A stretch of DNA of 36,372 nucleotides from Clostridia bacterium. GTDB taxonomy: Bacteria; Bacillota; Clostridia; Christensenellales; Aristaeellaceae. The translations under genes and the position numbers were made by a program. The stretch's first letter is position 1. The number at the start of each line of letters is the position of its first letter. This document shows, piece by piece, positions 1 to 36,372 of the stretch. Below the pieces are notes generated by a model. It had not been told where the DNA came from and searched no databases. It saw nothing but the letters and a program-made list of their open reading frames with translations. Location: positions 1-36,372 of the forward strand of contig JAUMVG010000032.1 in the NCBI GenBank assembly GCA_030530315.1, read 5' to 3'.

Positions 1-89
1 TGCTCCTTTTGTCTACCTCGTTTCTGTCAATCCCACAACTTTCCGTGATGAACCTTAAAATGAGACTGAATCAGCAAAATCAGGGATTA

Positions 90-1652
90 TTACATCAGCG
101 GCGCGACAAACTGCATCAGCTCCCCTATGATCTTGTAGGACAGCTTCTCGCCCCGGATGCTCTCGGGCGTGACCTGACGGCACTTTTCCAGCGTGCTCTG
201 GAAATCCCGTTCAATATCGGCGATGCACGCCGTCTGATACATGTAGGTCGCGCACTCGAAGTGATGGTAGAGGCTCCGGTAATCCAGATTGATCGTGCCC
301 ACCACGGCCTTTTTGTCGTCGCTGACAAACACCTTGGCGTGGACGAAGCCCGGCGCATACTCGTAGATCTTCACGCCCGCCTCCACCAGCCGCTTGTAGT
401 GGGCCTTGGCCAGCGCGTAGGCGATGCGCTTGTCGGGAATGCCCGGCAGGATCAGCTTCACGTCCACGCCGCGCCGGGCGGCATACTTGAGGGCGGTCTC
501 CAGCTCGCCGTCCAGGATCAGGTAGGGCGTCATGATGTGCACATAGTCCGTCGCCCGGTTCAGAATGTCCATGTACACCGTCTCGCCCACCTTGTCGTCG
601 TCCAGCGGGCAATCCCCATAGGGAATCACGAAGCCGGAGGGATGCTCCGGCACAAAGCCGGTGTCCCGAAGGAAGGGTTCGAACTGCGGTTCCCTCTCGG
701 TGATGTTCCACATTTGCAGGAACATCAGCGTGAAGCTCCTTGCCGCGTCGCCCCTGAGCATCACCGCGGTGTCCTTCCAATGGCCGAAGCGCTCGACGCG
801 GTTGATGTATTCATCCGCCAGGTTGACGCCGCCGTTGAAGGCCACCTTGCCGTCGATCACCAGGATCTTGCGGTGGTCGCGGTAGTTGTAGTGGGAGGAG
901 ATCACGGGCCGGATCGGCGCGAAGGCCTTGGCCTTGATGCCCTTCTCTGCCAGCAACTTGCAGTAGTTCGCGGGCAGCGTGGAGATCTCCAGCATGCCGT
1001 CGTACATCACGCGCACATCGACGCCGGCCTTCGCCTTCTCCACCAGGATCTCCAGGATGCTGCCCCACATGAAGCCTTCCTCGATGATGAAGTACTCCAT
1101 GAAGATGAACTTCTCCGCCTTTTTCAGTTCCTCCAGCATCGCGGCGAACTTGTCCTCGCCCAGCGGGAAAAACGTGGCCTCGGTCCTGTCGTACACGGGA
1201 AAGCAGTTGCTCTGGTTCAGGTAGGTGACCAGGTCGTCCGTGCCGGAGGGATCGCCGGCCAGCCTTTCCAGCACGCCCTCGGGCTGCGGGACGGCGTCCC
1301 TGGTCCGGTCGATCAGCTCCGCCTCCCGGCGCTGGATGGCGCGGTGGCCCAGGTTCATCTGCGTGAAGGCCAGCATGGCCGCGCCGGACACCGGAAGGAT
1401 GGCGATGATGAACATCCACGTCAGCCTGGCGGCGGAATCCATGCCGCTGTTGAACAGGTAGATCACCGCACCGACGGTGAGCACCGCGAGCGCCGCCTCG
1501 AAGAACGGCAGCAGGCCCTTGAGCCACCCGTAGAAGCTGACCACCAGCAGCAGCTGCACGGCCAGCAGCAGCACGATCACAAAGAACCGGCTGAACAGCA
1601 GGTGGATCAGGCCCTTTTTCTTCGGTTTCGCCAGTCTGTAGATATCGCTCAT
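90..1652 (-). CDS. cls: Cardiolipin synthase (phospholipase D superfamily)
   Basis: Membrane enzyme that joins two phosphatidylglycerols into cardiolipin and glycerol. The 520-aa product starts with a basic stretch and has three hydrophobic segments (about residues 18-42, 48-68 and 80-100), then two PLD catalytic motifs of the HxKxxxxD type: HRKILVID at about residue 260 and HAKVFVSD at about residue 438. Length and layout match Cls. I chose the ATG at 1652 because AAGGA at 1662-1666 lies 9 nt upstream; an ATG at 1658 would add two residues with only 3 nt spacing. It is the last gene after GH127 and GH4 on the same strand, about 100 bp from the GH4 stop, and may be cotranscribed with them or have its own promoter. 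The family call is firm; the substrate is inferred from the family. Confidence 0.93.
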   Translation of the reverse strand: MSDIYRLAKPKKKGLIHLLFSRFFVIVLLLAVQLLLVVSFYGWLKGLLPFFEAALAVLTVGAVIYLFNSGMDSAARLTWMFIIAILPVSGAAMLAFTQMNLGHRAIQRREAELIDRTRDAVPQPEGVLERLAGDPSGTDDLVTYLNQSNCFPVYDRTEATFFPLGEDKFAAMLEELKKAEKFIFMEYFIIEEGFMWGSILEILVEKAKAGVDVRVMYDGMLEISTLPANYCKLLAEKGIKAKAFAPIRPVISSHYNYRDHRKILVIDGKVAFNGGVNLADEYINRVERFGHWKDTAVMLRGDAARSFTLMFLQMWNITEREPQFEPFLRDTGFVPEHPSGFVIPYGDCPLDDDKVGETVYMDILNRATDYVHIMTPYLILDGELETALKYAARRGVDVKLILPGIPDKRIAYALAKAHYKRLVEAGVKIYEYAPGFVHAKVFVSDDKKAVVGTINLDYRSLYHHFECATYMYQTACIADIERDFQSTLEKCRQVTPESIRGEKLSYKIIGELMQFVAPLM

Positions 1653-1756
1653 TCTCATTCATCCTTCCATGTTTAACCATCCGGGCCGAATCAACCCGCC
1701 GCAGGCAGGTGCCGCCGGCTCACGTCGCCGCGCTCGCAGGCGTGCCAGAAGACGGC

Positions 1757-3235
1757 TTACTCCCGCTTGTGGCGTTCCTCCCGCTCCCTGCGCTCGGCGG
1801 AGACCTCCTCGGCGGTCTTGACCCGCTGGCGCGCCGCGCCGCGATAGCCCTCGTTGGTGGGAATGAGGCCGCCTTCGGCAAAGCGCGCCTTCGCCCGGGC
1901 GATGACCTCTTTGTACTGGGGCAGCCACGCCTCCTGGGCGATCAGCAGCTCGTCCACCATCTGCCACACCTCCGGCGGGTTGCACACCGCGCCGGTCAGC
2001 GGATCCATCAGCACCGCCTGCTTGAGCAGCTCCGCGTCGCCGGTGACGGCCGCCTCCACGGCCAGCCGCTGCACCCACACGGACTGGCTGCACACCGCCG
2101 CGCAGCCCAGGGGCAGCTCGCCCACCCTGGGGACGGAGATGCCGTTGCCATCCACATAGCAGGGCACCTCCACCACGCACTCGTCCGGCAGGTTGGAGAT
2201 CGCCCCGTGGTTCATCACGTTGAAGTGGCCGCGGTAGGTTCGGCCCGTCTCCAGCGCCTCGATGATGTAGCTGCCATGCTCGCTGCTGCGCTCGTCCCCG
2301 CCGTAGCTCTTGGGCGGCTCGGCCAGCAGCCTGGGGAACTCCGTCTCGAACCAGTTGCGGTTCTCCCGGGTCTCCCTCAGGTAGCCGCCGGTCTCGCCGT
2401 TGATCCAGCTGGACAGGTCGATCCACCTTTCAATTTCACCGGGCCGCTTGCGGTACCAGGCCACGTATTCCGACAGGTGCCCGTTGGACTCGGTGGAGTA
2501 ATACCCAAAGCGCCTCAATACGTCGATGCGCACTTTCTCGGTGCGGCTGTACTCCGGGTGCCTCTCGAAGCCCTCCAGCAGCCTGCCGATCATCTCCTGC
2601 CCGTTGTGCTTGACCGACAGGTACCAAGTCTGGTGGTTCAGGCCCGCGCAGACCACGTCCAGCTCCTTCCGGTCCTTCACGCCCAGCACGTCCGCGATCT
2701 GCATCTCGCCGTGGATCTCCCCGTGGCACAGGCCCAGCGTGCGCACGCCGCCGTATTTGATGCAGGCCCAAGTGAGCATGGCCATGGGATTGGAATAGTT
2801 GAGCAGCAGCGCGTTCGGCTCTGCCACCTCGCGGATGTCCCTGCAGAAATCCAGCACCGCGGCGATGCCCCGCTGGCCGTACAGGATGCCGCCGACGCAC
2901 AGCGTGTCGCCCACGCACTGGTCCACGCCGTATTTCAGCGGGATGTCAATATCCGATTCAAAGGCCTCCAGCCCGCCGATGCGCACGCAGTTCACGATGT
3001 AGCGGGCGCCCTTCAGCGCCTCCCGGCGGTCCGTGGTGGCAAAAATTTTTGTGGGGATGCCGTTGGCGTCCAGGTCCCGCTGGCACAGCCGGGTCACCCT
3101 GTCCAGGTTGTCGGGATTGATGTCCGTGAAGGCCACCTCGATGTTCCGCAGTTCCCTGACGGACATGATGTCGGTGAACAGGGTGCGCGCGAACGTCAGG
3201 CTGCCCGCGCCGATGATCGTCAGCTTGAATGCCAT
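1757..3235 (-). CDS. GH4 family alpha-galactosidase/alpha-glucosidase-like glycosidase
   Basis: NAD+- and metal-dependent cytoplasmic glycosidase of family GH4, which cleaves by a redox-elimination mechanism. The 492-aa product opens with the dinucleotide-binding motif IGAGS (about residues 8-12) and carries the family metal-ligand positions: Cys in GLCHGE near residue 170 and His in LNHQTW near residue 201. The family contains alpha-galactosidases, alpha-glucosidases, alpha-glucuronidases and 6-phospho-glycosidases. The sequence resembles the MelA-like branch, but I cannot fix the sugar. There is no signal peptide, so the substrate must be imported. It begins 18 bp after the GH127 stop, so the two are almost surely one operon for plant-glycan breakdown. 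GGGAGGG lies just upstream of the ATG. Confidence 0.88.
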   Translation of the reverse strand: MAFKLTIIGAGSLTFARTLFTDIMSVRELRNIEVAFTDINPDNLDRVTRLCQRDLDANGIPTKIFATTDRREALKGARYIVNCVRIGGLEAFESDIDIPLKYGVDQCVGDTLCVGGILYGQRGIAAVLDFCRDIREVAEPNALLLNYSNPMAMLTWACIKYGGVRTLGLCHGEIHGEMQIADVLGVKDRKELDVVCAGLNHQTWYLSVKHNGQEMIGRLLEGFERHPEYSRTEKVRIDVLRRFGYYSTESNGHLSEYVAWYRKRPGEIERWIDLSSWINGETGGYLRETRENRNWFETEFPRLLAEPPKSYGGDERSSEHGSYIIEALETGRTYRGHFNVMNHGAISNLPDECVVEVPCYVDGNGISVPRVGELPLGCAAVCSQSVWVQRLAVEAAVTGDAELLKQAVLMDPLTGAVCNPPEVWQMVDELLIAQEAWLPQYKEVIARAKARFAEGGLIPTNEGYRGAARQRVKTAEEVSAERREREERHKRE

Positions 3236-3253
3236 GCCATGCCCTCCCTTTTG

Positions 3254-5176
3254 TCAATTCCGAATCCAGACCCGCATCTCCCCCATGCCCCGGTTGGCCC
3301 AGGCGTAGTAGGGGATCCAGCGCAGCCTGACGGGTTCGGCCTCCGGCGCGTCCCGGAAACCGTACAGCGCGCCGTCCCAGCCGCCGTCCTTTTCCCGCAG
3401 GCCGTCGGTGGTCAGCGTCACCACGCCGCCCAGGGTTTCCGGCTCCCAGCGGATCGCGGCATCGGCAGCGGTGCCCGCGCGCACGCTGTGCAGGGCGCCG
3501 CCGTTGTCCGCCTCCTCCAGGCAGTACACGATGGGCCCCCGCTGCAGCGCCACCTTTCCGGCGTCCTCCCGCACCTTGGGGTTGGCCCGGACCCACCGGG
3601 CGGGCATGGCCAGGGCCAGCTCGATCCCGTCTCCAGGCCGCCACTCGCGGTCAAGGACGGCATAGCCGTCCCGCACGGCGGCCTCCACAGCCTCGCCATT
3701 CACCGCCAGCGTCCACTCCGTGCACCAGCCGGGAAGGCGCAGCGCGATGCCCTTGCGGCAGGGGGTGTCCCCGGCCACGGTGAGCTTCACATCCCCCTCC
3801 CAGGGGTAGTTGGTCTCCACCTTCAGGGAAAGGCCGTCCGCCCGAATCCCGCCGCCCGCGTACAGGTTCACATACACGGTATCCCTGGTCTCCGTAGCCA
3901 CGTATTCCTCCAGCGAAGTCAGCATGCGGATCAGGTTCGGCGGGCAGCAGGCGCAGCCGAACCACTTCTGCCTTTCCGGCTTCACATGGCGCTTGTAGGC
4001 GTCCTGCTCGCAGGCCTCCGGCACCACCTCCAGCGGGTTCACGTAGAAGAAGCGCTTGCCGTCCAGCTGCATGCCGCTGATGATGCCGTTGTACAGCGCC
4101 CGCTCCATCACATCGGCATACTCCCCCTTCGGCTCCAGCAGCAGCATCCGCCTGGCGAAGAAGGCCAGGCCGATGGAGGCGCAGGTCTCGCCGTAGACGG
4201 TGTCGTTGGGCAGGTCGTAGTCGAAGGTGAAGGCCTCGCCGTGTTCGCTGGAGCCCACCGCGCCGGTAACGTACATGCGGCGCCGAGTGGCGCTTTCCCA
4301 CAGGTCGCGGCAGGCGCGGGCCAGTTCCGCGTCGCCGGTCTCCCGGGCCACGTCGGCCATGCCGCTGTAGAGGTACATGGCCCGCACGGCGTGGCCCTCG
4401 GCGTCCTTCTGGGTCCGCACGGGCTGCTGGGCCTGGTAGTAGCGATAGCGCAGGGGGCTGTTCTTCCAGTAGAAGCCGTTGCCGTTGCGCCTTCCCTCCT
4501 CCTCGAAGAACAGCGGGCTTTGGCCGCGCTCATCCACGAAGTACTTCGCCAGCCGAAGGTGCTTTTCGTCGCCGGTCACGGTGTACAGCCGCATCAGCGC
4601 CATCTCGATCACCGGGTGGCCGGGATAGCCTCGCAGCTTGCCCTCCTCCGGGCCGACGACGCTGTCGATGTGGTCCACGAAGCGGATGGCCACGTCCAGC
4701 AGCCTGCGCTTGCCGGTGACCTGGTAGTAAGCCACGGCGGCCTCGATCATGTGGCCCGCCACGTACAGCTCGTGGTGGTCCTTCAGGTTCGTCCAGCGCT
4801 TGTCCAGGCCGTTGATGATGTAATAGGTGTCCAGGTAGCCGTCGGGCTGCTGGGCCGCGGCCACCTCCTCGATGGCACCGTCGGCAACGGCCTCCAGCTG
4901 CGGGTCGGGATGCCAGCGCAGGCTGAACGCCACGCCCTCCAGCCACTTGTACACGTCGCTGTCCTGGAACACGAAGCCTCCGAATTCACCCTGTTCCTTT
5001 CCCGCGGCGATGCGGAAGTTGCGCATGCAGTGGCTGGGCTCGGCGTCCGCCTCCAGCTGATCGTTCAGCGCCTTCCACTGGTAGGGGATGCCCTCCCGCA
5101 CCACGGTTTCGCGAAAGCGGTTCCAGAAGCGATCGTTCAGGGTGACGTCCGTCAGGGACTTTGCGTATCGATTCAT
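3254..5176 (-). CDS. GH127 beta-L-arabinofuranosidase
   Basis: Cytoplasmic retaining glycosidase expected to release L-arabinofuranose from beta-arabino-oligosaccharides such as those on plant hydroxyproline-rich glycoproteins. The 640-aa product carries the Zn-cysteine site of GH127: Glu330 and Cys332 in ETCAS, and the cluster Cys408-Ala-Cys410-Cys411 followed by PPN. These match the Glu-x-Cys and Cys-Cys positions of HypBA1, where one Cys of the pair is the nucleophile. I chose the ATG at 5176 because GGAGG lies 7 nt upstream; an in-frame ATG at 5191 lacks a site. No signal peptide is seen. It is first in the operon with the GH4 gene, under the promoter at 5281-5309. Close relatives include GH146; GH127 is the better guess from length and motifs. 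Confidence 0.92.
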   Translation of the reverse strand: MNRYAKSLTDVTLNDRFWNRFRETVVREGIPYQWKALNDQLEADAEPSHCMRNFRIAAGKEQGEFGGFVFQDSDVYKWLEGVAFSLRWHPDPQLEAVADGAIEEVAAAQQPDGYLDTYYIINGLDKRWTNLKDHHELYVAGHMIEAAVAYYQVTGKRRLLDVAIRFVDHIDSVVGPEEGKLRGYPGHPVIEMALMRLYTVTGDEKHLRLAKYFVDERGQSPLFFEEEGRRNGNGFYWKNSPLRYRYYQAQQPVRTQKDAEGHAVRAMYLYSGMADVARETGDAELARACRDLWESATRRRMYVTGAVGSSEHGEAFTFDYDLPNDTVYGETCASIGLAFFARRMLLLEPKGEYADVMERALYNGIISGMQLDGKRFFYVNPLEVVPEACEQDAYKRHVKPERQKWFGCACCPPNLIRMLTSLEEYVATETRDTVYVNLYAGGGIRADGLSLKVETNYPWEGDVKLTVAGDTPCRKGIALRLPGWCTEWTLAVNGEAVEAAVRDGYAVLDREWRPGDGIELALAMPARWVRANPKVREDAGKVALQRGPIVYCLEEADNGGALHSVRAGTAADAAIRWEPETLGGVVTLTTDGLREKDGGWDGALYGFRDAPEAEPVRLRWIPYYAWANRGMGEMRVWIRN

Positions 5177-5207
5177 GGTGAAACCTCCCAATTATGATCT
5201 CACAAGT

Positions 5208-5309
5208 CCCGGCAAGCCGGGAACTGGGGTATGCCGTTTGCGGCCTGAAGCGAAGCATATACCAATCCTAATCCTATTTTATTATAGTACATTGTTTTTC
5301 ACGATTCAA
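5208..5309 (-). promoter_or_regulatory. Promoter and 5' leader of the GH127-GH4 operon
   Basis: On the minus strand TTGAAT (5304-5309) and TATAAT (5281-5286) are separated by 17 bp, a near-consensus sigma-A promoter. The transcript would carry a leader of about 100 nt with two inverted repeats: CCCGGC/GCCGGG (5208-5221, 2-nt loop) and GGTATGC/GCATATACC (5228-5263, one bulge). Whether these hairpins regulate is unknown. Confidence 0.7.
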
Positions 5310-5379
5310 TACGCAATCCCTCTCGGCGGGGAGAAGGGCCCTCAATTTCCAACATTACGCGATGATCCAAAAGAAATAA

Positions 5380-5430
5380 GCGACATCCCACCAACCGCCG
5401 GCGCCGTGCCGGGGTTTGATGGGATGTCGC
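5380..5430 (-). terminator. Rho-independent terminator downstream of the cyclophilin-like gene
   Basis: Perfect 11-bp arms GCGACATCCCA (5380-5390) and TGGGATGTCGC (5420-5430). On the minus strand the stem is followed by a T-rich stretch (TTATTTCTTTT), so it ends transcripts arriving from 5613 and beyond. The loop is GC-rich and can fold further. Of the rest of the gene-free stretch 5177-5612, 5431-5580 holds nothing I recognise. Confidence 0.65.
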
Positions 5431-5580
5431 CTGTTCAGCGCATTGCCGATACTATGGTTGTTGATGTATCACAGGTTTTGGGCGGCCTCCAGGCCGGCGA
5501 CGATTCATTCAAGCGTCGATGCCGCGAGGGCGTTCTCCGCAAATGACAGATGCCGGAAAAGGCGCCGCGGAACCGCTGCG

Positions 5581-5619
5581 GGAATGAATCCGCGGCTGCA
5601 TGGACAACAGATTCATTCC
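5581..5619. repeat. Inverted repeat over the stop codon of the cyclophilin-like gene
   Basis: Perfect 10-bp arms GGAATGAATC (5581-5590) and GATTCATTCC (5610-5619), with the right arm covering the end of the gene at 5613. A third half-site GATTCATTC lies near 5505. It could be a weak terminator or a stabilising 3' hairpin; no long T-run follows on either strand. Confidence 0.4.
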
Positions 5620-6074
5620 ATCGACAGCGTGATCGTCGCGTCCCCATTGCCCAGCAATTCCTTCATCTGCTCCGGGGTCTGGTCGGTGATGTGTCCCAGC
5701 CGGGTATACGCCCAGGAATTGCTGCCGTAAAACACCACGAGCTGATCGCCCGAATAGAGCACGATGTCGCCGGAGACGGTGGTCGTCTGCGCGTCGTCGC
5801 GGGGCAGGCTCTGGCCGACGGCTCCGACCTGCTCGAATCCGCCATACATGGACATCTCGATCGCCAGGCCCTCCGAGGCTTGGAGCGAGGCCTCCACCAG
5901 CGCCTTCAGCGCCTCCACGGATTCATTGTCCTCCCAGGCCACCGTCACCGGGGTCTGGCCGATCAACATCTGCATATTCCTTTCTCCTTCCACAGGAATC
6001 GCCTCCGCCGCCGGCGCGGGCAGCCCCGCCAGGCAGAGCATCAGCGCGCACAACAGCGCCAAAGTCCTTCTCAT
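5613..6074 (-). CDS. Secreted cyclophilin-like fold protein
   Basis: The 153-aa product begins with a signal peptide (RR, a hydrophobic core with Ala/Leu/Cys, probable cleavage after PAPAAEA around residue 25). The mature part ends with a segment containing FYGSNSWAYTRLGHI, the hallmark of the small cyclophilin-like domain family (Cyclophil_like2 in Pfam, from memory), a beta-barrel related to cyclophilins. Members often lack proven isomerase activity, so no reaction is assigned. A Cys in the leader core (ALMLCLAG) is a weak lipobox candidate. It follows a broken FMN-reductase gene and the MBL-rubredoxin gene on the same strand; in other genomes this family often sits beside flavoproteins, which fits. 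GAAGGGA lies upstream of the ATG. Confidence 0.72.
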   Translation of the reverse strand: MRRTLALLCALMLCLAGLPAPAAEAIPVEGERNMQMLIGQTPVTVAWEDNESVEALKALVEASLQASEGLAIEMSMYGGFEQVGAVGQSLPRDDAQTTTVSGDIVLYSGDQLVVFYGSNSWAYTRLGHITDQTPEQMKELLGNGDATITLSME

Positions 6075-6080
6075 TGCGCT

Positions 6081-6251
6081 TCATTCCCTTCTTCCGCGCG
6101 TTCCGGAGCCTGAACCGCCGCCGGTCTTCACCCTGCCGACCCGGAGGGCCCCGGCCTCGCATCCCGCGGCCTTCGCGCCTTTGGCAAGCGCTTCGACCAT
6201 CGCGGCGGTGTCCTGCTTCCCGGGGCTCCCGTTCAGAGCAGCGATCCTCGC
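6081..6251 (-). pseudogene. Remnant of an NADPH-dependent FMN reductase / flavodoxin-like gene
   Basis: Reading leftwards from 6251 the frame gives RIAALNGSPGK, then TAAMVEALAKGAKAAG and LRVGRVKTGG. This is the N-terminal phosphate-binding loop (LNGSPR) and first helix of the NADPH-dependent FMN reductase family. Only about 45 residues are recognisable; after them the frame becomes Gly/Ser/Arg-rich and stops at 6081. A good ribosome site (AGGAGG) remains upstream, but the codon where ATG is expected reads GCG. The gene has lost its start and at least three quarters of its length, apparently by deletion joining it to the cyclophilin-like gene. Confidence 0.6.
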
Positions 6252-6267
6252 GGTGTTTCCCTCCTGT

Positions 6268-7209
6268 TTATGCCCTGTTGAACTTCCCCTTGGGCTGCCT
6301 GCAGCGCGGGCACTTCCAATCCTCGGGCAGGTCCTCAAAGGCCACGCCATCGTGCTCGGCGGGATCATAGACATAGCCGCAGATAGAGCAGACGTACTTG
6401 CCGCTCGCCTGCTGCGCGGTGAAATCGACTTCCGCCAGCACCGTCGGAACCGGGTTGTCCAGATCCATCACGCGCCCGGCTTCCAGGTTTTCATAGCCCT
6501 GGGGCGTGTGAGTGCCCATGTAGACCGTGGGATGATTCCGAACGAACTCGCGGACCCGGTCCAGCGTATCCCGCGCCGCGGCCAGATCGTCATAAACGGT
6601 GGAAAGCTTGTTCTCGTAGAGCGCCTCGTCCACATAGGTGATGTCGCCCTCGAACATATAGAAAAGGCCGTTGTTCTGGGCGATCACAAGGCTGTTGCCG
6701 TTGGTGTGTCCCTTGGCTTTGATGAACCAGACGCCTTCCGCGATCTTCTGGCAGGCGGGGAAATTGAAATACGCGCCGTCGGTGAAATCCACGGGCACGA
6801 TGTTGTCCAGGCCCTTCAGCTCATCGGCCCCGATTTCGTCCCGGTTGACATAGATCTTCGCATGGGGGAAGGATTTCAGCTCGCCGGAATGGTCGCTGTG
6901 CCGGTGGGTCAGCAGGATCTTCGTCACCTGCTCCGGCCTGTAGCCCAGCGCCGCGAAGGCCTCCATGTAAGTGGCCACATCCTTGCCGGTAAAGGCGGGG
7001 GTCTTCTCGTCGGGGACCTCCTCGGGCGTGCCCGCCGGGATGCCGGTATCCACCAGTATGACCTCGTCCCCCGTGTCGATCAGGTAGTTCTGCAGACTGC
7101 CGCGATAGCGCACGTTGGGATCGAACTTCTCCACGCCTTCCTCGCCGCCAAAGGCGAAGGGCTGGGAATAATAGCCGTCTCTCCTGAACTTGACTGCCTT
7201 GATTTCCAT
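6268..7209 (-). CDS. Metallo-beta-lactamase-fold hydrolase fused to a C-terminal rubredoxin
   Basis: The 313-aa product has an MBL domain of the N-acyl-homoserine-lactonase-like type with the metal motif HRHSDH near residue 102, further His in KGHTNGNS, Asp in [10 protein letters not shown] and His in MGTHTP. It then carries a rubredoxin: [10 protein letters not shown] near residue 272 and CPRCRQPKG near the end, giving the two CxxC iron ligands. MBL plus rubredoxin suggests a redox-linked enzyme, but it is not a classical flavodiiron protein because no flavodoxin domain is present. It starts 24 bp after the glutathione peroxidase stop, behind AGGAGG, so it likely belongs to the peroxide-response operon. 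The substrate is unknown. Confidence 0.85.
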
Positions 7210-7233
7210 ATCCGTATCCTCCTGTTATAAATC

Positions 7234-7773
7234 TTACAGCAGCGCCTTCACGCAGGCCTCCACCTCTGCCATGTCGGCGGTGGGCTCGAAGCGGGCCACG
7301 ACGTTGCCCTCGCGGTCGACGACAAACTTGGTAAAGTTCCACTTGATGTCCGGCTTGCTGGCCCAGTCGGGATCGGCCTCGGAGAACATCTTCTCCAGCA
7401 GCGCCTTGTACTGGTGCTCCTGGAAGCCCTCGAAGCCCTTCTGGGACTTGAGATACGTGTACAGGGGCAGCTCGTTTGCGCCGTTGACGTCCGCCTTCTT
7501 CATCTGCGGGAAGGTGGTGTTGTAGTGGACGGTGCAGAACTCGTGGATGTCGTCGTCCGAGCCGGGAGCCTGGCCGCCGAACTGATTGCAGGGAATGTCC
7601 ACGATCTCCAGGCCCTTGTCGTGATAGTCCCTGTACAGCTGCTCGATGGGTGCGTACTGCGGAGTGAAGCCGCAGCCGGTGGCGGTGTTCACCACCAGGA
7701 TGACCTTGCCCCTGTAGTCCGAAAGGTTCAGTTCTCCGCCCTTGCCCGTCTTCAGAGTGTAATCATAGATCAT
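7234..7773 (-). CDS. Glutathione peroxidase family thiol peroxidase
   Basis: The 179-aa cytoplasmic enzyme reduces hydrogen peroxide or organic hydroperoxides. The active-site Cys34 lies in NTATGCGFTPQY, the Gln lies in PCNQFGGQ, and the Trp in KWNFTKFVVD, completing the Cys-Gln-Trp set. A Cys in HEFCTVHY matches the resolving cysteine of thioredoxin-dependent bacterial and plant GPx, so thioredoxin is the likelier reductant than glutathione. The residue is Cys, not selenocysteine. The start codon overlaps the stop of the OhrR-type regulator by 4 bp (ATGA), which implies translational coupling and regulation by it. Confidence 0.93.
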   Translation of the reverse strand: MIYDYTLKTGKGGELNLSDYRGKVILVVNTATGCGFTPQYAPIEQLYRDYHDKGLEIVDIPCNQFGGQAPGSDDDIHEFCTVHYNTTFPQMKKADVNGANELPLYTYLKSQKGFEGFQEHQYKALLEKMFSEADPDWASKPDIKWNFTKFVVDREGNVVARFEPTADMAEVEACVKALL

Positions 7774-8231
7774 GTTCTCGTCCTCCCCATTCTCGATAAT
7801 GCTTTGTCCAACAGGTATTTGAGCTGCATCAGTTCCTCCGTCGGCAGGTCGATGCAGCCGTTCATCTGCCCGGGCACGCTAAGCGCCTTCTCCTTAAGCG
7901 CCATGCCCTTCTCCGTCAGCGACAGGAACAGCTTGCGCTCCCGGCTCTGGGGGTGGGTGCGCACGATCAGCCCCTGTTTCTCCAGGCGCTTCAAAAGCGG
8001 CGTCAGCGTCCCGGAGTCCAGCCGCACGGTGTGACCCAGCTCGCTCTCCGTCATGTCGCCCCTCTCCCACAGCACCATCATCACGATGTACTGCGTGTAG
8101 GTCAAATCCAGGGCCTCCAAAGGCCTCCGGTACTGGCGAATGACCTCCTTCGCGCAGGCGTACAGCGGAAAGCAGATCTGGTTGCAAAGGCGAATGTCCT
8201 CATATCCCGGGTCGTTCTGAATGGTCTCCAT
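7770..8231 (-). CDS. MarR/OhrR-type peroxide-sensing regulator
   Basis: 153-aa winged-helix repressor of the OhrR branch of MarR. Near the N-terminus it has LCNQICFPLYA; Cys20 is at the position of the peroxidatic Cys15 of Bacillus OhrR. A second Cys at 16 and a third at 26 could allow intramolecular disulfides. The central DNA-binding part contains TESELGHTVRLDSGTLTPLLKRLEKQG in family position, with the wing at RERKLFLSLTEKG. I chose the ATG at 8231, behind AAAGGGTGA. It is coupled to the downstream glutathione peroxidase, where an OhrR gene is more usually coupled to ohr. Upstream, 65 bp separate it from the ferritin-like gene. Confidence 0.85.
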   Translation of the reverse strand: METIQNDPGYEDIRLCNQICFPLYACAKEVIRQYRRPLEALDLTYTQYIVMMVLWERGDMTESELGHTVRLDSGTLTPLLKRLEKQGLIVRTHPQSRERKLFLSLTEKGMALKEKALSVPGQMNGCIDLPTEELMQLKYLLDKALSRMGRTRT

Positions 8232-8296
8232 TGATTCACCCTTTTCGCAAAGAGGCTGGCGAATACTGTCGTCAGCCCCCTGCCCCTGTCGTGCCG

Positions 8297-8746
8297 TTAT
8301 TCGCCCAGCTGCTCGATCAGGTAGTTCTCCATCCCGATCTCCTGCATCAGGCTCAGGTGCTGGCGCACCCAGTTGAAGTGGTCCTGCTCGTCCACGATGA
8401 ACTGCTGGATCATGCTGCGGGTCACAAAGTCGTCCTCGAACAGGGAAAGCGCCTTGCTCATCATCGGCAGCGCCTCGGCGGCGTCCTTGCAGTCGTACTC
8501 CAGCATTTCCTTGATGTCCGTGAACACGGGATACTCCTGCAGCTCCACCTTCGGGGTCACGCCCAGCTCGATCAGGCGGGCGTTCACCTGCTTGGCTTCG
8601 GCCCACTCCTCGTCCGATTCCGCCATGATCTTGTCCGCCAGCTTGCCAAAGCCGCGCTGCTTCAGCAGCTGCGCCTGAATGGAATGCTGCTGGGAATTGC
8701 CGAACCAGCCCTTTGCCAAACCCTGCAGAAACTCGATCTTCGTCAT
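8297..8746 (-). CDS. Ferritin-like/bacterioferritin-related protein
   Basis: 149-aa four-helix protein. The C-terminal half keeps DEQDHFNW and then LMQEIGMENYL, closely like bacterioferritin (DEExH and IGLxNYL). The first half has ESDEEWAEAK where an ExxH pair is expected, so the His ligand seems replaced and the ferroxidase centre may be incomplete. It could store iron, act in a hetero-oligomer, or have another diiron role. The ATG at 8746 was chosen because GGAGGGG sits 6 nt upstream; an ATG at 8761 lies before that site. The promoter region is packed with Fur/PerR-like dyads, so iron or peroxide control is likely. Confidence 0.75.
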   Translation of the reverse strand: MTKIEFLQGLAKGWFGNSQQHSIQAQLLKQRGFGKLADKIMAESDEEWAEAKQVNARLIELGVTPKVELQEYPVFTDIKEMLEYDCKDAAEALPMMSKALSLFEDDFVTRSMIQQFIVDEQDHFNWVRQHLSLMQEIGMENYLIEQLGE

Positions 8747-8764
8747 TGTGTTCCCCTCCATGTC

Positions 8765-8840
8765 ATGATAATCATTTTTGCCTGCGCTTGATTGCGCGCA
8801 ATCACAATTATCATTGTAGTGATCGGAGGGAATTAATCAA
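8765..8840 (-). promoter_or_regulatory. Promoter and operators of the ferritin-like gene
   Basis: On the minus strand TTGATT (8835-8840) and TACAAT (8813-8818) are 16 bp apart. A Fur/PerR-like dyad ACAATTATCATTGT (8804-8817, 12 of 14 symmetric) overlaps the -10. It is followed by a perfect 16-bp palindrome TGATTGCGCGCAATCA (8789-8804) and a second Fur/PerR-like core ATGATAATCAT (8765-8775). The first and last resemble boxes of the Fur superfamily; the GC-centred palindrome looks like a site for a different regulator. Confidence 0.6.
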
Positions 8841-8859
8841 TTCAGGATTTTGCCAATTA

Positions 8860-8874
8860 TTCTCATTATGAGAA
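8860..8874. promoter_or_regulatory. Palindrome TTCTCATTATGAGAA
   Basis: A 15-bp dyad, symmetric except for the central base, lies between the TetR stop and the -35 of the ferritin-like gene, about 20 bp upstream of that -35. It may be an operator, perhaps for the adjacent TetR protein, or a small hairpin at the end of the TetR transcript. Confidence 0.4.
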
Positions 8875-8898
8875 GAATCAGCAACATCCTCTCATTCT

Positions 8899-9447
8899 CT
8901 ATTGAAAATAATCGCGGAGCGGTTCAGGCAGCGAAGCGGCGTACACCTCTGTCAGCGTTTCCCGGCTCACGGGATATTTCCCCAGGATCCACTCGCAGGT
9001 GAGCATGACCGTGCCGAAGGAATATAATCTCACGAGCATCTCCGTCTTCCTGTCAGGACCGCTTGGATCGGAAGCGGCGCGGATGCGATCCATAAGGGCG
9101 TTGAAGTGGATCTCCGTCATATAGCGGATAAACGAATCATATCCGCTGGTATTGGTGAGCAGGTTAGCGAGGTAGTTCCTCTGCTCATCGTAATAATCCG
9201 CCGCGTCGGAAAGGGACCGCTGCCAGTCCTTCCGGGTGCCGTCCTCCTGCTCCAGCAGCTTCTGCACATCGCGGGCGTAGTCCCAGGCGATGAGGTCGTA
9301 CTTGTCCCTGAACTGCCGGTAGAAGGTCGCAATGGAATAGCCGCAATTCTTCGCGATATCCTGCACCGTGATCCTGTCGATGTCCCGGCTCTGCGCCAGC
9401 TCCCGAAGGGATTCCGCCAGCAGCTCCTTCGCCGTCTTCCGCTTCAC
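8899..9447 (-). CDS. TetR/AcrR family transcriptional regulator
   Basis: 182-aa regulator. The N-terminal 50 residues are a TetR helix-turn-helix (ITVQDIAKNCGYSIATFYRQF, here split as ITVQDIAKNCGY and SIATFYRQFRDKYDL); the C-terminal ligand domain resembles the DhaS/TetR_C_8 type. Translation starts at GTG 9447, with GGAGGAGG 7-8 nt upstream. The effector and targets are unknown. Its neighbours on the same strand suggest it could control the ferritin/OhrR/GPx block or the ferredoxin/GTPase pair upstream. No clear promoter was found in 9448-9581. Confidence 0.82.
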   Translation of the reverse strand: MKRKTAKELLAESLRELAQSRDIDRITVQDIAKNCGYSIATFYRQFRDKYDLIAWDYARDVQKLLEQEDGTRKDWQRSLSDAADYYDEQRNYLANLLTNTSGYDSFIRYMTEIHFNALMDRIRAASDPSGPDRKTEMLVRLYSFGTVMLTCEWILGKYPVSRETLTEVYAASLPEPLRDYFQ

Positions 9448-9581
9448 CCGCGTTCCTCCTCCAACTCCAAAGCGTCATGGCCTCTGAATCATATCTGCCT
9501 TCTCGCTTCATGGACTTTCTCTGTTCAATGACAGCCGGCGCGGTCTTCGCCGCCGTCCCAGGCATCAGATCGTCAAATCCT

Positions 9582-9845
9582 TCAGGATTCCTTCGGTTTA
9601 TTCATTCTCAATTCCACCGTCACAGGCTCTTTGGTATAGACCTGGCACCCAAGGCGCCATCCTTCCTCCAACTGCGCCTCGCTGAACCAGATCCTGTCCA
9701 TCGTATTGATCGTCGCCTTTCCCCTGAGTATCCTGACGGCACATTTCCCGCAGTTGCCCCGCCCACCGCAGGCAGTGAGGATGTGAATATCCTGGCTGAG
9801 CAGATAATCCTGCAGGCGCACATTGGCCGGGCATTCTATGATCAT
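9582..9845 (-). CDS. Small 2Fe-2S ferredoxin
   Basis: 87-aa protein with the plant-type 2Fe-2S motif: Cys26, Cys32, Cys35 (ACGGRGNCGKC) and a distant Cys67 (LGCQVY). It resembles the N-terminal ferredoxin domain of corrinoid-activation/ASKHA proteins (RACo, DUF4445) but stands alone, so it is an electron carrier of unknown partner. Cys5 is extra. The start at 9845 follows GGGAG. It lies 124 bp downstream of the Tet-like GTPase; a short ORF at 9842-9970 fills that gap and overlaps it by 4 bp. Confidence 0.8.
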   Translation of the reverse strand: MIIECPANVRLQDYLLSQDIHILTACGGRGNCGKCAVRILRGKATINTMDRIWFSEAQLEEGWRLGCQVYTKEPVTVELRMNKPKES

Positions 9846-9970
9846 GCTTCTCCCGTCCTTTCCTTCAATTCCTTGCCTTCGCGCCCCGCATTCGGCCCCA
9901 CGCCGACTTTCTCCCGGACGCGCTCCGCGGCGTACGACTCTGAGAACAGGGCCTCTGCAGGGTTCTTCAC
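9842..9970 (-). CDS. Possible 42-aa ORF or gene remnant
   Basis: A GTG at 9970 (overlapping the GTPase stop) opens a frame that ends in ATGA at the ferredoxin start. The codons have the GC-rich third positions of the neighbours, and the product (containing AEALFSESYAAERVREKV) looks like a natural helix. There is no good ribosome site. It may be a coupled small gene, the tail of a lost gene, or chance. Confidence 0.25.
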   Translation of the reverse strand: MKNPAEALFSESYAAERVREKVGVGPNAGREGKELKERTGEA

Positions 9971-11907
9971 TATCCGTCCAGGTCGAATATCCCGCCCTCC
10001 AACGCGCTGCGAGCCGCCAGGATGTATTTGCTGGTATCCAACGGGTCCACGCTGCGCCGGGGCGCGGTCGCTCCAAGCTCCATGGGGCACTCCCGATAGC
10101 TGTGCAGCCGGAAGCTCATGCCGCCCCGGCCGCCCGTGCTCTGGGCCAGCCGCGCGGCATAGTCCATGCTGGAGGCCACCGGCACCAGCGCCGTCATCGC
10201 CGCGAAATCCTCGCTGGATTCCACCGCCGTCACCTCGCCCCGCATGGCGGTGATGTCGCTCATCACATGGCCCACGCAATCCTGGGGAACGCGCAGGCGA
10301 AGCTCCAATATCGGCTCCAGCAGCACGCTGCCGCCTGCCCGCAGGCCATCCTGGATGCCCCAGGGGGTGGCCACGATGAAATCCAACGGATGGGTGTGGA
10401 ATTGGTGGTGGCTTCCGCCGACGAGGGTGATATCCACGTCCGTCACCCGCCAGCCGAGCCTTCCCTGGTTCAGCGCCAGCGGCAGGGCCTGCTCCACCTG
10501 GTGCTGGTAGCGCGGCGCGATCTCCCGCGCGGGCACCTCAGAACGGAATCGCACGCCGCTGCCCCTGGGCGCGGGCCTTATGATGAATTGCAGTATCGCC
10601 CAGCAGGGCTTGGGCCAGGTGTACTCCGCGTAGCCCTCGGCGGCGTGGGCGATGGTCTCCCGATAGATCACCGTGGGCTTTTCAAAGGACGCATTGAGAT
10701 CGAAGCGGCTCTTCAATTCCTCCTGGAGGATCTCCAGCTGGATACTGCCCATGACCTCCATCTGCAGTTCCCCCGTGGCCTTGACATAGCGGGTGCGCAG
10801 CAGCGGGTCCTCATCCGAGAGGGTCTCGCAGGCGGCAGCCAGCGCCGTCAGCTTCTCCGGCGCCTCCGGCACGACGCGCACCGTCATCAGCGGCGTGCGA
10901 AGCGTGCCCGGGCGCACCTTCCGTGGCAGCGCGTCCCCGCTTCCGATGACCTGCCCGATCTTCATCTGGCCCAGGCCGTAGACAACGCCGATCTCCCCCG
11001 CCGACAGGCTGCCGCGATCCGCGCCGGACACATCCCGGATCTGGGTGATCTTGTTCTGCACCGGGGGCGGCTCTCCCGTCAGGGGATCGACGCGCCCCGG
11101 CAGCGTCAGCTGCGCCCGGTTTTCCAGCCGCCCGGCGAACAGGCGCACCCACAGGCCCTTGCCCAGCAGCCGGTCACGGGCAACGGCGAAGGCCACGCCG
11201 CACAGCGCGTCCGACGTCGCCGCGGGCTCTGGCAGGTATTTCAGGATCGCGTCCAGCAGCGGCTCGATGCCGAGTCCCTTCAGCGCGGAGCCCGACAGCA
11301 TCGGATAGACCCCGCCGCTTCGCGCCAGCGCCGCCATCCGTTCTTTCAGCTCCGGTTCGCCGAGGGCTTCCCCCGCCAGCCAGCGCTCCATCACGGCATC
11401 GTCGGCGTCGCAGACCGCTTCGAGGACCTGATCGGCCTCTCCAACCAGCGCCGCCCGCGAGGACAGCCGCCTTCGGATCTGCGCCGCGACGCGGGGCACG
11501 TCCGCGCCCTCACGGTCCACCTTGTTGATGAAGAAGAGCACCGGCAGGCCCTGCTCCCGCAGCGCCTCGAACAGCAGCTCCGTCTGGGGCTGGACCCCCT
11601 CGGCGGCGCTCACCACCATGATCGCCCCGTCCAGCGCCCACAGCGAGCGCTCAATCTCCGCCGAGAAGTCGGCGTGGCCGGGGGTGTCGATCAGATTGAT
11701 GGCCACGCCCTTCCAGTCCAGGCGCACACAGCTGGCGCGCACAGAGATGCCCCGGCGCTGCTCCACGGGCAGACTGTCGGTGTGCGCGGTGCCGCTGTCC
11801 ACGCTTCCCGCCTTGCGAATCGCCCCGGCATGCAATAGCAATTGCTCCGACAGCGTGGTCTTGCCCGCATCGACGTGGGCAAATATACCGATGTTTCGTA
11901 TTCTCAT
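9970..11907 (-). CDS. Tet(M)/EF-G-like translational GTPase
   Basis: 645-aa ribosome-associated GTPase with the length and layout of ribosomal protection proteins. The G1 motif AHVDAGKTT is at residues 10-18, G3 is DTPGHADF, and G4 is NKVD. These are followed by beta-barrel, EF-G domain III, IV and V regions. In Tet(M) the tip of a domain IV loop (SPVSTPADF) reaches the tetracycline site; here the aligned stretch reads FHTHPLDF, so that key loop is not conserved. I therefore do not call tetracycline resistance; it may be a housekeeping or stress paralogue. The ATG follows AAGAGG with almost no spacing. A TATAAT at 12072-12077 could be the -10 of a distant promoter with a poor -35. Confidence 0.82.
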   Translation of the reverse strand: MRIRNIGIFAHVDAGKTTLSEQLLLHAGAIRKAGSVDSGTAHTDSLPVEQRRGISVRASCVRLDWKGVAINLIDTPGHADFSAEIERSLWALDGAIMVVSAAEGVQPQTELLFEALREQGLPVLFFINKVDREGADVPRVAAQIRRRLSSRAALVGEADQVLEAVCDADDAVMERWLAGEALGEPELKERMAALARSGGVYPMLSGSALKGLGIEPLLDAILKYLPEPAATSDALCGVAFAVARDRLLGKGLWVRLFAGRLENRAQLTLPGRVDPLTGEPPPVQNKITQIRDVSGADRGSLSAGEIGVVYGLGQMKIGQVIGSGDALPRKVRPGTLRTPLMTVRVVPEAPEKLTALAAACETLSDEDPLLRTRYVKATGELQMEVMGSIQLEILQEELKSRFDLNASFEKPTVIYRETIAHAAEGYAEYTWPKPCWAILQFIIRPAPRGSGVRFRSEVPAREIAPRYQHQVEQALPLALNQGRLGWRVTDVDITLVGGSHHQFHTHPLDFIVATPWGIQDGLRAGGSVLLEPILELRLRVPQDCVGHVMSDITAMRGEVTAVESSEDFAAMTALVPVASSMDYAARLAQSTGGRGGMSFRLHSYRECPMELGATAPRRSVDPLDTSKYILAARSALEGGIFDLDG

Positions 11908-12166
11908 CCTCTTAGAGTCCGCACCCGTCGGTGCGCCGGGAATGAATCCCTTGGCTGTTCCCGTGACGCATGCTTTTCTGTCTTTGTTGCGCGGAAATGG
12001 ATCGGCGGCTCCACCGCATCATCATCCCGCCCCGTTTTCGAAGGTTTCAGCGAGCGCTGTCCTGTGAACCAATTATATCATAGAATCCTCCCAAAGTGTA
12101 GGCGGTTTCCCATTTCCATGGCACATTGGAAAAGCTCTAAACGCCGCTTGTTGTTTCCAAGGCAAA
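11908..12166. other. Gene-free stretch upstream of the Tet-like GTPase
   Basis: No credible ORF. The only signal is a minus-strand TATAAT at 12072-12077 with TACACT as a weak -35 at 12095-12100, which could start a long leader of about 160 nt for the GTPase gene. I see no riboswitch-like conserved core in that leader, but a leader-peptide or attenuator arrangement, as known for tet(M), cannot be excluded. Confidence 0.35.
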
Positions 12167-12210
12167 GCGCAAGGGCGGCAATGAGATGAATCTCACCGCC
12201 GCCCTTGCGC
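12167..12210 (-). terminator. Long hairpin terminator after asnB
   Basis: Perfect 13-bp arms GCGCAAGGGCGGC (12167-12179) and GCCGCCCTTGCGC (12198-12210), with an inner TGAGAT/ATCTCA pairing. It lies 73 bp beyond the asnB stop. The T-run after it on the minus strand is short (TTTG), so termination may rest on stem strength. Confidence 0.6.
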
Positions 12211-12282
12211 CGTCTGGAATTGCCGGTGATTCTATCCAAGGGAGTGGTTTTTTCAGGTTGAGAAGCGGCCAATGGCGACGCC

Positions 12283-13866
12283 TCAAATTCCGCTGGCCCC
12301 ATAGTTGCTCAGCACCCTTGCGGACGGATCGTCCACGTCGCAGCCGGGCCAGGTTCGGTTGGGCATCCAGAAGTCCGCGATCATCCTCGCCTGGCCGGGA
12401 TAGTATTGTTCAAAGAGTTCCCTGTACAGCAGGCTCTCCTTCGTGAACGGGTGGCAGTAGTCGTATTTTGCCGCCCTCTCGGCAAATTCAGCGTCGGTGT
12501 AGGTGCGCTCCGCCAGGGTCTTGAGGTCGCTGACCATGGAATGCCCCACCGCGTCGGAGAAGGCCGCCTTCTGCCGCCAGAGGATCTCGTCGGGCAGGAT
12601 GTGGTCGTCGGCAAAGGCCTTGCGGATGAGGTACTTACCCATATCGTGTTTGTTCATCTTCAATTCAGGATCGGTGGACATGGCGTAGCGCACGAACTTC
12701 AGATCCCCGAAGGGCACCCGCGCCTCCAGGCTGTTCACGCTGATGCAGCGGTCCGCCCGCAGCACGTCGTACATGTGCAGCTCCCGGATGCGCTTCTCCG
12801 CCTCCTCCTGGAAGGCCGCGGCGCTGGGGGCGAAGTCGGTGTACTTGTAGCCGAACAGCTCGTCCGAAATCTCGCCCGTCAACAGCACCCGGATGTCGGT
12901 GTGCTCATGGATGTATTTGCACACCAGATACATGCCGATGGACGCTCGGACGGTGGTGATGTCCCAGGTGCCCAGCAATTCCACCACGGTGGGCAGCGCC
13001 TCCAGCACGTCCTTCTCGCTGATGATGACCTCGGTGTGGTCCGCGCCGATGAAATCCGCCGCCATGCGGGCATACTTCAGGTCGATGGCGTCAATATCCA
13101 TGCCGATGGCAAAGGTGCGGATGGGCTTGTCGAGCATTCTCTGCGCGATGGCGCACACCAGCGAGGAATCCAGCCCGCCGGAGAGCAGGAAGCCCACCGG
13201 CACATCGGCGTCCAGACGCTTTGCCACGCCGTCGATCAGCAGGCGGCGCAGCTTCTGGCAGATGTGGTCCTCGTCTCGCATCGTGAATTGGTCCACGTGC
13301 GCCGGGTCGGCGTAGCGGACGAACTCCCCGTCCACCCAGTAGCATCCCGGCGGGAAGGGCAGGATTGCATCGCACAGTCCCATCAGGTTCTTGGGCTCGC
13401 TGGCGAAGGCCGTGCCCCCGTCAGGCAGCCTGCCGTAATACAGCGGGCGGATGCCGATGGGGTCCCGGGCGGCGATCAGCCTGTCCTGTTCGCCGTCGTA
13501 CAGGATCAGCGCGAACTCCGCGTCCAGCGTCTTGAACATCTCCACGCCATACTCCCTGTACAGCGGCAGCAGGATCTCGCAGTCCGACGCGCTTTGGATG
13601 GGGAAACCCTCGTCGATCAGCCTCTGGCGCAGCGGGCGGAAGCCGTACAGCTCGCCGTTGCAGACCACATAGGAGCCGTTCATCTCAAACGGCTGCATGC
13701 CCTCATCCGTCAGGCCCATGATGGCCAGCCGGTGAAAGCCCAGCCAGCCCCGGGAAATCCCGATGAACCGGCTCATGTCCGGGCCGCGGGAAATCGTCCG
13801 GTCGAAGCACGCGCGCAGCTTTTCCTCGGGAATGGACTTCCCTTCGACGCCAAAGATGGAACACAT
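12283..13866 (-). CDS. asnB: Asparagine synthase (glutamine-hydrolysing)
   Basis: Cytoplasmic ATP-dependent enzyme making asparagine from aspartate with glutamine as nitrogen donor. The 527-aa product begins MCSIFGVEG; Cys2 becomes the N-terminal nucleophile of the class II amidotransferase after Met removal. The synthase half carries the PP-loop LSGGLDSSLV. The ATG at 13866 is fixed by this Cys2 and by GGAGG 8 nt upstream; a longer frame reaching 14067 is leader. Its promoter and T-box leader at 13880-14361 point to control by uncharged tRNA-Asn. It is divergent from the glnA-gltBD cluster, so the whole hub handles glutamine nitrogen. Confidence 0.95.
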   Translation of the reverse strand: MCSIFGVEGKSIPEEKLRACFDRTISRGPDMSRFIGISRGWLGFHRLAIMGLTDEGMQPFEMNGSYVVCNGELYGFRPLRQRLIDEGFPIQSASDCEILLPLYREYGVEMFKTLDAEFALILYDGEQDRLIAARDPIGIRPLYYGRLPDGGTAFASEPKNLMGLCDAILPFPPGCYWVDGEFVRYADPAHVDQFTMRDEDHICQKLRRLLIDGVAKRLDADVPVGFLLSGGLDSSLVCAIAQRMLDKPIRTFAIGMDIDAIDLKYARMAADFIGADHTEVIISEKDVLEALPTVVELLGTWDITTVRASIGMYLVCKYIHEHTDIRVLLTGEISDELFGYKYTDFAPSAAAFQEEAEKRIRELHMYDVLRADRCISVNSLEARVPFGDLKFVRYAMSTDPELKMNKHDMGKYLIRKAFADDHILPDEILWRQKAAFSDAVGHSMVSDLKTLAERTYTDAEFAERAAKYDYCHPFTKESLLYRELFEQYYPGQARMIADFWMPNRTWPGCDVDDPSARVLSNYGASGI

Positions 13867-13879
13867 AAAAAGCACCTCC

Positions 13880-14326
13880 GTAAATGGTCGGCTGTCCTGT
13901 TTGGATTTCAGGACGAAGGCCGCCGCTCCGTGGTGCCACCTGATTTGCTTCTCATCGGGCTCTGTCAAGCCCCGACGGGGATAACGGTCCGTCACGCCGC
14001 CGCACCTACTGAGCCGATCGGGTTTGAAAGATTCTTCGCTCAGAATGACATCGCCTACCCGCGTCATCCTGAGCGCAGTAGAGAATCATCTCCGCCTTCG
14101 TGGCTCTTCGTTCAGGATGACATCGCCTACCCGCGTCATCCTGAACGCAGCGAAGGATCTTCTCTCCCACCGCCGTTCAGCCTGGACTTGGAAGGGTTCT
14201 TCGCCCGGTGGCTCATGCGGGATTTTCACCGTCGCCCGCTCTCTGGGATGCCGCCTTCGGGAATGCGCAAGGGTCTCGTTCCCGCCGGGTTACTCTGCTT
14301 CCGCAACGCTTTCGCTTTGAAATTTT
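13880..14326 (-). ncRNA. T-box leader of asnB (candidate Asn specifier)
   Basis: The minus-strand leader has a Stem I region with AGAGTA, then CAGAGAG and a GCGGG/CCCGC distal hairpin carrying GGTG. A candidate specifier AAC (Asn) lies at 14198-14196 within GAAGAACCC. A Stem III-like GGGCTT/AGAGCCC follows. The canonical T-box AGGTGGCACCACGG lies at 13941-13928, then a GTCCTG/CAGGAC hairpin. That hairpin lacks a T-run. The T-box GCACC could instead pair with GGTGC of the Shine-Dalgarno region, so control might be translational. Two repeat hairpins (14030-14160) are inserted between Stem I and the antiterminator, making the leader unusually long. T-box identity is firm; specifier and mechanism are inference. 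Confidence 0.82.
14030..14160. repeat. Two tandem hairpin repeats inside the asnB T-box leader
   Basis: Two related units, each a hairpin with about 12-bp arms around an identical 13-nt core (ATCGCCTACCCGC). Unit A pairs GCTCAGAATGAC (14038-14049) with GTCATCCTGAGC (14063-14074). Unit B pairs CGTTCAGGATGAC (14109-14121) with GTCATCCTGAACG (14135-14147). Flanking CGAAGGATCT-like sequence matches a repeat style common in many bacterial genomes. They lie between Stem I and the antiterminator. Confidence 0.75.
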
Positions 14327-14332
14327 GCGCTG

Positions 14333-14361
14333 ATTATAGCATTCCCCTCGGATGTTGTCAA
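14333..14361 (-). promoter_or_regulatory. Consensus promoter of asnB
   Basis: On the minus strand TTGACA (14356-14361) and TATAAT (14333-14338) are exactly 17 bp apart, a perfect sigma-A promoter. Transcription would start near 14326 and read the T-box leader. In the divergent gap towards glnA, an inverted repeat TGTAA/TTACA (14384-14403, 10-nt spacer) recalls a GlnR/TnrA site but has the wrong spacing. Confidence 0.85.
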
Positions 14362-14465
14362 TAGTGTTTTGCAATTAAGAATTTGTAAACTTGCAATATT
14401 ACATTATATAGCCGCTGTTTTTGCATCTAATCCGCATAAACATTTCATTTAACATTCAAAACCCC

Positions 14466-14495
14466 TTGACAGCTTGCCCATGGATATGCTATGCT
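14466..14495 (+). promoter_or_regulatory. Promoter of glnA
   Basis: TTGACA (14466-14471) and TATGCT (14490-14495) are 18 bp apart. The start point near 14502 lies just upstream of the leader terminator at 14509-14550, so the leader before the terminator is very short. Confidence 0.65.
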
Positions 14496-14508
14496 TCTTG
14501 CGTGACAA

Positions 14509-14550
14509 GGCAAGGGAGTCGTGTTGAACGACTTCCTTGCCCCTTTTTTT
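14509..14550 (+). terminator. Leader terminator (attenuator) before glnA
   Basis: A 14-bp stem pairs GGCAAGGGAGTCGT (14509-14522) with ACGACTTCCTTGCC (14528-14541), with one G-T pair and a GTTGA loop, then CC and seven T. It lies between the glnA promoter and the ribosome site at 14556-14560, so glnA expression must require antitermination or read-through. The ANTAR regulator encoded after glnA is the natural candidate, but I do not see the usual pair of hexaloop (AxxGxx) hairpins. Confidence 0.8.
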
Positions 14551-14567
14551 ATTTCGGAGGTGTGATT

Positions 14568-15899
14568 ATGAGCAAGTACACGAAGGAAGACATCATCCGC
14601 CTGGTCAAGGACGGCGACGTGGAGTTCATCCGCATGCAGTTTACCGACATCTTCGGCCAGCTGAAGAACGTGGCCATCACCGCCAGCCAGATCGAAAAGG
14701 CCGTGAACAACGAGATCATGATCGACGGCAGCTCCATCGAGGGCTTCGTCCGCATCAACGAATCCGATCAGTACCTGCGGCCCGACCTGGACACCTTCGC
14801 GGTACTGCCCTGGCGGCCCCAGCACGGCAAGGTGGCGCGGCTGATCTGCGACGTGTACAACCCGGACGGCACCCCCTTCATGGGCGATCCCCGCGGCACG
14901 CTGAAGCGCATCCTGAAAAAGGCCGCCGACATGGGTTACAGCTTCAATGTGGGCCCGGAGATGGAATTCTTCCTGTTCCAGACCGACGAGCAGGGCAGGC
15001 CGACCACCGCGACCTCCGACGAGGCCGGATACTTCGACCTGGGCCCCCTGGACCACGGCGAGAGCACCCGGCGCGAGATCTGCATGGCGCTGGAGCAGAT
15101 GGGCTTTGAGATCGAAGCCAGCCACCACGAGGTGGCCGCCGGCCAGCACGAGATCGACTTCAAGTATGCCGACGCCCTGACCGCCGCCGACAACATCATG
15201 ACCTTCAAGCTGGCGGTCAAGACCCTGGCCCAGAAGAACGGCCTGCACGCCACGTTCATGCCCAAGCCGGTGTTCGGCATCAACGGCTCAGGCATGCACA
15301 CCAACATGAGCCTGTTCAAGGACGGCAAGAACGTGTTCGCCGACCCGTCCGATGTCAGGGGCCTGAGCAAAGAGGCCTATGCCTTCATCGCGGGCATCCT
15401 GAAGCACGTCAGGGGCATGGCGGCCATCACCAACCCGCTGGTGAACAGCTACAAACGGCTGGTGCCGGGCTATGAGGCCCCCTGCTATCTGGCCTGGTCG
15501 GCCAGCAACCGGAGCGCGCTGATCCGCATCCCCGCGTCCCGGGGCATGGGCACCCGCGTGGAGCTGCGCTGCCCGGACCCGTCCTGCAACCCCTACCTGA
15601 ACATGGCGGTCTGCCTGGCGGCGGGCCTGGACGGCATCGAAAAGGGCCTGACCCCGCCGGAGGAGATCACCGAGAACATCTTCGCCATGGACGCCGCCAC
15701 CCGCGCGGCCAAGGGCATCGAGAGCCTGCCGGGAACGCTGCACGAGGCCGTGAAGTGCCTGAAGGCCGACGAGGTCATCTGCGAGGCCCTGGGCGAACAC
15801 GTGCTTTCCCAGTACGTCGAGGGCAAGGAAAAGGAATGGGACGCCTATCGGACCCATGTCAGTTCGTGGGAGATCGACAGATACCTGGTGATGTACTGA
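14568..15899 (+). CDS. glnA: Glutamine synthetase, type I-alpha
   Basis: Cytoplasmic dodecameric enzyme making glutamine from glutamate, ammonia and ATP. The 443-aa length and lack of the adenylylation region fit the GSI-alpha class of Gram-positives. Motifs seen are DGSSIEGF (residues about 53-60), followed by Arg in FVRINESD at the place of Bacillus Arg62 used in feedback inhibition, then GPEMEFFLF and the ATP-site segment [10 protein letters not shown]. The ATG at 14568 has GGAGG 7 nt upstream. It is followed by the ANTAR regulator and gltBD, a full GS-GOGAT pathway. Expression is gated by a leader terminator. Confidence 0.96.
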
Positions 15900-15917
15900 A
15901 CATGATTGTGGAATAAA

Positions 15918-15968
15918 GGGACGGTTCCTTGTTCCACTCCCAATCAAAACGGAATAAGGAACCGTCCC
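15918..15968. repeat. REP-like hairpin GGGACGGTTCC between glnA and the ANTAR gene
   Basis: An 18-bp stem: GGGACGGTTCCTTGTTCC (15918-15935) pairs with GGAATAAGGAACCGTCCC (15951-15968) with one G-T pair and a 15-nt loop. The GGGACGGTTCC core is a style of palindrome spread through many genomes and linked to REP-associated tyrosine transposases (from general knowledge). Here it could trim read-through from glnA into the ANTAR-gltBD genes. Confidence 0.75.
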
Positions 15969-15992
15969 CTATTTCAAACAGGAGGTGGTAGT

Positions 15993-16514
15993 ATGCCGAG
16001 GATCATCATTGCAGGCACATCGGAAGTCAGCCGCGCACAGCTTTCCCGACTTCTGACCGCCTCCGGCTTCAATGTTTTCCGCCTCTGCGCCTCGGAGGGC
16101 GAGCTGCGGCGGACGCTGAATGAATGCGAGGACGGCATCGTGCTCGTCTCCGGCTTCCAGCCGGAGGACATCTCCGCCGACTTTGGGGACAGCTTCCAGT
16201 TCCTGCTGATCGGCAGGCCGGAGACCCTCTCCGCCTGCGAATCGCCCGGGGTATTCAAGCTGGCCTATCCCTGTCCCGGCAGCGCCGTGCTCGGCGCGGT
16301 GGAGATGCTGACTCAGCTGCACTACATGCGCCTGCCCCACAGGAGCGACGGAGACAGGGCCCTGGTGGAGGAAGCGAAGCGCCTGCTGATGCACCGCGAG
16401 GGCATCGACGAGCCCACCGCCCACCGTCGCATGCAGGTTTACGCCATGCGGCATGGCATCAAAATGACGGATTATGCCGCGCAGTTGTTACAAGGGGGTT
16501 CCAACGATGTATGA
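15993..16514 (+). CDS. ANTAR-domain RNA-binding antitermination regulator
   Basis: 173-aa two-domain protein. Residues 1-110 form a receiver-like domain, but the strand where a phospho-acceptor Asp is expected reads GIVLVSGF, so it is probably a pseudo-receiver not controlled by phosphorylation. Residues about 120-170 are an ANTAR domain (LVEEAKRLLMHREGIDE, then MQVYAMRHGIKMTDYA), which binds paired hairpins in nascent RNA and prevents termination. The ATG at 15993 lies behind AGGAGG. Its stop overlaps the gltB start by 8 bp. Its place between glnA and gltB strongly suggests control of nitrogen-assimilation genes, with the glnA leader terminator as a candidate target. Confidence 0.85.
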   Translation: MPRIIIAGTSEVSRAQLSRLLTASGFNVFRLCASEGELRRTLNECEDGIVLVSGFQPEDISADFGDSFQFLLIGRPETLSACESPGVFKLAYPCPGSAVLGAVEMLTQLHYMRLPHRSDGDRALVEEAKRLLMHREGIDEPTAHRRMQVYAMRHGIKMTDYAAQLLQGGSNDV

Positions 16515-19500
16515 CCAGCAATACCCGCTCTATCATCCCGAATTGGAGCATGAATCCTGCGGCGTCGGCGCGATCGTCGATCTGAGCGGTCGCGCCACCC
16601 ACCGCACCGTGGATCAGGCGCTCACCATCGTGGAGCGCCTGGCCCATCGCGCGGGTTCAGACGCCCTGGGCACCACGGGCGACGGCGTGGGCATCATGAC
16701 CCAGCTGCCCCACGAATTCTTCACCGCATGGGCGCGGGAGGAAGGCATATCCCTCGGCAAGCCCGGCGACTACGGCGTCGGGATGTTCTTTTTGCCCGAG
16801 GATGAAGTTGGGGTTCAAAACATCTGCCGCATCTTCGACCAGCTGGCGGTCTCGGAGGGCATCTCCGTGCTGGGCTGGCGGGACGTGCCCTGCCACCCGG
16901 CCCAGCTGGGCGCGGGGGCACGCCGCACCATGCCCCGCATAAGGCAGTGCTTTTTGAAGCGGCCCGCAGGCATCGCTCCGGGTGCCGACTTCGACCGCAA
17001 GCTGTACATCCTGCGCCGGGTGTTTGAAAAGCAGGATAAGGACACCTACATCTGTTCGCTGTCCAGCCGCACCATCGTCTACAAGGGCATGATGCTGGTC
17101 AGCCAGCTTCGGTCCTTCTACGACGATCTGCAGGACGTGCGCTATGTGTCCCAGATGGCCATGGTGCACTCCCGCTTTTCCACCAACACCTTCCCCAGCT
17201 GGTCCAAGGCCCACCCCCAGCGGATGCTCTTGCACAACGGCGAGATCAACACCATCCGCGGCAACCACGACCGCATGAAGGCCCGGGAGGAGACCATGCG
17301 CTCGTCGGTCATGGGCGACAGCATGAAGCGCGTGCTGCCCGTGGTGGACCCGGACGGCAGCGATTCCCAGATGCTGGACAACACGCTGGAGTTCCTGGCC
17401 ATGAACGGCTTCCCGCTGCCTCTGGCGGGCATGGTGCTGCTGCCGGAGCCCTGGCAGGGGGAAAGGGAAAGCAAGCCCTGGCACGACCTGTACCGCTACT
17501 ATGCCACGATGATGGAGCCCTGGGACGGCCCCGCGGCGATGTTGTATTCCGATGGCGACAGCGTGTGCGCGTCGCTGGACCGCAACGGCCTGCGGCCCCT
17601 GCGCTGCGCCCTGACCGACGATCAGCGGCTGATCCTGTCCAGCGAGGCGGGCGTGCTGTTTGAAGAAAACGCCCACATCCGACGCCGCTGGAAGCTGAAG
17701 GGCGGGGACGTGCTGATGGCCGACCTGCGCACGGGGGAACTGCTGAAATCGGAGGCGTTGAAGACATACTATGCCGGGCAGCACCCCTATGGGGAGTGGG
17801 TGAAGAACATCATTCGTCTGGAGCTACTCCCTCCGTCGCCTCACGGCGACACCTCCCTCGGAGAGGGAGGCATTGGCTCCCGTCCTGGCTCCCTCTCTGA
17901 GGGAGCTGGCACGCGAAGCGTGACTGAGGGAGTCGAGGAAACTGGCTGGCGCAGCCAGACTGAGGGAGTCGACGATGTGGAGACCCTCTGCAAGGCCTTC
18001 GGCTATGCCTGGGAAGACGTACAGGAGGTCATCCTGCCGATGGCGGAAACCGGACAGGAGCCCATCGTGTCCATGGGCGCGGACGAGCCCATCGCCGCCC
18101 TGTCCAAGGCCCACCCGCCGCTGTACGATTACTTCAAGCAGCGCTTCGCCCAGGTGACCAACCCGCCCATCGACGCGCTGCGGGAAGAATGCAAGACGGA
18201 CTGCTCCATCACCATCGGCGACGACGGGAACCTCCTGTCCCGGGACCCCGACAGCTGCACCGTGCTGGAGCTGCCCTCGCCGGTGCTGACGGAGGCGGAA
18301 CTGCGGCGCATCCGGGGCATCGACCACCCGTCGTTTTCAGTAAAGGAGATCTCCCTGCTCTACCCGGTCAAAACCCGGCTCCGCCAGGCCATGCGGGACT
18401 TCTTCGCCGCCTGCGACGCAGCCTGCGTTGGCAGCGCGAACATCCTCATTTTGTCCGACCGGGGCGTGGACGCGGGCCGTCTGGCCATCCCCTCGCTGCT
18501 GGCGGTGTCCGCGCTGGAGCAGCACCTGATACACATCAAGAAGCGCACGAAGGTCTCCGTGATCCTGGAGAGCGGCGAGCCCCGGGACACCCACCAGCTG
18601 GCCATGCTGATCGCCTACGGCGCGCGGGCGGTGTGCCCGTATTTGGCCCACGCGGTCATCCGGAAGGGCCTGTCGGAGAACGCGATAGTAAACTACAATA
18701 AAGCCCTCACCGCCGGTGTTCTGAAGATCGCCTCCAAGATGGGCGTTTCCACGCTGCAGGCCTACCAGAGCGCCCAGCTGTTCGAGGCGGTGGGGCTGGA
18801 TGCGCAGTTCGTCGATCAGTATTTCACCAACACCCCCGCCACCCTGGGCGGCAGGGGCCTGCACGACGTGGAAGCCGACAGCCGATTCCATCACAACGCG
18901 GCCTACGCAGACCCGCTGAAAAGCGGTCTGACCAGCGTCGGCAGGCACAAGCTGCGCACCGGCGAGGGAGCCGAGGAGCACCTCTACAGCCCGAGGGTCA
19001 TCCACCTGCTGCAGCAGGCGGTGTGGACCAACGACAAATCGAAGTTCGACGAATACGCCAAACTGGTGGAGAACGACGGCCCGCACACCATCCGCGCGTC
19101 GCTGGACTTCAATTACGGGGTGTGCAATCCCGTGCCGCTGGACGAGGTGGAGCCCGTTGAATCCATCGTCCGGCGCTTCAGGACCGGGGCCATGTCCTAC
19201 GGCTCCATCTCCCGGGAGGCCCACGAGTGCATGGCGGTCGCCATGAACCGCCTGGGCGGCAGGAGCAACAGCGGTGAGGGCGGCGAGCTGCCGGAGCGCT
19301 TCGGCACCGACCTCAACTCCGCCATCAAGCAGGTGGCCTCCGGGCGCTTCGGCGTGACCCGGGACTATCTGCTGTCCGCGAAGGAGATCCAGATCAAGAT
19401 GGCCCAGGGCGCGAAACCCGGCGAGGGCGGCCATCTGCCCGGCGCGAAGGTGACGGAGAGCGTGGCAAAGACCCGCTGCTCCACCCCGGGGATCTCGCTG

Positions 19501-20907
19501 ATCTCTCCCCCGCCCCACCATGACATCTACTCCATCGAGGATCTGGCGGAACTCATCTACGATCTGCAATGCGCCAATGAAGACGCCAAGGTCACGGTCA
19601 AGCTGGTGTCCTCCACCGGCGTGGGCACCATCGCCAGCGGCGTGGCCAAGGCCGGGGCGGGCGGCATCCTGATCTCCGGCGGCGAGGGCGGCACCGGCGC
19701 GGCCCCCATGTCCAGCGTGCATCACGCGGGCCTGCCCTGGGAGATCGGCCTGGCCGAGGCCCACCAGGTATTGTGCCGGAACCGCCTCAGGCAGACCGTG
19801 ACGCTGGAGACCGACGGCAAGCTGATGAGCGGGCACGACGTGGCCGTGGCGCTGCTGCTGGGCGCGGAGGAATTCGGCTTCGCCACCGCGCCGCTGATCA
19901 CCATGGGCTGCCGTATGATGCGGGTGTGCCAGCTGGGCACCTGTCCCTTCGGCGTGGCGACGCAAAATCCAGAATTGCGCAAGCGGTTCGTCGGCAAGCC
20001 GGAGTACGTGGAGCGCTTCATGATCTTCGTAGCGCAGCAGCTGCGGGAGATCATGGCACGGCTCGGCGCGCGGACGGTGAACGAGCTAGTGGGCCGAAGC
20101 GACCTTTTGAGGATGAAGGACGGCGCGCCCATGGACCTCAGCGCCCTGATCGGCTTTAGCCGGAACACCCACGTCCAGCCGGAATCAAAGCACGATTTCA
20201 GGCTCCATGAGCGCATGGACGCGCGACTTATACAGGACCATGTGCAGCTGACCACCACCGACCGGGCCTTCGGAACGCTTTTAAAGGGCGATCGGCACAT
20301 CCAGGCCCAGGGCTGCGGCGGGCAGAGCTTCGGCGCGTTCCTGCCCAAAGGCCAGAGCGTCGCGCTGTACGGCGTGGCCAACGACTACCTGGGCAAGGGC
20401 CTCTCCGGCGGCACGCTGGCCATCTGCCCGCCCGCGGACGCGGTGTGGAACCCGAAGGACACATTGATCGGCAATGTGGCGCTCTACGGCGCGACCTCCG
20501 GCTATGCCTTCATCGCGGGCATGGCGGGCGAGCGCTTCGCCGTGCGCAATTCCGGCGCGTGGGCCGTGGTGGAGGGCGTGGGCGACCACGGCTGCGAGTA
20601 CATGACCGGCGGCCGCGTGGCCGTGCTTGGGCCGGTGGGCGACAACTTTGGCGCGGGCATGTCCGGCGGCATCGCCTGGGTGCTGGACGAGGGCGGCACG
20701 CTGGAGCGGCGCGTCAACAGGGGTCTGGTCAAGGTGCACGAGGTCACATCAGAGCAGGCCGGGGAGCTGCGAAAGCTGCTGGAGATGCACCTTGAAAGGA
20801 CAGGTTCTGTCAAAGCAAAGGAAATCCTTGAGGATTATGATAAATGGCTGTCGCGGTTCAAGGCGATCATATCGGATGAGTATTTGAACTATTTAAGGAG
20901 GGCGTGA
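16507..20907 (+). CDS. gltB: Glutamate synthase large subunit (GOGAT alpha)
   Basis: Converts 2-oxoglutarate and glutamine into two glutamates. The 1466-aa precursor has a class II amidotransferase whose nucleophile Cys18 (HESCGVG) is exposed by removal of a 17-residue propeptide. A central domain and the FMN/2-oxoglutarate domain follow, then the 3Fe-4S cluster pattern Cx5Cx4C at Cys1135, Cys1141 and Cys1146, and the C-terminal beta-helix. Residues about 440-488 are encoded by a 144-bp repeat insertion in the linker after the amidotransferase. The start at 16507 (GGGGG upstream) overlaps the ANTAR stop. gltD follows directly. Apart from the insertion the sequence looks complete. Confidence 0.96.
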   Translation: MYDQQYPLYHPELEHESCGVGAIVDLSGRATHRTVDQALTIVERLAHRAGSDALGTTGDGVGIMTQLPHEFFTAWAREEGISLGKPGDYGVGMFFLPEDEVGVQNICRIFDQLAVSEGISVLGWRDVPCHPAQLGAGARRTMPRIRQCFLKRPAGIAPGADFDRKLYILRRVFEKQDKDTYICSLSSRTIVYKGMMLVSQLRSFYDDLQDVRYVSQMAMVHSRFSTNTFPSWSKAHPQRMLLHNGEINTIRGNHDRMKAREETMRSSVMGDSMKRVLPVVDPDGSDSQMLDNTLEFLAMNGFPLPLAGMVLLPEPWQGERESKPWHDLYRYYATMMEPWDGPAAMLYSDGDSVCASLDRNGLRPLRCALTDDQRLILSSEAGVLFEENAHIRRRWKLKGGDVLMADLRTGELLKSEALKTYYAGQHPYGEWVKNIIRLELLPPSPHGDTSLGEGGIGSRPGSLSEGAGTRSVTEGVEETGWRSQTEGVDDVETLCKAFGYAWEDVQEVILPMAETGQEPIVSMGADEPIAALSKAHPPLYDYFKQRFAQVTNPPIDALREECKTDCSITIGDDGNLLSRDPDSCTVLELPSPVLTEAELRRIRGIDHPSFSVKEISLLYPVKTRLRQAMRDFFAACDAACVGSANILILSDRGVDAGRLAIPSLLAVSALEQHLIHIKKRTKVSVILESGEPRDTHQLAMLIAYGARAVCPYLAHAVIRKGLSENAIVNYNKALTAGVLKIASKMGVSTLQAYQSAQLFEAVGLDAQFVDQYFTNTPATLGGRGLHDVEADSRFHHNAAYADPLKSGLTSVGRHKLRTGEGAEEHLYSPRVIHLLQQAVWTNDKSKFDEYAKLVENDGPHTIRASLDFNYGVCNPVPLDEVEPVESIVRRFRTGAMSYGSISREAHECMAVAMNRLGGRSNSGEGGELPERFGTDLNSAIKQVASGRFGVTRDYLLSAKEIQIKMAQGAKPGEGGHLPGAKVTESVAKTRCSTPGISLISPPPHHDIYSIEDLAELIYDLQCANEDAKVTVKLVSSTGVGTIASGVAKAGAGGILISGGEGGTGAAPMSSVHHAGLPWEIGLAEAHQVLCRNRLRQTVTLETDGKLMSGHDVAVALLLGAEEFGFATAPLITMGCRMMRVCQLGTCPFGVATQNPELRKRFVGKPEYVERFMIFVAQQLREIMARLGARTVNELVGRSDLLRMKDGAPMDLSALIGFSRNTHVQPESKHDFRLHERMDARLIQDHVQLTTTDRAFGTLLKGDRHIQAQGCGGQSFGAFLPKGQSVALYGVANDYLGKGLSGGTLAICPPADAVWNPKDTLIGNVALYGATSGYAFIAGMAGERFAVRNSGAWAVVEGVGDHGCEYMTGGRVAVLGPVGDNFGAGMSGGIAWVLDEGGTLERRVNRGLVKVHEVTSEQAGELRKLLEMHLERTGSVKAKEILEDYDKWLSRFKAIISDEYLNYLRRA
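17826..17969. repeat. 144-bp hairpin repeat inserted in frame within gltB
   Basis: The element begins ACTCCCTC and ends GAGGGAGT (terminal inverted repeats) and is exactly 48 codons long. Inside are several small palindromes: GTCGCC/GGCGAC, CCTCCCTC/GAGGGAGG, GCTCCCTC/GAGGGAGC, CACGC/GCGTG and CTGGCT/AGCCAG. The same repeat style occurs between genes in many gut Clostridia (general knowledge). Here it is translated as a Gly/Ser/Thr/Glu-rich loop without a stop. Confidence 0.85.
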
Positions 20908-20909
20908 CG

Positions 20910-22289
20910 ATGGGCAAGCCTACTGGATTCATGGAAGTCGCCCGCGCGGAGAACCCATACCGCGATGAGGCGGCGCGCCTTCGCGACTTTGACGACCTGC
21001 ACATCTCCCAGCCCGCCGACGCACGTCATGCGCAGGCCTCCCGCTGCATGAACTGCGGCGTGCCCTTCTGCCAGTCGGACTTCGGCTGTCCGCTGCACAA
21101 CCTGATCCCGGAGTGGAACGACCTGCTGTACCGCGGCAGAGAGCGGGAGGCGCTGGAACGGCTCTTGCAGACCGCGCCCTTCCCGGAATTCACGGGACGG
21201 GTATGCCCGGCGCTGTGCGAGAAGGCGTGCAACCTGGAAAACGATGCTTTAACGAACCGTGACAACGAGCTGTATCTGATCGAGACGGGATTTGAGAAGG
21301 GCTGGATCCATCCGAGGATCCCCCGCAGGCGCACGGGCAGGCGCGTGGCCGTGGTGGGCAGCGGCCCCGCCGGGCTGGCGGCGGCCGACCTGCTGAACCG
21401 GCTGGGACACGAGGTCACGGTCATCGAGCGCGCCGACCGCGCCGGGGGCCTTTTGATGTACGGCATCCCCAACATGAAGCTGCCAAAGGGCGTCGTGGAG
21501 CGCCGCATCCGGCTGATGGAGACCGAGGGCGTGCGCTTCCTTCTGAATACCGAGGCGAAGCCCGAAATCATGGAGGAATACGACGCCGTGGCGCTCTGCG
21601 GCGGCGCGAAGAAGCCGCGCGCCTTGAACGTGGCGGGCATCTTTGCCGTGGACTACCTGACGGCGGCCACCCGGGCCGTGCTGTCCGGAGATGAGCCCGC
21701 CATCGACGCCAGGGGCAGGCATGTGGTGGTCGTGGGCGGCGGCGACACCAGCAACGACTGCGTGGGCACGGCGCTCCGGCAGGGCTGCGCCTCCGTCATC
21801 CAGCTGGAGATGATGCCCGCGCCGCCCGTCGAGCGGACCGCCGGCAACCCCTGGCCCGAATGGCCCCGCACGCTGCGCACCGACTACGGCCAGCTGGAAG
21901 CCATCCATCGGCAGGGCGCGGACCCGCGCGTCTACGAGACGACGGTCAAAAGCATCCAACCGGGAGCTGTGGAAACCGTGAAGCTCAAGGGCTTCGATCC
22001 CATCCCCGGCACAGAGCGGGCCCTCCCCTGCGACCTGCTGCTCATCGCGGCGGGCTTCGTGGGCTGCGAGACGGCCACCGCCGAGCGGTTCAACGTAAAG
22101 CTCAATCCAAGGGGCTGCATGATGCCCGAAAGCGGGGGCCACCATCTGCGGAACAACCTCTTCTCCGCGGGCGATATGCGCACGGGCCAGTCGCTGATGG
22201 TGCGGGCCCTGGCGGACGGCCGGGCGGCGGCACTGGAGATCGAGCGGTATTTGGGTAACTTGGAATTTGTCGGGCTGACGCCCAATTGA
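20910..22289 (+). CDS. gltD: Glutamate synthase small subunit (GOGAT beta)
   Basis: 459-aa NADPH-dependent flavoprotein that passes electrons to GltB. The N-terminal Cys-rich part (CMNCGVPFC near residue 45, GCPLHN, then CPALCEKAC) carries the 4Fe-4S clusters. An FAD motif GSGPAGLAAA lies near residue 148 and an NADPH motif GGGDTSNDC near residue 275. I chose ATG 20910 with AAGGAGG upstream; a GTG at 20904 is too close to that site. The last residues (EFVGLTPN) and the stop codon lie inside a MITE that starts at 22260, so the native C-terminus has been replaced or trimmed. The core appears intact. Confidence 0.95.
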   Translation: MGKPTGFMEVARAENPYRDEAARLRDFDDLHISQPADARHAQASRCMNCGVPFCQSDFGCPLHNLIPEWNDLLYRGREREALERLLQTAPFPEFTGRVCPALCEKACNLENDALTNRDNELYLIETGFEKGWIHPRIPRRRTGRRVAVVGSGPAGLAAADLLNRLGHEVTVIERADRAGGLLMYGIPNMKLPKGVVERRIRLMETEGVRFLLNTEAKPEIMEEYDAVALCGGAKKPRALNVAGIFAVDYLTAATRAVLSGDEPAIDARGRHVVVVGGGDTSNDCVGTALRQGCASVIQLEMMPAPPVERTAGNPWPEWPRTLRTDYGQLEAIHRQGADPRVYETTVKSIQPGAVETVKLKGFDPIPGTERALPCDLLLIAAGFVGCETATAERFNVKLNPRGCMMPESGGHHLRNNLFSAGDMRTGQSLMVRALADGRAAALEIERYLGNLEFVGLTPN

Positions 22290-22466
22290 GAATTGAGAAT
22301 GGAGAATTGGGAATGGTGGTGCAAATCCCTTCGGGATTTGTTTTGATTACGCCCCACAATTTGTGATTCTACGATGATTTGCCACCATTTAATCAGAGAA
22401 ATCCGTAAGGATTTCAACATAAATTCTCAATTCCCAATTCTCAATTCTCAATTAACTAAATTCCAA
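22260..22466. mobile_element. MITE copy 1 (207 bp), covering the end of gltD
   Basis: Bounded by TTGGAATTT (22260-22268) and AAATTCCAA (22458-22466). Just inside are AATTGAGAATTGAGAAT and its inverted counterparts (ATTCTCAATT repeats). The interior has hairpins AAATCCC/GGGATTT and GAAATCC/GGATTTC. No protein is encoded. A near-identical copy at 25417-25609 differs by two substitutions and a 14-bp deletion. I see no clear target duplication. Confidence 0.85.
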
Positions 22467-22502
22467 TTTGTCAAACAGTCATACGACACAGGAGAATAAA
22501 CC

Positions 22503-24125
22503 ATGACCAAATACATCTTTGTCACCGGCGGCGTGGTGTCCGGCCTGGGGAAGGGCATCACCGCAGCGTCGCTGGGGCGGCTTTTGAAGGCGCGGGGCCT
22601 GAAGGTGGCCGCCCAGAAACTGGACCCCTACATCAACGTGGATCCCGGCACCATGAGCCCCTACCAGCACGGCGAGGTGTACGTCACCGAGGACGGCGCG
22701 GAGACCGACCTGGACCTGGGCCACTACGAGCGCTTCATCGACGAGGATCTGAACAGGTTTTCCAACCTGACCACGGGAAAGGTCTATTCGGGCGTCATCC
22801 AGCGGGAGCGCCGGGGCGGCTACCTGGGCAGCACGGTGCAGACCATCCCCCACATCACCGATGAGATCAAGACCTTCATCTACCAGGTAGGCAAAAAGAC
22901 GGGCGCCGACGTGGTCATCACCGAGATCGGCGGCACCATCGGCGACATCGAATCCCAGCCCTTCATCGAGGCCATCCGCCAGGTGGGGCTGGAGGTGGGC
23001 CGCGAAAACGCGCTGTACGTCCACGTCACGCTGGTACCGTACCTGAAGGCCAGCGGTGAGCACAAGTCGAAGCCCACGCAGCACTCCGTGAAGGAATTGC
23101 AAGGCATGGGCATCAGCCCCAACATCATCGTGCTCCGGGTGGACGAGCCCATTACGGACGAGAGCATCTTCGCCAAGATCGCCCACTTCTGCAACGTGAA
23201 GCCCGACTGCGTCATCGAGAACCGAACGCTGCCCAACCTGTACGAAGCCCCGCTGATGCTGGAGGAAGCGAACCTGTCCGGCATCGTCTGCCGGGAGCTG
23301 GGCATCGACGCGCCGGAGCCGGATTTGGCGGAGTGGCGGGCGCTGGTGGAGCGCATCCGCCATCAATCCAGGACTGTGAGAATCGGCCTGGTGGGCAAGT
23401 ATGTCCAGCTGCACGACGCCTATCTGTCCGTGGCGGAGGCCCTGCGCCACGCGGGGTACGCGCTGGACGGCGGTGGGTCCGCCTCCACGAGGGTTGAGAT
23501 TGAATGGATCGACTCCGAGGCGATCAACGAGGAGAATTGCGTCGAAACACTGTCCCGCGTCCAAGGGATCATCGTCCCCGGCGGCTTCGGGAGCCGGGGC
23601 ATCGAGGGGATGATCCTGGCGGTGAAGTACGCCCGCGAGCATCACGTGCCCTACTTCGGCATCTGCCTGGGCATGCAGATCGCCGTGATCGAGTACGCGC
23701 GGCACGTGGCGGGGCTTGAAAACGCCAATTCCCACGAATTCGACGAGAAGAGTCCCTATCAGGTCATCCATTATATGCCCGACCAGAACGACGACATCGA
23801 CAAGGGCGGCACGCTGCGGCTGGGGAGATACCCCTGCGTGCTAAAGCCGGGGACCGCCATCGCCGCCTGTTACGGGACCACCGAGATCAGCGAGCGCCAC
23901 CGTCACCGCTATGAGTTCAACAACGCCTACCGACACGCGCTGCAGGCCGCGGGCCTTGCCCTCTCCGGCCTCTCCCCGGACGGGCGTCTGGTGGAGACCG
24001 TGGAGCTCCCCGGCGAGCGCTTCTTCATCGGCGTGCAGTTCCACCCGGAGTTCAAGAGCCGCCCCAACAAGCCTCACCCGCTGTTTGTGGGTTTCGTCAA
24101 TGCCTCCCTGAAAACCGAATTTTAA
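22503..24125 (+). CDS. pyrG: CTP synthase
   Basis: Makes CTP from UTP, ATP and glutamine in the cytoplasm. The 540-aa product has the synthetase domain starting [17 protein letters not shown], with the conserved [13 protein letters not shown], and the class I amidotransferase with Cys388 in FGICLGMQ and His in FHPEFKSRP. Length is typical. AGGAG lies upstream of the ATG. It follows gltD after the MITE; as a glutamine consumer it fits the hub. No terminator is evident between 24126 and the promoter at 24150. Confidence 0.97.
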
Positions 24126-24149
24126 CGCTTTAGCAATGTAGCATGGGTA

Positions 24150-24177
24150 TTGACATTGAAGCAAAACGTGTTATAAT
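24150..24177 (+). promoter_or_regulatory. Promoter of the leader peptide-ABC transporter operon
   Basis: TTGACA (24150-24155) and TATAAT (24172-24177) with 16 bp between, both perfect hexamers. The start would be near 24184, giving about 265 nt of leader before the binding-protein gene. Confidence 0.8.
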
Positions 24178-24211
24178 CCTTATCAAACACAGAGGAAAGG
24201 TGGGAATAGAC

Positions 24212-24355
24212 ATGAAGCGCGAAATCCGTTCCACGCAGTCTGTTTCCAGCCTTCTCATGCCCTCTGTCCTGTCCGTCAATCATGCTGTGCGATTTATCTT
24301 CGCGCAGCTGTTTTTTGGCATTTTTGGCTTTGGGTTTACGCCGATGCCCATCTGA
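24212..24355 (+). CDS. Phe-rich leader peptide (candidate attenuation leader)
   Basis: 47-codon ORF behind a purine-rich ribosome site (GGAAAGGTGGG). The first half is ordinary; residues 28-42 hold seven Phe (positions 28, 30, 34, 35, 38, 40 and 42), then it ends TPMPI and a TGA. About 30 nt after the stop comes a strong terminator hairpin (24386-24416), then the ABC transporter genes. This is the layout of amino-acid attenuators such as pheA, pheST and trp leaders: ribosome stalling at Phe codons when Phe-tRNA is scarce would change folding of the downstream RNA. CCCATC near the ORF end (24347-24352) can pair with GATGGG in the terminator 3' arm, a possible antiterminator. Function is inference; a small membrane peptide is the alternative. 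Confidence 0.6.
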   Translation: MKREIRSTQSVSSLLMPSVLSVNHAVRFIFAQLFFGIFGFGFTPMPI

Positions 24356-24385
24356 AGAATCGCGGACATGGATCATAGATCATCG

Positions 24386-24416
24386 AAGCGGCTCTCCGGA
24401 TGGGAGGGCCGCTTTT
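24386..24416 (+). terminator. Attenuator hairpin before the ABC transporter genes
   Basis: A 12-bp stem: AAGCGGCTCTCC (24386-24397) pairs with GGAGGGCCGCTT (24403-24414) with one G-T pair and a GGATG loop. The stem ends in four T, two of them inside the stem, and a second T-run follows at about 24427. It lies between the Phe-rich ORF and the binding-protein ribosome site (AGGAGG), so it is positioned for conditional termination. Confidence 0.65.
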
Positions 24417-24448
24417 ATGATACATTCTTTTTCAGGAGGAACCCCATT

Positions 24449-25393
24449 ATGAAGAAACTGCTTGCCATCCTCGTCGCCGTCGTGCTCTGTCTGGGCATGG
24501 CCGCCGTTGCCGAAGAGACCTACACCGTGGGCGTGTGCCAGCTGGTGCAGCATCCCGCGCTGGACGCCGCCACCCAGGGCTTCCAGGACGCCCTGACCGA
24601 AAAGCTGGGCGATGCCGTCGCCTTTGACGTGCAGAACGCCTCCGGCGATTCCAACACCTGCTCCACCATCGTGAACGGCTTCGTCTCCGACAATGTGGAC
24701 CTGATCATGGCCAACGCCACCCCGGCCCTGCAGGCTGCCGTGGCCGCCACCGGCGACATCCCGATCCTGGGCACCTCGGTCACCGACTACGCCACCGCCC
24801 TGGACATCGACGACTGGACCGGCGCGACGGGCATCAACGTTTCCGGCACCAGCGACCTGGCCCCGCTGAATGAGCAGGCCGCGATGCTGAACGAGCTGTT
24901 CCCGGATGCCAAGGTGGTGGGCCTTCTGTACTGCTCCGCCGAGCCGAACAGCAAGTACCAGGTGGACGTGATCACCGGCTATCTCACCGAACTGGGCTAT
25001 GAGACCGTGGAGTTCACTTTCGCGGACAGCAACGACGTGGCCAGCGTGGCCCAGTCCGCCTGCGACGGCTGCGATGTGATCTACATCCCCACCGATAACA
25101 CAGCCGCGTCCTGCACCGAGGCCATCCGCAACGTGGTGGAGCCCGCCGCCAAGCCGGTCATCGCCGGCGAGGAGGGCATCTGCAAGGGCTGCGGCGTGGC
25201 GACGCTGTCCATCAGCTACTACGACCTGGGCTACGCCACCGGCGAGATGGCCTATGAGGTGCTGGCAAACGGCGCCGATGTCGCCACGCTGGATATCGCC
25301 TTTGCCCCCAACGTCACCAAGGAGTACAACGCCGAACTGGCCGAACTGCTGGGCGTGACCGTGCCCGAGGATTATGTGGCGATTGAGGGCTGA
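24449..25393 (+). CDS. ABC transporter substrate-binding protein (TrpX-like family)
   Basis: 314-aa exported binding protein. It begins with MKKLL, a hydrophobic core and a probable signal peptidase I site after AAVA; the Cys in VVLCLG is not a good lipobox. The mature part (TYTVGVCQLVQHPALDAATQGF) is typical of the ABC_sub_bind family (PF04392), whose members bind aromatic amino acids such as Trp or Phe (from memory of family structures). The ATG at 24449 has AGGAGG upstream. The permease and ATPase follow after a MITE. The Phe-rich leader suggests the ligand is phenylalanine or a precursor; that is inference. Confidence 0.88.
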   Translation: MKKLLAILVAVVLCLGMAAVAEETYTVGVCQLVQHPALDAATQGFQDALTEKLGDAVAFDVQNASGDSNTCSTIVNGFVSDNVDLIMANATPALQAAVAATGDIPILGTSVTDYATALDIDDWTGATGINVSGTSDLAPLNEQAAMLNELFPDAKVVGLLYCSAEPNSKYQVDVITGYLTELGYETVEFTFADSNDVASVAQSACDGCDVIYIPTDNTAASCTEAIRNVVEPAAKPVIAGEEGICKGCGVATLSISYYDLGYATGEMAYEVLANGADVATLDIAFAPNVTKEYNAELAELLGVTVPEDYVAIEG

Positions 25394-25416
25394 TACTGCT
25401 GAGTTGGCGCGGTAGA

Positions 25417-25609
25417 TTGGAATTAGTCGGGCTGACGCCCAATTGAGAATTGAGAATGGAGAATTGGGAATGGTGGTGCAAATCCCTTCGGGATTTGTTT
25501 TGATTACGCCCCACAATTTGTGATTCTACGATGATTTGCCACCATTTAATCAGAGAAATCCGTAAGGATTTCAACATAAATTCTCAATTCTCAATTAATT
25601 AAATTCCAA
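25417..25609. mobile_element. MITE copy 2 (193 bp), between binding-protein and permease genes
   Basis: Bounded by TTGGAATTA (25417-25425) and AAATTCCAA (25601-25609). Same interior as copy 1 at 22260-22466, lacking one 14-bp CCAATTCTCAATTC-like unit. It sits within the ABC operon, where its hairpins could reduce transcription or stabilise the upstream mRNA, giving more binding protein than permease. Confidence 0.85.
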
Positions 25610-25650
25610 GTTATCGACATACCTAACCACTACAACTTGGAGGAACGACC

Positions 25651-26559
25651 TTGAACATTTTCTCTCTACTAAACGCCCTTCCCGGCGCGGTGGCCCAGGG
25701 TCTGATCTGGGGCATCATGGCCATCGGCGTCTACATCACCTACAAGGTGCTGGACCTGGCGGACCTGACCGTGGACGGCACCATGGCCACGGGAGGCGCG
25801 GTGTGCGTGATGCTGATGCTGAACGGCGTGAACGTCTGGCTGGCGCTGCTGTGCGCGGTGCTGGCGGGCATGCTGGCAGGGCTCATGACCGGCGTCTTCC
25901 ACACCGCCATGGGCATCCCGCCAATCCTGTCGGGCATCCTCACCCAGCTTTCGCTGTATTCCATCAATCTGGCCATCATGGGCTTCAAGGCCAACCAGGG
26001 CATCAACGTCACCAAATACGCATTGATCGTCAGCCAGCGGAACGTGCGGGTGATCAATCTGTCCAACCCGATCTTCACCTCGCTCATCGTGCTCATACTG
26101 GTGATCGCGGTGCTGTACTGGTTCTTCGGAACGGAGCTGGGCAGTTCTCTTCGCGCCACCGGCGCAAACGCGGCCATGAGCCGGGCCCAGGGCATCAACA
26201 CGAACGTCTGCAAGATCCTGGGCCTGATGATCTCCAACGGCATCGTGGCGCTGTCCTCGGCCATGCTTTCCCACTATCAGGGCTTCGTGGACGTGAACAT
26301 GGGCCGCGGGGCCATCGTGATCGGTCTGGCCGCCGTCATCATCTCGGACGTGATCTTCGGAAAGCTGTTCCGCAACTTCGCGCTGAAGCTCGCCGGCGTC
26401 GCCATCGGCGCGGTGCTCTACTACATCGTCATACAGGTGGTGCTGTGGCTGGGGCTGAACACGAACCTCTTGAAGCTGCTGTCGGCGCTGATCGTGGCCG
26501 TGTTCCTTGCGGTGCCCTACTGGAAGGCAAGCGTGAAAGGGGGCAGGGGCCATGCTTGA
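25651..26559 (+). CDS. ABC transporter permease (TrpY-like)
   Basis: 302-aa membrane protein with about eight hydrophobic segments, of the branched-chain-permease-related BPD_transp_2 type (start region LPGAVAQGLIWGIMAIGVYI; DLTVDGTMATGG is a family signature). Translation starts with TTG at 25651, with GGAGG at 25639-25643, 7 nt upstream. It overlaps the ATPase gene by 8 bp. With the binding protein and ATPase it makes a complete importer. Confidence 0.9.
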   Translation: MNIFSLLNALPGAVAQGLIWGIMAIGVYITYKVLDLADLTVDGTMATGGAVCVMLMLNGVNVWLALLCAVLAGMLAGLMTGVFHTAMGIPPILSGILTQLSLYSINLAIMGFKANQGINVTKYALIVSQRNVRVINLSNPIFTSLIVLILVIAVLYWFFGTELGSSLRATGANAAMSRAQGINTNVCKILGLMISNGIVALSSAMLSHYQGFVDVNMGRGAIVIGLAAVIISDVIFGKLFRNFALKLAGVAIGAVLYYIVIQVVLWLGLNTNLLKLLSALIVAVFLAVPYWKASVKGGRGHA

Positions 26560-27346
26560 GCTGGTGAACGTTCGAAAGACCTTTAACCCGAAGACCGTCA
26601 ACGAGAAGATCGCGCTGGACGGGCTGAACCTGCGCCTCGCGGACGGCGATTTCGTGACCGTCATCGGCGGCAACGGCGCTGGAAAGAGCACCATACTGAA
26701 CGCCATCGCGGGCGTCTGGCCCATCGACAGCGGGCGCATCGCCATCGATGGCCGCGAAGTCACCCACCTGCCGGAATACCGACGCGCGGCGCTGCTGGGG
26801 CGCGTGTTCCAGGACCCCATGACCGGCACCGCCGCCACGATGCAGATCGAGGAAAACCTGGCGCTCGCCGCCCGGCGGGGCCAGAGCCGCACGCTGAAGA
26901 TCGGCATCACCCGCCAGGAGCGGGAAGCCTATCGGGAAAAGCTGGCAAGGCTTGGCCTGGGCCTGGAGGACCGCATGACCGCGAAGGTCGGCCTGCTCTC
27001 CGGCGGCCAGCGCCAGGCGCTGACGCTTCTGATGGCGACCCTGAAGAAGCCCAAGCTGCTGCTTCTGGACGAGCACACCGCCGCGCTGGATCCCCGCACC
27101 GCCCAGAAGGTGCTGGAGCTGTCCGAGCAGATCGTGACCGAGAACAACCTCATGACCCTGATGGTCACCCACAACATGCGCGATGCCATCCGCTACGGCA
27201 ACCGGCTCATCATGATGAACGAGGGCCACGTAATCCTGGACATCTCCGGGGACGAAAAAAAGCATCTCACCGTGGAGATGCTGATGAACGCCTTCGCCAA
27301 AGCCAGCGGCGAGGCCTTCGCCAACGACAGAATACTGCTGTCCTGA
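26552..27346 (+). CDS. ABC transporter ATP-binding protein (TrpZ-like)
   Basis: 264-aa cytoplasmic ATPase. Walker A GGNGAGKST is at residues 39-47, the signature LLSGGQRQAL near residue 150, Walker B KLLLLDEHTAALDP, and the switch His in MVTHNMRDA. It drives the permease encoded just upstream. The start overlaps the permease stop, so translation is coupled. A terminator follows at 27491-27541. Confidence 0.95.
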   Translation: MLELVNVRKTFNPKTVNEKIALDGLNLRLADGDFVTVIGGNGAGKSTILNAIAGVWPIDSGRIAIDGREVTHLPEYRRAALLGRVFQDPMTGTAATMQIEENLALAARRGQSRTLKIGITRQEREAYREKLARLGLGLEDRMTAKVGLLSGGQRQALTLLMATLKKPKLLLLDEHTAALDPRTAQKVLELSEQIVTENNLMTLMVTHNMRDAIRYGNRLIMMNEGHVILDISGDEKKHLTVEMLMNAFAKASGEAFANDRILLS

Positions 27347-27490
27347 TGCTTGTTTTATTGTGTATGCCCCGTGTTTGTCCGGACATTCATAATATCACCT
27401 CACCAGGGGGCAATGCTTGTCACCCTGTCAGAGAAGGTATGCATACAGTGCCCTTCGATTTTGAAAGTCACAGAACCTTCCAATCCTGAA

Positions 27491-27541
27491 AGCGCCTTCC
27501 GCGGCATAATGAATTCATTAGCTCCACGGAAGGCGCTGTTT
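27491..27541 (+). terminator. Terminator of the ABC transporter operon
   Basis: Perfect 11-bp arms AGCGCCTTCCG (27491-27501) and CGGAAGGCGCT (27527-27537), followed by GTTTT. The loop holds the palindrome AATGAATTCATT, which can add an upper stem. Between the ATPase stop and this hairpin (27347-27490) I see nothing else. Confidence 0.75.
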
Positions 27542-27584
27542 TACGATCTGCCAGCTGTTTCAAACGAGGCGGCGCGAGCTGTAT

Positions 27585-27617
27585 TATCTTAAGAAAATAA
27601 ATAATATCCTTAAGATA
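27585..27617. promoter_or_regulatory. Inverted repeat upstream of the isomerase-like operon
   Basis: TATCTTAAG (27585-27593) and CTTAAGATA (27609-27617) are perfect 9-bp arms around a 15-nt AT-rich spacer. Placed 77 bp before the next gene, it could be an operator. A TATATT-like -10 lies near 27644, but no good -35 is seen. Confidence 0.45.
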
Positions 27618-27693
27618 CAAGAGGAATTCATCGAAGCGTTTATGTTATATTGCAGATGACACTTTCAGCCGAAAATGAACGGAGGCAATGGAA

Positions 27694-29061
27694 ATGAAGC
27701 AAAAGGCAATGGAACTCAAGCTCGTCGTGCGGCCCATCGTGGGCTGTCTCACCCACTCCCACTTCTGGGAGGGCCCCTGCCGCGCAGGGCATTTGGAGGA
27801 CATGACCCCGGAGGCCGAGAAGCGCATGGCCGACGCGGCGTTCGCCCATGCCGTGGAGACGCTGAAGGGCGCGACGGATGAGATCGAATTCCTGCCCGCC
27901 GTGGACGCCAGGTATGACGAGAAGTTCGTGGTCGGCGAGGACATCTACGCCCAGATCGAGGAGGGCATGGACAGGGTGGACTTCTTCCTGTGCATGAACT
28001 GGCGCATTCCCAAACTGGAGCGCTACCGCAAGCCCGTGGTGATCCTGCAGAACGGCAACGAGGGCATCGACTTTGCCGCCTACTGCCGCTCCATCGGCGT
28101 GGAGGCCTACGTGTGCATGGACCTTCAGGACCTGAACGAGATCGCCCACATCCTGTGGGTGCGCAAGGCCATCGCCAACACCCGGGCGCTGGTGCTCACC
28201 GCCGGCGGCCAGCCCACCTTCGGCATCCAGAGCCTGATCCGCGACCCGGAGATCCTGCGCCAGAAGTACGGCTTCGAGGTCGTAAAGCTGCCCTTTAGCA
28301 GCATCGTGCCCTACATGGACCAAATCTCCAACGAGGAGGCCCGCCCCATCGCCGAGCAGATCATCCATGGCGCGAACGACGTGAAGGTCAACACCGACTG
28401 GTTCATCAACGACATCAAGTATTACCTGGCCGCGAAGAAGATGATGGATGTCTACCAGTGCAATGCCTTCTCCACCGCCTGCCACGAGCTGTGCACCTCC
28501 GAGATCCCCCAGAACCGCAAGTTCACCCCCTGCATGTGCCATTCGCTGATGAAGGGCGAGGGCATCCCCAGCGCCTGCGAGGAGGATCTGAACGCCATGA
28601 TGGCCATGCTGGTGATGCAGTACAGCGCCAACCGGCCCGCGTTCATGGGCAACCCCAACATGGAGACCGACGAGCTTCTGCGGCTGCACCACGCCGTGCC
28701 TGCGCTGTGCATGAACGGCTATGGCACAAAGCCCCTGGAATACAGCCTGTGGGCCTTCACCGGCCAGGGCTTCGGCGGCAAGCTGCAGATCGACTTCGCC
28801 CAGAACCAAAGCAACTACGTCACCCTGGGCCGCTTCAATCCCGCGGGCGACACCATGTGCGTCAAGGTGGGCGAGGTCATCAAGTCCGAGTTCGACGACG
28901 TGTATTGCAGCCCCTATTATTACATCAGGATGGACGACGCCCGGGAGTTCATGCACAATCTGGCGGGCTTCGGCCACCATCAGGTGCTGATCTTCGGCGA
29001 CCATATGAAGCAGATCAAAAAGATCGCAAAGGTCATGGGCTTCAGGGTATTGGAAGGATGA
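27694..29061 (+). CDS. L-fucose/L-arabinose isomerase-like protein
   Basis: 455-aa cytoplasmic protein related to the FucI/AraA sugar isomerase fold. The recognisable part is CMCHSLMKGEGIPSACEEDLNA near residue 285 (read here in two pieces, CMCHSLMKGEG and IPSACEEDLNA), which matches the CE-D segment of L-fucose isomerase, and AGGQPTFGIQS earlier. It is shorter than FucI (about 590 aa) and Cys-rich, so the substrate is uncertain and it may not be a sugar isomerase. I chose ATG 27694, with GGAGG 8 nt upstream, over ATG 27688. It overlaps the cysteine desulfurase-like gene by 4 bp, an odd pairing for a sugar gene. Confidence 0.72.
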   Translation: MKQKAMELKLVVRPIVGCLTHSHFWEGPCRAGHLEDMTPEAEKRMADAAFAHAVETLKGATDEIEFLPAVDARYDEKFVVGEDIYAQIEEGMDRVDFFLCMNWRIPKLERYRKPVVILQNGNEGIDFAAYCRSIGVEAYVCMDLQDLNEIAHILWVRKAIANTRALVLTAGGQPTFGIQSLIRDPEILRQKYGFEVVKLPFSSIVPYMDQISNEEARPIAEQIIHGANDVKVNTDWFINDIKYYLAAKKMMDVYQCNAFSTACHELCTSEIPQNRKFTPCMCHSLMKGEGIPSACEEDLNAMMAMLVMQYSANRPAFMGNPNMETDELLRLHHAVPALCMNGYGTKPLEYSLWAFTGQGFGGKLQIDFAQNQSNYVTLGRFNPAGDTMCVKVGEVIKSEFDDVYCSPYYYIRMDDAREFMHNLAGFGHHQVLIFGDHMKQIKKIAKVMGFRVLEG

Positions 29062-30197
29062 TCTGGCTCAATCAGGCGGCGACCACGTTTCCCAAGCCGC
29101 GGTGTGTGCTGGATGCCCACACCGCGGCCCTTTCCGCGCCGCCGGAGGGGCAGTTCAGGAGCAACGCCGCGCGCAATGGGGATGCATTCGACCGTTGCAG
29201 GGAAAACCTGGGCAAACTGCTGGGAATATCTGCGGTTGACCACATATACTTCACCTCCGGCGCGACGGACGCGGCCAACGCGCTGATCAGCGGCCTGCCG
29301 TTGACGGGAAAGCGGGTGCTGGCCACGCAGACGGAGCACAACAGCGTCCTGCGCCCGCTGATGAACCTGACAGACAGGGTCGGCGGCGTCGATATCGTGC
29401 CCTGCGACGCCCTCGGGCGGGTGGATCCCGCCGCCGCGGCGCGCATGCTCTCCGAGCCCGCCGCGGCGCTGTTCGTCAATCATTGCTCCAACGTCACCGG
29501 CATGGTCCAGGACATCCCGACCCTCGCGGAGATCGCCCACCGCTGCGGCACGCTGCTGGTGCTGGACGCCTCCCAGAGCGCGGGCTGCCTGCCCGTGGAC
29601 GCGGACGCCTGGGGCGTGGACGCGCTGATCTTCACCGGCCACAAGGCCCTCTTCGGACCCCAGGGCACCGGCGGATATTATGTCCGCCCCGGCGTTCCCC
29701 TCCGCCCCTTCCGCTACGGCGGCACCGGCCGCAACAGCCGCCGGCTAACCTATGAATACGGCGATTATGAATACGAGGTCGGCACGCAAGACGCGCCGGG
29801 CATCGCAGCGCTGAACGCGGGCATTGAATATGTATTGGAGCGGGGCGTGAACGCCATCCACGACAATGAGCGCGGGATGATGAAGGCGCTCTTTGAAGGG
29901 CTCGCCGCCATCCCAGGCGTCATGCTCTACGGAGATTATGCCCGTTGCCGCGGCCCGCTGATCAGCTTCAACATCCGCGAGTTGACCCCTTCCGACGTCG
30001 CCTACATCCTCTCCGGCAGTTACGGCATCACCGTCCGGGCTGGGCTGCACTGTTCCCCGCTGATTCACGACGCCATGGGAACGTCAGAGAATGGCACGGT
30101 GCGCGTCAGCGTATCGGACATGAACACGAAAGCGGATATCGAGGCGCTGATCGCCGCCGTCAGGGAGATTTCTGCGAGTGTGGAGGCGGCGACATGA
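29058..30197 (+). CDS. Cysteine desulfurase-like PLP enzyme (aminotransferase class V)
   Basis: 379-aa enzyme of the NifS/SufS/selenocysteine lyase superfamily. It has the PLP Lys196 in TGHKALFGPQG, Asp and His upstream (LVLDASQSAG, TEHNSV), and the catalytic Cys332 in VRAGLHCSPLIH. This form (start MIWLNQAATTFPKP) is the family often annotated as cysteine desulfurase/selenocysteine lyase in Clostridia. It overlaps both neighbours by 4 bp. No IscU or SufB scaffold is nearby, so it may supply sulfur or selenium for a dedicated purpose. Confidence 0.9.
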   Translation: MIWLNQAATTFPKPRCVLDAHTAALSAPPEGQFRSNAARNGDAFDRCRENLGKLLGISAVDHIYFTSGATDAANALISGLPLTGKRVLATQTEHNSVLRPLMNLTDRVGGVDIVPCDALGRVDPAAAARMLSEPAAALFVNHCSNVTGMVQDIPTLAEIAHRCGTLLVLDASQSAGCLPVDADAWGVDALIFTGHKALFGPQGTGGYYVRPGVPLRPFRYGGTGRNSRRLTYEYGDYEYEVGTQDAPGIAALNAGIEYVLERGVNAIHDNERGMMKALFEGLAAIPGVMLYGDYARCRGPLISFNIRELTPSDVAYILSGSYGITVRAGLHCSPLIHDAMGTSENGTVRVSVSDMNTKADIEALIAAVREISASVEAAT

Positions 30198-30478
30198 AGA
30201 TCATCGACAGGATCCCCTCCCGGGAGCGCTGCGCGGAATCCGGCTGGTATGCCTGGGATCTCCTGCTGGAACAGCCGATGGACGACGCCTTCATCCGCGC
30301 CCTGCGTCCCTTAGGCAGCTTCGTATACCTGACCATGCTGGCAAAGCCCTTCTTCAAGGTGGAATCGACCTACTGTTTCATCAAGGGGCTCAGGGGCGAC
30401 GACTTCCTGCGCGTGGCAACCCATGACGACCACCGTGACGAATTGGCCAGGGTCGAAGCGTTCATCAAGGGGCTGTGA
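30194..30478 (+). CDS. Conserved-looking 94-aa protein of unknown function
   Basis: Small acidic soluble protein, no signal peptide or membrane segment. The family is not recognised. Visible features are an N-terminal MKIIDRIPSRERC, a Trp-rich ESGWYAWDLLLEQPMDD, and CFIKGLRGDDF in the second half. The ATG overlaps the cysteine desulfurase-like stop (ATGA), with GGAGG upstream, so it is translated and coupled to it. It may be a partner of that enzyme, for example a sulfur or selenium acceptor, but only gene order supports this. Confidence 0.65.
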   Translation: MKIIDRIPSRERCAESGWYAWDLLLEQPMDDAFIRALRPLGSFVYLTMLAKPFFKVESTYCFIKGLRGDDFLRVATHDDHRDELARVEAFIKGL

Positions 30479-30583
30479 TATTGTGGAATTAAAACTGATG
30501 TGATAACATGGATCCGACGAAAAGCCCGTACAGGCTACGCACGTGTCAAAAGACGAGAGAAAGCAAGGTGCCATAAATGAACC

Positions 30584-30991
30584 ATGATCAAAGCACCAAA
30601 GACAGATAATGGCGTGCGCGACATCCCCATGATGAACCAACTCAAAATCATCCTTGAAGGTTTGAAGAAGGACCAGGGCTTCGTCCTCTGTGGACAGAGG
30701 AAAGTTGTGGAAGACGCTCCCATGACACAGCAAATGGTCAGGAACATGGACATTCGCGTCAATAAGTTCTTCAAAGAGAATGGGATTGAAGAGAAGTTCA
30801 AGTCCCATCGCATGAGGCACACAGTCCTCACGCTCCTGAACAACTCACGCCTTGCAGACGATAAAAGTTTACAGGCATGGGCTGGACATCGTGACGCCGC
30901 CTTCACCAGACGACAGTACATGACGCCCCAGGAAGAACAACTTCAAGTCGTGGGGAATGGTTTTTCTGACTACATCGCCTCTCTTTTGTGA
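30584..30991 (+). pseudogene. C-terminal fragment of a tyrosine recombinase (phage/ICE integrase)
   Basis: 135 residues with the second half of the catalytic domain: HRMRHT (the HxxR box), AGHRDAAF (the third His) and the Tyr in RRQYMTP. The first catalytic Arg and the whole N-terminal core-binding domain are absent, and the frame upstream (30479-30583) is closed by stops. It is a remnant of an integrated element and is unlikely to be active. It lies at the left edge of an AT-richer, repeat-laden segment. Confidence 0.8.
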
Positions 30992-31005
30992 CACGCAACG
31001 ACACA

Positions 31006-31047
31006 GAAAAAAGCCCCAAAACCCTTGCAGCACAGGCGTTTTGAGGC
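31006..31047 (-). terminator. Hairpin with T-run on the minus strand, downstream of the MBL-ParB ORF
   Basis: GCCCCAAAAC (31013-31022) pairs with GTTTTGAGGC (31038-31047) with one mismatch. The A-run at 31006-31012 becomes a T-run on the minus strand. It could end leftward transcripts and also lies just after the recombinase fragment. Confidence 0.55.
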
Positions 31048-31157
31048 ATAGCTTGGAACAGGTTATGTGACATTTTGGTGTGGATTTGACCTCGTTTCAT
31101 AGAATGTTAAGAACAACACTGCAAGACAAAGATCGTTTTACGTACAAAACGCACAAA

Positions 31158-31248
31158 AAAATCGTGCATCTCTGTACGAAATGCACGATTTTGAGTGGCT
31201 CTGCACCCCAACTTTGATACAAGGGACGATTGCTCAAAGCGGGTGCAG
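31158..31248. repeat. Hairpin module, copy 1 (terminator stem plus GTGGCTCT..ACTTTGATACAA hairpin)
   Basis: First element: a 12-bp stem AAAATCGTGCAT/ATGCACGATTTT (31158-31169, 31181-31192) with an A-run before it, a minus-strand terminator. Second element: GTGGCTCT (31195-31202), then CTGCACCC (31201-31208) pairing with GGGTGCAG (31241-31248), enclosing ACTTTGATACAA. Positions 31195-31222 match 36317-36344 at 26 of 28 bases. It may be an insertion-sequence end or a structured RNA; see the findings. Confidence 0.65.
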
Positions 31249-31388
31249 TTAGTGGGTGCAAACCGGGTGCAGCGGATGTGACTTTTGCCGATTGGATTTC
31301 CGGGAAAGAATCGCGGGATGCACCCGCACCGGGCGCAACTTCTCCATGCAGAAGTGTCTGTGCACCCGCACCGGGTGCAGATGCACCC
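31202..31388. repeat. Array of GGGTGCA/TGCACCC motifs
   Basis: Eight exact copies in 187 bp. Forward: 31241, 31254, 31265 and 31373. Reverse: 31202, 31319, 31361 and 31382. A GGGCGCA variant lies at 31331. The 19-bp palindrome TGCACCCGCACCGGGTGCA occurs at 31361-31379 and, with one change, at 31319-31337. Long frames across this array encode only repetitive Ala/Pro/Gly and are not credible genes. The rest of the gene-free stretch 30992-31513 holds the two terminator hairpins and nothing else I recognise. Confidence 0.75.
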
Positions 31389-31513
31389 GGTTTTAGTTCA
31401 TTTTGGGAATTACGACGGTGTGTCGTATATCCCAACATTGCTCAAAAGCAAGCATTTGAACCTGTTGAGAACAAACATATAATTGTTTCATATAATCACC
31501 CTCCATAATTCGG

Positions 31514-32311
31514 TCAAGAGCCAATACGGCATAAACAATCTTTTAGCCCCAGTTCTTGTGCTGCTTTAAATTGTGAATAGCCCCCTCTTAGAAGATATCC
31601 TTTTGAGGTTCTCACCACCGATAGTGGATGGAGGAAATCACCGTTGGAGTAATACTCGTCAATCCTAATCTGGACTTCTCTTGCATCCATCTCCTCCATG
31701 TAAAAACTACTCGGCAACATTATGCTATCAATTGCCAAAAGTGCATCTGTTGATCGAGATACTCCAATAGCCTCTTTAGTCTCATAACAATTACCTGACT
31801 GTATGACATTACCATCCGGGCGGCGATCCTGGCCACAGACAGTGTACAGATCGTTTCGCATCGCTATGGCTGTGTAGTCGCTTTTGCGATGCGGAACAAG
31901 CCAGAGGCCGTCCGCAATCTTATAGACTCCGCCGACATATTGAATACGCGCTTCATGCTGCTTCAGGATGCCGCTTTGTATGCCGATATAGTGCAAAGCG
32001 CCGTCCTTGATGCCGAAGCAGTTTTCACAGGTTCCTTCCCGCACCAGAAAGGGTGCCTTCCGGTTCAACGAGAAAAAAGTATCCATGCCATCCGAGTGGT
32101 CGTAGTGGGCGTGGGACAGCACGCCTGTATCGACGCTGTTGAGGTCGATGCCCAGGCGTTCCGCGTTCTGCGCAAACAGATGGCTGGCTCCGGTATCCAA
32201 CAGGATACTCCTGTCGTCCGCCGTGATCAGTATGCTGAGCCCCCATTCGCCGACCAGCGGCTCCGCAGCCACATTATCGATCAGCACGGTCATTTCTAGT
32301 GTGTGAATCAT
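31514..32311 (-). CDS. Chimeric ORF: truncated metallo-beta-lactamase fold plus ParB/sulfiredoxin-like domain
   Basis: 265-aa frame. Residues 1-165 match the first half of the dihydropterin-type MBL family (COG1237): TVLIDN, the motif SHAHYDH near residue 67, LVPHRKSDYTAIAMRNDLYTV. The second half, with the remaining metal ligands, is missing. After about residue 168 (near 31810) composition turns AT-rich and the product (LLAIDSIMLPSS, then GGYSQFKAAQELGL) matches a ParB/sulfiredoxin-like fold. The join looks like recombination with foreign DNA. Whether the hybrid is made or works is unknown. The start at 32311 lies 32 bp after the DUF134-NifX stop, so it is cotranscribed with that gene. Confidence 0.65.
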   Translation of the reverse strand: MIHTLEMTVLIDNVAAEPLVGEWGLSILITADDRSILLDTGASHLFAQNAERLGIDLNSVDTGVLSHAHYDHSDGMDTFFSLNRKAPFLVREGTCENCFGIKDGALHYIGIQSGILKQHEARIQYVGGVYKIADGLWLVPHRKSDYTAIAMRNDLYTVCGQDRRPDGNVIQSGNCYETKEAIGVSRSTDALLAIDSIMLPSSFYMEEMDAREVQIRIDEYYSNGDFLHPLSVVRTSKGYLLRGGYSQFKAAQELGLKDCLCRIGS

Positions 32312-32343
32312 TGCCGTAAGCCTCGCTTATCTGAATGAACGGT

Positions 32344-33069
32344 TTAGTTTCCACTGCAGTGATGCTCCGCACAGTGGTCGTGTCCGCAGTCACCGCCGTG
32401 GTGATGCCCATGATGATCGCAGCGGGCATCAGGGTCGTATTCCAATCGACCCTCCGCCAGCGCCTTCGCCGCTTCGTCCGCGGAACCCTGCACCCCCGCG
32501 TACATTTTTATGCCCGCCTCCGCCAGCGCCATCTGCGCACCCCTGCCGATGCCGCCACAGATCAGCGCGTCCACCTGGGCTTCCTTCAAAAAGCCCGCCA
32601 GCATCCCGTGACCGCTGCCGTTGGAATCCACGATCTGGGTGTTGACGATGGCTCCATTTTCAACATTATATAGCTTGAACTGCTCCGTGTGGCCGAAGTG
32701 CTGAAAGATTTGTCCGTTCTCGTAGGTTATCGCGATTCTCATGGTGTTCTCTCCTTTCAAGGCGATATGCTCCGTTCCCTGGTCCTCCAGCTGATAGCTG
32801 CCTCCGCCGATGCGCAGGATTTTGCCGTCCACCAGCGCCTCTGCCAGCTTGGTCCGGGCATTCTCGTAGATGTTGGTGACGGTGGTGCGGGCCACGCCCA
32901 TGCGCTCGGCACATTGCTCCTGTGTCAGCTTCTCCCGATCCATCAGCCGTATACACTCGTATTCGTCAAGCGTCATTTCAATAACTTCTGCCTGTCCCTC
33001 ATCCTGCGGCGCAAAGCTCCAGTAATCCGGGTAACAGCGTATGCGTCGGCATCTGGGTGTTCTGGCCAT
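32344..33069 (-). CDS. DUF134 helix-turn-helix fused to NifX/NifB-type Fe-Mo cofactor-binding domain
   Basis: 241-aa protein. Residues 1-100 are DUF134/UPF0251 (RTPRCRRI at the start, HTH at LTQEQCAERMGVARTTVTNIY). Residues 110-210 are the dinitrogenase iron-molybdenum cofactor-binding fold (IAITYENGQIFQHFGHTEQF; GSGHGMLAGFL). The last 25 residues hold nine His and four Cys, a probable metal-binding tail. Inside the frame, AAAGGAGA (32750-32757) lies 7 nt before an ATG at 32742, so a 132-aa NifX-only product may also be made. No nitrogenase genes are present; such proteins more likely handle metal clusters. Paired palindromic operators overlap its promoter. Confidence 0.88.
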   Translation of the reverse strand: MARTPRCRRIRCYPDYWSFAPQDEGQAEVIEMTLDEYECIRLMDREKLTQEQCAERMGVARTTVTNIYENARTKLAEALVDGKILRIGGGSYQLEDQGTEHIALKGENTMRIAITYENGQIFQHFGHTEQFKLYNVENGAIVNTQIVDSNGSGHGMLAGFLKEAQVDALICGGIGRGAQMALAEAGIKMYAGVQGSADEAAKALAEGRLEYDPDARCDHHGHHHGGDCGHDHCAEHHCSGN

Positions 33070-33085
33070 ACCGAGTCCCCTTTCC

Positions 33086-33131
33086 TGACATATGTCAAAA
33101 GTATAATAGCACTTTTGTTGGCATATGTCAA
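33086..33131 (-). promoter_or_regulatory. Promoter and paired palindromic operators of the DUF134-NifX gene
   Basis: On the minus strand TTGACA (33126-33131) and TATTAT (33103-33108) are 17 bp apart. Two related palindromes flank the -10: TTGGCATATGTCAA (33118-33131) over the -35 and perfect TGACATATGTCA (33086-33097) downstream. Their centres are 33 bp apart, about three helical turns, so two dimers would sit on one face. Autoregulation by the DUF134 domain is the simplest reading. Confidence 0.7.
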
Positions 33132-33248
33132 TTAAAAAGTGCTTTGTGTGATAAAAACCTGAAACTGGCTTTTAATGTTACAATGGGCTTTTCTTTATAT
33201 CTCTGCCAAACAGTGGATTCCCAATACTCCTTCCGCGCAAGATTATGA

Positions 33249-33295
33249 TTGACTTATGATCCATATTACTGCTATAATGGAATTAGAATAATTCC
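33249..33295 (+). promoter_or_regulatory. Promoter and operator of the Fur/PerR-rubredoxin-rubrerythrin-SOR operon
   Basis: TTGACT (33249-33254) and TATAAT (33273-33278) are 18 bp apart. Immediately after the -10 is a 7-3-7 dyad GGAATTA/TAATTCC (33279-33295), placed to block initiation and likely bound by the Fur-family protein encoded 14 bp downstream. It differs from the classical PerR box in its GC ends and 3-bp centre. Confidence 0.65.
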
Positions 33296-33309
33296 AAAGG
33301 ATGAGTTCC

Positions 33310-33696
33310 GTGACAAAGAACGCTCAACTGATTCTGGATATCATTGCCCATTCGTCTGATCACCTGACCGCCGAGCAGATCCATATGGTGTTGCGGGAGA
33401 GCGGGCACAGGATGGCGCTGGCGACGGTCTACAACAACCTGGCCCAGCTGCACAGCGAAGGCCGCGTGCGCAAGGTCTGTGTGGAAGGGTATCCAGACCG
33501 ATACGACAAGATGACCCGGCACGATCATCTGGTTTGCCGCGTCTGCGGCAAGCTGGCCGATATATGCTTCAAAGACCTGACCGAGCTGCTCCAATCCCAG
33601 ACCGACGAGGAACTGCTGTCCTACGACCTGCAGGTCAGTTATATCTGTCCCGCTTGCCGCAGGGCGGCACATGGAACCGACACGACCGACCTGTGA
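33310..33696 (+). CDS. Fur family regulator, PerR-like
   Basis: 128-aa (or 131-aa) metal-dependent repressor. It has the winged helix (LTAEQIHMVLRESGH, ALATVYNNLAQLHSEGRVRKV), the HDHLVC metal site, and two zinc CxxC pairs (CRVC, CPAC). First in an operon with rubredoxin, rubrerythrin and superoxide reductase genes, it is most likely a peroxide sensor. The GTG at 33310 has AAAGG at proper distance; the ATG at 33301 touches that site and is less likely. The N-terminus is shorter than in Bacillus PerR, lacking part of the first helix. Confidence 0.88.
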   Translation: MTKNAQLILDIIAHSSDHLTAEQIHMVLRESGHRMALATVYNNLAQLHSEGRVRKVCVEGYPDRYDKMTRHDHLVCRVCGKLADICFKDLTELLQSQTDEELLSYDLQVSYICPACRRAAHGTDTTDL

Positions 33697-33713
33697 AAGG
33701 AGGCGTATCCCCC

Positions 33714-34340
33714 GTGAGATACGTATGCTCGATCTGTGGCTACGTCTATGACGAAGCTCAGAGCCCACCCTGGAACACGCTTTCCGACTACTGGAAGTGT
33801 CCCCTGTGCGGCGCGGCCAAGGGGGCTTTTCGGCCCGAAGGCACACAGCAGACCGCACCGATCGCCGCTGTGTCCGCACTCCCCACTGACCTTCGTCCGA
33901 TGACGACCATGGAGCTGAGCGCGGTGTGCTCCAACCTGGCCCGGGGCTGCGAGAAGCAGTACAAGGCCGACCAGGCTGCCGCGTTTATGCGGCTGGCGGA
34001 CTGGCTCCGAGGACGGGCGGAGCCCATCGCCAATACGACCTTCGATGCGCTGCTTGACAAGATCGAACAGGATCTGTCCGGCGGCTACCCTGCCGCCAAT
34101 GCTGTTTCCAGCCGGACCGGGGACCGCGGCGCGCTGCGCAGCCTCGTGTGGAGCGAGAAGGTGACGCGCATGCTCCAGTCGCTGCTCACCCGCTACGCTC
34201 GGGAGGGCGAGTCCATGCTGAAGGATACCGGCGTGTGGGTGTGCACCATCTGCGGTTTCGTCTATGTGGGCGATGTACCTCCGGAGCTCTGCCCGGTCTG
34301 CAAGGTGCCCAGCCGCAAGCTTGAAAGGATAGGGGGCTGA
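33714..34340 (+). CDS. Double-rubredoxin protein with a central helical domain
   Basis: 208-aa protein. The N-terminal rubredoxin has CSICGYVYD (Cys at about 5 and 8) and CPLCGAAKG; the C-terminal rubredoxin-like ribbon has CTICGFVYV and [10 protein letters not shown]. Between them are about 120 mostly helical residues ([25 protein letters not shown]) that recall a degenerate rubrerythrin bundle, but the ExxH iron ligands are not evident. Probably an electron carrier or adaptor for the peroxidase and SOR encoded next. GTG start at 33714, with AAAGGAGG upstream, 17 bp after the Fur-family stop. Confidence 0.78.
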
Positions 34341-34344
34341 TGTC

Positions 34345-35511
34345 ATGGGCGATAGATATGCTGTGAGAAACATTCGCTTCTGCGAGAAGGACTGCCTGTG
34401 CCTGTACGTCTGTCCCACGGGCGCGTCGGACACCGAGAACAGTGTGATCGACGTGGAGAAGTGCATCGGCTGCGGTGCGTGCGCGGAGGCCTGTCCAGCG
34501 AAGGCCATCAGCCTGCTGCCGAGGCAATACCCACCCCAGCAGGCGAAGGATGAGTCCGTCGTCGCGGCGCTGCGACAGCTTGTGTCCTCCAAGGCTGAGC
34601 AAGAGCAGCAGGCCGCCGGACTTCCCGGGGCGCTGGCGAAGGCCATGGAGAAGTCCAGCCGCATCATGGCGGAGGACCTGTTGCGGGAGGCAGGCTATAT
34701 GCTGCCCCAGAGCGGCAACGCCCGGGCTCTGCTGACGGAGCTGCTTGAGCAATATGCCGGAGCGCCCGGCTTCCCGGCAGAGGATGCGCGCTTCCTACTG
34801 GACAGCATCGAATTCAACGAACCGACCCCAATAAAGGAGGATAACTCCATGGAAATCTGGAAATGCACCGTATGCGGCTACATCCACGAAGGCCCGATGA
34901 CCGACGATTTCACCTGCCCCCGCTGCAAGCAGCCCGCCTCGAAGTTCGTGAAGATGGAGCCGGAAGTCCCGAAGGAGAATCCCTATGCCGGAACGCAGAC
35001 CGAGAAGAACCTGGAGACCGCCTTTGCCGGTGAATCCCAGGCCCGCAATAAGTACACCTACTTCGCCTCCCGGGCAAAGAAGGACGGCTTCGAACAGATC
35101 GCGGCGCTGTTCCTGAAGACCGCCGACAACGAAAAGGAGCACGCAAAGATGTGGTTCAAGGAGCTGAACGGCATCAGCACCACCGCTGAGAATCTGGCCG
35201 CCGCCGCGGACGGCGAGAACTACGAGTGGACGGACATGTATGAAGGCTTCGCCGTCACCGCCGAGGCGGAGGGCTTCCCCGCGCTGGCTGCGAAGTTCCG
35301 CATGGTCGCCGCCATCGAGAAGCACCATGAGGAGCGCTATCGCGCGCTGCTGAAGAACGTGGAGATGCAGGAGGTCTTCAAGAAGAGCGAGGTCAAGGTG
35401 TGGGAGTGCCGCAACTGCGGACACATCGTGGTTGGTACCCAGGCCCCGGAGGTCTGCCCGGTATGCGCCCATCCCCAGAGCTACTTTGAAGTGAACGTGG
35501 AGAATTACTGA
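34345..35511 (+). CDS. Ferredoxin-rubrerythrin fusion
   Basis: 388-aa frame. Residues 1-60 carry 4Fe-4S cysteines ([13 protein letters not shown], then [12 protein letters not shown]). Residues 60-165 are a helical region. From Met169 a complete rubrerythrin follows: rubredoxin ([16 protein letters not shown]), diiron domain ([22 protein letters not shown]) and a C-terminal rubredoxin (CRNCGH, CPVCAHP). Rubrerythrin reduces hydrogen peroxide in anaerobes, and the ferredoxin part could feed electrons. At the join AAAGGAGG (34833-34840) lies 8 nt before an ATG, so these may be two former genes merged by a small frame change, or a sequencing indel. See the separate entry for the internal start. 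Confidence 0.75.
34849..35511 (+). CDS. rbr: Rubrerythrin from internal start (alternative product of the fusion)
   Basis: Initiation at ATG 34849, with an ideal ribosome site at 34833-34840, gives a 220-aa rubrerythrin. It has an N-terminal rubredoxin, a diiron four-helix domain with ExxH ligands and a C-terminal rubredoxin, the typical length for the form with two rubredoxin ends. The site strength suggests this short form is made even if the long fusion also exists. It is the same reading frame as the 388-aa product. Confidence 0.6.
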
Positions 35512-35533
35512 CGAATCAAAGGAGGAAGAAGCC

Positions 35534-35905
35534 ATGACGTTCTACCGTTGCGAACACTGCGGCAATATCATCGCCCACATCCAGGATTCCGGCGTCCGCT
35601 GCCACTGCTGCGGCGAGGAAATGAAGCCCCTCACGCCCAACACCACGGACGCGGCGGGGGAGAAGCACGTGCCCGTCGTGCAGGTGAACGGGCGGACCGT
35701 CACCGTCACGGTCGGCTCTGTGGAGCATCCCATGCTGGAAGCGCACTTCATTCAGTGGATCCTTCTCGAGACCCAAGAAGGCCGTCAGCGCAAAGCGCTG
35801 AAGCCCGGCGACAGGCCCACGGCAAACTTCGAGCTCACCGAAGGTGATGAAGTGATCGCGGCGTATGAATACTGCAACCTGCACGGGCTGTGGAAATCGG
35901 AATAG
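35534..35905 (+). CDS. dfx: Desulfoferrodoxin / superoxide reductase (class I)
   Basis: 123-aa cytoplasmic enzyme reducing superoxide to hydrogen peroxide, which rubrerythrin then removes. The N-terminal desulforedoxin domain has CEHC (Cys6, Cys9) and CHCC (Cys23, 25, 26). The catalytic iron site has Glu43-Lys44-His45, His65, His71, Cys114 and His117. AAAGGAGG precedes the ATG, 22 bp after the rubrerythrin stop. It is last in the operon; the repeat array starting at 35928 may end the transcript. Confidence 0.95.
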   Translation: MTFYRCEHCGNIIAHIQDSGVRCHCCGEEMKPLTPNTTDAAGEKHVPVVQVNGRTVTVTVGSVEHPMLEAHFIQWILLETQEGRQRKALKPGDRPTANFELTEGDEVIAAYEYCNLHGLWKSE

Positions 35906-35927
35906 GCGTATTTTGTACAACCTGTAT

Positions 35928-36088
35928 ACTCGGGACGAACCTGATCTGTCAACGATTAGGAATCGTCCCGAGTTTAACTCGTCAACGTTTTAATCGTCCC
36001 GAGTACGAAAAAACACACACCATTTATCAAAGATTTAGCTATACTCGGGACGATTTATTCGTTGACGAGTATAGTAATCGTCCCGAGT
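35928..36088. repeat. ACTCGGGACGAT inverted-repeat array
   Basis: Copies of ACTCGGGACGA(T): forward at 35928-35938 and 36043-36054, reverse at 35962-35973, 35993-36004 and 36077-36088. Between them lies a second motif GTCAACG at 35948 and 35981 and its reverse CGTTGAC at 36060. CTATACTCG/CGAGTATAG (36039-36047, 36066-36074) gives an alternative fold. It could be a MITE, an operator cluster or a terminator after the SOR gene. From 36089 to 36281 I see nothing recognisable. Confidence 0.75.
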
Positions 36089-36281
36089 AGGGTGCATTTT
36101 TGCCGGGGGAAAGGGGAATTTGAGGCCGATGGAAGCAAAAATCCGAACTTTCGTGAAGTGAAGCGAGAGGCAGAGAAACGGCGATTTGAACAAAACTTGG
36201 CTGATTATTGCATATAATGGGGTTATCGGGCTGAAACAGGGCCATATTTGCATAGTCCAGCTTCTATAATTGCAAAAAAAA

Positions 36282-36361
36282 GAACGCCAACTTTGTATCA
36301 AAGTTAGCGTTCAGAGGTGGCTCTCAACCCCAACTTTGATACAATGGAGGGGATTGAGAGC
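36282..36361. repeat. Hairpin module, copy 2
   Basis: First element: GAACGC-AACTTTG (36282-36295) pairs with CAAAGTT-GCGTTC (36299-36312) around one mismatch, preceded by eight A, so it is a minus-strand terminator. Second element: GTGGCTCT (36317-36324), with GCTCTCAACCCC (36320-36331) pairing with GGGGATTGAGAGC (36349-36361, one bulged A) around ACTTTGATACAA. It parallels copy 1 at 31158-31248. A transposase or other gene may continue beyond the window end. Confidence 0.65.
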
Positions 36362-36372
36362 TTTGTTATGTG

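Follow-up and report, generated by a model that had tools for sequence, protein, structure and literature searches.

A Candidate Aromatic Leader-Peptide Attenuator Upstream of a TrpX-like Transporter Operon in Clostridia and Its Apparent Exchange with T-Boxes

We analyzed a 36,372-nucleotide stretch of DNA from a Clostridia bacterium of the family Aristaeellaceae (hereafter the window) and found that a TrpX-like ABC transporter operon is preceded by an element which is very probably a ribosome-mediated transcription attenuator with a leader peptide sensing the charging of aromatic tRNA. This assignment, made from comparative sequence analysis, concerns the class of mechanism; we are less confident about the exact role of one hairpin, H1, and about the masking of an RNA segment, C, by a ribosome at the stop codon. 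The leader open reading frame (ORF), its conserved aromatic run, two covarying and mutually exclusive helices, and the spacing between the aromatic codons and C were computed, and from these we infer translation, ribosome stalling, termination efficiency, and the signal. Related gut and rumen Clostridia appear, judging from the genes compared here, to have swapped this type of leader with T-boxes repeatedly.

Organization of the Leader Region

The leader region is placed between pyrG, which ends at 24125, and the transporter operon. All features described below are on the forward strand. A sigma-70-type promoter (TTGACA-16 nt-TATAAT, 24150..24177) shows a 12/12 match and has TG ahead of its -10 hexamer, in agreement with the perfect hexamers of the original prediction; shuffled sequence contains a mean of 0.4 promoter-like sites, and relatives have promoter-like hexamers at the corresponding position (by eye). 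It is followed by a Shine-Dalgarno-like site, GAGGAAAGGTGGG (24192..24204), which ends 7 nt upstream of the leader ATG and is similar, by eye, in leaders across the genus of the window. The leader ORF (24212..24355, ATG to TGA) comprises 47 codons plus UGA and encodes MKREIRSTQSVSSLLMPSVLSVNHAVRFIFAQLFFGIFGFGFTPMPI. Seven Phe codons (residues 28, 30, 34, 35, 38, 40, and 42) fall within 15 codons (24293..24337). Thus, both the 47-codon ORF with its ribosome site and the seven Phe codons within 15, as originally proposed, were recovered by our count. The run consists of Phe only, with no Tyr codon in the whole leader, and six of its seven Phe codons are TTT, compared with 48 TTT versus 223 TTC in 14 coding sequences of the window.

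The transporter genes encode a TrpX-like substrate-binding protein (SBP; 24449..25393, PF04392, Pfam E-value 1.5e-56; 221.6 bits against NCBIfam TrpX, under the family cut-off of 390), a permease (25651..26559, PF02653), and an ATPase (26552..27346, PF00005). No Rfam family matched the window at gathering score. In particular, the T-box family (RF00230) was neither detected at gathering in the window nor present among the five matches at E ≤ 5 over 24100-24500, and Phe_leader and Trp_leader matched neither at gathering in the window nor at E ≤ 5 over 24100-24500. A T-box or other Rfam RNA at this leader was therefore rejected.

Several other features of the window were recorded. A 186-nt direct repeat, 98% identical and with inverted ends (AATTGAGAATTGAGAAT...), occurs at 22254-22439, at the end of a gltD-like gene, and at 25411-25596, between the SBP and permease genes; it looks like a small mobile repeat. 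A 457-aa protein encoded past the transporter (27688-29058) has no Pfam match and a faint NCBIfam match to sulfoquinovose isomerase (E = 0.0032). A long ORF at 16474-20907, glutamate synthase-like by eye, carries a low-complexity insert, GDTSLGEGGIGSRPGSLSEGAGTRSVTEGVEETGWRSQTEGVDD.

Conservation of the Aromatic Codon Run

The comparison drew on 202 upstream regions of homologous binding-protein genes: 30 came from a first genome search, 12 from a second, 80 were picked among the matches listed by the second search, and the others were the best 80 of 584 loci in named genomes, with some genomes present in two collections. Once regions under 150 nt and regions with more than half of their 8-mers in common had been removed, 161 non-redundant regions were left, 21 with a T-box (L027 having been added by eye) and 140 without. 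A leader ORF was called when a Shine-Dalgarno-like site preceded an ORF with at least six Phe, Trp, or Tyr residues in 12 codons, and dinucleotide shuffles and the opposite strand served as controls. Such ORFs were detected in 43 of the 140 regions lacking a T-box, versus 0.7 expected from shuffles, and in none of the 140 on the opposite strand or of the 21 T-box loci. At a threshold of seven aromatic residues, the count was 22 of 140 versus 0.05 in shuffles. Some of the 43 ORFs are, by eye, fragments of other genes (e.g., L064, L122, and L192), and many of the remaining regions contain neither a leader ORF nor a T-box. The excess over shuffles argues against a chance ORF, which we rejected, and indicates that the ORF and its Phe density are conserved in relatives, as a Phe attenuator at this site would imply.

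The dense windows of 49 curated leaders contain 253 Phe, 104 Tyr, and 15 Trp codons. Aromatic residues number 7.6 per 16 codons in frame versus 2.3 and 3.2 in the other two frames; as these 49 leaders were selected for aromatics, the shuffle and opposite-strand controls over the 140 regions are the fair test. The run reads ...RFIFAQLFFGIFGFGFTPMPI in the window, ...SFYYYYYYYYKK in L074, and ...RFYYYYYLYYYCCTASV in L071; the leaders of L154 and L020 read MFKFRFVFAYGFTYYFFRSCNSHLCCN and MKRYYGIANYWFWFSFTMRHSKVDL, respectively. Since poly-Tyr occurs in relatives where the window has UUU codons, a U tract alone is no explanation of the run, and an artefact of this kind was rejected on the basis of poly-Tyr and Trp-containing runs together with the preference for one reading frame. 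The mixture of Phe, Tyr, and some Trp, including poly-Tyr, suggests that the family-wide sensor is aromatic rather than specific for Phe. The original description as a Phe attenuator thus fits the window leader itself, whereas "aromatic attenuator" better describes the family.

Two Mutually Exclusive Helices

An intrinsic terminator hairpin with a U run (24385..24416) is supported by the minimum free energy (MFE) fold and by covariation. Its 5' arm starts 30 nt downstream of the leader stop codon, the distance originally estimated, and the hairpin has a 13-pair stem and a 5-nt loop within the MFE fold; the fold of a 240-nt stretch gave z = -5.05 against 200 shuffles. The U run is short (UUUU), and the hairpin was not flagged by a simple terminator scan. 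In relatives, a small hairpin (GAACC/GGTTC) was noticed by eye between the stop codon and the terminator.

The proposed antiterminator is formed by segment C (CCCAUCUG, 24347..24354), which spans the final two sense codons and the UG of the UGA stop, and segment C' (CGGAUGGG, 24397..24404) at the terminator apex. C' consists of the terminator loop plus one nucleotide of the 5' arm and two of the 3' arm, and the C:C' helix and the terminator are mutually exclusive. It had been suggested that CCCATC near the end of the ORF pairs with the 3' arm of the terminator; this motif is present, but the pairing we found is longer and takes the terminator apex.

Both helices were examined for covariation in 36 leaders of the same architecture (group A, alignment A2) against 500 shuffles, a test whose force is limited by the kinship of the sequences. 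The C:C' helix is 91.1% paired and the terminator 94.8%, and none of the 500 shuffles matched the pairing or the covariation score of either. Double changes, with both partners of a pair altered, affect five of eight pairs in C:C' (reached in 1/500 shuffles) and eight of 12 in the terminator (3/500), so that the covariation to be expected of a genuine terminator was indeed observed. When the alignment was slid by one to three columns, C:C' fell to 20-56% pairing and the terminator to 44-66%. Compensated versions of C:C' include TCGTCTAA x TTAGACGA in L074, CCGTCTGA x TCGGACGG in L060, and TTCCATCTGA x TCGGATGGAA in L056. Compared with dinucleotide shuffles of its own window, C:C' reached p < 0.05 in 26 of 37 leaders; it is absent or weak in L010, L018, L038, L049, and L115, which clearly fail this comparison, and is borderline (p 0.05-0.1) in L012, L017, L023, L034, L035, and L037, among which L023 was scored on a truncated terminator.

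Ribosome Position and the Proposed Switch

On the attenuator model, the leader would be transcribed by RNA polymerase while a ribosome translates the ORF. When charged aromatic tRNA (tRNA-Phe in the window) is ample, the ribosome would pass the Phe codons and sit at the stop on C; C, being covered, would be unable to pair, the terminator would form, and the transporter operon would not be transcribed. When charged tRNA is scarce, the ribosome would stall on an aromatic codon with its leading edge just short of C. Left free, C could pair with C' once the apex of the terminator has been transcribed, which would delay the terminator and let the polymerase read through.

The distances within the leaders fit the stalling side of such a switch in most cases and its masking side in about half. 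Thirty-six leaders were measured, and the 30 with a C:C' score of at least 16 were counted; the called C differs from the aligned C in L017 and L035. In 24 of the 30, C lies 12-24 nt downstream of the start of the last aromatic codon, and in 11 of these the distance is exactly 12 nt. The A site of a bacterial ribosome lies about 12-13 nt from its leading edge, and at the observed spacing a ribosome stalled on the run would mostly leave C free. In the other six, an aromatic codon starts 1-4 nt ahead of the called C, which a ribosome stalled on that codon would cover. The stop codon of 16 of the 30 leaders starts at most 3 nt ahead of, or at most 8 nt past, the first base of C; in these a finishing ribosome would mask C. 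In the remaining 14 it starts 15-37 nt past the start of C, and a ribosome waiting there would cover C incompletely. Masking of C at the stop is thus the weakest part of the attenuator model; where the stop is distant, passage of the ribosome rather than waiting may suffice.

Stepwise folding of the window leader, using MFE structures only and an assumed ribosome edge, placed C:C' in the MFE fold for 3' ends 24401 to 24410 when the ribosome was stalled at F35 or F42, and the terminator from 24413. A ribosome placed at UGA let the terminator start to form at 24407, and the hairpin had formed by 24410. C:C' was likewise seen for 3' ends 24401-24407 when no ribosome was present. Beyond 3' end 24413 the terminator prevails at equilibrium whatever the state of the ribosome; the switch would therefore have to be kinetic.

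The stop-codon region also bears on another type of sensor. TnaC is an arrest peptide, in which the nascent peptide together with the ribosome senses a free aromatic amino acid. If the present leader worked similarly, stalling at or near the stop would be caused by the free amino acid itself. By eye, several leaders of the window's genus end with TPxPI-stop, and C overlaps the stop codon, as a TnaC-like peptide might lead one to expect. However, the terminal PI is explained by RNA segment C, conservation beyond the run looks poor by eye, and the runs vary among Phe, Tyr, and Trp, and once are Leu. Moreover, a stall at the stop codon would mask C and favour the terminator. We consider an arrest peptide improbable and prefer the tRNA-sensing attenuator.

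Hairpin H1 within the Leader ORF

A second hairpin, H1 (GCUGUGCGA/UCGCGCAGC, followed by UGUUUUUU; 24284..24308), lies within the leader ORF and had been absent from the earlier description of the leader. It is the sole hairpin flagged by the simple terminator scan, and shuffles give 0.7 hairpins of this class. With 30 shuffles each, H1 has p = 0.03 in the window and p < 0.05 in 24 of 36 leaders; it fails the test in the other 12, in several of which the automatic search had picked other stems. Because its stem is GC-rich and its tail U-rich, H1 could terminate transcription when no ribosome follows; its probable role is either to pause the polymerase or to terminate early when the leader goes untranslated.

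The position of H1 raises the question of whether the Phe codons are simply a by-product of its terminator tail in a leader RNA lacking a sensing peptide. In group A, 27 of 36 leaders have 7-10 U in the 12 nt after the picked H1 stem (a different stem in two of the 27), and TTT is preferred over TTC in the window leader, both of which a U-rich tail would produce. On the other hand, poly-Tyr (TAT/TAC) and TGG runs occupy the equivalent position in other leaders, H1 is not visible by eye in L020, L101, L142, L154, L161, L175, and L193, the reading frame is preferred, and the run is recoded to Leu ahead of a leuA-like gene (see below). Such a by-product is very unlikely. Equally remote is a polarity attenuator responding to general translation, in which H1 would terminate unless a ribosome is close behind and the aromatic run would be of minor importance: H1 does resemble an intrinsic terminator located within the ORF, but the run tracks the pathway (aromatic genes, and once Leu) and sits where relatives have Phe or Tyr T-boxes.

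Besides the architecture with H1, a second one was seen by eye in group B (L142, L151, L154, L161, L175, and L193). These leaders have no visible H1; their Tyr codons pair with a segment akin to AGUAAUAG, and a further segment, akin to UUUGUGCUGC, looks like the 3' arm of the terminator. They seem to use the classical 1:2/2:3/3:4 attenuator scheme.

T-Boxes on Orthologous Genes and Substrate of the Binding Protein

In genera other than that of the window, orthologous genes are preceded by T-boxes. A regular expression for T-boxes flagged 27 of the 202 collected loci. The specifier, read by position, is UUC (Phe) in 18 (L111 by eye) and UAC (Tyr) in three (L022, L025, and L118), and was unread in six; of the latter, L109 has UUC according to the Rfam alignment, and L096 is perhaps not a T-box at all. 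TGG was also matched by the expression in L102, L103, and L111, away from the specifier position. Rfam recognized six of 20 T-box sources at gathering score (L022, L026, L088, L109, L118, and L121), so the other T-box calls are by motif alone.

The nearest solved structures to the window SBP are CD0873 (6hni, E = 3.5e-51), SP1069 (3lft), and VC_1101 (3lkv), which bind Tyr, Trp, and Phe, respectively, according to the available text of PMC6816091. In a pairwise alignment, the selectivity residues Glu and Tyr of CD0873 correspond to Glu241 and Tyr257 of the window SBP, and their equivalents are present in 84/85 and 85/85 homologs. A pocket of this type predicts Tyr, possibly together with Phe, as the cargo and speaks against Trp. 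The original assignment to the TrpX family, whose binding proteins take aromatic amino acids, is thus to be corrected in that the window SBP carries the two pocket residues of the Tyr-binding CD0873 and not the Trp type. As the window leader has no Tyr codon while the pocket residues match those of a Tyr binder, the signal and the cargo may differ.

Apparent Exchange between Leaders and T-Boxes

T-boxes and leader peptides both sense tRNA charging and are usually told apart by phylum. A tree was built from 85 selected binding proteins: 35 whose genes have a leader, 20 with a T-box (including L322, so labelled despite a doubtful motif), and 30 with neither; L201 was dropped for an in-frame stop. 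The leader label requires nine changes (7-9 in bootstrap replicates, with at least four forced by well supported branches) and the T-box label seven, counts that describe these 85 rows only because the rows were hand-picked to cover the labels. For example, L317, which has a Phe T-box, groups with the leader genes L335 and L336, and L331, with a Tyr-rich leader, groups with the Tyr T-box genes L022 and L329. Within this one family, homologous genes thus seem to have switched between leader peptides and T-boxes that correspond in amino acid.

Leaders Upstream of Other Genes

A covariance model (R1) was built from alignment A2. At E ≤ 0.01 it matched in 69 of 308 genomes of the family and 14 of 50 genera, matches weaker than about 1e-5 being mostly terminators or chance; in the genome of the window, the only leader copy at this threshold is the one described here. 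Among 26 sources searched, the window included, R1 recognized no T-box locus and no leader lacking H1: the window scored 4.8e-22, and the other five matches listed had E-values of 0.09 to 0.57. A plasmid search gave no match.

Fourteen R1 matches away from transporter genes were examined, and 11 of them precede a phenylacetate-CoA ligase-like (paaK-like) gene, which is followed by a small ACT-like protein. The former was named by family search in L234 (TIGR02155, 556 bits, under cut-off) and by eye in the rest; the latter was named by eye, with no NCBIfam match. Two further leaders (L238 and L246) precede DAHP synthase (aroF) and have Trp-rich runs (...FFGWWSW...). The L238 protein is above two NCBIfam cut-offs, the L246 protein is 89% identical to it, and a partial trpE lies downstream of aroF in L246.

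The remaining leader, L245 (contig G273:C226, 138-302), precedes a gene resembling 2-isopropylmalate synthase (leuA-like; 137.9 bits, far under cut-off) and has the same chassis with its run recoded to Leu (...ALRFLLLGLAPGPGPI... / RFLLLGLAPGPGPI); this version is known from one genome only (G273, 70% complete). R1 was trained on aromatic leaders, and the aromatic content of its matches is accordingly not independent evidence; the Leu run is, since R1 would not favour Leu. In relatives, a T-box motif precedes the leuA-like gene at all 14 other loci whose start was found (15 of 30 starts were not). Rfam confirmed the T-box in five of six sources, including the one in the genome of the window (L372); the specifier there is CUC (Leu) by eye.

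The distribution of the leader upstream of these genes is patchy. R1 matched none of 22 paaK-like genes from the genus of the window, including that of its own genome (L252); in L254 and L260, upstream ORFs with five aromatics in 14 codons were not accepted as leaders. At 1e-40, the genome of the window contains no DAHP synthase like that of L238. Two of 30 aroF loci examined have the leader (the start called for L299 was misplaced); ORFs with five aromatics in 14 codons in L281, L302, and L307 were likewise not accepted. In at least five relatives (L282-L285 and L296), DAHP synthase directly follows the transporter ATPase, where a leader would control transport and synthesis together.

A further 15 R1 matches had E-values of 6e-8, 3.6e-6, and, for the rest, 2e-4 to 8e-3. 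Three are aromatic leaders: L337, whose downstream gene has only begun, the degenerate L341, and L345. In L344, at the end of a contig, the match is a terminator that precedes a paaK-like gene, and the other 11 have no accepted leader. By eye, L345 and L347 show short ORFs and a similar terminator before a type Ib DAHP synthase-like gene; the ORF of L345 reads MRTSRLYAYFTLYCFSSTGCFDARAQA, and that of L347 is weak.

These observations could be read as evidence of a portable chassis for a ribosome sensor, made up of H1, the codon run, segment C at the stop, and a terminator with C' at its apex. It would have been recoded by its run alone, with Phe/Tyr before the transporter, Phe/Trp before paaK-like genes and aroF, and Leu before the leuA-like gene. 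On orthologous genes it would also have been exchanged repeatedly for T-boxes of the corresponding specificity, all within a single family of Clostridia from gut and rumen. We regard the case for this broader proposal as evenly balanced. The poly-Tyr, Phe/Trp, and single Leu versions may offer a natural series for studying how one tRNA-charging sensor replaces another and how leaders are recoded. Aromatic amino acid signals are also suggested for the transporter, paaK-like, and aroF operons of gut and rumen bacteria.

Comparison with Known Attenuators

To our knowledge, leader-peptide attenuators of his and ilv genes have already been published in Firmicutes. The original prediction had considered a leader-peptide attenuator notable in a phylum that normally uses T-boxes; the precedents for his (PMC2965389; PMC9413887) and a Leu-rich attenuator peptide in Staphylococcus aureus (PMC5794164), as far as the available texts go, take away this novelty. 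In the freely accessible published literature searched, by titles, the openings of abstracts, and passages of some of the papers, no aromatic leader was found before a TrpX-type transporter or in these bacteria. Thus, the principle of attenuation is known, and the leader set, the antiterminator at the terminator apex, and the exchange with Phe/Tyr T-boxes appear to be undescribed in that literature.

In the available text of the two papers on His leaders, these replace T-boxes in bacilli (PMC2965389), and His attenuators occur in the Bacillus cereus group, Eubacteriales, and Erysipelotrichales (PMC9413887). They resemble the present set in being regular leader peptides on genes that are otherwise under T-boxes or other kinds of control, but differ in sensing histidine, in regulating the his operon and hisS, and in their hosts (bacilli, Peptostreptococcaceae and Lutispora, and Erysipelotrichales). 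Upstream of aroF in Acholeplasma, the uORFC-13-1 motif includes a Phe-coding upstream ORF (PMC8632094). It shares with our leaders a Phe-codon ORF and a terminator before an aromatic gene outside Proteobacteria; it differs in having, in the part of that report available, at least one Phe codon only and no described pairing between stop region and terminator apex. The homologous transporter trpXYZ of Streptococcus suis is likewise under tRNA-charging control, but by a Trp T-box, which senses tRNA directly (PMC9382623, available in part), whereas the window has no T-box match.

Phe and Trp leader peptides control pheA, pheST, and trp in Proteobacteria, and their leaders are similar to ours in having a short ORF with runs of pathway codons, a terminator, an alternative antiterminator, and a stall upon starvation. 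The leaders described here are different in belonging to another phylum and in their mixed Phe/Tyr/Trp runs. The window also has no Rfam match at gathering, and its leader differs in structure: the antiterminator takes the apex of the terminator with a 5' strand located at the stop codon, and an extra hairpin, H1, lies ahead of the run.
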